Shown here: positions 1 through 64,000 of the stretch, piece by piece
Layout of the letters: each line of letters begins with the position of its first letter
Position numbering within the stretch: the stretch's first letter is position 1
DNA from: an uncultured Bacteroidales bacterium
GTDB lineage: Bacteria; Bacteroidota; Bacteroidia; Bacteroidales; Muribaculaceae
Direction of reading: 5' to 3'
DNA: 64,000 bases
NCBI GenBank assembly: GCA_902786725.1
Contig: CADADP010000001.1
Span: 53,865 to 117,864, forward strand
Translations under genes and position numbers: made by a program
Notes under the pieces: model-generated
What the model saw: the letters and a program-made list of their open reading frames with translations, nothing else
Told to the model about the DNA's origin: nothing
The model's database searches: none

Positions 1-1
1 C

Positions 2-730
2 TTCTTCACCAAGGCCGACTCGGTGACCTACTCGCTGAGCAAGGCCGGAGGTATCCGCACCCGCGTGGTGGCCACATGGGAGGGCGAGAAGTGGACCGGC
101 ACGGCGCAGACCGGACGCACGTTTACACGCACGGGCTACTTTATCCGTAAATATCTGAATCCGCGCGCATCGAGCGATACCGGAGGCGAATACGCATCGT
201 ACAAGGACTTCCGCTACGCCGAGATTCTGCTTAACTTCGCCGAGGCAGCGTTGCACATGGGTCGCGAGACAGAAGCCCGCAACGCCATCAACGAGGTACG
301 AACTCGAGTGGGCATGCCGCCTATTTCGGAGATGGTAAGTGGCGAGGAGCTGATGCTTCGCTACATCAACGAGCGCCGAGTGGAGTTCGCGTTTGAGGAG
401 CAGCGTTTCTTTGACGTTCGCCGCTGGCATAAGCCCGATGAGGACCTTGAGGAGACCGACCGCTGGATAACCAAGATGTCGATAACCCCGATAACCGAGG
501 AGATAATGGTGGACGCTTTAGACTCGGACGAGAACCCGATTCTGAACCCAGATGGTACTGTGAAGCAAGAGCGCTTCATCAAGGTGGTGGGCTACAAGCA
601 CGAGCGCAAGCCGGCTGTGTATGAGCGTCAGAACTGGCAAAACAAGTACTTAAAGCTCCCCATTCCGCTCGATGAGATTAACCGTATTAGGACTCGCACC
701 GGCGAGAACTGGCAGAATCCCGGGTGGTGA
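2..730 (+). CDS. RagB/SusD-family glycan-binding lipoprotein, C-terminal part
   Basis: The reading frame is open from the window edge to a TGA at 730, so only the last 243 residues are seen and the signal/lipobox is outside. It has the SusD C-terminal signatures: a TPR-like helix pair (LLNFAEAALHMGRETEARNA), the block ERRVEFAFEEQRFFDVRRW, and the family ending NWQNPGW. SusD proteins are outer-membrane lipoproteins that cap a SusC transporter and bind the glycan. It lies 42 nt before the susC gene and is probably in the same operon. A second susD follows that susC, so this copy may belong to another SusC/D pair upstream of the window. Substrate unknown. Confidence 0.9.
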   Translation, partial: FFTKADSVTYSLSKAGGIRTRVVATWEGEKWTGTAQTGRTFTRTGYFIRKYLNPRASSDTGGEYASYKDFRYAEILLNFAEAALHMGRETEARNAINEVRTRVGMPPISEMVSGEELMLRYINERRVEFAFEEQRFFDVRRWHKPDEDLEETDRWITKMSITPITEEIMVDALDSDENPILNPDGTVKQERFIKVVGYKHERKPAVYERQNWQNKYLKLPIPLDEINRIRTRTGENWQNPGW

Positions 731-772
731 TGACAGAAGACGTAATTAATAATGTAAATCCATCATTATATT

Positions 773-3700
773 ATGAGTAAATATATTTCCAAAATACTGT
801 TGCTGCTCATTTCGGGGTGCTTTATCACTCTGAACGCAGCGGACGCCCCACGCCCCTCAGGCACGGTGACCGACAAGTATGGCAATCCCCTCTTTGGCGC
901 AGTGGTCTATGACGAGAAAGGGAAGAGTGTGGGCACAACCGACATCGACGGTAAATTTGAAGTGTTTGGCGATGTGGCCGACCAGAAGCTAAGATTCACC
1001 TATCTGGGCTACAAGACAGTGGAGGCCGCATTCACCGATAGCATGACCGTGGTGCTCGACTACGACATTCACAAGAGTAACCAGAAGATAAATCTGGGCA
1101 ACCGCGAGGTGGAGCGTCAAGACTTTGGCGGCTCGGCCGATGTGGCGGTGGGCGAAACGCTCGACCGCCAGCCGGTGGCCCGATTCACCTCGGCATTCGC
1201 CGGCAACTTCCCCAGCCTTACTGTACTGGAACGCGCCGGACAGACTGAGATAACGCTGGAGCAGTTCAACTACTACATTCGTGGCTTGAGCGACCCGCAC
1301 TCCAACTCTCCACTGATTATCATCGACGGCACCATCTGCTACCCCGGCACAGAAGACGAGACACTGGCCTACCTCACCACAAGTGAGATAGAATCGGTGT
1401 CGGTTCTCAAGGACGCGGCCTCGCAGGCGCTCTATGGCGGGCAGGGACTGAACGGCGTGATGGTGGTAACCACCAAACGCGGCACAGCGGGGAAGATGCG
1501 TGTGAACGCGTACTTAGACTTCTCGATGAGTAATCTGAGCGTAACTCCTCATTTCATGGACTCGTATAACTACGCCCTGCTACGCAACGAGGCGGCCAAG
1601 AACGACGGATTCGGGAGTTACTACTTCTTCTCACCCGAGCAGATAGCCGGCTTCAAGGAAGGCACCAACAAATATGAATATCCCAACAACGACTGGCGCA
1701 ACATGTTCATGCGCAAGCATGTGTTTATGCAGCGCGCGGCGTTTGACCTGCAGGGTGGCAGCGAGTGGGTGAACTACTATGTGAACGGCAACATAATGCA
1801 CCAGGGAGGCACGTTCAACGTGGAAGACAACTCTTATCGCTTCAAGCGCGGAGAATACAACAACAGCTATAGCCCCAACACCAATTACTTCTGGGCCAAC
1901 TTCCGCAGTAATGTGGAGGCCAAGATATGTAGCTGGCTTAGCACGCGCGTGAACCTGTCGGGCAACGTGAAGAAGCAGCACACGCCATACGCAGGCTCGC
2001 TAAAGGACATCTATTCACACTTCTTCTACACACCGCCCACAATCTATGGTCCTGTCACTCCCATTTTCTACGACGAGGAGGGGAATGTGGACGACTTCTA
2101 CGACTATCCAGGCGACCAGCCGGTGGTTACCGAGCACTACACCGACAACGCGTTCGCTCAGATTAACCGCACCGGTTTCAGCGACAACATGGAGACCAAC
2201 ATCAACGCTTCGGTGGCGCTGAACATTAATCTGGACGTTGTGACAAAGGGCCTGAGCCTGAGTGGAGTATTCGGCTACCACTCGTTTATGAGAAAGATTG
2301 ACAGCCAATATACGACTTATCGCCGCTACTTGTGGGACCATGAGAACGGTTCGTGGTCGTTTAACCGCTACGGAGCCACCGACGAGACCAACTTGAAATC
2401 CACGGTGAACAAGTCGAGCTACAGCAACATCAACTACCGCGGGTATATCAACTACAACCGCACGTTCGGCGGTGTGCATGCCGTGCAAGCGCAGGCTTTC
2501 GCCTACCTTGAGAAATTCGACGGAGAGCTGACTACCAACGCGCTGGTGGACAACCTTCCCTACAAGTTTCTGAACAGCGGATTCGACGTGAGTTACACCT
2601 ACGACCACCGCTACTCGATTCGCGGCGTGTGGACCCGTTCGGCTTCCGACCTGTTTGCTCGCAATGCCCGCTGGCAGTCGTTGCCGGCCGTGTCATTAGC
2701 ATGGAACTTGAGCAACGAGCCATATATGAGGGCGGCCAAGAAGTATCTGAGCAACGCACTGTTCCGCTTCAGCATAGGTAAGACCGGCAGCACTCGCGTG
2801 GGCGACACCACAGGGCGCTACGTGTTTGACGACCAGGTGGAGTTCAAGACCTCGGGCGGTCTGCTCTACGCCAAGCACCCGCTTGTGACCGAGATAGCAA
2901 TAGGCAATCCTCTGCTACATCCCGAGAACATGAAGAAATGGAACTTTGGTGTGGATTTGGGCCTGTTCAATATGGTACACTTGTCGTTTGACGTGTTCCG
3001 TGAGCGGATGGACGACTGGATTATCCGCAACACGCTCGACATTCCCGAGTATCAGGGAGCAGCTCTGAACGTGTATCCGGTGACCAACACCGGTATCTAC
3101 GAGAACCGAGGCTGGGAGGCCACCATCAACGTGGGCAAAGTGTTCAAGAACTGGGAGTTCAGTGTGGGCGGCTTCTTGTCATACAACAGGAACAAGATAG
3201 TGTATCAGGCCGAGGAAGACCGCGGCGAGGGATATGTGTATCCCAAGCGCGCCGAGGGGTTTGAGGCCGGCCAGGCCTTCGGGTATCTGGTGGATTACAG
3301 TAACGGCAACGGCTTCTTCAACTTCCCCGAAGAGCTGGCTAACGCACCCACATACACATTTGGCAATCCACGCTTGGGCGACCTAAAGTACGTTGACCTG
3401 AACGAGGACGGCATGATTGACGAGAAGGATATGGCGCCGATAGGCTCAGGAGGCATACCGCGCTGGAACTTTGGTTTCAACGGATATTTCCGCTACGGGA
3501 ACGTGGATTTGAGTTTCATGTTCCAGGGTGTGGGCGGTTATCGCCGCTTGAGTTACGGTTCCGGATTCTTGGAGACCGGTTACGACGGCCTGTTCTCGCC
3601 TCTGCACCAGCATGCGTGGACAGCCGAGCGCTGGGCCAACGGCGAAGAGATTCGCTACCCTGCCCTATCATATCAGGCAGGCACCAACACCCAGAGTAAC

Positions 3701-3937
3701 AGTTTCTATGTCCTGAACCGCTCTTACTTGCGCCTGAAGCAAGCCGAGGTGGGCTACTACCTGCCGCTGAAGTTCACACGCAAGTTCCGCTGCCAGCGGT
3801 TCAAGATATTCCTGAGCGGCAACAACCTGCTAACCTTCAACAAGTTGCCAAAGGGTCTTAACAGTGACCCCGAGCAGGACTACTACACGTTGCCGGCATT
3901 CAGGACCTATAACATAGGCATCCGCGCCACATTCTAA
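773..3937 (+). CDS. SusC/RagA-family TonB-linked outer-membrane transporter
   Basis: This 1054-residue protein is typical of SusC in length. It has a signal peptide (residues 1-23, ending LNAADA), then a carboxypeptidase-regulatory-like beta domain (about 28-100) with the usual GTVTDKYGNPLFGAVV opening. A TonB plug (about 125-240) carries the signatures IRGLSDP and SVLKDAASQALYGGQGLNGV, followed by a 22-strand-type barrel to the C-terminal F. Known role: it imports oligosaccharides or peptides across the outer membrane using TonB energy, with SusD as lid. It sits between two susD genes. No hybrid two-component or ECF-sigma/anti-sigma gene is visible in the window, and the plug lacks an evident N-terminal signalling domain, so regulation must come from elsewhere. 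Confidence 0.95.
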   Translation: MSKYISKILLLLISGCFITLNAADAPRPSGTVTDKYGNPLFGAVVYDEKGKSVGTTDIDGKFEVFGDVADQKLRFTYLGYKTVEAAFTDSMTVVLDYDIHKSNQKINLGNREVERQDFGGSADVAVGETLDRQPVARFTSAFAGNFPSLTVLERAGQTEITLEQFNYYIRGLSDPHSNSPLIIIDGTICYPGTEDETLAYLTTSEIESVSVLKDAASQALYGGQGLNGVMVVTTKRGTAGKMRVNAYLDFSMSNLSVTPHFMDSYNYALLRNEAAKNDGFGSYYFFSPEQIAGFKEGTNKYEYPNNDWRNMFMRKHVFMQRAAFDLQGGSEWVNYYVNGNIMHQGGTFNVEDNSYRFKRGEYNNSYSPNTNYFWANFRSNVEAKICSWLSTRVNLSGNVKKQHTPYAGSLKDIYSHFFYTPPTIYGPVTPIFYDEEGNVDDFYDYPGDQPVVTEHYTDNAFAQINRTGFSDNMETNINASVALNINLDVVTKGLSLSGVFGYHSFMRKIDSQYTTYRRYLWDHENGSWSFNRYGATDETNLKSTVNKSSYSNINYRGYINYNRTFGGVHAVQAQAFAYLEKFDGELTTNALVDNLPYKFLNSGFDVSYTYDHRYSIRGVWTRSASDLFARNARWQSLPAVSLAWNLSNEPYMRAAKKYLSNALFRFSIGKTGSTRVGDTTGRYVFDDQVEFKTSGGLLYAKHPLVTEIAIGNPLLHPENMKKWNFGVDLGLFNMVHLSFDVFRERMDDWIIRNTLDIPEYQGAALNVYPVTNTGIYENRGWEATINVGKVFKNWEFSVGGFLSYNRNKIVYQAEEDRGEGYVYPKRAEGFEAGQAFGYLVDYSNGNGFFNFPEELANAPTYTFGNPRLGDLKYVDLNEDGMIDEKDMAPIGSGGIPRWNFGFNGYFRYGNVDLSFMFQGVGGYRRLSYGSGFLETGYDGLFSPLHQHAWTAERWANGEEIRYPALSYQAGTNTQSNSFYVLNRSYLRLKQAEVGYYLPLKFTRKFRCQRFKIFLSGNNLLTFNKLPKGLNSDPEQDYYTLPAFRTYNIGIRATF

Positions 3938-3995
3938 ACCGCGGTAGTGGCAATGTTACTATAACAGAGAATAACACGATAAAAAACAGAGCATT

Positions 3996-5816
3996 ATGAA
4001 GATATACAAAACAATAGTAAGCATAATTGCGATAGCCGGGTTACTGAGCGTGAGTTCGTGCAACGACACTCTGGACGTGCTGACCGACGGGCACATCAAC
4101 ATGAGCGATGTGTTCAAGGACCGCCAGCGCACGATGGGTTTCCTGAATCAGTGCTACACTCACCGCCTGAACGTGAATCTGCACAACTCGGCTCTGACCG
4201 ACGAAGCCTATGACAACCGCGTGATAGAAGGCGGCTCGGTGATTAACCGGTGGTATGAGCGCGGAATGGACCTGAACACGTACGCGCAGTTTGAGCCGCG
4301 CGACTGGGCGGGTCAGTTCCAGGGCATCCGCTTCTGCAGCAACTTTATCGACAACGCCCCCAATTTCACCGGCTACCAGACCGAGAACGAGCTTTCGGGC
4401 TGGACAGCTCAGGCGCACACACTGCGAGCGCTCTATTATCTGCAGCTGATGATGCGCTACGGCAAGTTCCCCCTCTACACTCACGACATAACCACTAACT
4501 ACTGGGATTACAGCAAGAGCGACTATATCGACATCGTTCGCCAGATATTGACCGACTGCGACGAGGCCTTGGCCACGAACTATAACGCTCTGAACGGATT
4601 CGCATGGATTATCCGCGACTCAGAGAATGGCATCATGACTCGCGCCGTGGCCTACGCCATCAAGTCGCGCGCGGCGGTTTACGCCTGCAGCCCACTGTAT
4701 CAGGAGGAGGGCAAAGAGAACATGACGTGGGATGAGGCTCTCGACATCTGCGGTGAGGCACTGGCAGCCTGCCTGTCGCCCGACGGCGGATATCAGCTAT
4801 ATGACAAGCCGGCCAACGGCTTATCGGGCTACGCGGCCTACTTCCACCTGCGTCCGTGGCAGAACGTGATAGACAAGCGCGACCACGAGACCATCTACGC
4901 CGTGGATGAGTCGCACCCCGGAGTGTGGAACACGTGTTCGTTCCCGTCGCGTAGCGGACAATCGCACGCCTACCTTAACCCCACTCAGGAGCTTGTTGAC
5001 GCTTATGAAACCACCGACGGCGAGCCGGTGGTGCTAGGCTATGCCGACGCGCAGCATTTGCAACCCATCTACAACCCGCGCAACACGTCGTATCGCAAGA
5101 ATGACCCTTACCTGAACCGAGACTTGCGCATGGCCGCCACAATCATGTATAACGGCGCGCCCCGCAATCGCGCCTCATCCACGAGCGGTAACCCCCTTAA
5201 CATCTACGATGGAGCCCCCGACGGCATAGACCAGACCACGACCATCAACACCCACACAGGCTACTACCTGCGCAAGTACTGCGACGATAACTCATCGGGC
5301 AGCAACCAGGGCTCGAACGACGGCTACATGCGCGTGTTCCGCCTGGCCGAGCTGTACTTGAACTTTGCCGAGGCCGCGTATCACGCCGGGTCGCCCTACA
5401 CCAAGCACACCTACTCGTTCACTTGCCAGGACGGAAGCACGTTCAGCATAACCCTCTCGGCCAAAGACGCTATAGACATAGTGCGCGACCGCTCGGAGAT
5501 GCCCCCGCTTCCCGAGGGCCTTTCGACCGAGGAGTTTGAGCGCCGCTACCGCAATGAGCGATTTGTGGAGTTTGCGTTTGAGGGTATGCGCTACTACGAC
5601 ATCCGCCGGTGGAAGATAATGGGTGAGGTGTTCCGTCAGGCCACCGGAGTTCACTGCAAGCTCGACGAGGACACAGGAAATTTTGTTTACACTCGCTTCG
5701 CGTTCTCGCCTCGCGTGGCCACCGACGACAAATATTACTTCACGCCGCTGACCCGCAACGAAGTGGACAAGATTATGAACCAGACGGGAGTGAACTGGCA
5801 AAATCCCGGGTGGTGA
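3996..5816 (+). CDS. RagB/SusD-family glycan-binding lipoprotein
   Basis: Complete SusD homologue of 606 residues. The N-terminus is a lipoprotein signal with lipobox SVSSC (Cys 22), placing the protein on the outer-membrane surface. SusD helices follow (for example LRALYYLQLMMRYGKFPLY around 150-165). The C-terminal blocks NERFVEFAFEGMRYYDIRRW and NWQNPGW are diagnostic. It begins 58 nt after susC and is the natural partner of that transporter. The C-terminal ending is identical to that of the partial SusD at the window start, so the two are related paralogues. Ligand cannot be inferred. Confidence 0.95.
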   Translation: MKIYKTIVSIIAIAGLLSVSSCNDTLDVLTDGHINMSDVFKDRQRTMGFLNQCYTHRLNVNLHNSALTDEAYDNRVIEGGSVINRWYERGMDLNTYAQFEPRDWAGQFQGIRFCSNFIDNAPNFTGYQTENELSGWTAQAHTLRALYYLQLMMRYGKFPLYTHDITTNYWDYSKSDYIDIVRQILTDCDEALATNYNALNGFAWIIRDSENGIMTRAVAYAIKSRAAVYACSPLYQEEGKENMTWDEALDICGEALAACLSPDGGYQLYDKPANGLSGYAAYFHLRPWQNVIDKRDHETIYAVDESHPGVWNTCSFPSRSGQSHAYLNPTQELVDAYETTDGEPVVLGYADAQHLQPIYNPRNTSYRKNDPYLNRDLRMAATIMYNGAPRNRASSTSGNPLNIYDGAPDGIDQTTTINTHTGYYLRKYCDDNSSGSNQGSNDGYMRVFRLAELYLNFAEAAYHAGSPYTKHTYSFTCQDGSTFSITLSAKDAIDIVRDRSEMPPLPEGLSTEEFERRYRNERFVEFAFEGMRYYDIRRWKIMGEVFRQATGVHCKLDEDTGNFVYTRFAFSPRVATDDKYYFTPLTRNEVDKIMNQTGVNWQNPGW

Positions 5817-5870
5817 TAATGAGTGATAACACGAGATTTTTTCATTAACGACATTAAAGAGACATAAGAT

Positions 5871-7061
5871 ATGAAAAATTCGATTAACATATTTCTGCTG
5901 GCGCTGGCGCTACTTTTGTTAGGGTCATGCTCCGACGAGAAGAAATACACTGGCGCCGAGCAAGGCAAGGGTTTCACGCCATCGGCGGTGAGCGACGTGT
6001 CGTATGAGCCGGGATATGGTTCGGTGGATATCACATGGACTCTGCCCGACGAGGAAGGACTCTACTACATAAACGTGGCCTACATCGACAACGAAGGCAA
6101 GCCCGCGAGCCAGAAAATATTTGTCCCCACCGATGAGACCCGCCTGTTGCCGCAGACGTGCCGTGTAACGGGGTTCATGGTCCCCGATGAGAAGACGTTT
6201 ACCATCACCACAGTGGCCTATGGCGGCGGCAAGAGCGCGCCGGTGGTGATTACCGCCACTCCGCTCGATGCCGGCAAGGTGAAAGAAAACGTTCAGAACT
6301 CAATCACATTCACTAACGCCGAATACGGCTACTACGTGAACTGGGAGAACGAGGCCCAGTTCCCCACCGAGATATGGATTGAGTACAAGGCCGACGGAAA
6401 CGTGAAGCAGGCTATAGTTGACGCCACCAACACGGGAACGTTCTTCGTGGGATATTTCCAAGAGGAGACCGACCTGACCTACACCTGCGTGAACCCGTTT
6501 GACCAGTCGCAGACCGAAGCGATGACCTCGCACGTGACTCCGCTGACCAACCCCATTGACGACCAGAGCAGCACCGCGAGCTACATCACATTCACCGGCG
6601 ACAGGGATGCATCGCCACGCAACTTGCAGGTGAAGCACGTGACCGATGTGCTGAGCAACTACCACTTCCAGTTCGAGACAATTTGGCTCACAGAGAATCG
6701 AACAGGCCCTATCGACCCGTATATGTACAGCAACGAGTTTACGGCCGACGCCAAGGGATTGGTGCTGATATTCCGCTACATGGTGAACATGAAATCCACT
6801 TTGCAGTTCTTCTACTGCAGCTATGGTGGCGGCGCGCTGGGTGGCAAGAGTACTCCAACGATTCAAATCAAGGAGTCGCCCGATGAGTGGCAGAACTTCG
6901 TGTTCGACTGCACCACCACGGCACGGTCATGGGGCTGGAACGCGGCCACCGGCGACCGAGTACGCATCGATGTGGACGACCACGTGGAGGGCGTGATACT
7001 GGATGTGCGCAACATGCGCTTCATCTCGGTTGACGACGCCAAGTTCATGGGCCTGCTATAG
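5871..7061 (+). CDS. Surface lipoprotein of a SusC/D locus, DUF4959-like
   Basis: A 396-residue lipoprotein with a lipobox LLGSC (Cys 20). An N-terminal fibronectin-like region (about 35-135: VSYEPGYGSVDITWTLPDEEG) and a second beta domain (about 140-230) resemble the DUF4959 two-domain layout of proteins that follow susD in many Bacteroidetes loci. The C-terminal 160 residues look like a carbohydrate-binding beta-sandwich (SYITFTGDRDAS onward), but I see no catalytic motif. It lies 54 nt after susD in the same direction and is probably the last gene of the operon. Likely an accessory glycan-binding protein (inference). The exact family assignment is tentative. Confidence 0.7.
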   Translation: MKNSINIFLLALALLLLGSCSDEKKYTGAEQGKGFTPSAVSDVSYEPGYGSVDITWTLPDEEGLYYINVAYIDNEGKPASQKIFVPTDETRLLPQTCRVTGFMVPDEKTFTITTVAYGGGKSAPVVITATPLDAGKVKENVQNSITFTNAEYGYYVNWENEAQFPTEIWIEYKADGNVKQAIVDATNTGTFFVGYFQEETDLTYTCVNPFDQSQTEAMTSHVTPLTNPIDDQSSTASYITFTGDRDASPRNLQVKHVTDVLSNYHFQFETIWLTENRTGPIDPYMYSNEFTADAKGLVLIFRYMVNMKSTLQFFYCSYGGGALGGKSTPTIQIKESPDEWQNFVFDCTTTARSWGWNAATGDRVRIDVDDHVEGVILDVRNMRFISVDDAKFMGLL

Positions 7062-7089
7062 AGCAGTAAAATGCTGACAAAAACACATT

Positions 7090-7126
7090 GTGCCCCGCGA
7101 TTTCGCTTGTGGAAACCGCGGGGCAC
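7090..7126. terminator. GC-rich hairpin after the SusC/D operon
   Basis: Perfect 10-bp arms GTGCCCCGCG / CGCGGGGCAC separated by 17 nt, 29 nt after the stop codon. No T-tract follows, so it is a candidate transcript-end or mRNA-stabilising hairpin rather than a textbook intrinsic terminator. Confidence 0.5.
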
Positions 7127-7226
7127 TTGTGTGAAGCGAGAGAGTGTTTGTGCGTTCGAGGGTTAATAAGACGCTTGAGAAAGCGGAGCGTATTTTTACC
7201 AGCGGGAAGAAAAAAGTGGGACAAAC

Positions 7227-7259
7227 TTAGCCCCATTAACATTTTTTTATTATCTTTGT
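7227..7259 (+). promoter_or_regulatory. Candidate promoter of hppA
   Basis: The -7 element TATCTTTGT matches TAnnTTTGY. Twenty nucleotides upstream is TTAG, a weak -33. It lies about 120 nt before the start codon. Confidence 0.45.
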
Positions 7260-7380
7260 GGCTGCGATAAGATATAGCGCCGCCAAATGCGTGATATCAG
7301 CGCATTTGGCGGCAACATTTTATCACTATAACCGGACCAAAAACATAAAAACCATAACTTAAAAACAACTCTTAGTTACA

Positions 7381-9777
7381 ATGAGAAAATTATTCTTTGC
7401 ATTAAGCGCACTATTGCTACCGGCATCGCTGATGGCAAGTGAAGCAAACCTGAAGATGCCCGATGGCTTTGCCACAGACCCACAGACCCAGATTCTGTAT
7501 TGGGGATTCGCGGTGATAGTTCTGGGTTTGCTATTCGGTTACTGGCAATTCCGTAAAGTTAGGAGTCTGAAGGCTCACGCTTCGATGCTCGAAATTGGCG
7601 ACGTGATATTCAAGACTTGCTCCACCTACCTGAAGCAGCAGGGCAAATTTCTGGGAATATTGTTCGCCTTTATAGGCTTGGCCATAGTGCTCTACTTCGG
7701 AGTTCTCGAGAGCATGGGTCTGGGCGCGACGCTACTGATACTGTGCTGGACGGTGATAGGCGTGCTCGGCTCTTATGCCGTGGCGTGGTTTGGCGTGCGC
7801 ATGAACACATACGCCAATTCCCGCATGGCGTTTGCGTCGCTACTTCGCAAGCCCTTAAACCTGCTCAACATACCGCTGACAGCCGGTATGAGCATAGGCA
7901 TCCTGCTGATTTGCGTTGAGCTGGTGCTGATGCTTATAATACTGCTGTTTATGCCGGCCGACTTGGCGGGCAGTTGTTTCATAGGCTTTGCCATAGGTGA
8001 ATCGCTTGGCGCAAGCGCGCTGCGTATCGCAGGCGGCATCTTCACCAAGATTGCCGACATAGGTAGCGACCTGATGAAAGTGGTGTTCAAGATAGGCGAG
8101 GACGATCCACGCAACCCCGGCGTTATAGCCGACTGCACCGGCGACAACGCAGGCGACTCTATAGGCCCGACGGCCGACGGTTTTGAGACCTACGGCGTGA
8201 CCGGAGTGGCGCTGGTGTCGTTCATCCTGCTGGCCGTGGATGTGCAATACCAGACCCAGCTGCTGGTGTGGATATTTGTGATGCGCATACTGGGTGTGAT
8301 TGCCAGTGTGGCAGCCTACTACATCAACGGTGCCATCTCCAAGGCCAAATACAGCAAGGCCGATGACCTGGACTTTGAAAAACCGCTGACGAGCCTTGTG
8401 TGGATTACATCGATACTGTCGATAATAGGCACGTTTGTTGCCAGCTACATATTCTTGAAAGACCTTGGCCAAAACTACTGGCTGGGACTTTCGATAATTA
8501 TCAGTTGCGGCACGCTGGGCGCCGCGCTTATACCGGAAATCACCAAGTTATTCACCTCCCCCACATCGACCCACGTGCGCGAAGTGGTGAAGGCATCGGA
8601 ACAGGGCGGAGCATCGCTCAATATCCTGTCGGGCATGGTGAGTGGCAACTTTGGCAGTTTCTGGACCGGATTTGTGTTCTTCGTGCTGATGCTACTGGCC
8701 TACATAGCATCGTTTGAGTTTGGGATGAGCGGAATCTTCGGTAACTACTACGCGATATTCGCGTTTGGCTTGGTGGCATTCGGAATGCTGGGCATGGGCC
8801 CTGTGACGATAGCTGTGGACAGCTACGGACCTGTGACCGACAATGCTCAGTCAGTGTATGAGCTTTCGCTCATCGAAGACAACATCGAGAAGGCCGACAA
8901 GGAGATACAAAACCAATTCGGCTTTAAGCCCGACTTTGAGAAGGCCAAGTACTATCTGGAGGCCAACGACGGCGCGGGCAACACGTTTAAGGCTACAGCC
9001 AAGCCGGTGCTGATAGGCACCGCCGTGGCCGGAGCCACAACGATGATATTCTCGCTGATTCTAATGATAGGCGAAACGCTGAAAATAGACCCGGTGGAAA
9101 CGCTGAACCTGCTCAACCCGTATTCGATACTGGGCTTCATTCTGGGCGGATGTGTGGTATATTGGTTCACCGGCGGCTCGATGCAGGCTGTGACCACCGG
9201 CGCTAACCGCGCTGTGGAGTTCATTAAGAACAACATCAAGCTCGACACTAACGCGCCCAAGAAAGCCGACGCCGAGAAGTCGCAGGAAGTGGTGAGCATC
9301 TGCACGAACTACGCGCAGAAAGGCATGATTAACATCTTCATTGCCATCTTCTGCTTTGCGCTGGGCATCGCCTGCCTGTCGTCGCCGGCGAGCATTGGCG
9401 GCAACGACGCTGTGTGCATGTTTGTCAGCTACCTGATATCAATAGCCGTGTTCGGACTGTTCCAGGCAGTGTTTATGGCCGATGCCGGCGGTGCATGGGA
9501 CAACGCCAAGAAGATAGTGGAAGTGGACCTTCGCGCTAAGGGCACCGACCTGCACGACGCGTCGGTGGTGGGCGACACCGTGGGTGACCCGTTCAAGGAC
9601 ACAAGCTCGGTGGCACTGAACCCGATTATCAAGTTCACCACGCTCTTTGGCGTGCTGGCGATGGAGATAGCCATCAGCGACAATTTCAAGGATATAGCGC
9701 CCTACTTCGGCATCGTGTTCATGCTTGTAGCGCTCTACTTTGTGTACCGCTCGTTCTACAAGATGAAGACGGCATAA
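7381..9777 (+). CDS. hppA: Membrane-bound proton (or sodium) translocating pyrophosphatase
   Basis: A 798-residue protein with about 16 membrane segments. It hydrolyses pyrophosphate and pumps H+ or Na+ across the inner membrane. The PPi/Mg-binding motif EDDPRNPGVIADCTGDNAGD starts near residue 240, and a second acidic motif (DTVGDPFKD) lies near 735. The segment GNTFKATAK has a lysine at residue 537. In this family a Lys at that position (in place of Ala) is associated with potassium-independent, usually H+-pumping, enzymes. The gene is monocistronic: it has its own upstream -7 element and a strong terminator 24 nt after the stop. A signal-like N-terminus (ending LMASEA) precedes the first conserved helix, as is common in Bacteroidetes homologues. 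Confidence 0.95.
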   Translation: MRKLFFALSALLLPASLMASEANLKMPDGFATDPQTQILYWGFAVIVLGLLFGYWQFRKVRSLKAHASMLEIGDVIFKTCSTYLKQQGKFLGILFAFIGLAIVLYFGVLESMGLGATLLILCWTVIGVLGSYAVAWFGVRMNTYANSRMAFASLLRKPLNLLNIPLTAGMSIGILLICVELVLMLIILLFMPADLAGSCFIGFAIGESLGASALRIAGGIFTKIADIGSDLMKVVFKIGEDDPRNPGVIADCTGDNAGDSIGPTADGFETYGVTGVALVSFILLAVDVQYQTQLLVWIFVMRILGVIASVAAYYINGAISKAKYSKADDLDFEKPLTSLVWITSILSIIGTFVASYIFLKDLGQNYWLGLSIIISCGTLGAALIPEITKLFTSPTSTHVREVVKASEQGGASLNILSGMVSGNFGSFWTGFVFFVLMLLAYIASFEFGMSGIFGNYYAIFAFGLVAFGMLGMGPVTIAVDSYGPVTDNAQSVYELSLIEDNIEKADKEIQNQFGFKPDFEKAKYYLEANDGAGNTFKATAKPVLIGTAVAGATTMIFSLILMIGETLKIDPVETLNLLNPYSILGFILGGCVVYWFTGGSMQAVTTGANRAVEFIKNNIKLDTNAPKKADAEKSQEVVSICTNYAQKGMINIFIAIFCFALGIACLSSPASIGGNDAVCMFVSYLISIAVFGLFQAVFMADAGGAWDNAKKIVEVDLRAKGTDLHDASVVGDTVGDPFKDTSSVALNPIIKFTTLFGVLAMEIAISDNFKDIAPYFGIVFMLVALYFVYRSFYKMKTA

Positions 9778-9800
9778 CAATCGATTAGATAATATAATGG

Positions 9801-9839
9801 CAGTGTGTGGCGCGCGTGACGTTGCACACTGTTTTTTTT
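9801..9839 (+). terminator. Intrinsic terminator of hppA
   Basis: Arms CAGTGTG / CACACTG flanking a GC-rich loop, followed directly by eight T residues. Confidence 0.85.
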
Positions 9840-10171
9840 GGGGGTGGGGCCGTCGGGCAATGAGCACAAGATTGCGCAACAAACAAGACGAATACAAGCA
9901 TTGGTACATTAAGGCCATTTTGGTTTCCACACGGCAAGCTGAGGTCAACTTATGCCAGCCTTAACAGCTGATCATGGCAAAGGCGCAAATCTGTCATTCA
10001 GCCGCGGCAGGCGGAGAGTTAAGGTTCCTCTTATCGTCTGCGCACATCCACAAGTCACGTAGCCACGCGGTTGCTATCTGAGACAGAGGCAATGGGGTAC
10101 CTAACCATATCGGCCCGGTTACTGAAAACCGAGCCGATATGGTTATAGGTAATGCGATTATGAATCGCGGC
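9840..10171. other. Gene-free stretch between convergent genes
   Basis: I find no convincing coding frame, RNA gene or mobile-element end in 9840-10100. The only clear structure is the hairpin at 10103-10144. Confidence 0.5.
10103..10144. terminator. Hairpin downstream of the 1204-aa secreted protein gene
   Basis: Long inverted repeat, AACCATATCGGC-c-CGGTT and AACCG-a-GCCGATATGGTT, around a 6-nt loop. It sits 27 nt beyond the stop codon of the minus-strand gene. There is no T-tract. Confidence 0.55.
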
Positions 10172-13100
10172 TTATTGCCTTAGAATCGCCTTTTCGTAAA
10201 TCACCATGCCGTTTGCCAGAGTGCGAGCCACCACATTGAAGCCGTTGAATGGAGTATTGCTGCGCATTCCCTGGATATTGTAATAAACGGTGCTGACTAC
10301 GGGTATTTCGCCCACATTCGCCTGCTTAATACCGGTTATGGTGTTATGGTAATCGTAGGGAACCGTAACTCGCTTCTCGGTGACGTAGAATGCGCCATCG
10401 GTGCCGGGAGCTCTGTGTCGGGGAGCTGAACTCACGGCGCTCGGGTCGAGTCGGGTGCTGTACATTCTCACGATATAGTCAACGTTGCGCTGTCCGCCGA
10501 TGGTTATCACCTCTTGGTGAGTAACACCGGTGGGATCACCATTTTCGTCATATTCCTCAACTTCCACAGTTTCCACACGCTCTCTGGGGAAAGCCCGTCC
10601 GTAATACACGTCGTTGATTGTAATTGCATCGTTTCCGGGCCATGTATCGAAGAGAGCATCGTAATCAGCGCCATACTTGGTGATACCTTCATAGTCGGCG
10701 CTGGTGGTATTGAGCAAGGTTTCCGAGCCGTCGTCCTCCACGCGCCAAGTGCGATAGAGATAGACGTGTGTAGCCGAGTTCACCAGCTCGGGAACGAATT
10801 CAAGCTTAGCAGAGTATCCCATGAAAATGCTCTGAGGCTCGGTTCTCACTTTTTCCAAGACATCTACGTGAAGTTCAGGCACCTGTATGCCGGATATATC
10901 GCTTCCGTAGTGGTTTTCCACTTTTTGACCATTGAAAGCTGTGGCGCGAGCGTAAATTTCGGTCACGTACTCGGGTTGAGGGGTCGGGCAATACTCCAGG
11001 TCATCGTACACCTTAACCAACGCACTTTCCTTGGTGTCGATAGTGCCTAAGTCCTCGCTCATGTGGCCACTGGCGTGATTAACACCAATCACCGACATGG
11101 AATTGCCTATAGTTTGCTTCACCTTGCCGATGTTTGTGTGGTAATCGTCGCTGTGAACGCGATGAATGTCGTAGCGGTCGATTGACTGCATCAGGTCCAT
11201 TAAGGCGTGGAAGGAAACCACCACCTCTTTGTCCTCTTCCAGGGCATGATTTGTGTCACTGTTTATATCAGAGAGCGGGAATCCTCCTAAGGTGACATGA
11301 TTGTCGGTCTTAAAGACAGGGACTTCGTAGTTGTTGCTCGAGGAGCCCGTACCGCCACCATATCCCAGGAAATAAGTGTAGCTCTCGGGTTGGCTGTTGG
11401 TTACGGTAGAAGCCGTGAAGCGGTCCACGATCTCCATGAATCCGTTCTCGGTGAGTACGCCGGTTGTGGCCACGGCAGAATTGTCGAATGTGAGCGAAGT
11501 ATTCTGGGTTGAGGCCACATAGTTGACGGTGTAATCGTAAGTCATACCATTCTTTGTGAAAGAAATAGTAGCGATCAACAGAGGTTCACCACCCGCCGGG
11601 ATACGATAGAACTCATAGCGGTTAGGAGTGCAGTCGATTTGTGAGAAGTCTTGATTGGGATAAACCCTAAACTTGTTCTTGTAGATATTGCATTCGTCGT
11701 TCAGGCTATAGCGGCTGCGATACTCCTGTCCGTCGAGGAAGAACTTGTCGTGGCCCGGAATCACCACCTTAGCCACATTGGTCTTAACGAGCATCTCAGA
11801 GCCGGCCGGGTTAGCGATAACAATGAAGTCGAAAGTCTGTCGATTCTGCTGCTGTTTCACGCGGAAAGTGTAGGTGTGGCCGGTGGTAGGAGCGGGAAGT
11901 TGACTGTCGCAGTCATAATCCCCATTAGCCGCTATAAACTCGTTGAGAGGTATATTATTACCGTTGTGGTCGATAGCATAGACGTAAAAGTTCTCTACAA
12001 CATTGGCCTTGATTTCCTCGGCATCGAACCACGTGCTCCAATCCAGTTTAATGTCATAGTACTCTTCGGTGCTTGAGGGTGTGCGTTGGGCACTGAGCTG
12101 AGCCTTATAGAGCAAGAGTTTGGGCGAAGTGGTAAGATTCTCGTCGGCCGAGTAGTTATACAAGAATCCATTAGGACGTGAGGAGACGCCATCGGGGCGC
12201 TTGAACCGCTTGTCGGGCAAGAACAGAGTAAGGTTCGACAACGATTTAGCCTCCATATCGTTAAGGTCGGCGCTATTGAAGCCGGAGAGCTGCGCATAGT
12301 GCGGAATGTATTTGCCGGCATACTCGCCCGTTCCCTTATCACCGCGAAATACGTTGTGACAGTCGTGAACGAAGTTATACACGCCACCCGAATTGAGTGC
12401 GTCGCTCATATCCGCGCCCGGATTAGTCTGTACCGGGCTAAGTTGCTCGTAGGCAAGATAGAGCGGAGCGCTGCCGCCTCCAGCGCGCACGCGACCCTTC
12501 GATATAAAATAGAATCGGCTTGTGGTGACTTTGTTAATCATGAGCATGGTTCCGGGATTAGTTTCGTCTTCCACGCGCATTGTGTTAGTGATGACCTGCA
12601 CACTCTCGTAGGCATCGGTAATTAACTGCAAGGTCTGCTCCGCGGCCGAGGCGTTGCTCATAGCGCCACCCGAATAGTAAGCATCCATATCCTCGGCTTT
12701 CCACGAGTCCTTAATCTGGATAAAGAGCACTGTAGCGCCATCGACATTAGGCTGAGGGACTGTGCCATCACATTTTATCCAGGGTGCACGAGCGCCAAGG
12801 CCGGTACGCGTTTTGGATGTTGGGTTCCAGGTGTATCTCTGACGACTATGAGCCTCGTAGTTCACTTCTGTTTCCGAGGTCTGTTCATTCACAGGCCATG
12901 GAGTGCCGTCGGGCTTATATTCGCGGTGCTGTATGGCGCCGGGAACTTCCGGGTCAACATAGATGGCATTGAGCAACTCCATAATCTGTCGCGGGTTAGT
13001 TGCGACGTCGGTGTAAGCCGAAGTGTGCGACTCGCCATTTTCGTCTTCCCAAGTATAAGTCTTGTCGTCGAGTGGCGAACGACCTATCACGTTGTAGCCC

Positions 13101-13786
13101 ATAGTGTTTTCCACCTCCAACGAGCCAATCTTGGCGCGGGCACGCACCACGACAACACCAACTCCGGCAAGCATTACGGTATCCTTATATTCAGAGCCTT
13201 TCTTCACTTGCACCGTCACGGTTTCGCCACTGCCGGTTGCCGCCACATAGGCGGTGAGGTTACTGGTAGCCGAAATCACCTGTCCTTGTTTCACACTCTC
13301 CTGAACGGGATAGGTGGTTACCTGCAATGACTTTTTGCTCACGGTAAGTTTCAGGTTTGGCACGTCGAGCGTGAAAGAAAACACACCGGCCGGAAGGGCG
13401 AATGAACTCTGAGAGCCTTGCCTAATAGCCACAGGAGTGTCGAGGTGGCTGGAAATGTCTTCATTTGCGTCCCAGGCGCCATTTTGGGAGCCGAACCGCT
13501 TTTGTGCGCCATCGGCATTGAGCGAATCCCAGCTGTTGAGCTCTGTGGCAAACGCAAAATAATTAATTGAGTTTTGGCAATAGACAGTGGCCGTGAACTT
13601 TTGAGTCTCCGAGTTGTAGTTCATGGCCACGCCTTGGGTCGGATTCCAGTTAGTTTCCTTAAATTGGTTCACATTTCCAAGGATATACATAGTGGTCGGA
13701 TTCTGGGCCGATGCAATAAAAAATCCGAATACCACTGTCAATAGCAGAACCACACTACGCACTCTAACAATAAATTCTTTTCTCAT
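10172..13786 (-). CDS. Large secreted protein of unknown function
   Basis: 1204 residues with a clear signal peptide (hydrophobic 11-25, cleavage after ASA). The first 140 residues (MYILGNVNQF...WNPTQGVAM, repeated as short beta segments) resemble the SusE/F-type or Ig-like modules seen at the start of secreted Bacteroidales proteins. The middle is rich in beta-type repeats, with no catalytic motif I recognise. The last 60 residues (VYYNIQGMRSNTPFNGFNVV...) look like the short C-terminal tail shared by many secreted proteins of this order, perhaps a sorting domain. It is monocistronic with its own promoter (13883-13915), a 5' leader of about 90 nt and a hairpin at its end. Function unknown; a cell-surface or exported adhesive/binding protein is a guess. 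Confidence 0.8.
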   Translation of the reverse strand: MRKEFIVRVRSVVLLLTVVFGFFIASAQNPTTMYILGNVNQFKETNWNPTQGVAMNYNSETQKFTATVYCQNSINYFAFATELNSWDSLNADGAQKRFGSQNGAWDANEDISSHLDTPVAIRQGSQSSFALPAGVFSFTLDVPNLKLTVSKKSLQVTTYPVQESVKQGQVISATSNLTAYVAATGSGETVTVQVKKGSEYKDTVMLAGVGVVVVRARAKIGSLEVENTMGYNVIGRSPLDDKTYTWEDENGESHTSAYTDVATNPRQIMELLNAIYVDPEVPGAIQHREYKPDGTPWPVNEQTSETEVNYEAHSRQRYTWNPTSKTRTGLGARAPWIKCDGTVPQPNVDGATVLFIQIKDSWKAEDMDAYYSGGAMSNASAAEQTLQLITDAYESVQVITNTMRVEDETNPGTMLMINKVTTSRFYFISKGRVRAGGGSAPLYLAYEQLSPVQTNPGADMSDALNSGGVYNFVHDCHNVFRGDKGTGEYAGKYIPHYAQLSGFNSADLNDMEAKSLSNLTLFLPDKRFKRPDGVSSRPNGFLYNYSADENLTTSPKLLLYKAQLSAQRTPSSTEEYYDIKLDWSTWFDAEEIKANVVENFYVYAIDHNGNNIPLNEFIAANGDYDCDSQLPAPTTGHTYTFRVKQQQNRQTFDFIVIANPAGSEMLVKTNVAKVVIPGHDKFFLDGQEYRSRYSLNDECNIYKNKFRVYPNQDFSQIDCTPNRYEFYRIPAGGEPLLIATISFTKNGMTYDYTVNYVASTQNTSLTFDNSAVATTGVLTENGFMEIVDRFTASTVTNSQPESYTYFLGYGGGTGSSSNNYEVPVFKTDNHVTLGGFPLSDINSDTNHALEEDKEVVVSFHALMDLMQSIDRYDIHRVHSDDYHTNIGKVKQTIGNSMSVIGVNHASGHMSEDLGTIDTKESALVKVYDDLEYCPTPQPEYVTEIYARATAFNGQKVENHYGSDISGIQVPELHVDVLEKVRTEPQSIFMGYSAKLEFVPELVNSATHVYLYRTWRVEDDGSETLLNTTSADYEGITKYGADYDALFDTWPGNDAITINDVYYGRAFPRERVETVEVEEYDENGDPTGVTHQEVITIGGQRNVDYIVRMYSTRLDPSAVSSAPRHRAPGTDGAFYVTEKRVTVPYDYHNTITGIKQANVGEIPVVSTVYYNIQGMRSNTPFNGFNVVARTLANGMVIYEKAILRQ

Positions 13787-13882
13787 TTTTGAAAAAACTT
13801 GTTTTATCCCTAATTATTTTAGGCCAAATATCCATTGGCTTCACACACCGGACAAATCCGGCGATACACAGCCAAAGTAGCT

Positions 13883-13915
13883 GCAAAAATAATATTTTTT
13901 TGCATCTTATACAAA
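13883..13915 (-). promoter_or_regulatory. Promoter of the 1204-aa secreted protein gene
   Basis: On the minus strand: TTTG at 13915-13912, 20 nt spacer, TATTTTTGC at 13891-13883. This is a full match to the Bacteroidetes consensus. Confidence 0.75.
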
Positions 13916-14075
13916 CCAATTCCGCCTATTTGCCATATTTGGGCACCAATTCGCGTCGCGAGGGTTAATGGTCGCAACCGGCCTGGTTCAAGAAAAAAAC
14001 GGTGTGTTTTAGATAAATTGGCTTGCGTGGGCATGAATGTTGCCCACACGATATAGTAATTTTGCGGTGTGAAAA

Positions 14076-14108
14076 ATTGATAACACGGAGTTAATTTGTT
14101 AAATTTGC
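14076..14108 (+). promoter_or_regulatory. Promoter of bcp-recA
   Basis: ATTG, 20 nt spacer, TAAATTTGC. The -7 element matches fully and the -33 has one mismatch. It lies 59 nt before the bcp start codon. Confidence 0.7.
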
Positions 14109-14166
14109 ACTTAAATATGAACCACGCAAAGATGACTATTTGCGACTAAAAACCGGAGGATGAATC

Positions 14167-14625
14167 ATGAAAATAGGTGACAAAATACCCGAAACTCTGG
14201 GCTTGGATGCCCTGGGGCATGAGGTGAAGGCAAGCGACTTTGCCGGCAAGAAACTGGTGATTTACTTTTACCCCAAGGATAACACATCGGGGTGCACAGC
14301 CGAGGCGTGCAGTCTGGCCGAAGGTTACACGGCACTTCGCAAAGCCGGCTACGAGGTGGTGGGTGTGAGCCGCGACAGCGCTGAGTCGCACCGCAAGTTT
14401 GCCGAGAAGCACAGCCTGCCGTTCACGCTGATAGCCGACACCGAGTTGACGCTGCACAAGGCCTTCGGGGTGTGGCGTGAGAAAAAGCTCTACGGGCGCG
14501 TGAGCATGGGCACTGTGAGGACCACTTTCCTAGTGGATGAGACAGGCAACGTGACCGACATCATCACCAAGGTGCAGACCAAGGACAGCGCCAACCAGAT
14601 ACTGGCTCTGGATAAAAAGGCGTAG
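14167..14625 (+). CDS. bcp: Thioredoxin-dependent thiol peroxidase (BCP-type peroxiredoxin)
   Basis: 152 residues, the usual length of the BCP/PrxQ family. The active-site stretch FYPKDNTSGCTAEAC gives the peroxidatic Cys 43 and, five residues on, Cys 48, the atypical 2-Cys pattern. A conserved Arg follows near residue 115. The cytosolic enzyme reduces hydroperoxides with electrons from thioredoxin. It is 54 nt upstream of recA in the same direction, with a promoter just before it, so the two may be co-transcribed and link peroxide defence with DNA repair (inference). Confidence 0.93.
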   Translation: MKIGDKIPETLGLDALGHEVKASDFAGKKLVIYFYPKDNTSGCTAEACSLAEGYTALRKAGYEVVGVSRDSAESHRKFAEKHSLPFTLIADTELTLHKAFGVWREKKLYGRVSMGTVRTTFLVDETGNVTDIITKVQTKDSANQILALDKKA

Positions 14626-14679
14626 AACAAGATAAGACAGAAACAGAAAAAGAAACAAATTTAAAGCACAATAAGCACT

Positions 14680-15753
14680 ATGGAAGAGAACAAGAACATT
14701 AACGAGGAGCAGCAGGCGCAGAAGAAAGAGCGCGCCGCAGTGGCTCCCGAGAAGTTGAAAGCATTGCAGGTGGCAATGGAGAAGATAGACAAGGCCTTTG
14801 GGCGCGGTTCCATCATGAAACTTGGCGACGACCAGGTGGAGAACGTGGAAGTGATACCGAGCGGCTCGATAGGTCTGAACTACGCCCTGGGTGTGGGTGG
14901 TTATCCCCGCGGCCGCATCATAGAGATATACGGCCCGGAATCGAGCGGTAAGACCACACTGGCCATCCACGCGATAGCCGAGGCTCAGAAGGCCGGAGGA
15001 ATAGCCGCCATAATCGACGCCGAGCACGCGTTCGACCGCTTCTATGCCGAGAGTCTGGGAGTGGATGTGAACAACCTGTGGATTGCGCAGCCCGATAATG
15101 GCGAGCAAGCGCTGGAGATAGCCGACCAGCTGATACGCTCATCGGCGATAGACCTGATAGTGATAGACTCGGTGGCCGCCCTTACTCCGAAAAAAGAAAT
15201 CGACGGCGATATGGGCGACAACAACGTGGGTCTGCACGCGCGCCTAATGTCGCAGGCACTGCGCAAGCTCACCGGTACCATAGCCAAGACCAATACCACT
15301 TGCATTTTCATCAACCAGTTGCGCGAGAAGATAGGTGTGATGTTCGGCAACCCAGAGACCACAACCGGCGGAAACGCCCTGAAGTTCTACGCGTCGGTGC
15401 GTATCGACATCCGCAAGCTGGGGTCGATTAAGGACGGCGAAAATATTCTGGGAAACAACACTCGCGTGAAGGTGGTGAAAAACAAGGTGGCGCCGCCATT
15501 CAAGAAGGCAGAGTTCGACATCATGTTCGGCCAGGGCATAAGCCGCACGGGCGAGATACTGGACCTGGGAGTTGCGCTTAAGATAATCAAGAAGAGCGGC
15601 TCGTGGTTCTCATACGGCGACACCAAACTGGGGCAGGGTCGCGAGGCAGTGAAGCAGCTCATCGCCGACAATCCGGAACTGGCCGACGAGCTGGAGGCAG
15701 CAATCAACCAAGCCTTGCACGACGGTCAGGTGCCTGTGTTCGAGAAGAAGTGA
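14680..15753 (+). CDS. recA: Recombinase A
   Basis: 357 residues. The ATPase/strand-exchange core is fully recognisable: Walker [10 protein letters not shown] at 85-93, Walker [11 protein letters not shown], loop 1 region [18 protein letters not shown], and [21 protein letters not shown] (loop 2). The N-terminal 20 residues are a charged extension rich in Glu, Lys and Gln. RecA forms filaments on single-stranded DNA for homologous recombination and SOS activation. No LexA-like operator is obvious upstream. It ends before a convergent DUF4834 gene, with a hairpin in between. Confidence 0.98.
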
Positions 15754-15781
15754 CAAGGCGCGCTTAGCCCGTTAATACTAT

Positions 15782-15815
15782 AAGACCTATAGGTCCATTA
15801 GGACTTATAGGTCTT
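15782..15815. terminator. Palindrome between convergent recA and DUF4834 genes
   Basis: Arms AAGACCTATAGGTCC and GGACTTATAGGTCTT around ATTA, one mismatch. The unit TTATAGGTC is then repeated directly downstream. Similar TTATAGG/CTTATAGG runs recur in the repeat region at 49-52 kb. Confidence 0.5.
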
Positions 15816-15885
15816 ATAGGTCTTATGTGTCGAGTAAACCGCAGGTAAAGTTTTTTAGCTGGAGTTCTTGGATTTTCAGGAAGAA

Positions 15886-16218
15886 TTAGAGTTCTTCGTA
15901 CTCGGCATCGGTGATTAGATCTTCTACGTCGGCACGAGAAGAGAATTGCTCGTCGGGGGCTTTTCCCGAGGTGTTGTCATCGGCGGTCGCGCCAGAGTTG
16001 TCGCTTACCTCCTCGAACTCGGCATATTCGCCATAGTCGCGCGTGTATTGCCTACGCGAAGCCTCCTTTTTCTGTCTGTCATACTCGCGGCGGTACTGCT
16101 TTTCCGACTCACGAAGGCTATGGGCCCCGTACCACATAAACAGACGGAACGCCCAGCGCAGAAGCACCGGCAGAAGCAGAAACAGGATACAGATGCAAAA
16201 GATGAATGTCAGCATCAC
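15886..16218 (-). CDS. DUF4834-like small membrane protein
   Basis: 110 residues: one strong N-terminal membrane helix (about 3-28), then a basic, Arg/Tyr-rich stretch (SLRESEKQYRREYDRQKKEA) and a very acidic tail (EDLITDAEYEEL). This composition and the position next to pssA match the Bacteroidetes DUF4834 family. Its start codon overlaps the pssA stop by 4 nt (ATGA), implying translational coupling. Function is unknown; the coupling suggests a role linked to phospholipid synthesis or its membrane site (inference). Confidence 0.75.
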   Translation of the reverse strand: MMLTFIFCICILFLLLPVLLRWAFRLFMWYGAHSLRESEKQYRREYDRQKKEASRRQYTRDYGEYAEFEEVSDNSGATADDNTSGKAPDEQFSSRADVEDLITDAEYEEL

Positions 16219-16961
16219 TTCTTAATTAGATGGAAAACAGCCTCGCCTATGCACATTACCACATAGAGCAATATCAGCAGAGCCATCCCCGACACGCCGA
16301 ATACGGCGAAGAGAACTATGGCCATGACCACAAGTAGATACTGGCGCCACGCAACGCGAGGCGAGAGGCTGTGGAGCTTGAACGAGAACATGGGCACATC
16401 GCTCACCATGAGCCACGAGAAGAACACTGCCAGCAGCACGATAATGGACGGTGCCGGCATCCAGTCATCGCCGGGTTCGCGGTAAGCGAGATGGATAATC
16501 GCAAGAAACCAGGCCAATCCGAGCCAGAAAACGGCGTTGGCAGGAATCGGAAGCCCTTTGAAAGTAGTGGATTGCTCGGTATCGATGTTGAAACGAGCCA
16601 GTCTGATAGCGCCAAATACCGGTATCAGCATCATGGCGAACCAGAACCCATTATCGCTGCTGAAGCCCTGCAGAACATTGAACATAAGCAGTGCCGGAGC
16701 AAGACCGAAACTCACCAAGTCGCTAAGCGAATCCAGTTCCTTGCCGATTGGGCTCACAGCGCCCAACGCACGCGCCACCAAGCCGTCGCAAAAGTCGGCC
16801 ACTGCTCCAAGCGCAATGAGTATCACGGCCAATTCATAACCCAATAGTCCACAACACACCTCATCGTAGGCGCTGAACGAGGCCACAACGGCAAGTACTC
16901 CACAGAGCAGGTTCAGGCACGTAATGGCGTTAGGCAAATTATTCTTGATTGCTTTAAGCAT
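16215..16961 (-). CDS. pssA: CDP-diacylglycerol-serine O-phosphatidyltransferase
   Basis: 248 residues with several membrane helices. It contains the complete CDP-alcohol phosphotransferase motif: D59-G60-x2-A63-R64-x8-G73-x3-D77-x3-D81. The enzyme makes phosphatidylserine from CDP-diacylglycerol and serine in the inner membrane. It overlaps psd by 8 nt upstream and the DUF4834 gene by 4 nt downstream, so the three are read as one unit that makes phosphatidylethanolamine, the main zwitterionic lipid. Confidence 0.95.
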   Translation of the reverse strand: MLKAIKNNLPNAITCLNLLCGVLAVVASFSAYDEVCCGLLGYELAVILIALGAVADFCDGLVARALGAVSPIGKELDSLSDLVSFGLAPALLMFNVLQGFSSDNGFWFAMMLIPVFGAIRLARFNIDTEQSTTFKGLPIPANAVFWLGLAWFLAIIHLAYREPGDDWMPAPSIIVLLAVFFSWLMVSDVPMFSFKLHSLSPRVAWRQYLLVVMAIVLFAVFGVSGMALLILLYVVMCIGEAVFHLIKK

Positions 16962-17634
16962 TGTTTTTCCTTTCTTTTAGGCGAGCCACAAGAGTTTGAC
17001 CACCGTGAGTGACATCACCCAGTTTTACAAACACCTCGGTATCCAGCGGCAAATAGACATCCACTCTGGAACCGAACTTAATGAATCCGATGTGATCGTC
17101 GAAGTTAACCGTCTCTCCGGGCTCGGCATAAGTTACGATACGCCTCGCCACGGCACCGGCGATCTGCCGCATCAGGACGCGGTCGCCATTCTTGGCCTTA
17201 ATGAGGATAGTGGAGCGCTCGTTCTCGGTGCTGGACTTGGGCAGCCAAGCGGCCTTGAAGCGTCCCGAATGGTGCTTAACCAGTTCCACCACGCCCTCAA
17301 CCGGTGTCCAGTTGGCATGCACGTTGAAGATGTTCATGAAAATGGAGAGTTGCAGCACCCTCTCGTGCAGCACCTCTTCCTCCAGAACCTCTTCCAGTGC
17401 CACCACCACGCCATCCACGCTGGCCACCACATCGAGCGGCGACTCGCTTTCGAAATGTCGGTGCGGCAGGCGGAAGAAATTCAAGACTAAGCACATCAGA
17501 ATCACCGATATGACCAGCACGGTGATAAAGAGCCACTTAGCGGCGAAAAAGTGTAGTAACACATTGATTGCCACCAGCGCCAGCGCCAGCAGAACAATTA
17601 TGTTAGTACCTTCGTGATGTATTTTTACTTTCAT
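16954..17634 (-). CDS. psd: Phosphatidylserine decarboxylase
   Basis: 226 residues, the short archaeal/Bacteroides-type Psd. N-terminal membrane helices (about 10-52) are followed by the conserved FMNIFNVHANWTPVEG block. The self-cleavage site is IKFGSRVDV, where Gly188-Ser189 would be split to form the pyruvoyl group. It converts phosphatidylserine to phosphatidylethanolamine. First gene of the psd-pssA-DUF4834 unit; a consensus promoter lies 30-60 nt upstream. Confidence 0.95.
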   Translation of the reverse strand: MKVKIHHEGTNIIVLLALALVAINVLLHFFAAKWLFITVLVISVILMCLVLNFFRLPHRHFESESPLDVVASVDGVVVALEEVLEEEVLHERVLQLSIFMNIFNVHANWTPVEGVVELVKHHSGRFKAAWLPKSSTENERSTILIKAKNGDRVLMRQIAGAVARRIVTYAEPGETVNFDDHIGFIKFGSRVDVYLPLDTEVFVKLGDVTHGGQTLVARLKERKNNA

Positions 17635-17664
17635 TATTCAGTTAGATTCATCGGGATTTAACTT

Positions 17665-17696
17665 GCAAAGTTAATGATTTTAAGTAACAAATCAAA
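17665..17696 (-). promoter_or_regulatory. Promoter of psd-pssA-DUF4834
   Basis: Minus strand: TTTG (17696-17693), 19 nt, TAACTTTGC (17673-17665). It is squeezed between the stop codon of the upstream barrel gene (17700) and the psd start. Confidence 0.75.
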
Positions 17697-17699
17697 ATT

Positions 17700-19616
17700 T
17701 CAGAACACCAGAGCCACACCGCCCATGACGTTGAGTTTCTGTGCGGCCATATACGGCAGCACGTCCCATCGGCGGTTGAGCAGGTTGCTCGCCTGTGCCC
17801 AGAGCGTGAGTTTGTCGAGCAGTCGGTAACTTGCGCCGGCACGAAGATTGATTATATTATCCATGGGGATAATGGTGATTGTGGAGGGCGAATCGGGGTG
17901 AGGTGCGAGGAATCGCCGTCCGCCCTTGAAGTCGCAGCCCACACCTACGCTCAGGTGACGAATTGGATTAACCTTCAGGTCGAGGTTCACAATATATTTA
18001 GGAGCATCCACATCGAGCAGAAGAGCCTTGTAGTCGCCATTGTCGGCGAGAGAACTCTTCTGCGGAGCAAAGAGCGCGCGTGCGCTGAAATCCACGTAGG
18101 AGCGATACTTGAAACTGAGTTCGCCCCCCACTTTCACGCCGCGCGTATCCAGAGCCGAGTATCGGCCGGCAGCGGCGATGCGCACACGGTGGCTGTCGTC
18201 GGCCGGGCTGAAATCGGGATACACCACACCGGCCGCGTTCACCTGGTGAGTGAGCGGCACAAACGACCACAGGTTGGCGTTGGCCACGCCGTAGCCGCCA
18301 AACACCTTGAGCGTGAAGCCATAAAACTCGCCCACTTTAAAGCCTGCTTCGATGTCGAGCGGCGAATACGTGTATGGGAACAAGCCCAGGGGCGAGTTAT
18401 AGCGGTTCCTCTCGTGCAGTTCGCTGATAGAATACACCTTCACGCCACCTGTGACGTTGCCGTAGAGAGTGGCGCCACCGGCCAGATTGATGGCGAAACG
18501 CACATCGGGGGCTACCCTGAATTTCTTTGTTCCGTCGCCGCTGAAGAGCATGAGCTTGGCGCCGAAATGAGAGGAGACGTTTCCGCTTACGTATTCATAG
18601 AAGGGTGTGAAATTAAACCTGTTCAGTTTGTTCTGCAGGTTGCCCGTCCACACCTCTTTTGTCTCATCGATGCGACGGAATTCCAAGTCGGCCCCCACCT
18701 TAGAGTTATCCGTCAACGCGTAATCCGCGCCCACGAAAGCGCTCAGGTCCTTACCTGTGGCCTTAGTGTGCTTAAACTGGGGTGAAGGGACGGCTTCGGG
18801 CGACTCGGTGGCCTCGCTACGTCCGAAACCTGAGTGGGCGAACTTAATGCCGATGCGGTAGTTGAAATCGTTGTCGCGCAACGCTGTCTCGCCACTCCAC
18901 GAGGCGCCCACGCCCACGTGATGATAGTTTTGCGTATGGTCCTCCCACTCCTGCCCCAGCGGGTCGGTCGTGTAGAAATCGGTGAGTGAGGAGAAGGCGC
19001 CGTAGTAGTTGAACCGGTCGAGTTCGGCTCTCGCGTTAAGGCGCAGAGTGCCGCTGCTGAAGCGGTTCACGAAGTCGATACCCAGTTTGTTCTGATTGAA
19101 TTTCTGCGTCAGCCGGTCGGCTGCGGCGGCAAGAGCGGTAGTGTTGTTGCGTCCGCCCCAGGTGCTGTTGTGTTGCAGCCACACACCCAGTTGTGTGGTG
19201 ATATTGTCCACAATGCGGTATCCGGCGCTAAGCACAATGCTCGCCTGCGACCCGGCCCCGGCATCAAGGTATCCGCGATGGTCGCTGAAATGGTGGGCTG
19301 TGCGGTAGCCGTAGGGCATCATGGTGGGCACCGAAGCGGGCACCGGCGCAGGCACGGCCCAGTCGCTATATTTAAGAGCCACCTGCTCTTTCGTGAGCGC
19401 CTTCTGCACCTGTGGCAGTGTGTTTTTCTTTTCCACTTTCCTTTCCACCGGCACAAAGTCCTTTTCAAGGGTTATTTCCTTAGTGAGCTGCTTAGGCTTC
19501 TCGGTAGCGGAATTGTTCTTAGCGTTCTGCGCACCGGCACCGAGCGAAGCGGTCAGCGCGAGAGCCAATATTATGAGATGGGATTTTTTCATATTTCGTT
19601 TCCTCCGTAATTTCAT
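17700..19616 (-). CDS. Outer-membrane beta-barrel protein (TonB-receptor-like barrel without plug)
   Basis: 638 residues from a start that overlaps the TPR gene stop by 4 nt (ATGA). A second Met at residue 9 begins a classic signal peptide (MKKSHLIILALALTASLGAGAQ) and could be the real start. After a Lys-rich linker (KEITLEKDFVPVERKVEKK) come repeated amphipathic strands with aromatic girdles (YLDAGAGSQASIVLSAGYRIVDN and similar), ending in ALVF, as expected of an outer-membrane barrel. No plug domain is seen, so it is unlikely to be an active TonB importer. Coupling to the periplasmic TPR protein suggests the two form a complex (inference). Confidence 0.75.
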   Translation of the reverse strand: MKLRRKRNMKKSHLIILALALTASLGAGAQNAKNNSATEKPKQLTKEITLEKDFVPVERKVEKKNTLPQVQKALTKEQVALKYSDWAVPAPVPASVPTMMPYGYRTAHHFSDHRGYLDAGAGSQASIVLSAGYRIVDNITTQLGVWLQHNSTWGGRNNTTALAAAADRLTQKFNQNKLGIDFVNRFSSGTLRLNARAELDRFNYYGAFSSLTDFYTTDPLGQEWEDHTQNYHHVGVGASWSGETALRDNDFNYRIGIKFAHSGFGRSEATESPEAVPSPQFKHTKATGKDLSAFVGADYALTDNSKVGADLEFRRIDETKEVWTGNLQNKLNRFNFTPFYEYVSGNVSSHFGAKLMLFSGDGTKKFRVAPDVRFAINLAGGATLYGNVTGGVKVYSISELHERNRYNSPLGLFPYTYSPLDIEAGFKVGEFYGFTLKVFGGYGVANANLWSFVPLTHQVNAAGVVYPDFSPADDSHRVRIAAAGRYSALDTRGVKVGGELSFKYRSYVDFSARALFAPQKSSLADNGDYKALLLDVDAPKYIVNLDLKVNPIRHLSVGVGCDFKGGRRFLAPHPDSPSTITIIPMDNIINLRAGASYRLLDKLTLWAQASNLLNRRWDVLPYMAAQKLNVMGGVALVF

Positions 19617-22600
19617 TTCTTAGACGACTTGCCGGTGGCAGATTGCTTTTTCCACACGTTGAGGCGGCTGGAGATGGCATCGAAGATATCCTTTTCCTTA
19701 CCGGGATAGTTACCCTTGAGGCTTTCCAGATAGTCGCACGCGTCGGCGGTGTTGCCGCGCTTGTGGTAGATGTCGGCGAGCAGGATAAATCCCTTAGCCA
19801 GCCAGTAGGCGTGCGGTGTGCCGTTCTCAATGAAGTTATTGAGCGTCTTTTCGGCTGTTTTGGCCTCGCCCCGGTCGAATTGAAGCTGCGCCAATTCGTA
19901 GGCGGCTTGCGCGCCAAAGACGTTCTGCGCATCTCGCGCCAAGAGTTTCAGGTCGGCCTCGGCGGCGGCGCCGTTGCCCAGTTTTCCATTGGCCACGGCA
20001 CGTTCCAGCGTAATTTCCTTTTCTTCCTCGGCAGTGAGTCCACCCGCCTTAAGAAGCAGGTCGGCGGTCTGCTTAACCTCGGTCCAGCGACCAAGTTCGG
20101 CAGCGAGCCTCAGAATTCCCAGACGGGCCGAGATAAGGTTGTCGGCTGTGGTGGATTTTTCGGCCAGTTCCACGTAGGCGTTCAGCGCGTCGGCTTTCTT
20201 TCCCTGCTTGCTCAGAATAGCGCATTTTATAGCCACAGCGTCCTCGGCGAACGAAGCGGTGGCGTTATTCTCCAGCGCCTGGTCGAGTGCTGTGATGGCC
20301 GCATCGTAGTTTCCTTTAGAATAGTTGTGACGGCCCACGTAATACTTGGCCTTGGCCACGTAGGCTCCGTCGGGATAATTCTTGATATATGCCTCCATCT
20401 TGGCGATGTTGGGTTTTGAGGCGATAGCGGCTTTCTCTGCGGCCTCGAAGGTGAGCTTATCCACTTCACTCACGTCGAGTCGAGGTCCGCCCGGCACAGC
20501 GTTGAGGAACGCCATGAAGTCGCTAAGCTCGCCACGGTCGGCGCAGATGAGTTTGGCATCCTCTGCGGCGGCCTGGGCCTCCTCGCTGGCCGGATAAGCG
20601 CTGATAACTCGCTTGAACGCCAGAACTGCCGCGGCATCGTTGCCTCGTGTTTTCTCCACGATGGCCTGCTGCAGCATGGCCTTGCGCGCCTCCACGCTCT
20701 GCGGATACCGCTTCACAAGGTCGATATAGGTGGCGATAGCCTCCTTGTGACCACCTGCCGCGGCCTGCGTGTTACCCTTTTCGAGCAGAGCTTGCGGCAC
20801 GAGTTCCGACTGCGGGTAGGCGGCAATCATGCGGTCGATTTGCTGCAGTTTGCTATCGGTCTGCTTGCTCATACCGGCCATCATGGCTTTTTGGTACATC
20901 GCATAGTCGGCCGTGCCCTCTTTGTCCTCGTTGATAGCCTTTTCATAGCTGGCCTCGGCGGCCTTATAGTTCTGCGTGTAGTAGTTGGTGTCGCCGATAC
21001 GGTTATAGGCGTCGGCGTGCAAGTCGGGGCTCAGCGTGCCCGAAGCCAGGGCGTTCTCAAAAGCCAAGCGAGCCGAGTCGTAGCGTTTTTGCTTAAGCAG
21101 GGTGTAACCCAGGTTATACTGCGCCAGGCCATAGTTAGAGTCGGTCTTAGGCGTTGAGTTGATAAAAGCCAGTTGGCTGGTCATGGCCGCCTTGTAGTCG
21201 CCGGAACGGTATTGTGCTTCGCCAAGCCAGAGTTGGCTCTCGGCCAGAGTTTTCTTGTTGAGTGCGCCCAGAGCCACGGCCTGCGTCAGATAATCGATGG
21301 CGGCCGTGTTATTGTCGTTCTTAATGGCTTTAACGCCCAGATTGTAGAGCACATCCTGCTTAGCCTCGAGCACCCGCTTGCCGGGGTTCTTGATGCGCTG
21401 TATGCTCTGTAGTGCTTTGTCATGGTCGGTGGTGGTCATGTAGGCATCCACCAGGTAGTCCTCCACGCGCGGCGCGTACTGCGATCGCGGATAGTCGTTG
21501 AGAAACTTCTCGAGCATGTCGATAGAGCGGTCGAATGGGGTTCGCCCACCCTGACTCTGACTCACGGCGTAGTTATAGAAGGCCACTTCCTTGATACTCG
21601 CGTCGTGGTCCATATTGGCGGCCTTTTCAAAGGCTATGGCGGCGGCGTTCATATCGCCCTGCTTCATGCGGCTCTGCCCCAAGTAGAGGTAGGCGCTCTG
21701 AGAGAGGGCGTCGTCCACACTGAGTATGCCGCTCATGCGCTCGATGGTGGAAGCGAAATCGCCTTTGCGGAAGTCTATTACACCCAGTGCGTAGGTGGCT
21801 GTGCGTAGCGGCGCGCCCTCGTTGGTGGCGATATACTTCTTCAGGTAAGTATCGGCCAAGGCATCGTCGCCCTGCTGATAGTAGCTCTCGCCCACCAGTC
21901 GGTTCACCTCGGCGGTGAAATAGTCGTTGGCGTTATCTCGAATAAGGTTCTTTCCCATAGAAATCACCTTGTCGTAGTTCTTCTTCACGAACTCTATCTG
22001 GCAGATATAGTATTGCGCCTGATAGCCCAACTCGCTGCCATGGTTCTTCAGCAGTTCAAACTTACGTTGCGCATCGTCGTAGCGAGCGTTGGCATAGTCG
22101 ATATAGGCGTCATAGAACTTGGTGGCATCGGCATAACGTTTGGTCGCGGCCAGCTGCTCATAGAGCCGCCGCGCCTGCTCATACTTGCCGAGTCGCAGCT
22201 GGCAATAAGCCATCCGGTAGCGCAGATCCTCGGCATCACCCGGATTGAGCCCGTCGGCTCTGACGTCCTCATAGGCCAATAGAGCATCGTCGTAACAGTC
22301 GGCGTAGTCACCGCGATAGAAGTAATAGTCTCCCACCTTGAGTTTTGCCTCCTGCAGATGTTCCGACTGCGGATATTTGGCTATCCATGCGCTCAGTGCT
22401 TCCAGTCCCAGTTCGCGGTCACCGCGCTCAAACTTGCTCAGGGCGATGTAATACTCGGCCCGGCACCGCATATCTGGTGTGTGTGGCAGAGTGAGCATTT
22501 CGCTGAGTTGGTCGATGGCTCCCACATAGTTACGCGCCTCGTACATGAGCCGTCCGCGCTCCAGATATCCACCGGCGCGGCCATCGTTCACAGCCACTTG

Positions 22601-22669
22601 CGCCGAAGTCACGCCGCAGAGCGTGGCGCAGACAAGGGCTAATATTTTCTTTTTCTTCATTTTACACAA
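19613..22669 (-). CDS. Large periplasmic tetratricopeptide-repeat protein
   Basis: 1018 residues. A signal peptide begins at Met 1 or Met 4 (KKKKILALVCATLCGVTSAQ). The rest is a long array of TPR-type helical pairs with typical spacing and residues, such as YNLGYTLLKQKRYDSARLAFENAL and YNRIGDTNYYTQNYKAAEASYEKAI. It probably scaffolds an envelope complex with the barrel protein encoded by the next, overlapping gene. The pair (TPR protein plus plugless barrel) recurs in Bacteroidales, as I recall. Its promoter lies at 22711-22743. Confidence 0.85.
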   Translation of the reverse strand: MCKMKKKKILALVCATLCGVTSAQVAVNDGRAGGYLERGRLMYEARNYVGAIDQLSEMLTLPHTPDMRCRAEYYIALSKFERGDRELGLEALSAWIAKYPQSEHLQEAKLKVGDYYFYRGDYADCYDDALLAYEDVRADGLNPGDAEDLRYRMAYCQLRLGKYEQARRLYEQLAATKRYADATKFYDAYIDYANARYDDAQRKFELLKNHGSELGYQAQYYICQIEFVKKNYDKVISMGKNLIRDNANDYFTAEVNRLVGESYYQQGDDALADTYLKKYIATNEGAPLRTATYALGVIDFRKGDFASTIERMSGILSVDDALSQSAYLYLGQSRMKQGDMNAAAIAFEKAANMDHDASIKEVAFYNYAVSQSQGGRTPFDRSIDMLEKFLNDYPRSQYAPRVEDYLVDAYMTTTDHDKALQSIQRIKNPGKRVLEAKQDVLYNLGVKAIKNDNNTAAIDYLTQAVALGALNKKTLAESQLWLGEAQYRSGDYKAAMTSQLAFINSTPKTDSNYGLAQYNLGYTLLKQKRYDSARLAFENALASGTLSPDLHADAYNRIGDTNYYTQNYKAAEASYEKAINEDKEGTADYAMYQKAMMAGMSKQTDSKLQQIDRMIAAYPQSELVPQALLEKGNTQAAAGGHKEAIATYIDLVKRYPQSVEARKAMLQQAIVEKTRGNDAAAVLAFKRVISAYPASEEAQAAAEDAKLICADRGELSDFMAFLNAVPGGPRLDVSEVDKLTFEAAEKAAIASKPNIAKMEAYIKNYPDGAYVAKAKYYVGRHNYSKGNYDAAITALDQALENNATASFAEDAVAIKCAILSKQGKKADALNAYVELAEKSTTADNLISARLGILRLAAELGRWTEVKQTADLLLKAGGLTAEEEKEITLERAVANGKLGNGAAAEADLKLLARDAQNVFGAQAAYELAQLQFDRGEAKTAEKTLNNFIENGTPHAYWLAKGFILLADIYHKRGNTADACDYLESLKGNYPGKEKDIFDAISSRLNVWKKQSATGKSSKK

Positions 22670-22710
22670 AGTTTTAACTTAGAGGGCAAAACGCTGACCT
22701 CTATATTTAT

Positions 22711-22743
22711 GCAAAAATAACTTTTTTCCCACGTTTTCACAAG
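22711..22743 (-). promoter_or_regulatory. Promoter of the TPR-barrel operon
   Basis: Minus strand: CTTG (22743-22740), 20 nt, TATTTTTGC (22719-22711). The -7 is perfect and the -33 has one mismatch. Confidence 0.65.
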
Positions 22744-22790
22744 TTTCGAGGCGATTAAATTGGAAAGTAAAAACCAAATCGGTCATTAGA

Positions 22791-22911
22791 ATTTATGTCA
22801 GAACAAAAATAATATCGAGCAGATTGTTTGCGGCGGTGGCGAAGGCATAGCGGGCTATGTCGAGACGCTGCCGCGGGCAAGATGCCAATAGAAGTTTGTT
22901 ATGGCATAAAT
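22791..22911. repeat. 121-bp element with inverted ends, MITE-like or structured RNA
   Basis: The ends ATTTATGTCAGAACAAA and TTTGTTATGGCATAAAT are inverted repeats (15 of 17 pair). The inside also folds: GCGGCGG near 22830 can face CTGCCGC near 22867, and GGCATAGC faces GCTATGTC around a 2-nt gap. The whole 121 bp could form one long hairpin. No coding frame. Family unknown. Confidence 0.55.
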
Positions 22912-22981
22912 AGCGGTAATTCTACACTTTTTGCGGTCTAACGACAGATTTGGGTTAAATGGAAAGGTGGAAGCGAAAGCG

Positions 22982-23025
22982 CAAAAATATAGTGGGAGAG
23001 GTGAATCCGGTCACGTCTCCCACTA
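22982..23025 (-). terminator. Intrinsic terminator of the PpiD-like gene
   Basis: Perfect 10-bp arms TAGTGGGAGA / TCTCCCACTA with a 16-nt loop. On the minus strand a short T-run (ATTTTTG) follows. It is 47 nt beyond the stop codon. Confidence 0.8.
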
Positions 23026-23071
23026 TGGTAATTATTCCGAAGGGACTGCCATGAGTCCCGTCTGGAGCGGA

Positions 23072-25153
23072 TTAATAGAACTTGATAAGGTTCTTCTTCA
23101 CGCCTGCCGCGTTGCTGAGGATGCGCATAAAGGCGTCTTGCTGACCGATGACATACTGTCCGCGCGTCTGAGCGAACTGGCGGTCGAGTTCTTCCTTAGT
23201 CATCTCGCGCTTGCTCTGCTCCACGTTCACCACCTGATAGGCGTAAACGGCGCTATTGCCCTTATAGAGGCCGCTGAACGCGCCCTTCTTTGCTGCTGCA
23301 ATGCGACCCACAAGTCCTGCCTCGGACATATCTATCTTAGCGGCACTTCCCTGGCCGAACACCACCTGAGTGGTATCGATGTTGGTGCCCATCAACTTGG
23401 CGTAGCCTGCGAGATCCTTAGCCTTGCCGCCATACTGTGCCATGAGGGCATCACCCTTCTTTGCCGAGCGCACCTTGTTGGTGAGATAAGAATTGATTGC
23501 AGGATATTCCACGGGGTAGTAGTCGCCATCATAGGCGGCGTCGAGAGCCACAGCCACGAGCATATCCTTGTTATCGGCAAACAGCGGCGACACGGCACCG
23601 GGCTTGGAGTCGAATGCCCACTTGATGGCCTTGCGTGTGTCGGCGATACCACCACCAAACTGCGGATTAAAGCCGATTTGCGGAGTGCTGGGGCTAACCT
23701 CGGCCTCGATAGCCTGATAGCCGGCCTTCTGTGCGTTCTTAGCGAAGTCGGTGCTGGTCTTGTTCTTGTTGAGGAAGTCCTGCAACTTGTCGGTAAGAGC
23801 GGTGATAGTGGTCTGGCTGGGATAAGCCTGATATGTCACATCGGCAATGGTGTAGAACTGCTTGGGAGCTTTTTTCTCCACCACCCTGCACAGGTAAGCG
23901 CCTTGTGCGCTCGAAGTGAGTGCAAAGAACTCGGCACCGGCAGCGGCGATTTTCGACTTAAGCGAGTCGGGAGCGGTGGCCACTGTCTGCCATGCAGGCT
24001 CATCGGCGCGCACGTTCTTATTCTTCTTGGCGATGTCGGCACCTGCCACACCGGCGTTGAGCTGATTCAGTACAGAATCCTGCAGTTTCTTGTCGCCTTG
24101 CACAATCACAGCCTGAATGTTAACCGAGTCGAGCGACATGCGCGTGCCCAGCAGTTTCACCATCTTATAGTTGTTATTGCGCGGCTCAGCCTTGTAAACC
24201 GCGCCAACCGAAGCGCTTGCCACAAAGTCCTTAACGGCCTGGTCGTTGATTTGCGAGAGGTTGACCAGCGCGGTATCCACGCGAATGTCGCTCAACAGAC
24301 GCACCGAGTCAACACCGGGATAATTCTGAAGGCGTGCGTATGCGTTATCCACAATCTTGTTAGCGGCGGCGATATCCTTCTCGCTCGGAGCCACTGTAAC
24401 GGCGATATAGTGGATATGGCGCATGGGCTCGGCGAGTTTAAAGAAGGGCTTCTCGGCCTCATATGCCTTATTGAGTTCGGCCGCGCTCACGGGGTACTTG
24501 TCGTCGGGGAGCGAAGAGTAGTCCTTCTTGACGAAGTTGACTGTAGCCGTAACGGCGTTGTCCTCCTTAATCTGCTTGCGGTCGAGGTCGTTGGGCTGAA
24601 TCGAGCCCATAACAAGGGCGTAGAGCTTCTGCATCTTAAGCTGCTTCACCACGTCTTCCTGCATCTCGTTCCACTTGCTGCGGAGTTCCACCACCTGCTC
24701 GGGCTGAACACCATAGTTCGATGGGTTAAAAATAAGGTCGTAGGCTTGTGCCGGAGTCTCCGCGCCAATCTGCTGCGCGAACTGGCGTGCGGTGGACACA
24801 GCGTTCTTACCCGTCAGGGCCTCGGCCAGTTCACTGTCGCTCACGTAGATACCTACTTTCTCATACTCCTGCTCCAGGAGCTTTTCGAATATCATGGCGT
24901 CGAGCACATCCTGCTGGCGCAGAGCCGGATCCACCTTGTTGGGGTTGTTCTGGTCCATTGCAGAAAGCTCTTGAACGCGCTTCTGATACTCCATGATGTC
25001 GATCTTGTCGCCACCCACCTTGGCTGCGGTGTTGTCGTTAAAGAACGAACGTGAAGCCTGCACACCGTCTTCGATGATAAACGCAAGCAAAGCAAGTCCA
25101 ATTACGATGGTCAAGATGACCGCTCTTTTTCTGATTTTCTCTAATGCTGCCAT
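23072..25153 (-). CDS. PpiD/SurA-like periplasmic peptidyl-prolyl isomerase
   Basis: 693 residues. A short cytoplasmic N-terminus with charged residues (MAALEKIRKRA) is followed by one membrane helix (about 11-28) ending FIIEDGV, as in PpiD. The SurA-N-type chaperone region (about 30-240: VGGDKIDIMEYQKRVQELS) and parvulin-like regions follow (LNKAYEAEKPFFKLAEPMRHIHYIAV near 230-260, then a second near 350-460). It should be a membrane-anchored foldase that helps exported and outer-membrane proteins fold. Monocistronic, with a consensus promoter (25295-25326) and an intrinsic terminator. The long open frame on the opposite strand is a shadow. Confidence 0.88.
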   Translation of the reverse strand: MAALEKIRKRAVILTIVIGLALLAFIIEDGVQASRSFFNDNTAAKVGGDKIDIMEYQKRVQELSAMDQNNPNKVDPALRQQDVLDAMIFEKLLEQEYEKVGIYVSDSELAEALTGKNAVSTARQFAQQIGAETPAQAYDLIFNPSNYGVQPEQVVELRSKWNEMQEDVVKQLKMQKLYALVMGSIQPNDLDRKQIKEDNAVTATVNFVKKDYSSLPDDKYPVSAAELNKAYEAEKPFFKLAEPMRHIHYIAVTVAPSEKDIAAANKIVDNAYARLQNYPGVDSVRLLSDIRVDTALVNLSQINDQAVKDFVASASVGAVYKAEPRNNNYKMVKLLGTRMSLDSVNIQAVIVQGDKKLQDSVLNQLNAGVAGADIAKKNKNVRADEPAWQTVATAPDSLKSKIAAAGAEFFALTSSAQGAYLCRVVEKKAPKQFYTIADVTYQAYPSQTTITALTDKLQDFLNKNKTSTDFAKNAQKAGYQAIEAEVSPSTPQIGFNPQFGGGIADTRKAIKWAFDSKPGAVSPLFADNKDMLVAVALDAAYDGDYYPVEYPAINSYLTNKVRSAKKGDALMAQYGGKAKDLAGYAKLMGTNIDTTQVVFGQGSAAKIDMSEAGLVGRIAAAKKGAFSGLYKGNSAVYAYQVVNVEQSKREMTKEELDRQFAQTRGQYVIGQQDAFMRILSNAAGVKKNLIKFY

Positions 25154-25294
25154 TATGAATTTAATTTTTGTTTTAATTTTTTCTGTCTATCTCGGTGGGC
25201 AAAAAGCACTTCCCCGACTATATGCGCCACAAGTACACGGCTAATTATCAACCACTTGCGCGCCGACGGAGAGCGTTTTTCGCTTTTTAAACAC

Positions 25295-25326
25295 GCAAAG
25301 GTAGCAATTTTCCGTGAACAAACAAA
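25295..25326 (-). promoter_or_regulatory. Promoter of the PpiD-like gene
   Basis: Minus strand: TTTG (25326-25323), 19 nt, TACCTTTGC (25303-25295); full consensus. The 5' leader would be about 135 nt. Confidence 0.75.
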
Positions 25327-25394
25327 ACTAAGCGGGTTACAAATTTATGCACGCGCGAAGTTAATTTGAGACGATACAGATGTGTGAGACCGGG

Positions 25395-26555
25395 TCACTT
25401 AGCCCGCCTGGGAACTCGAGTGATGAGATAGAACATATAGAGCCACACCACTGCCAGTAGCGCTATTGCGGCCACCTGCGTACCCACCGAATCGGTGACG
25501 AAGCCCAGCACCGGCGGAATCACCGCGCCACCACAGATTCCGGCCACCAGCAGGGCCGAAACCTCATTGGCCTTCTCAGGCACTCGCTGCATCGATAGAG
25601 AGAAAATAATAGAGAACAGATTGGCATAGCCCAGGCCGAAGATTGCCACACACACAAGGATAAACGCGAGATTTTGGCCCATCATCAGCATCACAAGCCC
25701 CACCATAGCCACTACCACGCTCGCCACGTAGAAGATGCGCTCAGAGAAGCGGAGCATCAGCACACCGCCTGCAAAAGCGCCTACAGTGCGCGCGAAGAAA
25801 TAGACGCTGTTGCCCAGGTCGGCCTGGTTCAGCGGCAAGTCGCAGCGCTCTTGCAGAAACTTGGGAAACGTCATGTTCATGCCCACATCCACTCCAACGA
25901 GCACCAGAATACCAATGAAATAGAGTAGTATCACATTGTCCTTAAGCAGCTCAAACGTGGGGCGGAACGAGACTTGCGCCACCTCCACCCGTCGCTCACT
26001 GATGCGTGTGAAATAGAGCCACAACAGAGCCAGCAGGGAAAGCACGGCGTAGATGGGGAAAATAAGCTTCCAGCCGAATGCCAAGCCTGTGGCCCACGAC
26101 ACTATCACCGGGCCCAGGAACGAGCAAACAGCCTTGAGGAATTGCCCCAGCGTGAGCGTGCCGGTGAGTTTGTCTCCGGCCACAACATCGGTCACAAGCG
26201 GGTTCATGGCCACCTGCAGAATGGTGTTGCCGATGCCCACCATAGTAAAGGCCAGCAGCATCATAGGGAACGAATAGCCGATGAGCGGTATAATCATGGC
26301 CGCCACATGGCACAGGAAACTCACAAGCACCGTGCTTTTGCGCCCTATCTTATTCATAAGCATCCCGGTGGGGATGGAAAGGACCAGAAACCACAGGTAA
26401 CATGACATGGATATCAGGTTCACCGTGGAGTCGCTCAGGGCAAAGTCCTCCTTCACATGGTTCACGGCCATGCCTATAATATCCACAAAGCCCATGATAA
26501 AAAAGCCGAACATCACCGGCATCATGGTTGCCCAAGAAATCTTCTTACTGTTCAT
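25395..26555 (-). CDS. MFS sugar permease (FucP/glucose-galactose permease-like)
   Basis: 386 residues with 12 predicted membrane segments. The MFS signature between helices 2 and 3 is present (GMLMNKIGRKSTV, residues about 63-75). Overall likeness is to the sugar:H+ symporters FucP/GluP (opening MMPVMFGFFIMGFVDIIGMAVNHVKED). It probably imports a monosaccharide released by the operon's glycosidases across the inner membrane. It begins 6 nt after the GmhA-like gene and is the last gene of the five-gene unit 25395-33249. Confidence 0.85.
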   Translation of the reverse strand: MNSKKISWATMMPVMFGFFIMGFVDIIGMAVNHVKEDFALSDSTVNLISMSCYLWFLVLSIPTGMLMNKIGRKSTVLVSFLCHVAAMIIPLIGYSFPMMLLAFTMVGIGNTILQVAMNPLVTDVVAGDKLTGTLTLGQFLKAVCSFLGPVIVSWATGLAFGWKLIFPIYAVLSLLALLWLYFTRISERRVEVAQVSFRPTFELLKDNVILLYFIGILVLVGVDVGMNMTFPKFLQERCDLPLNQADLGNSVYFFARTVGAFAGGVLMLRFSERIFYVASVVVAMVGLVMLMMGQNLAFILVCVAIFGLGYANLFSIIFSLSMQRVPEKANEVSALLVAGICGGAVIPPVLGFVTDSVGTQVAAIALLAVVWLYMFYLITRVPRRAK

Positions 26556-26561
26556 ATCGCG

Positions 26562-27149
26562 CTACGAATTACATTGTTTAATTACTTGTTTCTCTATCAT
26601 TTCCACCAAGATGTGGATTACCTTGATGTGGATTTCCTGAATGCGGTCGCTGAACGGGGTTCGGGGAGCGCAAATAGCCACGTCGGCCTCGGCGCTGAGC
26701 AGGTTATCGCCGGTGGAGGTGAGTCCCACCACGGCTATTCCATTCTCATGAGCCACGCGCACCGCGCGCATCACATTGGCCGAATTGCCACTGGTGCTGA
26801 TGGCCAGCAACACGTCGCCGGCACAGCCCAGCCCCTCGATGTAACGGGCGAAGATGTCGGTGTAGTCAAAGTCGTTAGACGTACAGGAGATAAACGCCGG
26901 GTCGTTGATGGCCACGCCCGGCAGTGAGCGGCGGTCGTGACGGAAGCGCCCTGTGAGTTCCTCGGCAAAGTGCGTGGCGTCGCAGAGCGAGCCGCCGTTG
27001 CCGCAGGCTATGATTTTGTGACCGCCCTCAATGGCATGAGCCATGAGGCGCGCGGCACGCTCTATGGCATCAATGTTGCGCTGGTCGGCGATAAACTCGG
27101 CCAGGGCATCTTGTGCCTCATGAAGGCTGTGAAGAATGTAGTCTTTCAT
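26562..27149 (-). CDS. SIS-domain phosphosugar isomerase, GmhA-like
   Basis: 195 residues, the length of GmhA (sedoheptulose-7-phosphate isomerase). Motifs fit that enzyme: ACGNGGSLCDATHFAEELTGRF (residues 48-69, with the catalytic-type Glu 63/64) and IQEIHIKVIHILVEMIE near the C-terminus (catalytic-type His). GmhA normally makes D-glycero-D-manno-heptose 7-phosphate for lipopolysaccharide. Here it sits between a ROK sugar kinase and a sugar permease in a glycosidase operon, so either the heptose route shares this operon or the protein has a different ketose/aldose phosphate substrate. The family is sure; the substrate is not. Confidence 0.82.
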   Translation of the reverse strand: MKDYILHSLHEAQDALAEFIADQRNIDAIERAARLMAHAIEGGHKIIACGNGGSLCDATHFAEELTGRFRHDRRSLPGVAINDPAFISCTSNDFDYTDIFARYIEGLGCAGDVLLAISTSGNSANVMRAVRVAHENGIAVVGLTSTGDNLLSAEADVAICAPRTPFSDRIQEIHIKVIHILVEMIEKQVIKQCNS

Positions 27150-27198
27150 ACTTTCTGCTTTGTTTTGTTATTTGCTAACACATTATTAATCATTCGGT

Positions 27199-28158
27199 TT
27201 ACAGGCAAGCCACCGACAATGATGCGTAGTCGCCTATGGCCTCGCCCAGGGCCGCCGGCACCACGCGGCACACGCGAGCCGCTCCGGGCAGAGCCTCGGC
27301 ATCTATCACGCGTTGCATCTCGGGGCGAAGCAGGTCTTCGCAACGGGCAAAAATGCTGCCTATCACTATCACTTCAGGGTTCAGTATATCTATTATAATC
27401 GATAGGCCTCGCCCCAAATACCGTGCCGAAGTCTCATATACCTTCAGTGCCAGCGGGTCGCCTTGCGCGGCTTGCTCGGCCACCAGTTTGGCCGTGACCT
27501 GGCTCAGTGTCTGTGGCGTGCACCAGCTCACTTTCTCACCCATCTGGAATTTCTCGGCGAGCATAGTCTTGGCCAGTTGCGCAATGCCTCCACCACTGGC
27601 AAACCCCTCGAACGAGCCGGCCTTGCCGTACCCTACAGGGCCCCACTCGCTCAGGCGTATGTGCCCCACTTCGCCTCCGTTGTCGTTGGTGCCGGCATAG
27701 ATTTGCCCGTTGGCGATGATTCCGGCTCCCAGACCTGTTCCGAAGGTGAGGAACACCATGTTGCGAGTGCCACGGCCGGCCCCGAATTTCCACTCGGCTA
27801 TGGCGCATGCGTTAGCGTCGTTCTGCAGGTTGGCCTTGACGCCGGTGCGCTCGCTCACCAGCCGGCAGATGGGTATGTTGTCCCATCCGGGCAGATTTGG
27901 CGGCGACATCACCACGCCACGCTCACTGCTCAGCGGTCCGCCACATGAGATGCCCACGGCGCGTGTGTTGCCCGGGGTAAGGGCGTGCTTGGCCATCATA
28001 GCCTCCACGCCCCCCAGTATGTTTGCGATAGTCTCGTCCACGCCGGTGGTGGCAAATTTCACTTTGTCGGTAATCTCCACGCTGTCGCCGTCGCGCTTGC
28101 CGTAGATTATAGCACACTTGGTGCCGCCTATGTCAATGCCTAATAAGTTCTCGTTCAT
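27199..28158 (-). CDS. ROK-family sugar kinase
   Basis: 319 residues. The N-terminal phosphate-binding motif GIDIGGTKCAIIYG (7-20), the catalytic-type Asp in LQNDANACAIAEWKFGAG (near 130), the phosphate 2 loop FLTFGTGLGAGII and the signature GGEVGHIRL are all present. The usual ROK zinc motif (CxCGxxGC) is absent: after GEVGH the sequence reads IRLSEWGPVGYGKAGSFE. No helix-turn-helix precedes it, so it is a kinase and not a NagC/XylR repressor. It probably phosphorylates the sugar imported by the MFS protein. 17 nt downstream of the GH2 gene. Confidence 0.88.
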   Translation of the reverse strand: MNENLLGIDIGGTKCAIIYGKRDGDSVEITDKVKFATTGVDETIANILGGVEAMMAKHALTPGNTRAVGISCGGPLSSERGVVMSPPNLPGWDNIPICRLVSERTGVKANLQNDANACAIAEWKFGAGRGTRNMVFLTFGTGLGAGIIANGQIYAGTNDNGGEVGHIRLSEWGPVGYGKAGSFEGFASGGGIAQLAKTMLAEKFQMGEKVSWCTPQTLSQVTAKLVAEQAAQGDPLALKVYETSARYLGRGLSIIIDILNPEVIVIGSIFARCEDLLRPEMQRVIDAEALPGAARVCRVVPAALGEAIGDYASLSVACL

Positions 28159-28175
28159 GCTCGTTCTTATTTTGT

Positions 28176-30572
28176 TTATTTAATCTCGAATAACGCTGAT
28201 TTGCGCATCAGTTCCTTGTATTTCGCAAGGTTGTAAGGAGCTGTGCCGTAGAGATAGTGATTTTCTTGCTTTTTATCACCCACGGTGTAGCTGATTTTCA
28301 GCACGCCCATGCCGTCTTGCGATGGCAGGTCGCCCAGGTCGGTGCGCCCGTTGGCCGGGACATCGTATTTGCCGTCATACACTTTGCGGCCACTCTCCAC
28401 ATCGGTTATGGTGATGTTGCCGCTCACCGGCAGTCTTGTATCGTTCACGGCCACCAAGGCCAGACTGCCTTTGCGCACCACGTCGCTCACCATTACACAC
28501 ACATCCTTATGCGAGTTTTGCACATATTTGTACCCCAGTTTCTTAGTGCCGTAGTAATCCACCAGACCGGTGCTTATGTTTGGCCACCCCTCACGCATGT
28601 TCCACCACAAGAGGCCGGTTTTGTTCACCCACTTGCGACTGCGCCACATCTCTATCCAGTACTTGAAGGCCTCGGCTTGTGTCGCCTGCGAAGCGAATAC
28701 AAGGTCTTCGAGAGTCTTCGGTTCCTCGCCGAACATCAGTTTAATCTGATTCACATGTAGTGTCATGTAATCGGGCTGATAGGTGTAGTTGCCAATCCAG
28801 GACTTGAAATCACGGGTGGTCTTGCCCTCCCAGTCCTTGTTCCAAGTGCCGTCTTTATCGCGTGGATTCCAACTCTCGCGTGGCATCATGCGCTTAATCG
28901 ACTCCACATTGGGGAAACTGCGCATTCCCACCTCGCTCACAAACTCGGCCGGAGAACCGGTGTAGAAATCATCCTTGTGGTAGCCCACCCACCACAGGTG
29001 CTCTTCGGGCTTGTATTTGTCGGCGCCACCACGTGCCACAGTTTCGCGGCTGTAGTAGGGCGAACTGGGGAGATACGGGCGCGTGAAGTCGAATTCATAG
29101 AGCACACGCGGAATCACATGGCGGCTGATGCGGTCGTCGTTGGGGTCGTAGCGCAGGTCGCCGTGCACCAGGCGGTGATACATGTCGTCTTCGTTGTTTC
29201 CGCACCATAGCGCCAGCGAGCAGTGGTTGCGCAGTTTCAGCACCACCGATGTCACCTCTTCCTCAATGGCGCGGGCGAACGATTCGCGCTGCGAGTAGAA
29301 CGTGCATGCCATGGCAAAGTCTTGCCATACCATAATTCCGTTCTCGTCGCACAACTCGAAGAAGCGCGTGTCCTCATACACGTTACCGCCCCAGCAACGA
29401 ATCATATTCACTCCCAGATCCACGGCTTCGGCGATGGCCTGCTCATACTTTTCCTTGTCGCGGCTATGGAAAGCGTCGAGTGGAATCCAGTTTGTGCCAC
29501 GCATATAGATAGGCTCCCCGTTAATAATGAAACGGAATTTGCCGGGATTCTCTTCGGTATTGATCTCGTTGCGGTCCACCTTGACCATCCTGAGACCGAT
29601 TTTTTTCGTGTCTTCGGCCAGCAGATTGCCGTTGAAGTCGGTTACCGTGACTTTTACGTCGTAGAGTGGATGCTCGCCATATCCCAGCGGCCACCACAGT
29701 TGAGCGTCAGGAACATTGATGGCGAAACGCAGCACACTCGATGTCACTTCCATCTCTTGGCGCCCCTTGACTTCACCGTTGAGGCTTACGGTAACAGCGG
29801 CGCGCGAATTGTCGAGCAGGCGGTGCGGTATGCACATCTGCACGTCGCTCATAAGCAACGCCGTGTGCTGAGACGCATCGATTCGCGTCACGTAGTGGTG
29901 AATATCGGTGAAATGTGTGGGGTCCAGTATCTCAAGTTCCACATCGCGCCACAGTCCAATGCCTATAAGTCGAGGCACTATGTCCCAGCCCACCGAGTGC
30001 GGTGGCACACGGCTCAGCCAGGTCTCGGAACTGGGATAGCAGGCAATGCCGAACGTTCCCACCACCTCATTTTGCTTTTCCAGTACGGTTGAGCGTATGA
30101 TAACCTTTAATTCGTTAGCGGCTCCCTGTCGCACTTCGTCGGTCACATCAAGATAGTGGTCAATCATTGCGTTGGCAGTGCTGCCCACATGCTTGCCGTT
30201 GATAAAGATTTCGGCATAGCAGTCGATGCCGCCGAAGTGGAGTCGGGCCGACTGTCCCTCGCTCATCACAGGCACGGTGAACGTGCGGCTGTAGCACCAC
30301 TGGTATCCTTCCCATTTACGCAGGTCAAAGACGTTGCTGCCGATATAGGGATCGGGGACAATTCCGGCCTTGTACAAGTCGAGTTGCGTATTACCGGGCA
30401 CGGTGGCCTTGATTGTTTTGAAGTTCACTCTACTCATCTCATCGGGTGAGTTGACGGCTTTCGGTGGCTGCTCCCAGTAGTTAAGGGTCCACTCCCCGTT
30501 AAGAGAAATCACGTCTCCGGCCATTGCACCTAAAGCGAGGCACAGAAAAATCGATACAATTAACTTTTTCAT
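28176..30572 (-). CDS. Glycoside hydrolase family 2, beta-mannosidase-like
   Basis: 798 residues with a signal peptide (cleavage after AMA, residue 18). The GH2 layout is seen: a jelly-roll sugar-binding domain (about 20-190, ISLNGEWTLNYWEQPP), an immunoglobulin-like domain (about 200-310), then the TIM barrel. The acid/base Glu is E461 in ALWCGNNEDD, and the nucleophile is probably E547 in FVSEVGMRSFP, the beta-mannosidase form of these motifs. The exported enzyme would cleave terminal beta-mannosides in the periplasm. Second gene of the GH78-GH2-ROK-SIS-MFS unit, 46 nt after GH78. Confidence 0.9.
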   Translation of the reverse strand: MKKLIVSIFLCLALGAMAGDVISLNGEWTLNYWEQPPKAVNSPDEMSRVNFKTIKATVPGNTQLDLYKAGIVPDPYIGSNVFDLRKWEGYQWCYSRTFTVPVMSEGQSARLHFGGIDCYAEIFINGKHVGSTANAMIDHYLDVTDEVRQGAANELKVIIRSTVLEKQNEVVGTFGIACYPSSETWLSRVPPHSVGWDIVPRLIGIGLWRDVELEILDPTHFTDIHHYVTRIDASQHTALLMSDVQMCIPHRLLDNSRAAVTVSLNGEVKGRQEMEVTSSVLRFAINVPDAQLWWPLGYGEHPLYDVKVTVTDFNGNLLAEDTKKIGLRMVKVDRNEINTEENPGKFRFIINGEPIYMRGTNWIPLDAFHSRDKEKYEQAIAEAVDLGVNMIRCWGGNVYEDTRFFELCDENGIMVWQDFAMACTFYSQRESFARAIEEEVTSVVLKLRNHCSLALWCGNNEDDMYHRLVHGDLRYDPNDDRISRHVIPRVLYEFDFTRPYLPSSPYYSRETVARGGADKYKPEEHLWWVGYHKDDFYTGSPAEFVSEVGMRSFPNVESIKRMMPRESWNPRDKDGTWNKDWEGKTTRDFKSWIGNYTYQPDYMTLHVNQIKLMFGEEPKTLEDLVFASQATQAEAFKYWIEMWRSRKWVNKTGLLWWNMREGWPNISTGLVDYYGTKKLGYKYVQNSHKDVCVMVSDVVRKGSLALVAVNDTRLPVSGNITITDVESGRKVYDGKYDVPANGRTDLGDLPSQDGMGVLKISYTVGDKKQENHYLYGTAPYNLAKYKELMRKSALFEIK

Positions 30573-30618
30573 AATCAGTCTGATTTATAGTTTTTCATTT
30601 AGTCGTTATCGGTTGATG

Positions 30619-33249
30619 TCAGAAGTTAAAACGGTGCGTTCCGGCCTCAAGTTCACGCGGCGTGTCGCCCACTTGCAGTGTGGCGGTGACGCCGGTGGGA
30701 ATGGTGACTGTGAGTTCCACTTTCTCGCCTATGCGTTTCCAGTGGCTCTTGACAAGTCCGCGCACCGACTTATATTCCGCCTTGGCCCAGTCGAGGTCAG
30801 AGACAAAGTGCGGACGGATAATGATGTGCGCGAATCCGGGGCGGTCCTTATCCAGATTGATACCGGCAAGGTCGTTGACCATCCATGCGGCAATATCGCC
30901 GAAAAACACGTGGTTATACGACGCGTCGCGGAAGTTGGCGAACAGGTCCCACTTTTCGCCCAGCGTATTGAGTCGCTTTAGCCAGTAGCCCCACGACGGC
31001 ATTTCTTCGCGCAGCGCCATCTTCATGGCCTGCTCGGCGTAACCGTAGCGGGTGAGTACGCGAAGCACAGTCTTGGTGCCCAGCATCCCAAAGTCCATTC
31101 CGGCCCCATCTTCGCCTATCATGCGGCTCAGGTTGTGGGCCACAGCCTGCTCGCACTCGGGCGGCACTATGCCGTAGTAGAGGGCCACGGCCTGTGCGGC
31201 TTGCGAACCGTTGGCGTAGAGGAACGTCTCCCGATTCAGATACTTGTTGTTGAGATACTTCTTCAGGGCCGCTGCCTTGGCGGCATAAGCCGCGCCGTCC
31301 TTGCCCAGCAGAGTGGCGAAGCGGGCCATCATATAGTTGCCCAGATAGTAGAATAGCGTGGTGGTATAGTCGGTGGGAGTCTGCGTCTTGAAGAAGACCC
31401 AGTCGCCCAGGTTGCCGTAGATCACGGCGCCATCCTCGTTTTCACGCGTCTTCAGATAGTCCATGTAGCGCACACAAGTGGGCCAAATCTGTTCTATTCC
31501 TCGTGTGTCGCCGTAATACTCGTAGAGGTACATCGGCACAAAGAACAGGGCCGCGTCCCATACAGGGCTCACCCAGTCCTCGTAGCCCCAGCCTCCGCTG
31601 GGCGCTATGCCGGATATGCGCCCTCGCTCGTTCTGGTTGTCGGCCAGGTCGTTAATCCATTTCTCGTAGAACTTGATGCCGTCGTAGTTGAGCAATCCCA
31701 GTTCCTGACTGATAAAAGCGTCGGCAGTCCAGCCGTTTTTCTCGCGCTGAGGGCAGTCGGTGGGTATGCTCATCAGGTTGCACAGATAGGAACGGCGCGC
31801 GGCCTCGGCAATGCTGTTGAGCAAGGGGTTGGAGCACTCAAACTTGCCCACCGGCTCCACGGCGGTGTGGAAGAACCGGGCCTTTACGCTCTCGCGCGTG
31901 AGCCTCACCGGGCGGTCGCTTCGCACTTCCACAAACTGGAAGCCGTGATAGGTGAAGCGCGGGCTGAACGTGCATCGTTCATCGCCCAGTATCAGCACGT
32001 CGGTCTGAAATTCGAGTCCGGGCATCGGGTTGTAGTATATGTCGATGTTGCCCTGCTCCAACCGGCCGTTCTCTTTCAGTGCCTCGCCATGAGCGAGCCG
32101 CAGCGTGGTGCCGCTTTCGCCCTTCGCGGTAATCTCACAGAAGCCCGATATGTTTTCGCCAAAGTCATACACAAACACCGTGTCGCCCCACGACTTGAAG
32201 TTCACCGCGCTGAGCGTTCGCTCCACCTTGATGGGGGGCATTGTCTGCGCCACCAGCCTGTCGCTCGGGGCGGCGACCTCGGTGGCGTGTCGCCAGTGGC
32301 TATCGTCGAAGGCCACATCTTGCCATCCCTTCAATTCCAGGCGAGCGTCGTAGGTGTCGCCACTATAGATATTGTCTTGCAGGAACGGGCCTGTGGCGGT
32401 GAGCCACGAGTTGTCGCTGGCCACAATCTGCACCGTGCCGTCGGCATAGGTTATGTGCAGTTCGCATATAATCCGCGGACGTCCGCGCCACGGCGCGTGC
32501 TCAAAGCGCCAAGTGGCCACGCTGTCGATTTCGTTATAGAATCCGCAGCCCAGAACAGCCGCCATCACGTTTTCGCCGCCGCATAGCAGCCCGGTAACGT
32601 CGGCCACGCTATAGAGGTTGCGTTTGTTGTAGGCCGTGTAGCCCGGATTGAGCACAGCGTCACTAACACGGTTTCCGTTCAAGCTCATGTCGCAATAGGC
32701 CGCCGCACTCAGGTAGAGCCGCGCGCGCGCCACCTTGCGGTTCTTGTCCACGCTGAATCGCTTGCGAAGCATTGGCGCCGGATGATAGTCCCTGTCGTGC
32801 GCATCGCTTATCCACGTGCCTTGCCACCGGGTGCCGGGCAAAAACGCCGTCTCAAACGCGGCCTTGCCCGATGTCACAGCCTTGCCCGAGCCATCCCACG
32901 CAGTCACCTGCCAGCGATATGCCGCAAACGGTTTCAGCCCGGGTATAGCACATTCGCCACGTGAAGCGACCCCGCTTACCACGGGCGACTGCCACAGCAC
33001 GCGCTCCTTGCCGCCATCGCTCTCGAAGACGGTGATTTTGTACCGAGCCTGAACAAAGCGGTCGCCAGCGGCATACTCCCACGTGAAACGTGGCGACGCG
33101 GTATCCACCCACAACGGGGCGGTGGCATACTCGCAACGCATATTCTCTATTTTAGTGGCGCCCATCGCGAAGAGCACCATCGCCATAGCTACTAATGTTG
33201 TGATTCTCTTAAGTCTAATTCTTCCTACTTGAAACCTATGGTTACGCAT
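30619..33249 (-). CDS. Glycoside hydrolase family 78, alpha-L-rhamnosidase
   Basis: 876 residues. An N-terminal signal (VAMAMVLFAMGA) is followed by the Ig-like and sugar-binding domains of bacterial rhamnosidases (SAAAYCDMSLNGNRVSDAVLNPGYTAYNKR near 180-210). The catalytic alpha-barrel contains PTDCPQREKNGWTADA (D498-D510), the diagnostic acidic block of GH78. It should remove terminal alpha-L-rhamnose from plant or bacterial glycans. First gene of the operon, with its own promoter-like element. The annotated start gives a basic leader before the hydrophobic core; an internal Met near residue 22 is possible. Confidence 0.9.
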   Translation of the reverse strand: MRNHRFQVGRIRLKRITTLVAMAMVLFAMGATKIENMRCEYATAPLWVDTASPRFTWEYAAGDRFVQARYKITVFESDGGKERVLWQSPVVSGVASRGECAIPGLKPFAAYRWQVTAWDGSGKAVTSGKAAFETAFLPGTRWQGTWISDAHDRDYHPAPMLRKRFSVDKNRKVARARLYLSAAAYCDMSLNGNRVSDAVLNPGYTAYNKRNLYSVADVTGLLCGGENVMAAVLGCGFYNEIDSVATWRFEHAPWRGRPRIICELHITYADGTVQIVASDNSWLTATGPFLQDNIYSGDTYDARLELKGWQDVAFDDSHWRHATEVAAPSDRLVAQTMPPIKVERTLSAVNFKSWGDTVFVYDFGENISGFCEITAKGESGTTLRLAHGEALKENGRLEQGNIDIYYNPMPGLEFQTDVLILGDERCTFSPRFTYHGFQFVEVRSDRPVRLTRESVKARFFHTAVEPVGKFECSNPLLNSIAEAARRSYLCNLMSIPTDCPQREKNGWTADAFISQELGLLNYDGIKFYEKWINDLADNQNERGRISGIAPSGGWGYEDWVSPVWDAALFFVPMYLYEYYGDTRGIEQIWPTCVRYMDYLKTRENEDGAVIYGNLGDWVFFKTQTPTDYTTTLFYYLGNYMMARFATLLGKDGAAYAAKAAALKKYLNNKYLNRETFLYANGSQAAQAVALYYGIVPPECEQAVAHNLSRMIGEDGAGMDFGMLGTKTVLRVLTRYGYAEQAMKMALREEMPSWGYWLKRLNTLGEKWDLFANFRDASYNHVFFGDIAAWMVNDLAGINLDKDRPGFAHIIIRPHFVSDLDWAKAEYKSVRGLVKSHWKRIGEKVELTVTIPTGVTATLQVGDTPRELEAGTHRFNF

Positions 33250-33274
33250 TTTGGTATTGAGTTTTTGTTGATTA

Positions 33275-33306
33275 GCAAATTTACAAATAATAATTGGAAT
33301 ATGAAA
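33275..33306 (-). promoter_or_regulatory. Candidate promoter of the GH78-MFS operon
   Basis: Minus strand: TTTC (33306-33303), 19 nt, TAAATTTGC (33283-33275). The -7 is perfect and the -33 has one mismatch. It lies 26 nt upstream of the start codon. Confidence 0.6.
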
Positions 33307-33377
33307 ATCGTACCCGATTTTTGTTTCCCGTCTCTCCTGAATTTGGAATTTTGGAGCATCGGTTTTGGAGACAATAT

Positions 33378-33410
33378 TTTGCCCATTAGCGATGGAATTG
33401 CTAATTTTGC
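33378..33410 (+). promoter_or_regulatory. Promoter of surE
   Basis: TTTG (33378-33381), 20 nt, TAATTTTGC (33402-33410); full consensus, about 90 nt before the chosen surE start. Confidence 0.75.
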
Positions 33411-33502
33411 AACCGATTTAGTCCCCAGTGTGGGCTCTTATTAAGAACTTATCGGTCAAGGGCCCATCTATAATTAATAATAATTTACAGGACACTCCTA
33501 AT

Positions 33503-34288
33503 ATGAATACCGACAACAAGCAGCCTCTAATTCTCATCGGCAACGATGATGGGTACAACTCTCAAGGCATACGCACGCTCACCCGTGTAGCACGTGAATT
33601 TGGCGACGTGGTGGTGGCCGCGCCTCTTAATCACCAGAGTGGTAAGTCGTGTGCCATAAGCATGGACTTGCCGCTACGGGTCAAGAAGATATCACAAGAG
33701 CCGGGACTCACCGTGTATGCCGTGAGCGGCACGCCCACCGACGCGCTAAAACTGGTTCTGGACCAGCTGCTCGATGGCCGCCGGCCCGACATAGTGCTCT
33801 CCGGCATCAATCACGGCTTCAACACAGGCATCAGCACCATCTACAGCGGCACTATGGGTGTCGCATTCGAGGCTTTGGTACACGGGCTCCCGGCCGTGGC
33901 GTTCTCTTATGGCTCGTTCAGCCGTGAGGTGGATTTCACGCCGTGTCTGGATATCGTTAGGGACATCGTGAAGCGTGTACTCGCCGACGGTCTGCCTGCC
34001 GACGTGTGCCTCAATGTAAACTTCCCGCCGAGCGAAGGCCCCATCCGCGGTGTCAAGGTCACTTCCACCGACATGGGCAAGTGGGTGGGCGAGTTTGAGA
34101 AGCGTACCGACCCATTCGGCCACGATTACTACTGGATGACAGGAACTTACCGGCCGGCCGACGTGAACGACCACACCACCGACGTCTATTGGACCGAGCG
34201 GGGATATGCCTCGGTTACACCGGTCACCACCAATCAGACGGCCTTCACTCGTATCGCCGACGTGGCGCGACTGCTCAACTTGGAATAA
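33503..34288 (+). CDS. surE: 5'/3'-nucleotidase SurE
   Basis: 261 residues from the ATG at 33503. An upstream in-frame GTG at 33428 is rejected because it adds 25 unconserved residues and sits only about 18 nt after the -7 element. The metal-binding start LILIGNDDGYNSQGI (NDDG 14-17) and the block SGTPTDALKLVLDQLLDGRRPDIVLSGINHG are the SurE signatures. SurE is a cytosolic metal-dependent phosphatase acting on nucleoside monophosphates, linked to stress survival. It is followed 33 nt later by the DUF3667 gene in the same direction. Confidence 0.95.
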   Translation: MNTDNKQPLILIGNDDGYNSQGIRTLTRVAREFGDVVVAAPLNHQSGKSCAISMDLPLRVKKISQEPGLTVYAVSGTPTDALKLVLDQLLDGRRPDIVLSGINHGFNTGISTIYSGTMGVAFEALVHGLPAVAFSYGSFSREVDFTPCLDIVRDIVKRVLADGLPADVCLNVNFPPSEGPIRGVKVTSTDMGKWVGEFEKRTDPFGHDYYWMTGTYRPADVNDHTTDVYWTERGYASVTPVTTNQTAFTRIADVARLLNLE

Positions 34289-34321
34289 CACTGCTATTCT
34301 CACTCTCTTTCAGCCGCCACC

Positions 34322-35353
34322 ATGAAGTTCTCCGATATCACACAGTCGTTTGCCCGAGCATACCGCCGCTTCAAACTGTGGCAGCAGAAACCGTTCACCT
34401 ACGTGTCCAGTAGCCGATGGCACACTTGCCACAACTGCGGCAACCGATTTCAAGGCAATTTCTGCCCCACGTGCGGACAGGGCGCCGACGTGAAGCCGTT
34501 CACATGGAGCAGTGTGCGCGACGGGCTACTCGACGTGTGGGGCATGGGCTCGCGCTCAATGCCATACTCGCTGTGGCAACTCATGTGGCGACCGGGTTAC
34601 TTCATCGGCGACTACATCAGCGGTAAGCGGTCTGTCAGCTTCCCTCCGGTGAAAATGCTGGTGGTGGTCTCGGTGTTCATCACATTTGCCGACTTCTTAA
34701 TCAATCCCGAGTCTAATGCCGATCCTGTGCCAACTTCCACACACACCGGAATCATGTACCTGCTGGAAACAGCCATCAACTGGATTGACCGGCACGAGGA
34801 ATGGGCCACTTTGCTCTTTATGTCCATGTTCATCCTGCCCACATGGTTCCTTTTCCGCAACTCGCCCAGGCACTGGCATCACAACATCCCACAGGGATTC
34901 TTCATCCAGGTCTTCACCAGCATTCACATGCTGCTCATAATATTTGTCTTCGCCGTGTTGCTCGACATGGACCTGAGCGACTCATTTCTGGTCACAACAC
35001 CCATGTTCACCGCGTTACTCTTCTACGACTACTACCAGCTCTTCGGCTACGGCCTGTGGGGAACGCTCTGGCGAACTTTCACAGCAGTGCTCGGCACTTT
35101 TATTGCGGCGGGAAACTTTGGTTTACTCTGGGAATTGCTCGACGCTTTAGACGCCGGCAAGAACGTTGGCGCTTACGAATACTCATTTAACTTGCTCCTG
35201 CTGCCTCTCATGTCTTTTGTGATAATTGCCGCCGGATACATCATCGACGAGCGATTGTGGCTCAAGAATGGCGTGTGGAGCGCCATCAAGTGGCCTGTCA
35301 TTATCGTCATTACAAGCCTGGTCTTATTCGCCGCCACACTAATTGAGTTATAA
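34322..35353 (+). CDS. DUF3667 membrane protein with zinc ribbon
   Basis: 343 residues. Two CxxC pairs (C36/C39 and C48/C51: CHNCGNRFQGNFCPTCGQ) form a zinc ribbon near the N-terminus. The linker KPFTWSSVRDGLLDVWGMGSRS and the block WRPGYFIGDYISGKRSVSFPPVKML are the DUF3667 signature. About five membrane helices follow to the C-terminus. Family function is unknown. It runs with surE and converges on meaB. Confidence 0.85.
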   Translation: MKFSDITQSFARAYRRFKLWQQKPFTYVSSSRWHTCHNCGNRFQGNFCPTCGQGADVKPFTWSSVRDGLLDVWGMGSRSMPYSLWQLMWRPGYFIGDYISGKRSVSFPPVKMLVVVSVFITFADFLINPESNADPVPTSTHTGIMYLLETAINWIDRHEEWATLLFMSMFILPTWFLFRNSPRHWHHNIPQGFFIQVFTSIHMLLIIFVFAVLLDMDLSDSFLVTTPMFTALLFYDYYQLFGYGLWGTLWRTFTAVLGTFIAAGNFGLLWELLDALDAGKNVGAYEYSFNLLLLPLMSFVIIAAGYIIDERLWLKNGVWSAIKWPVIIVITSLVLFAATLIEL

Positions 35354-35389
35354 CCTTTCTCCGGCTCTCAGCATTGTGATTGCCGAACG

Positions 35390-36523
35390 TCACCGGTTCG
35401 ACAACTTGTCGTAATAGTATTTCAGCACATCGCTTGCAGCCACAAACGACGACTGGCGGTTTTCAAGAATCAGCCGTTGCTTCTCCTCAAGCATGCGCTC
35501 TATCGAGGGGTTGTTGTAGAAATTGGCGCGCAGGTGCTCGTCGATAGTCTCGAACATCCAGTATTTTTCCTGCTCGCGACGCTTCTCTTGGAAATAGCCG
35601 GTGCGCGTCACGTGATCGAAGTAGCGGTCTATCATGTCCCACACCTTGTCGATGTTCAGTTCGTAGTAGCCCGAGTAGGTTATCACCTCAGGCGCCAAGC
35701 CGCTGGGAGGCATGGGGAAGAGGTGGAGGGCGTTGCGGAACTGAGCGGCGGCCAGCTCGGCGCGCTCGCGGTTGTCGCCGTCGGCCTTGTTGATTACAAT
35801 GCCGTCGGCCATCTCCATGATGCCGCGCTTGATGCCCTGCAACTCATCGCCGGTGCCGGCAAGCTGTATCAGCAGGAAGTAATCCACCATAGAATGTACG
35901 GCCGTCTCGCTCTGTCCCACGCCCACGGTCTCCACGAAGATATTGTCGTAGCCGGCTGCCTCACAGAGCATTATGGTCTCGCGCGTCTTGCGCGCCACGC
36001 CACCCAGCGACCCCGCTGATGGTGAAGGGCGTATAAAGGCGTCGGGCTGCACGGCCAGTTTTTCCATACGTGTCTTGTCGCCCAGAATCGAGCCCTTAGA
36101 CCGCTCGCTACTGGGGTCAATGGCCAGCACGGCGAGTTTGCCGCCACGGCCTATCACATGCATACCGAACGCGTCGATCGACGTGCTCTTGCCCGACCCG
36201 GGAACACCAGTTATGCCCACACGGCGCGAGTTGCCGGTAAACGGCAGGCACTTGGCTATCACTTCCTGGGCCACTGCCTGGTGCTCGGGTTTGAGACTCT
36301 CTACCAGCGTCACTGCCTGGCCCAGCACCGACGTGTTGCCGGCGCGGATGCCCTCCACGTAGTCGCTCACACTGAGCGTGGGGCGCTTGCGGCGCTTCAA
36401 GTACGGGTTCACCATGGGTGGCTGTTCCACGCCCTGGTTCACTTGCAGTCCGCTATACTGCTCATCGTTCTCTGGGTGATGAATACGCGTAAATTCGTCA
36501 TTATGTGGCATTTGCTTACTCAT
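35390..36523 (-). CDS. meaB: Methylmalonyl-CoA mutase-associated GTPase MeaB
   Basis: 377 residues. G-protein motifs in order: Walker A GVPGSGKST (106-114), the DPSSERSKGSILGDKTRM switch region, IFVETVGVGQSE (switch II) and NKAD. The C-terminal helical dimer arm is present. MeaB chaperones and protects the B12-dependent methylmalonyl-CoA mutase used in propionate formation. No mutase gene (mutA/mutB) is in the window. It is 35 nt downstream of a DUF1573 gene, so it may be the last gene of that transcript. Confidence 0.92.
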   Translation of the reverse strand: MSKQMPHNDEFTRIHHPENDEQYSGLQVNQGVEQPPMVNPYLKRRKRPTLSVSDYVEGIRAGNTSVLGQAVTLVESLKPEHQAVAQEVIAKCLPFTGNSRRVGITGVPGSGKSTSIDAFGMHVIGRGGKLAVLAIDPSSERSKGSILGDKTRMEKLAVQPDAFIRPSPSAGSLGGVARKTRETIMLCEAAGYDNIFVETVGVGQSETAVHSMVDYFLLIQLAGTGDELQGIKRGIMEMADGIVINKADGDNRERAELAAAQFRNALHLFPMPPSGLAPEVITYSGYYELNIDKVWDMIDRYFDHVTRTGYFQEKRREQEKYWMFETIDEHLRANFYNNPSIERMLEEKQRLILENRQSSFVAASDVLKYYYDKLSNR

Positions 36524-36558
36524 AATCTTCGCTTTTTATGTCTTAAACCGCTAAGTTG

Positions 36559-37662
36559 CTAATCGCTAACGAGTCCCACCACCCTGATTTGCAGATTGTG
36601 GTTCTCGGGGTCGTTGGTGAGTATGGTGAGGTTGGTGTTGATTAGTTTCTGCGAGCATTCGGCCGGAGTCACAGTGACGCTAACAGTGGCCGTTTTGCCA
36701 CGCTTGAGCGACGTCTTGTTGCACTTCACGCTTATTCCCCGCTCGGGGCAACTCACGCGACGCAGTTCCAGCTTCTGCCGCCCGGTATTTTTTATCTTGA
36801 ACGACAAGGTTTTAGTCGTTGTCACTGTCTCAAAGTTCACTTTGTCGGTCTCGGCCAAGATGTGGGGCGACTCATCGGGAGTGGCCTTGCCGGCCTGCTC
36901 CAAATCATCTATTACCACGGCCATCACCTCCACTTTGTTCTCTCCCGCGAGCTCTTGGGTGTGGCCTATGCCGGTGGCGCGCACCGTCACGGTGTCGGTG
37001 TTAAGTCCCCAGAGCGGAGCCAGTTGCGAGTCGTAGAAGATGGTTAGAGAGCCGCGCTGGCCCGGCGCTATGGTGTCGGGCACGGCGTGAGCTATGATGT
37101 GGCTTGCCGGCGTGTGCGCGTCCAGGTGCATCGGCCCGGTGGCGGCGTTGTAGGCCGTGAGGTAGATCATCTTGGTGCGACCGCGCACTATCTCGCCCAC
37201 GGGCACTATACCCGTCTCCAGATGCATATCTCCCACCGCCACGGGATAAAGTTCGCTCACCGTCTGCGGCGAGGCTATGACATTGCCCTTGATAGTCAGC
37301 ACTGTTTTGCGCACGCTGCCTGTGGTATAGACGAACACGTCTTTCTGGAACTGGCCCGGGCGCGCCACGGCGCTGTAGGTGAGTTCCACGGCGGTGGTGT
37401 CGCCCGGCTTGAGCGGACTGCGGTCGAAGTAGCTGGCAGTGCAGCCGCACGTGGGTTGCACCCTACTGATAATCAGGGCAGAGTCGCCGGTATTAACCAT
37501 GCGTAGGTGGCATTTCACGGTACGCTCCTGCTCGTTGAAGGTGCCGAAGTCGTGTTCGGTTTCGAGCCATGTAGCCACGCCCTGCGCGCTAACCACGCAG
37601 GGAATTGTGGCCCAGAGAAGCACCAGAGCCGCTATTATGCGCCATCTGTGGCTACTCATCAC
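36559..37662 (-). CDS. DUF1573-family exported protein (three-domain)
   Basis: 367 residues with a signal peptide (cleavage after VSA). The first module carries the DUF1573 signature: TEHDFGTFNEQERTVKCHLRMVNTGDSAL, then VQPTCGCTASYF and the KPGDTTAVELTY turn. Further Ig/ASPM-like beta domains follow, ending in NLTILTNDPENHNLQIRVVG. DUF1573 proteins are periplasmic/surface beta-sandwich proteins of unknown role. Its start overlaps the end of a second, shorter DUF1573 gene by 11 nt, so the two are translationally coupled. Confidence 0.85.
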   Translation of the reverse strand: MMSSHRWRIIAALVLLWATIPCVVSAQGVATWLETEHDFGTFNEQERTVKCHLRMVNTGDSALIISRVQPTCGCTASYFDRSPLKPGDTTAVELTYSAVARPGQFQKDVFVYTTGSVRKTVLTIKGNVIASPQTVSELYPVAVGDMHLETGIVPVGEIVRGRTKMIYLTAYNAATGPMHLDAHTPASHIIAHAVPDTIAPGQRGSLTIFYDSQLAPLWGLNTDTVTVRATGIGHTQELAGENKVEVMAVVIDDLEQAGKATPDESPHILAETDKVNFETVTTTKTLSFKIKNTGRQKLELRRVSCPERGISVKCNKTSLKRGKTATVSVTVTPAECSQKLINTNLTILTNDPENHNLQIRVVGLVSD

Positions 37663-38053
37663 TCTTGGTGCCTTTGGGAATGGTTACGCCCTCAATGATA
37701 AGCGTGCTGAACTGCTCGCGCCCGTTGGTCTTCACGCGCACCGACTTGCTGAATCCTCCGGGACGCCCTATCGGGTTGTAGGTCACCTTGATTTTACCCT
37801 TCTTGCCCGGCTTGATGGGCTTGGTGGGGTATTCGGGGCGAGTGCACCCGCACGAAGCCACTGCCTCAACTATGATTAGCGGCTTGTTGCCGGTGTTGGT
37901 GAATTCAAACGTATGTGTCACAGGACCTTTCATCTCCTGTATCTGCCCAAAGTCGTGACGCTTCTCGGTGAAGGTGGCCTGGGCATACTTATCCTCGGCG
38001 AAGCCTGCGATGGCCGCAACGAGCATAATGGTGAGCGTTAGTATCTTTTTCAT
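37652..38053 (-). CDS. DUF1573-family exported protein (single domain)
   Basis: 133 residues: signal peptide (cleavage after GFA), then one DUF1573 module with EKRHDFGQIQEMKGPVTHTF, EAVASCGCTRPEYPTKP and KPGKKGKIKVTYNPIGRPG. The CGC motif matches the one in the coupled downstream protein. First gene of the DUF1573-DUF1573-meaB unit, with a perfect promoter at 38141-38174. Molecular role unknown. Confidence 0.88.
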   Translation of the reverse strand: MKKILTLTIMLVAAIAGFAEDKYAQATFTEKRHDFGQIQEMKGPVTHTFEFTNTGNKPLIIVEAVASCGCTRPEYPTKPIKPGKKGKIKVTYNPIGRPGGFSKSVRVKTNGREQFSTLIIEGVTIPKGTKSDE

Positions 38054-38140
38054 TGTTGTTAAGATGTTTATCAGTTTCAGTTTTACTTTTTTTTCAGTGA
38101 TGAATGCTATGATTCTTGAATGCTACAATTTTTTAATGAT

Positions 38141-38174
38141 GCAAATTTAATCAAAATCCGTGCGATTGACCAAA
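38141..38174 (-). promoter_or_regulatory. Promoter of the DUF1573-meaB unit
   Basis: Minus strand: TTTG (38174-38171), 21 nt, TAAATTTGC (38149-38141); full consensus. Confidence 0.75.
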
Positions 38175-38311
38175 CAAAGTGTGTTTTAATGCGATAAAAG
38201 TTCTTAAAATCCCCTTAAATCTTTTTAGATTTCCTCCTCCGCCTGCGTCCCCGGCAGGGTCCGGTGCCAGCCACCGTGTAACCGGCAGATTTATAGAGCA
38301 CAAACCCCGCC

Positions 38312-38447
38312 CTTGCCAAATCTAAACCACAACTTTAGATTTGCCCACCTCCTTGAAAATCTGCAATTTTTTCCTGTTATTTGTTTGAAGTTTGGGATAG
38401 TTTTGCTATATTTGCCAAAAATAAAGTACAACTTTAGATTTGGCAAG
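38312..38447. repeat. Perfect 15-bp inverted repeats flanking the ATPase/cas13b promoter
   Basis: CTTGCCAAATCTAAA (38312-38326) and TTTAGATTTGGCAAG (38433-38447) are exact reverse complements. A third near-copy, TTTAGATTTGCC, lies at 38334-38345 and can pair with the first as a short hairpin. The promoter 38384-38415 lies between them. They look like operator half-sites; the cognate protein is unknown. Confidence 0.65.
38384..38415 (+). promoter_or_regulatory. Promoter of the ATPase-cas13b unit
   Basis: TTTG (38384-38387), 19 nt, TATATTTGC (38407-38415); full consensus, about 48 nt before the ATPase start. I find no promoter in the 25-nt gap before cas13b. Confidence 0.75.
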
Positions 38448-38462
38448 TAATCAACTAACATT

Positions 38463-39644
38463 ATGTATAACAGAAAGATAGAGGATGAACTTTTGCGACT
38501 GAAGGGCTTATTTAGGGTGGTGACGGTAACAGGACCGCGCCAGTCGGGCAAAACCACGCTTGTGAAGCACGCTTTCCCCGACTACACCTACGTGAATCTT
38601 GAAGACGAGGCTGTGATTTCAGAACTGCAATTGAATCGAAAAGCATTTCTGGAACACCATTGCACCGGATTAATTATCGATGAAGTGCAACGTATGCCGG
38701 AGCTTATAAGCGCAGTGCAGGTAGTGGTGGATGAGACCTCCGGAGCCAGCGTGGTGCTGACAGGTAGCAACAACCTGCAGCTTATGCAACGTGTAACACA
38801 ATCGCTTGCCGGACGAACGGCCGTGCTCACCTTGCTTCCTCTATCGATTGAAGAACTCACCGGGAACGACCGTTTGCTATCGTGTTTTAAACTGATGTAT
38901 AACGGATTCTATCCCGCTGTATGGGCCCAAAATCTGCCGGCGCAAGACATGTATCGCCAGTACTTTAACACCTACATTCAGCGCGATATACGCCAAGTGC
39001 TTAACGTTAAAAATCTGGATGAATTCAGGAAATTTCTGGTAATTGCGGCTTCGCGAATAGGGACAGAATTCAACGCTCAAAGCATTTCCAACGAACTTGG
39101 TGTGTCGCTACCCACTGTGCTGGAATGGATGAATGTACTGGAGGCCACCTACGTGGCGTTCCGTCTGCGCCCGTTCTACCGTAACATAGGCAAGCGACTG
39201 ATAAAGACTCCCAAGATCTACTTCTACGACGTGGGCCTGGTATGTTACTTGCTGGGTATTACCAAGCCGAGCCAACTCGAAACACATCCACTGCGCGGAC
39301 AAGTGTTCGAGAACATGGTGGTATGTGAATTTATTAAGTATCAATTCAATAGAGGACGCGACAACGACATCTACTTTTTCCGTGACCGCAGCCAGCGCGA
39401 AGTGGATATAGTGATTGACCGCGGCCTCGACGAGTTGCACGCGTTTGAAGTGAAATTAGCCTCAACCATTCACCCTGATTTCTACAACAACCTAAAATAT
39501 TTCCGCAGTCTTTTTACCGACCAAACTCGCACCACACAAGTAATAAACACCGGTGCTTCAAGTGTTTACAGCCCTGAAACCGGTCACATAAACTTTTGGG
39601 ACATACCCACCACCCTCACCCGTATCGAGGACACAACCCACTGA
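38463..39644 (+). CDS. AAA-type ATPase with DUF4143 C-terminal domain
   Basis: 393 residues. Walker A GPRQSGKT (24-31) and a Walker B type stretch GLIIDEVQRMPEL (about 73-85) are followed by VVLTGSNNLQLMQRVTQSLAGR (sensor region). The C-terminal DUF4143 part includes an HTH-like stretch (SISNELGVSLPTVLEWMNVLEATYVAFRLRPF) and a possible nuclease-like core (YFFRDRSQREVDIVIDRG, with D/E...VD pattern). Such ATPases are common in Bacteroidales and mostly uncharacterised. It ends 25 nt before cas13b in the same direction and has the only promoter found, so it is likely co-transcribed with cas13b. Whether it takes part in CRISPR function is open. Confidence 0.85.
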   Translation: MYNRKIEDELLRLKGLFRVVTVTGPRQSGKTTLVKHAFPDYTYVNLEDEAVISELQLNRKAFLEHHCTGLIIDEVQRMPELISAVQVVVDETSGASVVLTGSNNLQLMQRVTQSLAGRTAVLTLLPLSIEELTGNDRLLSCFKLMYNGFYPAVWAQNLPAQDMYRQYFNTYIQRDIRQVLNVKNLDEFRKFLVIAASRIGTEFNAQSISNELGVSLPTVLEWMNVLEATYVAFRLRPFYRNIGKRLIKTPKIYFYDVGLVCYLLGITKPSQLETHPLRGQVFENMVVCEFIKYQFNRGRDNDIYFFRDRSQREVDIVIDRGLDELHAFEVKLASTIHPDFYNNLKYFRSLFTDQTRTTQVINTGASSVYSPETGHINFWDIPTTLTRIEDTTH

Positions 39645-39669
39645 AAAAATGACATAAAAAAGATTTACT

Positions 39670-42600
39670 ATGGTTGAAATAACAAATAATAAAAACGTGT
39701 ACGCAGCCTTTTCTAATATGGCTCAAGATAATCTGTATATGGTGTTTAACCACATTCTTAAATGCTTAGGAAAGAATGCCGAAAATAATGCAGCAGATAA
39801 AATTCTGCAGACTTTCGCTTCAAAAAAGGTAAACGAAAAGGCCAAGGCAATAGATTTGCTTAATCGGCATTTACCTTTCATGGAGCCACTTGTGGCCAGC
39901 GTCATGGACAAAAAGGGCAACAACTTCTCGTTACCCGAAGCATATGCTTACGTAATAAAAAGAATCGTTGAGATTGCGCGTTTCTATAGGAACTACACCA
40001 CCCATTATGATTCTGACGAAAGCGGTGAAATCCTAAATCTTAACAGTTATGAAGGAAGCATGTGCCATGGCCTTAACGAATTATTTAAAGCTAGCATACG
40101 GGTGGTACGTCAGCGATATGGATACACTGAAGACGATGTGAAATTTGTGGCAAATAGGGGCAAGGCACCGGGGAATGAAAAATCTTACAAGTACTTCCTG
40201 CACAAAACAGTGACTTCGGCAGCAAATAGCACACAAAGAAAAGAATTTTCACTAAAGGGGCTTGTCTTTTTCTTGTGTCTGCTACTGGAGAAAAAATACA
40301 TCAGCGAATTTCTGGATAAGACAAAGGCGTTTTATACATATCAGGATTTAACCAATCCTAAGCGCAAGAGTATATTACTAGAGTCAATAGCAGTGTATAG
40401 GGTGAAACTTCCACGTAAACGTTATGACAGTGAGACAAGTTTAACGGTGTTGGCATTAGACATAATGAATGAGCTACAACGGTGCCCTCGCGAGTTATTT
40501 GACATACTTTCTCCTGCCGACCAGAAATTATTTCGTAGCGTAAAAGGAGACGAGAATGGCGAGTCGGTGCTGATGATGCGCAGTAGCGACCGGTTCCCCA
40601 CACTGGCAATGAGATGGATTGACCTATGCGAAACGTTCAAGCAGATACGTTTCCAAATCAACTTAGGAAAATACAGGTTTGCTTTCTACAATAAGAGATG
40701 TATAAAATATGGCGAGGACAACGGAGTTCAAGTTCGCTCTTTAGAAAAAGAGCTACATGGATTTGGCCGGCTTGATAACATTGAGAAGGAGCGTCGAGAA
40801 AAATGGGCTACTCTGATCAGGGAATATGATGAAGTGCGCGAGGACACTGCCGATTCTGTGCCGTATATTACCGACCATCGCGCTTCATATCTCATAAGCA
40901 ACAATCGAGTGGGGCTTTACTGGAAAGCATCGGTCACCGATCCGTTCCCGGGATTGCCTCAACTCTCTACGACCCCACAGGCCAGAGATTTGCGAGAACG
41001 AAAAAAAGCCGGTGAAAAGCTCGCATCGCTCGCCACTCCAAAATGTTTCCTAAGTGTGCATGAGTTGCCGCCACTCGTATTTTACACTATGCTATTCAAA
41101 CAAGCCGCCCCATCCGTGCTGCAAAAATCCGGTGCTATTTCAGCTGAGGCAATAATAATGCGGTGGGTAAAGAATTTCCACTCGTTTATTGACGGCGTGC
41201 TATCCGGCGAAATCAGCAAAGATAATTGTGAAGATAAGGCAGCAAACCTCGGAATTGATTATAAGAGGCATTTACCAAAAAAACTTCAGGAATTTATATC
41301 GGGCTCAGGCGCTGACGAGCAAGTACTTAATAAGCGCTTGCGCGACAGGTTAGACAAGCATATCGCCGATACCGAGCGGCGTATCGAGCGCCATAGGCGC
41401 GACGCTGAGCGCCAAGCCGACGAAGCCAACAAGCGTGGAAAGAAAAACTTTGTAGAGATAAAGCCCGGGCGATTAGGCTCATGGCTGGCTCACGACATGA
41501 TAGCTATGCAGCCACAACCTCGGGGCGGAGAGAACAAGTTGACCGGGCTCAATTTCCAGATATTGCAGTCGGCATTATCGATGTTCGACAACTTGGAGAA
41601 TATGCGACAAGTACTGATTAGCGCGCGCCTGATAGGGAGTTCATATTCTCATCCATTCTTGGAGAAAGTACTTAACAAGCAACCTCGTAATACAATAGAA
41701 TTATATAAAATCTATCTTGACGAGAAAGTCGCTTGGCTACGAAGTCTAAAACCAGAAGAGATACGAGCACTTGGATTCATTACTCGTGGCACGGACAAGT
41801 GGTCGGTCCGGGACGAGGAATATTACAAGCGTGTACTGCTGCGATATAAGACAATGCCCGTGGAACTACCACGAGGCTTGTTCTCGCAAGCTATTAAAAA
41901 ATTATTGTCGGAGCAATTTGGCCCCAGTTTTGTAAAGGGTGAGACACGCGATGAAGCTAATGTATCGTTCCTTGTGTCGAAGTATTTTAGAGATAAATGC
42001 AATGACGACAGTCAGGAGTTTTACACTCAACCTAACGGCACGTATAAGCGTTATTACACCTTCTTTAGGTTACTTGCCGGCGCACCCACGCTAAAATCGG
42101 TACCGGAATATGGAAAGATTGTTACTGAAATTGACGCTTTCTTGAAGAGTGACCCATCGCTGGATTTGTTGTTAACGAAACAGCACGCTGATGTCGCCAC
42201 CGCTCAACCCACATTTGACTTAAGCCGAGAAATAGAGGAGGTGAATATTAAACTCGTTAAGGCTAAGGCCAAGAATCCCAACCTTGACGTGGCAAAACGA
42301 ATAGAAGAAATTATAAGCTCATCCATGAAGCTTAAGTCATTATCACCTGCTCAGAAGATGCAACTTATGAGCAAATTCCTCGGCAAAAACGTCGCATCAG
42401 CGCAGAATCAGCCACGACTGGTAGAGAAATATCTCAACGGGATAGAGAAATCGGAGAGAGAGCAAGAAAAGGTGAAATTATCGCGTACGTTGCGCCTCAT
42501 GAAGGAAACCGAGCGATTAATAAGAAACTATAGGGTGACGGATATTTTGCTTTTTCTCATGGCCCGTAACATTCTGTTTGCGGAAGACGAGATGCCAAGT

Positions 42601-43260
42601 GATGCCGCCGTGAAACATTTTAAATTGAGCGAAATCAGGCCCATTAGGCGGCAAGATGGTGTGGGCACACTTGAAATAAAGATTCCGTTCTCAATCACGC
42701 TTCACATTAAGGGAAGCAACGTGCCGGTAAGAATCACACAAGACTCGATAAAACTTAAAAACTATGGAGACTTCCAAAAGTTCCTTTATGACACCCGCCT
42801 CGAAACCTTAATTCCATATTTGGTTGATGACGAGAATGCCGTAAGGATTGATGTGAGCAAAGCCGAACTCGACGACGAATTCGCAAAATACGATACGGCA
42901 CGAATTGAAGTGTTCGCAAATGTACATAAGATTGAACGCCTTATCTTAGAGCGGCATTCCGAGTTGAAAGACAAAACATCGGCAAGCTACTACTATCAGG
43001 AAAATGGCAAGAATCTTCCTGTGCGTGGAAATTTTGGCAAGATGCTCAGTTACGACAAGCGTTATGCTGACGAAGAGCAGTCTGAGATGGTTAACATACG
43101 TAATTCATTCTCTCATAATTCATACCGAGGAGATGGTTTTGGGAACGTTAACATATCCACGAGCAAAGTGGGAGAGATTGCACCTGCGATTAAAGGCAAA
43201 CTTAAAAATAAAGCCGACCAAATTTCAGCTGACGCGAAAAAAGACAATGTTCAAAACTAA
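39670..43260 (+). CDS. cas13b: Cas13b, type VI-B CRISPR RNA-guided RNase
   Basis: 1196 residues, within the usual 1100-1250 of Cas13b. Two HEPN catalytic motifs sit near the two ends, the layout specific to Cas13b: R107-NYTT-H112 (in IARFYRNYTTHYDSDE) and R1144-NSFS-H1149 (in VNIRNSFSHNSYRG). Both Arg and His are intact, so RNase activity is expected. The middle has long Lys/Arg-rich helices as in the lid and linker domains (RLRDRLDKHIADTERRIERHRRDAE, split here by its repeats, about 555-580). The crRNA array begins 57 nt after the stop. No csx27/csx28 and no cas1/cas2 are nearby. The gene is visibly AT-richer than its neighbours, suggesting transfer. The protein would bind a crRNA with a 3' repeat handle, cleave target RNA and perhaps bystander RNA. 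Confidence 0.95.
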   Translation: MVEITNNKNVYAAFSNMAQDNLYMVFNHILKCLGKNAENNAADKILQTFASKKVNEKAKAIDLLNRHLPFMEPLVASVMDKKGNNFSLPEAYAYVIKRIVEIARFYRNYTTHYDSDESGEILNLNSYEGSMCHGLNELFKASIRVVRQRYGYTEDDVKFVANRGKAPGNEKSYKYFLHKTVTSAANSTQRKEFSLKGLVFFLCLLLEKKYISEFLDKTKAFYTYQDLTNPKRKSILLESIAVYRVKLPRKRYDSETSLTVLALDIMNELQRCPRELFDILSPADQKLFRSVKGDENGESVLMMRSSDRFPTLAMRWIDLCETFKQIRFQINLGKYRFAFYNKRCIKYGEDNGVQVRSLEKELHGFGRLDNIEKERREKWATLIREYDEVREDTADSVPYITDHRASYLISNNRVGLYWKASVTDPFPGLPQLSTTPQARDLRERKKAGEKLASLATPKCFLSVHELPPLVFYTMLFKQAAPSVLQKSGAISAEAIIMRWVKNFHSFIDGVLSGEISKDNCEDKAANLGIDYKRHLPKKLQEFISGSGADEQVLNKRLRDRLDKHIADTERRIERHRRDAERQADEANKRGKKNFVEIKPGRLGSWLAHDMIAMQPQPRGGENKLTGLNFQILQSALSMFDNLENMRQVLISARLIGSSYSHPFLEKVLNKQPRNTIELYKIYLDEKVAWLRSLKPEEIRALGFITRGTDKWSVRDEEYYKRVLLRYKTMPVELPRGLFSQAIKKLLSEQFGPSFVKGETRDEANVSFLVSKYFRDKCNDDSQEFYTQPNGTYKRYYTFFRLLAGAPTLKSVPEYGKIVTEIDAFLKSDPSLDLLLTKQHADVATAQPTFDLSREIEEVNIKLVKAKAKNPNLDVAKRIEEIISSSMKLKSLSPAQKMQLMSKFLGKNVASAQNQPRLVEKYLNGIEKSEREQEKVKLSRTLRLMKETERLIRNYRVTDILLFLMARNILFAEDEMPSDAAVKHFKLSEIRPIRRQDGVGTLEIKIPFSITLHIKGSNVPVRITQDSIKLKNYGDFQKFLYDTRLETLIPYLVDDENAVRIDVSKAELDDEFAKYDTARIEVFANVHKIERLILERHSELKDKTSASYYYQENGKNLPVRGNFGKMLSYDKRYADEEQSEMVNIRNSFSHNSYRGDGFGNVNISTSKVGEIAPAIKGKLKNKADQISADAKKDNVQN

Positions 43261-43317
43261 ATATTAGTGATGAAAAATTTAGTAACAAACTCAGAAGCAG
43301 GAATATAAAGCAATGCA
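43261..43317 (+). promoter_or_regulatory. Short leader between cas13b and the CRISPR array
   Basis: 57 AT-rich bases with no TAnnTTTG element. The array may be read through from cas13b or use a non-consensus promoter. Confidence 0.4.
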
Positions 43318-43750
43318 GTTGTGGAAGCCCTCATTTTAGAGGGTAATTACAACAAACTGAAAACCTGTAAATTACACGTTTTTGTTGTGGAAGCCCTCAT
43401 TTTAGAGGGTAATTACAACTATGAGTAATTGCGTTAACAGTGTGTTGTCGTTGTGGAAGCCCTCATTTTAGAGGGTAATTACAACTTTATTCTTTTGTAT
43501 TCATCCCAACCCATGGTTGTGGAAGCCCTCATTTTAGAGGGTAATTACAACCTAGTTTCTTGGCAGAACTCCTGTTCAGTTGTTGTGGAAGCCCTCATTT
43601 TAGAGGGTAATTACAACCGCTAATAGATTTTTAATTGCTTGTCTGAGGTTGTGGAAGCCCTCATTTTAGAGGGTAATTACAACTTCTTCAATTCGTAACG
43701 CTTAACGCCTTCAGGTTGTGGAAGCCCTCATTTTAGAGGGTAATTACAAC
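43318..43750 (+). CRISPR. Type VI-B CRISPR array, 7 repeats and 6 spacers
   Basis: Seven identical 36-nt repeats begin at 43318, 43384, 43450, 43516, 43582, 43648 and 43715. Spacers are 30, 30, 30, 30, 30 and 31 nt. The repeat starts GTTGTGGAAG and ends TAATTACAAC. Its core CCCTC-ATTTTA-GAGGG is a 5-bp stem with a 6-nt loop, and the GTTGT/ACAAC ends are also complementary. This is the known VI-B repeat form (GTTG...ACAAC, 36 nt). In that orientation the crRNA is read on the plus strand with the spacer 5' of the repeat. No repeat is degenerate, not even the last, and no two spacers are alike. Confidence 0.98.
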
Positions 43751-44128
43751 TAATTATTCACGCTAACTCAGTTGTGCGGATGTCTCTTAGGTTGATAGAG
43801 CGTCCGTACATTTGCCATCACCATATCTCATTGGCAAATAATTTGTGAAGCATTTGCGCACATTGGTGTTTATAGTCACCCATATCGCCATCCGCTGTCA
43901 TTTGTGGTATAACTTCCGCGCTATCCACCTCACGTCAGCAACGCATTATCAATTATCGTTCGACGACTGATTTTCAGCAACATGATACGCTATAATGGTT
44001 ATTTTGTGGGGTAATTGCGGATAAATCGAAAAATTTTTCTTAAATTTGTGAAATCTCGGAAATGGAATTATCAACATCATTACATTCAAAACCCGGTGAC
44101 TAAAAAACTCTAAAACTGAAATTCAAAT
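43751..44128. other. Gene-free stretch after the CRISPR array
   Basis: 378 bases with no reading frame of note on either strand. A weak hairpin GTGCGGA...TCCGTAC (43774-43810) follows the last repeat and may end the array transcript. A -7 element TAAATTTGT at 44041-44049 may serve the phosphatase genes, though its -33 (ATTG) is 23 nt away. Confidence 0.5.
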
Positions 44129-45433
44129 TTGCTTATGCTGATTAAACGTTTATTGCTGATTTTGTGGGCCGTGGTGCCACTGCTCTCGGGAGCCGCCACG
44201 CTCGATGACTTTGCGGCCAACCCGTGTAAGAGCGGCGGCTGCCTCTACGCATACCCCTACCCTGCCGAGCCGCTGCCGACGCTGACACCGGCCCCGGAGG
44301 GCTACGAGCCGTTCTACATCGACCACTACGGCCGCCACGGCAGCCGCTGGCTCATTGAGCCGGGCGACTACGTGAAGCCGGTGCGTCTGCTCGAGCGGCT
44401 GGATAGCGCCAACCTGCTCACCGCGCTGGGTAAGCGCACCCTGACCGACCTGCGCCGGTGGCAAGAGCAGTCGGAGAAGCGCCTGGGCGAACTCACCGAC
44501 ATCGGCGCCGAGCAGCACCAGGGCATAGCGGCGCGAATGTTCCGCAACTTCCCGCAGGTGTTCGGCGGGCGCGACAAGACTGTGCGCGCACGCTCGTCGG
44601 TGGTGATTCGCTGCATCCTCTCGATGATTGCCGAGACATCTACGCTCAAGGCTTGCAACCCAGGGCTGAACATCCTCACCGACGCCAGCCAGGCGGATAT
44701 GAAAACGATAGCCCACGGCTCGGCGCAGGAAAAACTGGGCAAGCTCAAGGAAGAGGCTCGCAAGCAGATTCCGCCGGGCCTGTATCACGTGGACTGGCCG
44801 ACGTTTTCCAAGCAACTGATGCTCGACAACGACCTGCTCTCAGACCACGAGAAGAGTTACCTGATGCACCTGCTGCGCCAGGTTGCCGTGTCGCTACAGA
44901 ACCACAAGACCGACTACTCGCTCTTTCAGCTGTTTACCACCGACGACCTGTTCAGCATGTGGGCCAACGATAACATTCACACCTACCTGAGCTTTGGCAA
45001 CTCGCCGCAGGCCCGCAATATGATGCCCTACGCGCAGGCCCACCTCTTGCGCGAGATGATAGCCACTGCCGACGATGTGATTGCCCACGGAGGCCGTGTC
45101 GCCGACCTGCGTTTCGGTCACGACGTGGTGCTTATTACGCTTGCCACACTGATGGAACTGGACCACTTCAACGTGAGCCTTGACAACCTGGCCGACGTGG
45201 CCGAGCAGTGGCGCAACTACGACATCTTCCCGATGGCATGCAACATTCAGATGGTGTTCTACCGCCCTGTGGGTGGCGCTGCCGGCGACGTGCTGGTGAA
45301 GGTGCTTATCAACGAGCATGAGGCGCAGCTGCCCGTGGGGCAAGACACAGCCCCCTACTGCCGCTGGGCCGACCTCAAGCACTACTACGAGAACAAACTG
45401 GAACTGATGGATAAAGAATACGAAAAACTCTAA
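44129..45433 (+). CDS. Histidine-type phosphatase, MINPP-like, paralogue 1
   Basis: 434 residues with a signal peptide (cleavage near SGAAT). Branch-2 histidine phosphatase motifs: HYGRHGSRW with R69-H70-G71 (nucleophile His 70) and RFGHDVV with H331-D332 (proton donor Asp). The family covers inositol-polyphosphate phosphatases (phytases, MINPP) and acid phosphatases, usually periplasmic or surface-exposed. Two related genes follow at once, 8 nt and about 30 nt apart. This copy alone has HD in the donor motif. Substrate (phytate or another phosphate ester) is not provable from sequence. Confidence 0.85.
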   Translation: MLMLIKRLLLILWAVVPLLSGAATLDDFAANPCKSGGCLYAYPYPAEPLPTLTPAPEGYEPFYIDHYGRHGSRWLIEPGDYVKPVRLLERLDSANLLTALGKRTLTDLRRWQEQSEKRLGELTDIGAEQHQGIAARMFRNFPQVFGGRDKTVRARSSVVIRCILSMIAETSTLKACNPGLNILTDASQADMKTIAHGSAQEKLGKLKEEARKQIPPGLYHVDWPTFSKQLMLDNDLLSDHEKSYLMHLLRQVAVSLQNHKTDYSLFQLFTTDDLFSMWANDNIHTYLSFGNSPQARNMMPYAQAHLLREMIATADDVIAHGGRVADLRFGHDVVLITLATLMELDHFNVSLDNLADVAEQWRNYDIFPMACNIQMVFYRPVGGAAGDVLVKVLINEHEAQLPVGQDTAPYCRWADLKHYYENKLELMDKEYEKL

Positions 45434-45441
45434 GTATCATT

Positions 45442-46767
45442 ATGAAAAGAATAATAGCCACACTGGCTCTGAGCCTTGCGCTGACCGCCGTGGCCGGCGC
45501 GCAGACGTTCACATACACCACCACGGCCCGCCAAGAGATTGCCGCCAACAAGCCTCTTTGCGCCAATAACTATCACGCATATCCCGATGCCCAGTTGCCC
45601 GAGCTCACTCCGGCCCCTGAGGGCTACGAGCCGTTTTTCATCGACCACTACGGCCGTCACGGCAGCCGATGGCTACACATGAGCAGAATGTATGATGTGC
45701 CGCTGGCAGCTCTGGAGAAGGCCGCCAAACTGGGCCAACTCACCAAGCGCGGCAAGCGACTGCTCGACACCTATCGCATCATGGCCATGAAGTCGCGCGG
45801 ACGCGAGGGCGAGCTGAGCGACGTGGGTGCCGAGCAGCATCAGCGCATAGGCCGCCGCATGACACGTAACTTCCCGCAGGTGTTCCGCGGAGCGGCACAG
45901 GTCGATGCCAAATCAACCGTGGTGGGACGCTGCATCCTCTCGATGCAGAACGAGGTGGACCAGATTAAGGCGTTTAACCCCGGCATCAACCTCACCATCG
46001 ACGCCAGCGAGCACGATATGTACTTCATGAACAACTGGCGCGACAAGGCCATCAACCCCCTGCGCGACTCGGTGGCACACCTGCACCGCGACTTCTTCGC
46101 CGCCCACATCAACCCCGACAAGTTTCTCAAGCGCATTTTCAGCGCCAAGTACGCGCGCGACAGCATCAAAGACAAGAAGCAACTGATGCTGTGGATATTT
46201 GACGGTGTGGGCAATATGCAAAGCCACCACGCGTTTGACGACCGCGACGAGTGGGACCTCTTTACCGCCGAAGAATGCTACCGCCTGTGGCAATACAACA
46301 ACGTGTATTGGTACCTGATTGACGGCTCGGCACCGGCCAACCACAACCGTATCGTATATTTCAACTCCAACCTGCTGCTCGACTTCATAGAGAAGGCCGA
46401 CGACGCCATTATCACCGGCCGGAATGGGGCCGCGCTGCGTTTCGGGCACGAGTCGGTGCTGCTGCCGCTGGTGTGCCTGATGGGCATTAACGGGGCCGAC
46501 TACCAGACCACCGACCTGGAAACGCTCGACAATCACTGGCGCTCCTACGACATCTTCCCGATGGCATGCAACGTGCAACTGGTGCTATACCGCCCCACAG
46601 GGGGCGCCCGGGGCGACATCCTGGTGAAAGCGCTACTCAACGAGCGCGAGGCCACACTGCCCATCGCCACCGACCGATTCCCCTACTACCGCTGGGCCGA
46701 CCTGCGCACTTATTACATCAACAAACTGTGTAACCGCCCCATTGTGAACCCCGACTTTGAGAAATAA
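45442..46767 (+). CDS. Histidine-type phosphatase, MINPP-like, paralogue 2
   Basis: 441 residues with a signal peptide (MKRIIATLALSLALTAVAGA). The RHG motif is R72-H73-G74 in DHYGRHGSRW; the donor motif is RFGHESV with H336-E337, so Glu replaces the Asp of paralogue 1. It aligns with its neighbours through the ELTPAPEGYEPFFIDHYGR opening, the GAEQHQRIGRRMTRNFPQVF stretch and the NNHWRSYDIFPMACNVQ-type block near 365. Starts 8 nt after paralogue 1. Confidence 0.85.
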   Translation: MKRIIATLALSLALTAVAGAQTFTYTTTARQEIAANKPLCANNYHAYPDAQLPELTPAPEGYEPFFIDHYGRHGSRWLHMSRMYDVPLAALEKAAKLGQLTKRGKRLLDTYRIMAMKSRGREGELSDVGAEQHQRIGRRMTRNFPQVFRGAAQVDAKSTVVGRCILSMQNEVDQIKAFNPGINLTIDASEHDMYFMNNWRDKAINPLRDSVAHLHRDFFAAHINPDKFLKRIFSAKYARDSIKDKKQLMLWIFDGVGNMQSHHAFDDRDEWDLFTAEECYRLWQYNNVYWYLIDGSAPANHNRIVYFNSNLLLDFIEKADDAIITGRNGAALRFGHESVLLPLVCLMGINGADYQTTDLETLDNHWRSYDIFPMACNVQLVLYRPTGGARGDILVKALLNEREATLPIATDRFPYYRWADLRTYYINKLCNRPIVNPDFEK

Positions 46768-46798
46768 CAACCAATCAATTAACAACGAACTTTGCCAT

Positions 46799-48109
46799 AT
46801 GAGACGAATCATTATCACATCGCTGCTGGTGGTGGCGATGACGGCGATGGCAACGGCCACTTCGCCACGCGACGAGATTGCGGCGCGACTCACACGCAGC
46901 GCCAGCAACCATTACAACTATCCATACCCCGAACTGCCCATGCCCACGCTCACGCCGGCACCGGCCGGCTACGAGCCGTTCCACATTGAGCATTACGGCC
47001 GCCACGGCAGCCGGTGGTCAACCAGCATGTCCACCTACACGCGGCCTGTGAAGGAGATGGAAAAGGCCGAGCGAAACCACCAGCTCACCGACGTGGGCCG
47101 CGCCACGCTGGCCACTCTGCGAGCCATCCGCGACGCCGCGCAAGGCCGCGAAGGAGAGCTGAGCGATGTGGGTGCCGAGCAGCACCGCGGCATAGCCGAG
47201 CGCATGTTCCGCAACTTTCCGCAAGTCTTCAGCGGCGACGCGCAAATCGACGCCCGCTCCACGATAATCGTGCGCTGCATCCTTTCGATGCTCAACGAGA
47301 CACAGACCCTGCAGGGACTCAATCCGCAACTGCGCATCACGGCCGACGCGTCGGTCTATGATATGCCCTACATGGGCTGGGGCTACGGCGAGGACACTTG
47401 CGCCAACAAACTGCGCGCACGCATGAAACTGATTAGCGACAGTGTGAAAATGGCTTGGAACAATGCCGACCGCTTCGCCGCCCAACTCTTTATCGACCCC
47501 GGCTTTGTGGCCGACAGCATCAGGGCTAAGTCGCTTATGCTCGACGTGTTTGACGTGGCCGGCGGACTGCAGGACATCCACCGCTTTGACTCCACCGACC
47601 TCTACCACCTCTTCACCACCGACGAAATCTACAACCTGTGGCGAGCCAACAACGTGAAGTGGTATGTCAACTGGGGTCCGTCCCCGGCCAACGGCTCACG
47701 CCTGCCGTTTATTGAGCGCGCTCTGCTTGCCAATATCATCCGGACCGCCGACGAGGCTATCGCCACCGGCCGCCGGGGAGCGGCGCTGCGATTCGGGCAC
47801 GAGACGTGTGTGCTGCCCCTGGCCTGCCTGCTCGAGATTGACGACGTGAACCTGCACACTACCGACCTCGACAACCTGCACAACCTGTGGCGCTGCTACG
47901 ACATCATACCCATGGCCTGCAACATCCAGATGGTGTTCTACCGCCCGACAGACCGGACGCAGGCCGATGACGTGCTGGTGAAAGTGCTCTTTAACGAGCA
48001 TGAGGCGCGACTGCCCATCGCCACCGACCGGTTCCCCTATTACCGCTGGACCGACGTGAAGCCCTATTACGAGCAGAAACTTCGCACCGTGATTGACTGG
48101 ACAAACTAA
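46799..48109 (+). CDS. Histidine-type phosphatase, MINPP-like, paralogue 3
   Basis: 436 residues from the ATG at 46799. The in-frame ATG at 46757 overlaps paralogue 2 and would spoil the signal peptide, which starts MRRIIITSLLVVAMTAMATA. RHG motif R68-H69-G70 in EHYGRHGSRW; donor motif RFGHETC with H334-E335. Same architecture as the two upstream genes, so the trio arose by tandem duplication. It ends before a hairpin at 48157-48199 and the convergent slyD-like gene. Confidence 0.85.
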   Translation: MRRIIITSLLVVAMTAMATATSPRDEIAARLTRSASNHYNYPYPELPMPTLTPAPAGYEPFHIEHYGRHGSRWSTSMSTYTRPVKEMEKAERNHQLTDVGRATLATLRAIRDAAQGREGELSDVGAEQHRGIAERMFRNFPQVFSGDAQIDARSTIIVRCILSMLNETQTLQGLNPQLRITADASVYDMPYMGWGYGEDTCANKLRARMKLISDSVKMAWNNADRFAAQLFIDPGFVADSIRAKSLMLDVFDVAGGLQDIHRFDSTDLYHLFTTDEIYNLWRANNVKWYVNWGPSPANGSRLPFIERALLANIIRTADEAIATGRRGAALRFGHETCVLPLACLLEIDDVNLHTTDLDNLHNLWRCYDIIPMACNIQMVFYRPTDRTQADDVLVKVLFNEHEARLPIATDRFPYYRWTDVKPYYEQKLRTVIDWTN

Positions 48110-48156
48110 CTGGCGTAGTCCCGTGCCGGAAGGTGCCGGCCCGGGCAAGATAACAA

Positions 48157-48199
48157 CCACAGAGGCGACACCCCCAACTGGGGGACATCGCCTCTGTGG
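48157..48199. terminator. Hairpin between the phosphatase genes and slyD
   Basis: Perfect 12-bp arms CCACAGAGGCGA / TCGCCTCTGTGG, with an inner CCCCC-AACT-GGGGG stem, between convergent genes. No T-tract, but very stable; it probably ends transcripts from both sides. Confidence 0.65.
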
Positions 48200-48291
48200 C
48201 AATTATTCTCGAGCTCCTGTCAAGGCCTGCGAGAGGCCCGAACATGTGCTTATTCTCCTCTTGTTACGGCCCTAATTACGCCCGATTTGGA

Positions 48292-48867
48292 TTACTTGCA
48301 TCCATCGCAACCGTCGCAACCGCAGTGGTCGTGGTGGTCGTGACCGCAATTGTCATGGTCACAGCCGCATCCGCAGTGCTGGTGCTTAGGGTTCAGCTCG
48401 TCAGCGGTGGCCTCGCGCACGCCCAGAACCTTGCCCACATATTTCACGTTCTCGCCGGCAAGCTGGTGGTTGAAATCCACAGTCACCTTGTCGTCGGTAA
48501 TCGACTGAACAAAACCGTCCATACGGTGGCCATCCTGAGTCTGCATCGGCACCAGAGCCCCCACAAACACACGCTCGCCGTCGAACTCGCCATCGATGTT
48601 GAACACCGACTTATCAATCTCAATCACCATCTCGGGATTCACCTCGCCGAAAGCCTCGGCCGGAGTGAGCGTGAAATCGAACTCCGCTCCCGGCTCCAGA
48701 CCCTCGATGCGGCGCATAAAGCTCTCCAGCATACCCGGCTCCATACCGAACACGAAATTGTCGGGGTGCTCGGCCGTGAACTTAAACACGCTCGTGTCGC
48801 CATCGGCTCCGGTGGTGAATATCTCATAAGCAAGGCTAACGAATTTGCCAAATTGAATTTTTTCCAT
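48292..48867 (-). CDS. slyD: FKBP-type peptidyl-prolyl isomerase, SlyD-like
   Basis: 191 residues. The SlyD arrangement is clear: FKBP strand pairs split by the insert-in-flap chaperone domain (ITGADGDTSVFKFTAEHPDN is the FKBP flap side; TPAEAFGEVNPEMVIEID enters the flap; VDFNHQLAGENVKYVGKVL closes it). The last 30 residues are almost only His, Cys, Asp and Gly (starting HQHCGCGCDHDNCGH), a metal tail as in SlyD, which delivers nickel in other bacteria. Cytosolic foldase/metallochaperone. It has its own consensus-like promoter. Confidence 0.92.
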   Translation of the reverse strand: MEKIQFGKFVSLAYEIFTTGADGDTSVFKFTAEHPDNFVFGMEPGMLESFMRRIEGLEPGAEFDFTLTPAEAFGEVNPEMVIEIDKSVFNIDGEFDGERVFVGALVPMQTQDGHRMDGFVQSITDDKVTVDFNHQLAGENVKYVGKVLGVREATADELNPKHQHCGCGCDHDNCGHDHHDHCGCDGCDGCK

Positions 48868-48910
48868 ATCAGTATTTTAATAATATTAATGCTTATTTCT
48901 CATTTTCAGC

Positions 48911-48943
48911 ACAAAGGTAACAATAATTGTGGATACTGGCAAG
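48911..48943 (-). promoter_or_regulatory. Promoter of slyD
   Basis: Minus strand: CTTG-type -33 near 48943-48940, 20 nt, TACCTTTGT (48919-48911), which matches TAnnTTTGY. Confidence 0.6.
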
Positions 48944-49036
48944 CATTGGCTCAGTAGCACGCGAGATAGTTCGCCCTCCGACGCACTCTCTGCGGGTGGT
49001 CGCTGCGAGGTTCAGATAGTGGGTGGGGGATTTTGA

Positions 49037-49098
49037 ACACAAATTGCCGCGAATTACACACAAATTTTTGATGGGTCTTATAGGGCGGATGGGGCCTA
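49037..49098. repeat. Dispersed repeat, copy A
   Basis: Starts GAACACAAATTGCCGCGAAT, continues through ACACACAAATTTT and GGGTCTTATAGGGCGGATGG. Further copies start at 49268, 51693 and 51767. Confidence 0.8.
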
Positions 49099-49267
49099 CG
49101 GGGCGGTTATACGGAGGTGTGGAACGGAGAATGGTGGTGAACCTCTCCGAGGTTCGTCCCTGTACGGGCTCGTTACCCCACCATTCATTCGCTTCGCTCA
49201 TATCATGGTGGGGTTTGCACAGTGGTAATCGCCTCCGGCGATGCGGTGGAGCTGTGGGGGGGATTTT

Positions 49268-49431
49268 AAACACAAATTACCGCGAATTACACACAAATTT
49301 TGGGTGGGTCTTATAGGGCGGATGGGGCGGTGATATGCTCACCTGACCAAGTCTAACGACTTGTCTCTCGCTGATGCATTTGGAGTTCTTTTTCAAACAC
49401 AGGTTTTTGCAGGTGCCCCCTACATTTTCCA
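49268..49431. repeat. Dispersed repeat copy B and longer direct repeat, left copy
   Basis: Begins like copy A, then runs on through GATATGCTCACCTGACC, AAGTCTaACGACTTGTC and TTTTGCA...CTAcaTTTTCC. The same series appears in the same order at 51767-51970, just upstream of the M28 peptidase gene. AAGTC...GACTT within it is a small hairpin. Confidence 0.75.
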
Positions 49432-49448
49432 TTTTTTTATCATAACGC

Positions 49449-49512
49449 GATGTGAATTTAGTTAAGTGTACATCGCTGACTTAAATTGAATTACAAAATC
49501 AGGGGAAATAGT
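49449..49512 (+). repeat. Left arm of a 64-bp inverted repeat
   Basis: GATGTGAATTTAGTTA...GAAATAGT. It matches the reverse complement of 51961-52024 at 59 of 64 positions. The right arm covers the start codon region of the M28 gene, so this is an inverted, decayed copy of that gene's 5' end (the copied frame meets a stop after three codons). Confidence 0.85.
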
Positions 49513-49566
49513 TGTAAACGCCAAAGTGACGGTGAATAGAGGGTGCGGTGAAAGTTAGAAAATGAC

Positions 49567-49600
49567 ATTGACAGAGGGGGTGTCGGGGGCGTAATTTTGC
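49567..49600 (+). promoter_or_regulatory. Candidate promoter of the capsid-like gene
   Basis: ATTG (49567-49570), 21 nt, TAATTTTGC (49592-49600). About 130 nt before the start codon. Confidence 0.5.
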
Positions 49601-49730
49601 AGTGTCGAGTTTTAGGCACGCGACGAATGAAGCCGAACCCGAGGGCCCGAAGCCCGCGAACCGCTCAATTTGTGGGCCGAACCGCCCGGAGGAGAGGAAA
49701 TTATTAACCAATTTTTAAATTTAATTTATC

Positions 49731-51158
49731 ATGAAAAAACTTGTGAAAAGCGTGAAAATCGCATGGAAAGCCGTGAAGAAGACGGTGAAGTGGGTGCGCG
49801 AGCACCGAGTATTTGTTCTGACTGTGGTGATAACGCTACTGCTGATGTTGCTGACCGGTTGCATAGGCGGAGACGGAGTTGCGACGGTGGCCCTTGCGGC
49901 TGTGGTAGTGCCCGGAGTGGAGGGCGGCAAGCATGTGGTGGATGGTCCGCTCACGACCGATGTGACACGAGAGGAGGCGCCCGACTTGCTGCTCAACGAG
50001 ATTGACCGCGAGATAGTGAAGATTCGCCCAATGGCCACGCCGATAGACCAACTTTCGCGTCATGCGGGGTCGCGTCACGCCGGGAGTATGGTGGTGGACT
50101 ACTACAACGTGGATACCAAGCCCACCAGCGCCAAGACAACTCGCCTCTACGACGAGGATGATGTGCCCGATCCCGGGCGAGTGACCCTCTACACCGAGCA
50201 GGACCGCATCTTTGACGTGAGCGACACTATTCTGGTGAAAGGAGTGAAGGGCTATGAGGCCGACGGAGTGACACAGACCGACCAGGAACTTGTGCTCTAC
50301 GTGATGGGGCGCGACGACGTGTCGGGAGGCATACTGGTGGAGCCGGTGAACGGCAAGCTCACCACCAAGAGCCCTAACAGCGTTCCCACCTTGCCGCAGG
50401 GTACGGTGCTGATAAGGATGGGCCGCGCGGCCACCGAGCTGGATGTGATGTCGCCACAGTTTGAGGCGTTGCCGCAGAAGGCTCAGAACTTTTGCCAGAT
50501 ATTCAAGATGCAGATAGAGCAGAGCACGCTGCAGCGCCTGAGCAACAAGGAAGTGGGCTGGAGCCTGAGCGATCAGGAAGAGGCCGCGGTGTATGATATG
50601 CGGTTGGGCATGGAGAAATCGTTCCTCTTTGGCAAGAAGGCGCGCGTGTGGGACCCGGTGAAGAAAGAGAACATTATGCTCACGGGCGGCATCTGGTCGC
50701 AGGCCGGCAAGGAGTTTGGCTACACCGCGTTGAGCGGCGATGTGATAGTGGACATGATGCGCACGGCGTTCACTGGCAATGCCGGAAGCAAGCGCAAGGT
50801 GCTTATAGGCGGTTCCGGGCTGATAAGCGCGCTCAACAAGCAGGACTACACCAAGGTGATTACTGCCGGTGAGAGCGTGGCCAAGTGGGGAATCGACTTC
50901 ACCGAGTTGCGAAGCAAGTTCGGCACGCTGTATGTGCTTATGAGCGAGGTGTTTGACGAGTGTGGCCGTGCCGACGACGGCATTATCATTGACCCAGAGT
51001 ATCTGCAGAAGTACACCCACGTGCCGTTCAGCACTGAGTCGCTGAATCTGAAGGCGAGCGGTGTGCGCAATGTTGACGCGACGGTGCTGACCGAGGCCAG
51101 TTGCCTGGTGCTGCGCTATCCAAAGGCTCACGTGCGTGTGGTGAAAGCCGCCGAGTGA
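49731..51158 (+). CDS. Orphan phage-type major capsid protein (SU10/DUF5309-like) with N-terminal membrane segment
   Basis: 475 residues. From about residue 60 the sequence resembles SU10-type (DUF5309) HK97-fold capsid proteins, as I know them from phages of this order: GGKHVVDGPLTTDVTREEAP, LLLNEIDREIVKIRPMATPI, SRHAGSMVVDYYNVDTKP, and later domains to the end. Before it lies a 27-residue basic amphipathic stretch, then a hydrophobic segment (VFVLTVVITLLLMLL) ending in the lipobox-like LTGC (Cys 44). That is unlike a capsid protein and suggests membrane anchoring. No terminase, portal, protease or tail gene is near. It could be a domesticated capsid (encapsulin-like shell), a prophage remnant under selection, or start at an internal GTG near residue 52. 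The coding frame is intact and in the host's codon style. Confidence 0.7.
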   Translation: MKKLVKSVKIAWKAVKKTVKWVREHRVFVLTVVITLLLMLLTGCIGGDGVATVALAAVVVPGVEGGKHVVDGPLTTDVTREEAPDLLLNEIDREIVKIRPMATPIDQLSRHAGSRHAGSMVVDYYNVDTKPTSAKTTRLYDEDDVPDPGRVTLYTEQDRIFDVSDTILVKGVKGYEADGVTQTDQELVLYVMGRDDVSGGILVEPVNGKLTTKSPNSVPTLPQGTVLIRMGRAATELDVMSPQFEALPQKAQNFCQIFKMQIEQSTLQRLSNKEVGWSLSDQEEAAVYDMRLGMEKSFLFGKKARVWDPVKKENIMLTGGIWSQAGKEFGYTALSGDVIVDMMRTAFTGNAGSKRKVLIGGSGLISALNKQDYTKVITAGESVAKWGIDFTELRSKFGTLYVLMSEVFDECGRADDGIIIDPEYLQKYTHVPFSTESLNLKASGVRNVDATVLTEASCLVLRYPKAHVRVVKAAE

Positions 51159-51192
51159 GGATAATTGAGGGCCACTCTATCTAAATCGCAAC

Positions 51193-51235
51193 CTTTCCGC
51201 TGTGGTCTCGCCGAATGCGAGACCTCGGCGGAAAG
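51193..51235. terminator. Hairpin after the capsid-like gene
   Basis: Outer arms CTTTCCGC / GCGGAAAG and inner arms GTCTCGC / GCGAGAC, 35 nt after the stop codon. A stable two-part stem but no T-run. Confidence 0.6.
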
Positions 51236-51343
51236 TCGTTATATGGGGTGCGAGCTCGTGGGATTAAGCAAAACTATGGTGAAGAGGCGTGGCGGAGTTG
51301 GGGAATGAGGGTGAAGCGTGAACCACGGTGGGTTATGGGCTAA

Positions 51344-51372
51344 CTCAAGTTTCTGAAGTTCAGAAACTTGAG
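51344..51372. repeat. Perfect 29-bp palindrome
   Basis: CTCAAGTTTCTGAA, central G, TTCAGAAACTTGAG: 14-bp arms with no mismatch and a one-base centre. It lies just beyond the tRNA terminator. With so short a loop it is more likely a binding site or cruciform than an RNA hairpin. Confidence 0.7.
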
Positions 51373-51378
51373 CGCACT

Positions 51379-51416
51379 AAAAAAAACAGACCGATTATCG
51401 CTTGATAACCGGCCTG
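51379..51416 (-). terminator. Intrinsic terminator of tRNA-Leu
   Basis: On the minus strand: 13-bp stem CAGGCCGGTTATC / GATAATCGGTCTG (two G-T pairs), loop AAGC, then eight T residues. Confidence 0.88.
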
Positions 51417-51420
51417 TCAG

Positions 51421-51502
51421 TGCCCAAGAAAGGACTCGAACCTTCACGCCTTGCGGCACACGCACCTGAAACGTGCGCGTCTACCAATTCCGCCACTTGG
51501 GC
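51421..51502 (-). tRNA. tRNA-Leu (anticodon CAG)
   Basis: 82 nt on the minus strand. Acceptor GCCCAAG pairs with CTTGGGC followed by discriminator A. The D-arm GGCGGAATTGGTAGACGC is typical of leucine. The anticodon stem CACGT/GCGTG encloses TTCAGGT, giving CAG. A long variable arm TGCCGCAAGGCG marks the type II tRNA. T-arm GGTTCGAGTCC. CCA is not encoded. It lies on its own, opposite in direction to the capsid-like and M28 genes. Confidence 0.96.
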
Positions 51503-51692
51503 ATTTCTGAATTAGCGTTGCAAAGGTACGCAAAAAAGTGATACCACCAAAGAAATTGCGAAAAATCTTTCAATTTTTTTCAAAAACGTGTCGGATAGCG
51601 AGGCAACGAAAGAAAAAGGTGGGAAGGATATAAACACGAATGTGCGCAAATCATGGATGATGGGTGGGAATAATAGGTCTTATAGGGGTTAT

Positions 51693-51750
51693 GAACACAA
51701 ATTACCGCGAATTACACACAAATTATGGATAGGGCTTATAGGACGGATAG
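51693..51750. repeat. Dispersed repeat, copy C
   Basis: GAACACAAATTACCGCGAAT followed by ACACACAAATTATGGATAGG and GGCTTATAGGACGG. Short TTATAGG units surround it. Confidence 0.75.
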
Positions 51751-51766
51751 GACTTATAGGGGTTAT

Positions 51767-51970
51767 GAACACAAATTGCCACAAATGGCACACAAATTTT
51801 GGATAGGGATTATAGGAAGGATGTGGGGGATGATATGCTCACCTGACCACTACGGCACATCTACGACGTGCCAAGTCTGACGACTTGTCGTTGTTGCCGA
51901 CATCGCTACTGAGGCACACACTACTGCACACACTACTGTGACAATCTTTTGCATGTGTCCACTATTTTCC
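51767..51970. repeat. Dispersed repeat copy D and longer direct repeat, right copy
   Basis: Same order of blocks as 49268-49431, with an added GGCACATCTACGACGTGCC hairpin insert near 51863 and a CACACTACTG tandem near 51914-51940. Confidence 0.75.
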
Positions 51971-52024
51971 CTAATTTTGTAATTCAATTTAAGTCAGCGA
52001 TATGCACATAACTAAATTCACATC
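51961..52024 (-). repeat. Right arm of the 64-bp inverted repeat
   Basis: Covers the 41 bases before and the first 23 bases of the M28 peptidase gene. Its inverted copy is at 49449-49512; five mismatches. Confidence 0.85.
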
Positions 52025-52967
52025 ATTACTGCTGCTGGGCTTGCTTTGCCTGGCATGCTCGGGGAAAAGGCCGGCCACCGCGCCCGTAGCCACAGCCACT
52101 TCGGCGGCCATATCAGCCGTGTTTTGCGCCGACTCGGCCATGGCAATGGTCAGAGAGCAATGCGCATTCGGCCCACGCGTGCCGGGAACTAAGGCACACG
52201 ACGACTGCGCCCGCTGGATTCAAGGGCGACTTCAGACCACAGGCGCGCAAACGGCCCTACAGACCGGCATCGTAACCGCATTCAACGGCACACGACTCAA
52301 TATCACCAACATCACAGCATCGCTCCGCCCACAGGCCGAGCAACGCATCCTGCTTCTGGCCCACTACGACTGCCGCCCCTGGGCCGACAACGATCCCGAC
52401 CCGGCCAATCATAAAAAACCGGTAATGGGAGCCAACGACGGCGCAAGCGGCGTGGCCGTGATGCTGGAACTGGCTCGCGTGCTCAGCGAAGTAGAATTGC
52501 CGGTGGGAGTGGATCTGCTCTTCGTAGATGCCGAAGACTACGGCGATACGGGCGACGACACCTCTTGGGCACTGGGCACCCAGTACTGGGTCGATAGTGA
52601 GCTCGCAAAGAACTACAAGCCCATGCACGCGATTTTGCTCGACATGGTTGGCGCCACAGCCGCCCGGTTCGGATATGAATACTTCTCGCTGCAGCACGCC
52701 CCGGCTACCGCGGCAGCCGTGTGGGACGCGGCCGCGGCATCGGGATACGCATCCTATTTCTCGCGCGAGCCGACCGGAGCCGTAACCGACGATCACGTGG
52801 TCCTCTGCCGGGCAGGAATCCCGTGCATCGACATCATTGACCTGCGCAGCGGCGGTTTCTTCCCACAGTGGCACACCACGGCCGACACCGAGCAAGTTAT
52901 CGACCCTGCCACACTCAAGGCTGTGGGGCAGACTCTTATAACTTTCATAAGTTCGCTCGGGCAATAA
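52002..52967 (+). CDS. M28-family zinc peptidase lipoprotein, glutaminyl-cyclase-like
   Basis: 321 residues with a lipoprotein signal (LLLLGLLCLACSG, Cys 19). The zinc site residues sit in LLAHYDCRPWADNDPD (His, start of the M28 core), GANDGASGVAVMLELARVL (bridging Asp) and FVDAEDYGDTGDD (Glu/Asp). The HYDCRPWAD and VDAEDYG forms are those of the mammalian-type glutaminyl-peptide cyclotransferases found in Bacteroidales, which form N-terminal pyroglutamate on exported proteins. An aminopeptidase is the alternative. The first codons lie inside the inverted repeat, so its 5' end was once duplicated. Followed 42 nt later by the prolyl oligopeptidase gene. Confidence 0.85.
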   Translation: MHITKFTSLLLLGLLCLACSGKRPATAPVATATSAAISAVFCADSAMAMVREQCAFGPRVPGTKAHDDCARWIQGRLQTTGAQTALQTGIVTAFNGTRLNITNITASLRPQAEQRILLLAHYDCRPWADNDPDPANHKKPVMGANDGASGVAVMLELARVLSEVELPVGVDLLFVDAEDYGDTGDDTSWALGTQYWVDSELAKNYKPMHAILLDMVGATAARFGYEYFSLQHAPATAAAVWDAAAASGYASYFSREPTGAVTDDHVVLCRAGIPCIDIIDLRSGGFFPQWHTTADTEQVIDPATLKAVGQTLITFISSLGQ

Positions 52968-53009
52968 GAATAGCAATTTAACATTCTGAAACACAAATTT
53001 TTACACGAT

Positions 53010-55199
53010 ATGAGAAAAATAATTATGCTTTCAGTCATTTCGGCCACAATGGCACTCGCCGCACAGGCACAAATCACTTATCCCAAGGCGGCACGAGTAG
53101 ATACAGTAGATCACTACTTCGGCACCGCAGTGCCCGACCCTTACCGCTGGCTCGAGGACGACAACAGCCCGGAAACCGAGCAATGGGTGAAACAGGAGAA
53201 CCTTGTAACACAGAACTATCTCAAGAAAATCCCGTTTCGTGAAGCAGTGAAAAAACGCATCACCGAACTCGCCAACTACGAAAAAATGGGAATCCCATTC
53301 CAGGTTAACGACAAAATCTACTTCTTCCGCAACAACGGGTTGCAGAACCAGTCAGTTCTGTACTGCGTGGACGAGGACTTCGTGAACGACATAGAGCCGG
53401 GCAACTTTCTCAAGGGCAGCAAGAAAGTGAAACTGAGCGAACTCAACCTCGCCACCTGCAAGACGAAAGTGGTCCTCGACCCCAACAAGCTGTCGGACGA
53501 CGGCACAGTGGCCCTGCAACAACTCAACTTCTCGCACGACGGCCGATATCTGGCCTACGTGATAACGCGCAACGGCAGCGACTGGAACGAGATCTTTGTC
53601 CTCGACCTCATAACCGGTGAGACACTTCCCGACCACATCACCTGGGCCAAGTTCACCGATGCCCAGTGGCTCGGCGACGGTTTCTTCTACAGCGCCTACG
53701 ATGCCCCCGAAGACGCCAAGTCGTCGAAGAACGAGTTCCACAAGGTCTTTTATCACAAGCTCGGCACAATACAGTCGCAAGACTACATAGAGTATCAGAG
53801 CCACACCAACCCACTCTTGTTCTACCAGGCCTCGGTGAGCGAAGATGAGCGATACGTGTTCATGTGGGAAAGCGACGGCGACGGCAACATCCTTTACGTC
53901 AAGGACCTGAAAGACCGCAATCCGCATTACGTGCGCCTCACGTCGAACATGAAGTTCACCGCCAATCCCATCGGTGTGGACAATGGCAAAATCTACGTCC
54001 ACACCAACCAAGACGCGCCATGCTGGAAAATCATCGCCTTCGATGCCGCCAACCTCAGCACCAGCAACGTCACCGAGTTCATTCCCGAAAAGGATTATGT
54101 GCTGGCAAGCGCACAAATGGCCGGGCACAAGTTTATCCTCAACTACGAGCGCGACGCATCGTCGCACCCGTATCTCTACGACGAGAACGGCCACGTAATC
54201 TGCGAAATCAAGTTGCCCACATTCGGCTCGGCGGCGTTCTCTTCAAAACGCGACAAAAACCTGGTGTATTACAACTTCACGTCCTACACCTTCCCCACCT
54301 CGATTTATCGCTTCGACCTCGACACCCACACCAGCCAGCCGGCGTTCGCGCCCAAAGTGAAACTCAACCCCGCCGACTACATCACCGAGCAAGTGTTCTA
54401 CCCCAGCAAGGACGGGACCAAGATTCCCATGTTCCTCATCTATCGCAAGGGACTCAAGCGCGACGGCAAGCGGCCCGTATTCCTCTATGGCTACGGCGGT
54501 TTCAACATCTCCATGACCCCCGGATTCTCGTATAGCCGCACGCCCTTTGCCATGCTCGACATGGGCGGCATCTGCGCCTACACCAACCTGCGCGGAGGCG
54601 GCGAATATGGAGAGAAGTGGCACGAAGCAGGAACGAAACTGCAGAAACAGAACGTGTTCGACGACTTTATCGCAGCCGCCGAATACCTCATCAGCGAGGG
54701 CTATACCTGTCCGGCCAAGCTTGCCTGCAACGGAGGCAGCAACGGAGGCCTACTCGTGGGCGCCGTGGTGAATCAGCGCCCCGACCTCTGGGCGGCCGCT
54801 GTGCCTCAAGTGGGCGTGATGGATATGCTTCGCTACCAGTACTTCACCATCGGTTGGAACTGGGCTCACGACTATGGACGAAGCGATGACAGTCCCGAGA
54901 TGTTCCGATACCTCAAGGCCTACTCGCCCTTGCACAACATCAGCAACGACGGCACACGCTACCCGGCAATCATGGTCACCACCGGCGACCACGACGACCG
55001 TGTGGTGCCGGCCCACTCGTTCAAGTATGCCGCCACGCTCCAGGCCAGCGACACAGGCAAGGCGCCCAAGCTTATCCGCATCGACTCCAAGGCCGGACAC
55101 GGGCACAGCAAGCCCATTTCCAAGATAATCGACGAATACACCGACATTCAGTCGTTTATCATGTATAACCTGGGAGTGAACTACAAGCCTCGCAAGTAA
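53010..55199 (+). CDS. Prolyl oligopeptidase, family S9A
   Basis: 729 residues including a signal peptide (cleavage after AQA, residue 20), so it is exported. The N-terminal signature YPKAARVDTVDHYFGTAVPDPYRWLED and a seven-bladed propeller (about 90-440) precede the alpha/beta hydrolase. Catalytic triad: S577 in GGSNGG, D662 in GDHDDRVVP and H697 in GHGHSK. It cleaves short peptides after proline. Together with the upstream M28 protein it may form a peptide-processing pair. Confidence 0.95.
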   Translation: MRKIIMLSVISATMALAAQAQITYPKAARVDTVDHYFGTAVPDPYRWLEDDNSPETEQWVKQENLVTQNYLKKIPFREAVKKRITELANYEKMGIPFQVNDKIYFFRNNGLQNQSVLYCVDEDFVNDIEPGNFLKGSKKVKLSELNLATCKTKVVLDPNKLSDDGTVALQQLNFSHDGRYLAYVITRNGSDWNEIFVLDLITGETLPDHITWAKFTDAQWLGDGFFYSAYDAPEDAKSSKNEFHKVFYHKLGTIQSQDYIEYQSHTNPLLFYQASVSEDERYVFMWESDGDGNILYVKDLKDRNPHYVRLTSNMKFTANPIGVDNGKIYVHTNQDAPCWKIIAFDAANLSTSNVTEFIPEKDYVLASAQMAGHKFILNYERDASSHPYLYDENGHVICEIKLPTFGSAAFSSKRDKNLVYYNFTSYTFPTSIYRFDLDTHTSQPAFAPKVKLNPADYITEQVFYPSKDGTKIPMFLIYRKGLKRDGKRPVFLYGYGGFNISMTPGFSYSRTPFAMLDMGGICAYTNLRGGGEYGEKWHEAGTKLQKQNVFDDFIAAAEYLISEGYTCPAKLACNGGSNGGLLVGAVVNQRPDLWAAAVPQVGVMDMLRYQYFTIGWNWAHDYGRSDDSPEMFRYLKAYSPLHNISNDGTRYPAIMVTTGDHDDRVVPAHSFKYAATLQASDTGKAPKLIRIDSKAGHGHSKPISKIIDEYTDIQSFIMYNLGVNYKPRK

Positions 55200-55270
55200 G
55201 GCGTAAGTAATGGTTAACACACCACACATCGCGGCCGCGAGACAATCATCTAACAACCGCAAACCTAAAA

Positions 55271-55305
55271 ATTATGCGTGATGCGCTTGCCGCATTACGC
55301 ATAAT
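55271..55305. terminator. Terminator after the prolyl oligopeptidase gene
   Basis: 15-bp stem ATTATGCGTGATGCG / CGCATTACGCATAAT (one G-T pair), loop CTTGC, then TTTAAT. It is 71 nt after the stop codon and abuts the next gene's promoter. Confidence 0.75.
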
Positions 55306-55318
55306 TTAATAACTTTGC
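55287..55318 (+). promoter_or_regulatory. Promoter of the SDR gene
   Basis: TTG (55287-55289), 20 nt, TAACTTTGC (55310-55318). The -33 lies in the loop of the preceding terminator, so the two signals overlap. Confidence 0.6.
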
Positions 55319-55359
55319 ACTGAACTCTTTTGTGAAACATTTTTAAGAACCACATAATT

Positions 55360-56193
55360 ATGGACAACCAGAACCAGGCTCCGGTCTATATAGTCACAGG
55401 CGCCACCGATGCCACAGGCACGATTATAGCCAAGAGGCTTGCAGCTCAGGGCAAACCGCTAATCATCGCCTGCTACAACGAGCAGAGAGGACGCGATTTC
55501 GCCGAGAAACTCAAGCAGACGACTCTTAACCACGACATCAGTTTTGTGCGACTCGACCTCAATTCGTTTGCCGGAGTTAAAGACTTCTGCGGCAAAATAC
55601 AGGGCCTGGGCAGGCCTGTAGCGGCGCTTATCAACAACGCCAGCTACATTGCACGCCACAGCGAGACCAGCCCGGACGGCTACGAGAAAATAGTGCAGGT
55701 CAACTTTCTCAGCACGGTGCTCCTCACCCTGCGACTGGTGCCGCTCATGCCCGAGGGCGCGCACATAATCTTCTCCACCTCGCTATCCAGAAAACTGGTT
55801 TCTTTACCCTACGAGTTCCCCGCGGTGAACAGTTTTATCCCTCTGACAGCCTACGCTCAGAGCAAGCAGGCATTGACACTGATGTCGATATACATATCCA
55901 CCGTGCTGCGTACCAAGCGCATTCAGGTGAATTGCGTGAATCCCGGTATCATAAGCGTGGGCGTGGCCCGGATGTCGAAGTGGCTCGAATCGTTCGGCGA
56001 CTACTACCAGCTGGTTCACGACCCATCCAACGGGGCCACGGCGGTGATTCGCGCGCTGGAGTCGGCCGACACCGGATTCATTTTCAAGGGTTCCGACACG
56101 CAGGTGAAAACCACCACCTACCTCAAGAACCGGGAGGTGTTCATCAGATTGTGTAACGACACCATGCGCCTACTCAAGAAACATTTACAGTAA
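55360..56193 (+). CDS. Short-chain dehydrogenase/reductase
   Basis: 277 residues with a Rossmann fold. The nucleotide-binding motif is TGATDATG (13-20), a variant of TGxxxGxG in which the middle Gly is replaced by Asp-Ala. The NNA motif (LINNASYIA, near 90) and the catalytic Y165-AQS-K169 are present, so it should be an active NAD(P)-dependent oxidoreductase. Substrate unknown. Own promoter; followed by a HAD gene 38 nt downstream. Confidence 0.85.
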   Translation: MDNQNQAPVYIVTGATDATGTIIAKRLAAQGKPLIIACYNEQRGRDFAEKLKQTTLNHDISFVRLDLNSFAGVKDFCGKIQGLGRPVAALINNASYIARHSETSPDGYEKIVQVNFLSTVLLTLRLVPLMPEGAHIIFSTSLSRKLVSLPYEFPAVNSFIPLTAYAQSKQALTLMSIYISTVLRTKRIQVNCVNPGIISVGVARMSKWLESFGDYYQLVHDPSNGATAVIRALESADTGFIFKGSDTQVKTTTYLKNREVFIRLCNDTMRLLKKHLQ

Positions 56194-56231
56194 TTAATCA
56201 AATCATCATATACAATTCCCCAAAATCACCT

Positions 56232-56864
56232 ATGACCCCACAGAGAAATATCAAGAACTTGCTTTTCGACCTCGGAGGGGTCATTGTTGATATTCAGCGC
56301 GAGCGGTGCGTGAACGCTCTCACCCGCTTGGGAATGCCCGACGCCGACCGGATGATAGGTCTCTATGAGCAGACAGGGCCGTTCCAACTGCTGGAACAGG
56401 GGCAAATCACACTGCCGGAATTTCGCGATATGATGCGGCCTCACTTCAGCCGGGCGGTCACCGACGATGAAATCGACGACGCGTTCAGCGCCTTCATCGT
56501 GGATATTCCGCTAAAAAGGCTTGAGGCACTACGCGACCTGCGCCGTCGATACCGCACTTTCGTGCTCTCCAATACCAACCCGCTGATGTTTCACGGCGTC
56601 ATAGCCCGACTATTCACCGGCGAAGGCCTCACAATCAGCGACTACTTTGATGGTGTCACCGTCTCGTTCGAGGCAAAGGCCACCAAGCCCAATCCCGAAA
56701 TCTTCAGCTACGCCATCAGCACAATGGGCATACTGCCCGAAGAGACGCTGTTCTTCGACGACGGGCAGACCAACCTAGACGCCGCCGGCCGGCTGGGATT
56801 CCACACCTGCCTGGTGGAGCCGGGGACCGAGTTCTACGACCTTATAAAACCACTGGGCCTATGA
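56232..56864 (+). CDS. HAD-superfamily phosphatase (subfamily IA)
   Basis: 210 residues. HAD motif I LLFDLGGVIVD (nucleophile Asp 13; the usual second Asp is Gly, as in YihX-type members), a helical cap (about 20-95), motif II VLSNTN, motif III Lys in ATKPNPEIFSYA, and motif IV FFDDGQTNLDAA. It probably dephosphorylates a small sugar phosphate or nucleotide. Its stop overlaps the ribF start by 4 nt (ATGA), so a link to flavin synthesis, such as the missing pyrimidine-phosphate phosphatase of the riboflavin route, is tempting but unproven. Confidence 0.88.
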   Translation: MTPQRNIKNLLFDLGGVIVDIQRERCVNALTRLGMPDADRMIGLYEQTGPFQLLEQGQITLPEFRDMMRPHFSRAVTDDEIDDAFSAFIVDIPLKRLEALRDLRRRYRTFVLSNTNPLMFHGVIARLFTGEGLTISDYFDGVTVSFEAKATKPNPEIFSYAISTMGILPEETLFFDDGQTNLDAAGRLGFHTCLVEPGTEFYDLIKPLGL

Positions 56865-57811
56865 CGATAATCGGCGAAAACAATTCTCTGCCAGCAGGCT
56901 CTGTTATCGCCACAATCGGCTCGTTCGACGGCGTCCACCGCGGTCACCACTTCGTTTTTTCACATCTCACGCGACAGGCGCGGCGGCGAGGCCTGCAGTC
57001 GGCCGTGGTCACATTCCACGAGCATCCTCAACACGTCTTGCGCCCCACCGACAACCCGCTACCACTACTCACCACCACCGACGAGAAACTTGCCCTACTC
57101 CGCGACACGGGCATTGACCACGTGATTCTGCTTCACTTCACGCCCAGTCTCGCCGCCCTCTCGGCTGCAGAGTTTATGCAGCTACTACACAGCCGATATG
57201 GCGTAGCGGCGTTGCTCACCGGTTACAATCACCACTTTGGGCACGGGTCGGACGATTCACGAGAGAATTATGCGGCAATTGGCCGCCAAGTGGGAGTGGA
57301 TGTAATTCAAGCGCCTGAATTTCAAGACGAAAGTAGCCTAAAAATCAGTTCATCAAACATACGCCGACTGCTCCTTCAGGGCAATGTGACACAAGCCGCA
57401 TCACTTCTGGGCCGCCACTACGCCTTAACCGGCACTGTGGAGCCGGGGCAGCACCTGGGCGCCACTCTGGGATTTCCCACGGCCAACGTGGCCGTTGCCG
57501 ACGCCACAAAACTAATCCCCGCTCACGGCGCTTATGCCGCAATCGCCACCACCGACACCGGCACGGAGTACGCCGCCATGGTCAACATAGGCGTCCGCCC
57601 CACGGTGGATGACCGCGGCGAGCGCGTGTCGATCGAGGCCCACCTAATCCACTTCAGCGGCGACATCTATGGCCGGCAACTGACCGTGCGCTTTGTGGAG
57701 CGGCTGCGCGACGAGGTGAAATTCAGCTCGGTGGAGCGGCTCACCGAGCAACTCGGTTTCGACCGGCGCCACACCGAGCTTATTATCCAAAAACTAAAAG
57801 CATCAACATAG
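56861..57811 (+). CDS. ribF: Bifunctional riboflavin kinase/FAD synthetase
   Basis: 316 residues. N-terminal FAD synthetase: ATIGSFDGVHRGHHFVF (nucleotidyl-transferase HxGH-type motif), TGYNHHFGHGSDD and ISSSNIRRLLLQGNV. C-terminal riboflavin kinase (about 185-310): TGTVEPGQHLGATLGFPTAN and NIGVRPTV, with HLIHFSGDIYG. It makes FMN and then FAD from riboflavin in the cytosol. Coupled to the HAD gene upstream; upp follows 29 nt downstream. Confidence 0.95.
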   Translation: MTIIGENNSLPAGSVIATIGSFDGVHRGHHFVFSHLTRQARRRGLQSAVVTFHEHPQHVLRPTDNPLPLLTTTDEKLALLRDTGIDHVILLHFTPSLAALSAAEFMQLLHSRYGVAALLTGYNHHFGHGSDDSRENYAAIGRQVGVDVIQAPEFQDESSLKISSSNIRRLLLQGNVTQAASLLGRHYALTGTVEPGQHLGATLGFPTANVAVADATKLIPAHGAYAAIATTDTGTEYAAMVNIGVRPTVDDRGERVSIEAHLIHFSGDIYGRQLTVRFVERLRDEVKFSSVERLTEQLGFDRRHTELIIQKLKAST

Positions 57812-57840
57812 CATCAACAATCTAAAAAATTCTATATCAC

Positions 57841-58497
57841 ATGGAAGTTATCAATCTTTGCGCCCAAAACTCACTCGTTGGGCAATTCATGAGCGAAATC
57901 AGAGACAAGAACCTGCAGACCGAGCGGCTGCGTTTCCGCACCAACATCCAGCGCCTGGGTCAAATCATGGCCTACGAAATTTCCAAGCGTCTGGAGTATC
58001 ACACCATAGAAACCGAGACTCCGCTCGGAGTGAAGCAGACAAGCGTCATCAAGGAGCAGGTGGTGCTCACCACCATTCTGCGCGCCGGTCTGCCATTCCA
58101 CGAGGGTTTCCTGAGCTATCTGGACAAGTCGGAGAACGGCTTTATCTCGGCCTACCGCAAGTATCTGGAGAAAACCAACGAATTCAAGATCTACATCGAG
58201 TACATGGCATGTCCACGCATCGACAACAAGACGGTGCTCGTGGTTGACCCCATGCTCGCCACCGGCTCGTCGATGGACCTCGCCTTTCAGGCACTGATGA
58301 CAAAGGGACAGCCCAAGCACATCCACCTGGCAAGCGTTATCGCCACCGACCATGCCATTGAGTACATCAGCCAGCGCTTCCCCGAGGACAAGACCACGCT
58401 CTGGACCTGCGACATCGACCACGAGCTGAACGAGAAGTCGTACATCATCCCCGGTCTGGGCGACTGTGGCGACCTCCTCTACGGCGAAAAAGAATAA
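57841..58497 (+). CDS. upp: Uracil phosphoribosyltransferase
   Basis: 218 residues. The PRPP-binding loop VVDPMLATGSSMD (about 135-146) and the opening RDKNLQTERLRFRTNIQRLGQIMAYEISK identify Upp. The uracil-binding end reads IPGLGDCGDLLYG. It salvages uracil to UMP. Last gene of the HAD-ribF-upp run, converging on a tyrosine recombinase gene 34 nt away, with no clear terminator between. Confidence 0.95.
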   Translation: MEVINLCAQNSLVGQFMSEIRDKNLQTERLRFRTNIQRLGQIMAYEISKRLEYHTIETETPLGVKQTSVIKEQVVLTTILRAGLPFHEGFLSYLDKSENGFISAYRKYLEKTNEFKIYIEYMACPRIDNKTVLVVDPMLATGSSMDLAFQALMTKGQPKHIHLASVIATDHAIEYISQRFPEDKTTLWTCDIDHELNEKSYIIPGLGDCGDLLYGEKE

Positions 58498-58531
58498 GGC
58501 CAACCTCCGGCCGCCAGCCACGCCGCAGCGG

Positions 58532-59479
58532 CTACTGACCATTTAGCACACGCCGCAACATCTTGCTCACCGCCTGCCGCTTGACGCGCTCGCTGGGGTG
58601 CACATAAGTGTTGAGTGTGGTGCTGATGCTGGCATGGCCCAGGATGCCGGCGATAACCTTGTAATCCACGTTACACTCCACGCAACGGGTGGCAAACGTG
58701 TGCCGCAACGCGTGAAACCTGATTCCGTCCATACCCAGCCCGGCCATTAACCGATTGTAATAGCGGCGATACACAGCCGGCTCGGTGGGACGAGCCGAAT
58801 TGGTTATCACATAATAGTCGGCATGGGCCAGTCTCTTCATCACTCGCAGCACTTTCAACAACTCCGCGCAGATAGGCACAGTTCGCTCAGACTGTGCGGT
58901 CTTGGGTCGGTCGATATTTATTTCGGTAGCGCCTGAGGCCAAATTCCCATCGCGGTAAATGCGATTAAGTGTTCGCCTGACGAATATCACCTTGTTATCC
59001 GTGTCGATATCACCCCAGCGCAGTGCGCACAACTCGCCGATTCTCATCCCCGTGCTCAAACTAATCCACAATCCCATATTCTTTGGCGTGGGACGACCGA
59101 GTAAATACCGAAGCAACTTGCGCTGTTGCTCCACCGAAAGCACCTGGATGGCCTGCGGCCTGCTCACCGGCCAAGCCGGCTTCTCAACGCTCACGTGCCC
59201 TATCAGCCCCCTTGTCTCGGCCCAGCGAAGTATCATCTTGAGCACTCGCAGATAACCTTCGATCGTGGGCCGGCTCAGTCCCTTTTCGCACAGCGTTTCC
59301 ACAAAATCCCGCACATCCGCCTCGGTCACAACTCGGTGTTCGCCCAGCCGCGGCGACAGATGCTTAGAGATAATCAGCGCGTAGGTAGAGACCGACGACC
59401 GCTTCAGCGACGCTCGGCGCTCGGCCAGCCACATCATCGCAAGCCGGCCCAATGTGATGTCTTGTCTTGTTTTATCCAT
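58532..59479 (-). CDS. Tyrosine recombinase/integrase
   Basis: 315 residues from the ATG at 59479. An upstream TTG at 59539 would add 20 residues, but there is no reason to prefer it. An N-terminal SAM-like core-binding domain (about 1-100) precedes the catalytic domain with all six active residues: R146 (TGMRIGEL), K193, H256-x-x-R259 (HALRH), H282 (LGHAS) and Y292 (NTYVHPS). It cuts and rejoins DNA at specific sites. No excisionase, mobilisation gene or obvious att repeat is beside it. It may be a leftover of an element, or a local invertase of the kind common in Bacteroidales. Confidence 0.9.
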   Translation of the reverse strand: MDKTRQDITLGRLAMMWLAERRASLKRSSVSTYALIISKHLSPRLGEHRVVTEADVRDFVETLCEKGLSRPTIEGYLRVLKMILRWAETRGLIGHVSVEKPAWPVSRPQAIQVLSVEQQRKLLRYLLGRPTPKNMGLWISLSTGMRIGELCALRWGDIDTDNKVIFVRRTLNRIYRDGNLASGATEINIDRPKTAQSERTVPICAELLKVLRVMKRLAHADYYVITNSARPTEPAVYRRYYNRLMAGLGMDGIRFHALRHTFATRCVECNVDYKVIAGILGHASISTTLNTYVHPSERVKRQAVSKMLRRVLNGQ

Positions 59480-59690
59480 ATCGATAGTTTTAAAAAATAC
59501 AACATAATCAGTTTTCTTCCTAATCGGGCACTTTGCCAATTTGGGATTTGGAGAGGGGTTGGCGCTTGTTAAAAAAGTGCAACGGGGATCAATTTATCGA
59601 AAAATTTCTTTAATATCTCAATAATAATTACTTACTTTGCCGAGCAAAAACGAGAATTGAATTTTTTAAACATCTTAAAATTTTACAATT

Positions 59691-59927
59691 ATGTCAGAAA
59701 TTAAGGACAAAGTAACAGAGATTATCGTTGACAAACTTGCTATTGACAAGGCTCAAGTAACCGAAGACGCAACATTTGCGCAAGATCTGGGTGCTGATTC
59801 TCTCGACACTGCAGAGCTCATCATGGAATTTGAGAAAGTTTTCGACATTAAGATTCCGGAGGAGCAATCACTCACGATTCAGACTGTTGGCGACGCCATC
59901 AAGTTTATAGAAGAGGCTAAGGCTTAA
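59691..59927 (+). CDS. acpP: Acyl carrier protein
   Basis: 78 residues, acidic, with the phosphopantetheine site Ser 37 in [17 protein letters not shown]. It carries growing fatty acyl chains. First gene of the acpP-fabF-rnc cluster, 38 nt before fabF. A near-consensus -7 (TTACTTTGC, 59632-59640) lies 50 nt upstream. Confidence 0.97.
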
Positions 59928-59965
59928 ATTACTTACTATTCTACCACATCTGTTACTCTCTAACT

Positions 59966-61249
59966 ATGGATTTTAAAAGAGTAGTGGTAACAGGTCTTGG
60001 AGCAGTCACGCCCCTGGGCAGCGACGTTGAAACCGTATGGCAAAACGCGCTCGCCGGCGTGAGTGGTGCAGGACCTATTACACATTTCGACGCTTCCGAT
60101 TTTAAGACCAAATTCGCGTGCGAGGTCAAGGACTTTGACCCCACGAAATATCTCACCAACCCCGATGACCGTAAAGAGCTGCGCGAGTTCAAGCGGAGCG
60201 ACCTTTACACCCAGTATGCCCTCGCTGCAGCCAAGCAAGCTATTGAGGACTCTAATCTGCTCGTGGATAGCACCGACCGCAACGACGTGGGCGTTATCTT
60301 CGCCTCGGGCATCGGCGGGTTGCACACCTTTGAGGAGCAAGCCGGTGAATATGCATTGCACCCCGAGCGCGGTCCGATGTACAGTCCGTTCTTTATCCCC
60401 ACTATGATTGCCGACATCGCAGCCGGCCACATCAGTGTGAAGTACGGTTTGCGCGGTCCCAACTTTGGTGTGGTGTCGGCGTGCGCGTCTTCGACCAACG
60501 CATTGATTGATGCCTTCAACTACGTGCGTCTTGGGAAAGCTTGCGCCATTGTCACCGGCGGAGCTGAGGCACCGATTTTTCCGGCCGGCGTGGGCGGCTT
60601 CAACTCAATGCACGCCCTCTCTACACGCAACGACAGTCCCGAGACGGCATCGCGTCCGTTCAGTGCCTCGCGCGACGGCTTCGTGATAGGCGAAGGCGGT
60701 GTTTGCCTCATCTTTGAGGAGCTGGAGCACGCTCTGGCACGCGGCGCCAAAATCTACGGTGAGGTAATTGGCGGCGGAATGAGCGCCGACGCATACCACA
60801 TCACGGCCACCCACCCCGAGGGACTGGGAGCCAAGCTGGTGATGCAACGCGCCATCGAAGACGCAGGTCTCAAGCCCCAGGACATCGATTACATTAACGT
60901 GCACGGAACTTCCACCCCTGTGGGCGACCCGTCGGAGGCAAAGGCAATCGCCGACCTCTTCGGAGAGCACGCCTACAAGCTCAACATCAGCTCCACCAAG
61001 TCTATGACCGGACACATGCTGGGAGCCACCGGAGCAATGGAAGCTTTGTTCTGCATCAAGGCTTGTCAGGACGACATCGTTCCGCCCACAATCAATCACG
61101 AAGACGGCGACAACGACGAGAAAATCGACTACAACATGAACTTCACCTTCAACAAGGCGCAGAAACGCACAGTCAACATCGCTCTGTCCAACACCTTTGG
61201 GTTCGGTGGACACAACGCCAGCATTATCGTGAAGAAGTTCAAGGGTTAA
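59966..61249 (+). CDS. fabF: 3-oxoacyl-ACP synthase II
   Basis: 427 residues of the KAS II type. Catalytic triad: C173 (SACASSTNAL), H313 (NVHGTSTPVGD) and H350 (KSMTGHMLGATG). The ending NTFGFGGHNASIIVKKF is typical. It condenses malonyl-ACP with acyl-ACP in fatty-acid elongation. Sits between acpP and rnc, all in one direction. Confidence 0.97.
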   Translation: MDFKRVVVTGLGAVTPLGSDVETVWQNALAGVSGAGPITHFDASDFKTKFACEVKDFDPTKYLTNPDDRKELREFKRSDLYTQYALAAAKQAIEDSNLLVDSTDRNDVGVIFASGIGGLHTFEEQAGEYALHPERGPMYSPFFIPTMIADIAAGHISVKYGLRGPNFGVVSACASSTNALIDAFNYVRLGKACAIVTGGAEAPIFPAGVGGFNSMHALSTRNDSPETASRPFSASRDGFVIGEGGVCLIFEELEHALARGAKIYGEVIGGGMSADAYHITATHPEGLGAKLVMQRAIEDAGLKPQDIDYINVHGTSTPVGDPSEAKAIADLFGEHAYKLNISSTKSMTGHMLGATGAMEALFCIKACQDDIVPPTINHEDGDNDEKIDYNMNFTFNKAQKRTVNIALSNTFGFGGHNASIIVKKFKG

Positions 61250-61297
61250 AAGCACTCTCGCAGATTTGTACCACTATGAGCTAACACAGCTAATATA

Positions 61298-62074
61298 ATG
61301 ATACTCAGCGAGCTCATATATCACATAAAACTCCTTTTCTCCAAGGATAAGGAGTTTTATGTTTTTATATATAGCACCACCGGGTATCTGCCTCATGACA
61401 TCGAGATTTACCGGCTCGCTTTCGTTCACCGTTCCAAGCCCATCAAGACTGCCCATGGCTCATGGGCCAACAACGAGCGGCTGGAATTTCTGGGCGATGC
61501 CATCATCGACTCGGTGGTGGCGGCATACCTCTTTAAGCAATACCCCGAGCAACACGAGGGCTTTCTCACGGCCACTCGCGCCAAAATCGTGCAGCGCGAA
61601 AGCCTTAACCGCATCGGAGCCCTGCTCAAACTCGAGTCTCATGTCAAGGCCGCCACACATTCGTCGTCGCACAACTCGTATATCGCCGGCAACGCCGTGG
61701 AGGCGCTTGTGGGCGCGCTTTACCTTGACCGCGGCTACGAGGCCTGCTCGCACTTTATCACACGACGCATCATAAAGCGCTACATCGACATCGACACGCT
61801 AATCAACACTGAGCAGAACTTCAAGTCGCGTCTGATAGAATGGACACAGAAATATAGAGTCACAATCGAGTTTGAGCTAATCGACACTTATTACGACACA
61901 CAAAACAACCCTGTGTTCAAGACCGCCATTCTGCTTGGCGGCATCTTCGCCGCCGACGGCATCGGCTATAGCAAAAAAGAGTCGCATCAGGCCGCGTCGA
62001 AGAAAGCCATGGAACGCATCAAGGCCGACTCGCGATTCCGCGAGCAGGTCCTCTCTACCGCTTCCGACGACTAA
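61298..62074 (+). CDS. rnc: Ribonuclease III
   Basis: 258 residues. The RNase III signature ERLEFLGDAIID is at 60-71, with a second acidic pair in the AGNAVEALVGALYLD block (about 133-147). The double-stranded RNA-binding domain fills the C-terminal third (about 175-250). The N-terminal sequence IKLLFSKDKEFY matches Bacteroidetes homologues, supporting the start at 61298 even though a strong stem-loop overlaps codons 9-22. It processes rRNA and cuts double-stranded RNA. Last gene of the acpP-fabF-rnc unit. Confidence 0.95.
   Translation: MILSELIYHIKLLFSKDKEFYVFIYSTTGYLPHDIEIYRLAFVHRSKPIKTAHGSWANNERLEFLGDAIIDSVVAAYLFKQYPEQHEGFLTATRAKIVQRESLNRIGALLKLESHVKAATHSSSHNSYIAGNAVEALVGALYLDRGYEACSHFITRRIIKRYIDIDTLINTEQNFKSRLIEWTQKYRVTIEFELIDTYYDTQNNPVFKTAILLGGIFAADGIGYSKKESHQAASKKAMERIKADSRFREQVLSTASDD
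61324..61361 (+). promoter_or_regulatory. Perfect 13-bp stem-loop within the first codons of rnc
   Basis: Arms CATAAAACTCCTT / AAGGAGTTTTATG with a 12-nt loop, followed at once by TTTTTATATA. It has the form of an intrinsic terminator (of fabF) or an RNA stem that could be an RNase III target, yet lies in conserved coding sequence. Confidence 0.75.
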
Positions 62075-62084
62075 ACTCCCCACA

Positions 62085-62115
62085 CGCCCGCATCGCCTCG
62101 GTGCGGCGAATTTTT
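62085..62115 (+). terminator. Probable terminator of acpP-fabF-rnc
   Basis: GCC-c-GCA / TGC-g-GGC type stem with imperfect pairing around TCGCCTCGG, followed by AATTTTTC, 11 nt after the rnc stop. Confidence 0.4.
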
Positions 62116-62135
62116 CGTGAAAACAAGGGGAATTC

Positions 62136-62167
62136 TTTGCTAAATAGCGGATTATTTATAATTTTGC
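62136..62167 (+). promoter_or_regulatory. Promoter of the broken TPR regulator
   Basis: TTTG (62136-62139), 19 nt, TAATTTTGC (62159-62167); full consensus, 25 nt before the start codon of the 5' fragment. Confidence 0.75.
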
Positions 62168-62192
62168 AACGAGGCACAATCAGCAAACCTGA

Positions 62193-62420
62193 ATGAAACG
62201 GCTATTACACATATTCATAGTCATTATCGTTGCCACCTCGCTATGGGGGTGCGGGCGCAGCCGCACCGTGGCGGCGCTGGTGGAGGCCGACTCGCTGATG
62301 TGGACCCGCCCCGACAGTTCGCTGGCACTGGTGCAGAGCGTTAGCCCCGACACCCTCGACGACGAGAACCGCGCCTACCACGCGCTGCTGCTCACCCAGG
62401 CCCAGTTCCGCAACAATTAA
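62193..62420 (+). pseudogene. 5' fragment of a lipoprotein-type TPR/HTH regulator gene
   Basis: 75 codons: lipoprotein signal (SLWGCGRS, Cys 20), then ALVEADSLMWTRPDSSLALV and AYHALLLTQAQFRNN before a stop. This opening is that of long Bacteroidales lipoproteins/TPR sensors of 500 or more residues, so the gene is cut short. It is GC-rich, like the core genome. The next frame, in a different phase and much richer in A and T, supplies a matching 3' half. Confidence 0.7.
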
Positions 62421-62440
62421 ACTCAAGACCATCGGAAGCC

Positions 62441-63595
62441 ATGGATTGGTATTTGAAAGCTGAGGATAATGTTGGCGCTGATGATTATAGGAATCTATGT
62501 AATATTTACCTGCGAAAAGCCGTCCTTTATAGAGATTATTTTGCAAATTATAACGAAGATATATATTCTTTTAAGAAAGCGCTCAACATATATAAGTTTC
62601 TTAACGATTCCTCTTTCCAATTATTTTGTTTAGGGAATATAGGTGGATTATATAGAAAGACGAATATAGACTCCGCAAAATTCTATCTTCGAGAAGCCAT
62701 TGATATGGCTTATTCACTTGGCGATAGCTCTAAGTATTATATTGATTGCGAGTATCTGATACGGTTAAATATAATGAATGGTGAGTACGACAAAGCAAAG
62801 AAACTTTTGTTGGAAAAAATTTCATCTAAATCAGCGTATCTCAACAATGACTATTACTATGATCTATCTATGATTTATGCAAAGACGAACAATGTTGATT
62901 CAGCTGAACTTATATTGTCGTTTGCATCTAAGCCTGTTAACAACCCTGAATTAGATGCTAAATTAAAAGTAGAAATTGCAATAGCAGAGGCGAGAGGAGA
63001 TTTCAAAAAAGCATCCGAAATAGGTGAAAAAGAAAAGTTGTTCGCTAAAAAACTCACTAATAACAATGTTAAAACAGCTCTTTATGATAAAGAAAATAAA
63101 CATATAACAAATATAAATCTGAGTCTTAAGGGGAAAAACAAACAACGAACATATATAGGAATTATACTTATTCTATCTCTCATCTTCGTGTCTGCTATTT
63201 TAGTTTACTTCAAATTCAAGAAAGAAAAAGAATTGCAGAATAAAAGCGATAAAAGCCAGCTCGATTTAATAAAGGCTTTTGTAAATTCAGCAAAGGCTGG
63301 AATAAACATTAATGAAGATGTATTTGACGATGAGTTTTGGATTTCACTAAAATCATATCTTAATAACACTCAGAATAATATTATAAATAAAATTGAAGCC
63401 AAACACAGTCCGTTACAAGAAAAAGAACTTAGGTTTATTGAACTTATATGCTTAAACTTGAATAGCGCAGAGATAGCATTTTGCCTTGGATATAGTAGAG
63501 CCAGTAGTGTTAGGACTCTGAAAGTTCGTTTAAGAGACAAATTCAGAATCGATAGTAGTGTAGAAGATTATATAGAGGAACTGAAAAACACTTGA
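62441..63595 (+). CDS. TPR-transmembrane-HTH regulator lacking its N-terminus
   Basis: 384 residues, AT-rich. Helical TPR-like repeats (about 10-205: ALNIYKFLNDSSFQLFCLGNIGGLYRK and similar, split here by residues) are followed by one membrane helix (about 236-256, IGIILILSLIFVSAILVYF). Then comes a coiled linker and a C-terminal LuxR/GerE-like DNA-binding domain (about 325-384: FIELICLNLNSAEIAFCLGY, ASSVRTLKVRLRDKF). This is the architecture of the one-component TPR regulators of Bacteroidetes, but those begin with a signal/lipobox, here left on the separate 62193-62420 fragment. The start ATG is therefore nominal and the gene may not be functional. Confidence 0.65.
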   Translation: MDWYLKAEDNVGADDYRNLCNIYLRKAVLYRDYFANYNEDIYSFKKALNIYKFLNDSSFQLFCLGNIGGLYRKTNIDSAKFYLREAIDMAYSLGDSSKYYIDCEYLIRLNIMNGEYDKAKKLLLEKISSKSAYLNNDYYYDLSMIYAKTNNVDSAELILSFASKPVNNPELDAKLKVEIAIAEARGDFKKASEIGEKEKLFAKKLTNNNVKTALYDKENKHITNINLSLKGKNKQRTYIGIILILSLIFVSAILVYFKFKKEKELQNKSDKSQLDLIKAFVNSAKAGININEDVFDDEFWISLKSYLNNTQNNIINKIEAKHSPLQEKELRFIELICLNLNSAEIAFCLGYSRASSVRTLKVRLRDKFRIDSSVEDYIEELKNT

Positions 63596-63683
63596 AGCGA
63601 AAACTTAGTTTGAATGAAGCGCTAAAAAAAATATAAACAGCACGCATACAGAGATTTGCACACACTAAATAAGCGCATTATTT

Positions 63684-63717
63684 TTTGGTGAAGCGTGTTA
63701 TTTTGTCGTAATTTTGC
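63684..63717 (+). promoter_or_regulatory. Promoter of the terminal secreted-protein gene
   Basis: TTTG (63684-63687), 21 nt, TAATTTTGC (63709-63717); full consensus. 25 nt before the start codon. Confidence 0.75.
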
Positions 63718-63742
63718 GAACAAAAGATAAAAGCCAAACAGC

Positions 63743-64000
63743 ATGTCACGTTTTACCATAATATGTTTATTGGCACTCATAAGCCTGTCAGCAGCAGCAG
63801 ATGAAGTCCCAGTACAACCTATCAACCAAGGCAACGGTAGCGATCTAACGCCAACATTAGACTACGACCTTGCCACACAGGAGTTTACGGTTGACTTTGG
63901 CGAAGTGGACGAGATTAGCAGCGGGCGAGTCGTAATCCATGACGACAGTGGCGGCTACCAGGTTAAGAACTTCCTCGTGACACCGGCCTGCCACGAGTTC
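63743..64000 (+). CDS. Secreted protein of unknown function, N-terminal 86 residues
   Basis: The frame opens at ATG 63743 and is still open at the window end. Residues 1-19 form a signal peptide (MSRFTIICLLALISLSAAA), then DEVPVQPINQGNGSDLTPTL and a beta-rich stretch (YDLATQEFTVDFGEVDEIS, SGRVVIHDDSGGYQVKN). The start is a small exported beta domain, with nothing family-specific visible yet. The preceding promoter supports the start. Confidence 0.75.
   Translation, partial: MSRFTIICLLALISLSAAADEVPVQPINQGNGSDLTPTLDYDLATQEFTVDFGEVDEISSGRVVIHDDSGGYQVKNFLVTPACHEF

Follow-up and report, generated by a model that had tools for sequence, protein, structure and literature searches.

Can a type VI-B CRISPR system run on Cas13b and its array, or must a membrane protein stand beside the enzyme? 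The question is raised by a locus in the window, by which we mean the whole 64,000-nucleotide stretch of DNA, from an uncultured bacterium of the Muribaculaceae, that was analysed here. Our answer is that the locus is probably a complete, interference-only type VI-B system, carried on a small acquired island and working without Csx27, Csx28 or a CorA-like protein.

The effector, its array and the island

The cas13b gene (39670..43260, + strand) encodes a protein of 1196 amino acids with RxxxxH motifs at residues 107-112 and 1144-1149, close to both termini. The NCBIfam profile VI_Cas13b (NF038190) scores this protein at 649 bits against a cut-off of 150, PADLOC matches it to Cas13b with an E of 2.4e-172, and its top match among solved chains is PspCas13b (8wf8, E 9.4e-102). 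R107, H112, R1144 and H1149, which belong to the two HEPN motifs, are invariant in all 10 Cas13b proteins of our alignment. Family profiles and alignment thus confirm the 1196-residue Cas13b with two motifs that an earlier note had read from the DNA. Against L042, one of its two nearest relatives, substitutions in cas13b run at 0.365, 0.277 and 0.657 at codon positions 1, 2 and 3, and the excess at third positions is seen against the other, L043, as well. Judged from the sequence, this is the pattern of a constrained gene.

The CRISPR array (43318..43750, +), delimited by a repeat search, consists of seven identical 36-nt repeats and six spacers of 30, 30, 30, 30, 30 and 31 nt, in keeping with the repeats of ~36 nt and spacers of ~30 nt of VI-B arrays. 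It begins 57 nt downstream of cas13b, just where it had been placed before. The seven repeats are the only copies in the whole assembly with up to three mismatches allowed, and no open reading frame of at least 60 aa lies entirely between the end of cas13b and position 44128. The repeat RNA is predicted to fold into a single hairpin (-15 kcal/mol, z -4.4); the arrays of L042 and L043 have a nearly identical repeat, with repeat and spacer sizes alike. Cas13b profile, motifs and linked array all agree with the assignment to type VI-B made in the earlier note, and its view that catalytic motifs and repeats are intact stands with the 10/10 alignment, the 7/7 identical repeats and the constraint at codon level.

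Control of the repeat hairpin by the leader is known from type VI arrays (PMC13187072), and is predicted to be absent in the window and in L042. The window's leader, the 57 nt from the cas13b stop to the first repeat (43261..43317, +), is predicted not to open the hairpin: the probability that all repeat pairs are open was 0.000 with leaders of 57, 100 and 180 nt, an observed value of 0 for which the shuffled-leader control is uninformative. For L043 the first repeat is predicted to be neither open nor intact. A strongly 'open' prediction for L050 was obtained with the repeat clipped to 33 nt and was given no weight.

Upstream of cas13b by 25 nt, on the same strand, lies the gene for a DUF4143 ATPase (38463..39644, +), identified as such from the outset and recognised here by matches to PF13635 and AAA_14. 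A flanking gene, described earlier as a histidine phosphatase, has a weak His_Phos_2 match (E 0.0012) that falls below the cut-off. The island, some 6 kb at gene-level extent (38054..44128), has a GC content of 0.38-0.51 against 0.51-0.62 on either side. The congener L112 has the identical order of flanking genes without the island, its site shrunk to 190 nt; because that site is empty, the window locus can be said to differ as one small island. Its junctions are located only to the level of genes, since L112 has diverged too far between genes to place them more finely.

Partner genes, adaptation genes and the branch around the window

The assembly to which the window belongs comprises 2.38 Mb in 73 contigs and is 88.39% complete. 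A genome-wide profile search, which the earlier note had asked for, found no match in it to Csx27 or Csx28 at E<=1, and neither gene is at the locus, which therefore has neither the Csx27 of VI-B1 nor the Csx28 of VI-B2. Nor did the assembly yield a match to the Cas1 profile (E<=1) or the CorA profile (E<=0.1), a CorA-like gene being absent from the locus too. The initial description of a locus lacking csx27, csx28 and adaptation genes is thereby upheld for the 88% of the genome in hand; at that completeness, and in 73 contigs, a partner or a cas1 could be in the missing part. As to sensitivity, the CorA profile recovered four of the five Cas13b-adjacent CorA-like genes in the genomes searched and missed that of G190, so a divergent CorA-like gene could escape detection; for Csx27 and Csx28 there was no known positive by which to calibrate the search. 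At the same loose limits the named control genomes match Csx28 in 3 of 14 cases, Csx27 in 8 of 14 and CorA in 11 of 14. Among relatives, weak hits to the Csx27 and Csx28 profiles (E 0.05-0.8), several of them interrupted by stops, were judged to be chance.

The six spacers gave no exact match in IMG/VR (0/6), a single match to phages at chance level (E 2) and none to plasmids. Adaptation genes are missing from the locus and the assembly gave no cas1, so we propose that the spacers were gained earlier, in trans, or were brought in with the island.

A tree of 44 Cas13b rows, to which the Flavobacterium columnare sequence does not belong, supplied the placement that the earlier note had called for. 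The window forms a clade with L042 (53% identical) and L043 (50%), supported at 100/100, and falls within a branch of 30 rows (87/93) in which there is no Csx27 or Csx28, and in which 15 rows have a gene for a CorA-like membrane protein near Cas13b. One of these is L046, sister to the window, L042 and L043 (99/96), whose CorA-like gene is 3 nt from Cas13b. At 12 of these 15 loci the CorA-like gene shares its strand with Cas13b and lies within 75 nt of it, or overlaps it. No such gene, and no Csx27 or Csx28, lies beside Cas13b in L042 or L043, whose sequence reaches only 388 nt downstream of Cas13b in the former and 1378 nt upstream in the latter.

The CorA-like proteins of Cas13b loci are 428-575 aa long (438 aa in L158), and PADLOC matched 9 of the 12 scanned to CorA. 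Foldseek, run on two models, ranked CorA/ZntB chains first, with no match at E 0.001 and low TM-scores, for which reason a CorA fold is supported, not proven. The A2 CorA-like profile had no sequence match among solved chains (E<=1) and none to the type III-like CorA of G072 (L080; E<=0.01). The literature searched held no report of Cas13b paired with a CorA-like gene, and such a membrane helper may be undescribed so far. That this is a third large Bacteroidales branch of VI-B, in which an accessory CorA-like protein, akin to the CorA effectors that type III CRISPR systems use, couples Cas13b activation to a CorA-like channel, with the window lineage as its stand-alone offshoot, is a tentative and almost evenly balanced reading.

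How the locus might work, and what else it might be

Going by the known biology of Cas13b, cas13b and the array downstream would probably be transcribed together, and Cas13b would process the precursor into spacer-repeat guides. Once a guide had paired with a phage or plasmid transcript that it matches, the two HEPN motifs would form an RNase, whose cutting of target and bystander RNA would shut down the infected cell; no Csx27 or Csx28 would take part in this, nor would the CorA-like protein that sister lineages carry. The enzyme would then be a maintained, probably active RNase, guided by RNA and with no membrane effector dedicated to it. On our best reading, the window lineage either lost a CorA-like partner or never had one.

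The enzyme might instead not be alone: a CorA-like or unknown membrane protein could act in trans, encoded at another place in the genome or in the part that the assembly lacks. We consider this unlikely. G307 and G319 do have A3-type CorA-like genes away from Cas13b, with none adjoining the Cas13b of G319, and the incompleteness of the assembly and the closeness of L046 speak for it too; against it, the assembly gave no CorA, Csx27 or Csx28 profile match, neither L042 nor L043 has such a gene beside Cas13b, and a placement in trans would be unusual because 12 of 15 CorA-like genes lie right beside Cas13b. The DUF4143 ATPase is a partner nearer to hand, upstream of cas13b in what would be one operon, on an island that L112 lacks, and with a PADLOC best match to the family named PDC-S01. 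In the neighbourhoods of the other Cas13b loci examined, however, no DUF4143 gene clusters with that of the window; weaker DUF4143 matches occur in two loci only (L156 and L162), 2.4-4.2 kb from Cas13b, and a second copy, above cut-off, is found elsewhere in the window's own genome. For want of linkage in other loci we rejected it as a partner, an extremely improbable one; the gene was probably carried along on the island. The earlier suggestion of a different partner finds no support among the neighbouring genes at this locus, but would suit half of the surrounding branch, in the form of the CorA-like gene.

There is also the case for a recently silenced or decaying remnant, its frame intact but unexpressed or without useful spacers. 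The array is short, no spacer has an exact IMG/VR match and no cas1 was found, yet the full-length frame, invariant motifs, identical repeats and the third-position excess against both nearest relatives are at odds with decay, and an exact-match search of one viral collection misses most true targets; a remnant is very unlikely. The stand-alone system that we favour makes the window a well-delimited VI-B case in which neither a recognised membrane partner nor adaptation genes were found. The CorA-like branch is the more interesting lead. The usual split of VI-B into loci with Csx27 or Csx28 leaves its 30 rows uncovered, and if the CorA-like gene encodes an effector, it would be a third kind of membrane protein recruited to Cas13b. 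Comparing the window enzyme with that of L046 could then probe how RNA cutting and membrane damage are connected, and what the partner adds.

Place among known type VI-B systems

The window shares its branch (87/93) with L046, L044, L064 and other loci where a CorA-like gene accompanies Cas13b nearby; unlike them, it has none. With VI-B1 it shares the effector family and two HEPN motifs; unlike VI-B1 it has no Csx27, and the four Csx27-bearing rows sit in a separate branch of eight (92/85). In the portion of a review drawn on here, Csx27 occurs inconsistently among VI-B1 loci and Csx28 is universal in VI-B2 (PMC8209922). With VI-B2 the window has in common the effector family and the sizes of its array, whose 36-nt repeats and 30-nt spacers are those described for P. 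gingivalis AJW4 (PMC13187072); unlike VI-B2, it has no Csx28 that we could find.

The F. columnare VI-B system, as set out in the sections of the report on which we rely (PMC8092290), encodes Cas13b alone, without csx27, csx28 or adaptation genes, and like the window consists of Cas13b and an array only. By the same account that partner-less locus does acquire spacers, its array supplied in trans by Cas1 of a II-C system, whereas no Cas1 was found in the window's assembly. The earlier idea of a stand-alone variant thus holds in that no csx27, csx28 or cas1 was found, but not as a novelty, given the precedent that those sections describe in F. columnare and the 22 of 44 rows in our tree without a recognised partner. 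Helper-less VI-B systems are already known, and the window is a further example.

The Cas13b gene and its array

The forward-strand reading frame at 39670-43260 of the window is a Cas13b gene by profile, PADLOC and solved-structure matches: it scores 649 bits against NCBIfam VI_Cas13b (cut-off 150), PADLOC calls it Cas13b (E 2.4e-172) and PspCas13b is its top solved chain (E 9.4e-102). R107, H112, R1144 and H1149 (residues of the window's protein) are kept in 10 of 10 aligned Cas13b proteins. The CRISPR array (43318-43750) has six spacers of 30-31 nt and seven identical 36-nt repeats recurring every 66-67 nt, which chance does not explain. A single hairpin is predicted for the repeat (z -4.4), and a search of the whole assembly allowing up to 3 mismatches recovered only these seven copies. 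The earlier note's observation of a Cas13b with both RxxxxH motifs beside an array is thus confirmed by the family matches, the invariant residues and the identical repeats.

Compared with its counterparts in two other loci, L042 (53% identical) and L043 (50%), the gene differs at codon positions 1, 2 and 3 by 0.365, 0.277 and 0.657, and by 0.388, 0.295 and 0.642, respectively, a pattern that points to a gene under constraint. No exact match in IMG/VR turned up for any of the six spacers; the array gave one chance-level match only against phages (E 2) and nothing against plasmids. For the window's leader, no opening of the first repeat is predicted (P 0.000 with 57, 100 or 180 nt of leader), nor for that of L042; in L043 the repeat comes out as neither opened nor left intact. 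If the window's first repeat does stay unopened, the leader could give rise to an additional guide. In P. gingivalis VI-B2 a leader-repeat hairpin has been shown, according to the available portion of PMC13187072, whereas none is predicted for the window's leader.

An island beside histidine-phosphatase-like genes

GC content per 500 nt is 0.38-0.51 over 38000-44000 versus 0.51-0.62 either side. We compared the site with 13 congener stretches around DUF1573 genes. One of them, L112 (genome G406), has the same gene order as the window, with MeaB (86% identical), two DUF1573 genes and three histidine-phosphatase-like genes (64-72%), and has no match to the window's DUF4143 or Cas13b; DUF1573 and phosphatase start codons lie 190 nt apart there versus 6075 nt in the window. 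The DUF4143 gene, cas13b and array are an insertion relative to L112, with junctions not placeable to the base. The remaining 12 stretches match the DUF1573 genes (nine also MeaB) and not the phosphatase genes, so they are uninformative on the insertion site. Downstream of the island lie three tandem genes of one family (44129-48109), the first with a weak His_Phos_2 match; the trio is also in L112, its order unchanged.

The DUF4143 gene was considered as a Cas13b partner and rejected: it adjoins Cas13b in none of the other loci compared and a second copy, above the cut-off, lies elsewhere in the genome, so we treat it as a fellow traveller. Upstream of it are two 31-nt direct repeats, 87% identical (38313-38343 and 38412-38442), possibly regulatory.

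Partner genes in the window's genome and its relatives

Profile searches of the window's own assembly (2.38 Mb, 73 contigs, 88.39% complete) gave zero matches to Csx27 or Csx28 (E<=1; both negatives uncalibrated, unlike that for CorA), to CorA (E<=0.1) or to Cas1, and no ORF of at least 60 aa falls entirely within the stretch from the cas13b stop to 44128. The CorA negative is calibrated, because the profile recovered four of the five CorA-like genes that adjoin Cas13b among 12 genomes searched, missing that of G190. The absence of Cas1 is not unusual, since 12 of 24 Cas13b-bearing genomes tested match it (one of six in the window's genus). So far as an incomplete assembly allows, the stand-alone reading of the locus, which the earlier note offered beside that of a different partner, is supported.

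Cas13b turned up in 12 of 397 genomes sampled from the family (the window's included); above the curated cut-off, the counts were 4 of 395 for the class and 15 of 393 for the order. Our partner census took in 51 loci, 49 once L135 and L166, without a Cas13b frame, were removed: 15 with a CorA-like gene (14 served as seeds for one or other of two profiles, pre-grouped by BLAST; L158's was found by profile), four with Csx27, three with Csx28 and 27 with none of these, proportions that lean towards the window's relatives because many loci came from a scan started with the window's own protein. Dropping L071, L072, L161, L163 and L164 (Cas13b frame <900 aa) left a tree of 44 rows (15, 4, 3 and 22, respectively), in which L165, whose score of 76 bits falls short of the family cut-off, has a very long branch.

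All four Csx27 rows sit inside one 8-row branch (support 92/85). The window's branch of 30 rows (87/93, below the tool's star level) holds no Csx27 or Csx28, 15 CorA-like rows and 15 with no partner, four of these last having <500 nt of flank on one Cas13b side (L042 downstream; L047, L057 and L060 upstream). The CorA label needs a minimum of 7 changes on the tree, and 0 of 500 shuffles came as low. L042 and L043, the window's closest rows, are both without partner (clade 100/100); L046, next outward (99/96), has a CorA-like gene. The window's lineage either lost such a gene or never had one.

The CorA-like membrane-protein genes lie near Cas13b in L044, L046, L048, L049, L051, L052, L053, L058, L059, L062, L064, L065, L067, L069 and L158. 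Twelve of the 15 share the strand of cas13b and lie within 75 nt of it or overlap it; the gene is on the opposite strand in L051 (455 nt away) and L158 (958 nt), and 1009 nt downstream in L069. PADLOC covered 12 (five via the same contig under another id; L049, L069 and L158 left out), and nine matched a CorA profile (E 8e-15 to 1e-4), those of L046, L048 and L058 giving no match. Against Pfam, the five genes scanned matched nothing but unrelated families, always below the cut-off. The alignment of the two sub-families, A2 (6 rows) with A3 (8 rows), reaches 94% in hhalign (E 1.2e-7, 299 columns; control A2 versus Cas13b 0.2%). Their structure models (mean pLDDT 68.7 and 82.5) have long helices at the end, and CorA or ZntB chains are the first 11 (A2) and first 5 (A3) Foldseek matches in the PDB, at best E values of only 1.7e-3 and 2.1e-2 and low TM-scores. 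Hydropathy gives two transmembrane segments in most, one in L044 and three in L065 and L069. A3-type genes without adjoining Cas13b occur in two congeners, G307 and G319 (L081, L083); G319's Cas13b has no adjoining partner, so action in trans is possible there. We found no report of the Cas13b/CorA-like pairing in the literature searched (figures and subscription papers outside it); the available parts of the 2025 CRISPR classification and SAM-AMP paper discuss CorA alongside type III systems. The CorA-like gene of the window's sister lineages is a lead worth following.

Other neighbors were seen. A 10.8-kb contig of Dysgonomonas sp. 511 (L051, 745-10299) carries RT-Cas1 fusion, Cas2, CorA-like and Cas13b genes and 13 VI-B-like 35-nt repeats; a 2019 survey of 236 Cas13b, in its available text, found linked RT-Cas1 with Cas13a only (PMC6753606). 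L073, a putatively viral IMG/VR contig, has Csx27, Cas13b and a VI-B-like array (7234-12579). WYL-like genes, on varying strands, lie near Cas13b at L043:237-1268 (same strand, 111 nt upstream), L070:11329-12414, L050:8312-9493 and L066:5180-6130, the domain searches covering those of L043 and L070. A gene of 156-196 aa follows the CorA-like gene in L048 (13245-13715), L049, L053 and L069; L048's, the one scanned, has no Pfam or PADLOC match.

Comparison with known VI-B systems

What is shown for the window itself is its anatomy, the constraint on the gene and the lack of known partners; going by Cas13b in general, the locus would be transcribed, its crRNA processed, a target recognised and collateral RNA cleaved. 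In the portions available of the papers concerned, a review states that cas1 and cas2 sit at a separate locus in most VI-B hosts, that Csx27 is inconsistently present in VI-B1 and that Csx28 is universal in VI-B2 (PMC8209922), and the F. columnare VI-B locus is Cas13b only (PMC8092290). The novelty of a partner-less VI-B locus, which the earlier note had suggested, is therefore not supported: the locus belongs to a kind already described, and it is like that of F. columnare in having Cas13b without csx27, csx28 or adaptation genes.
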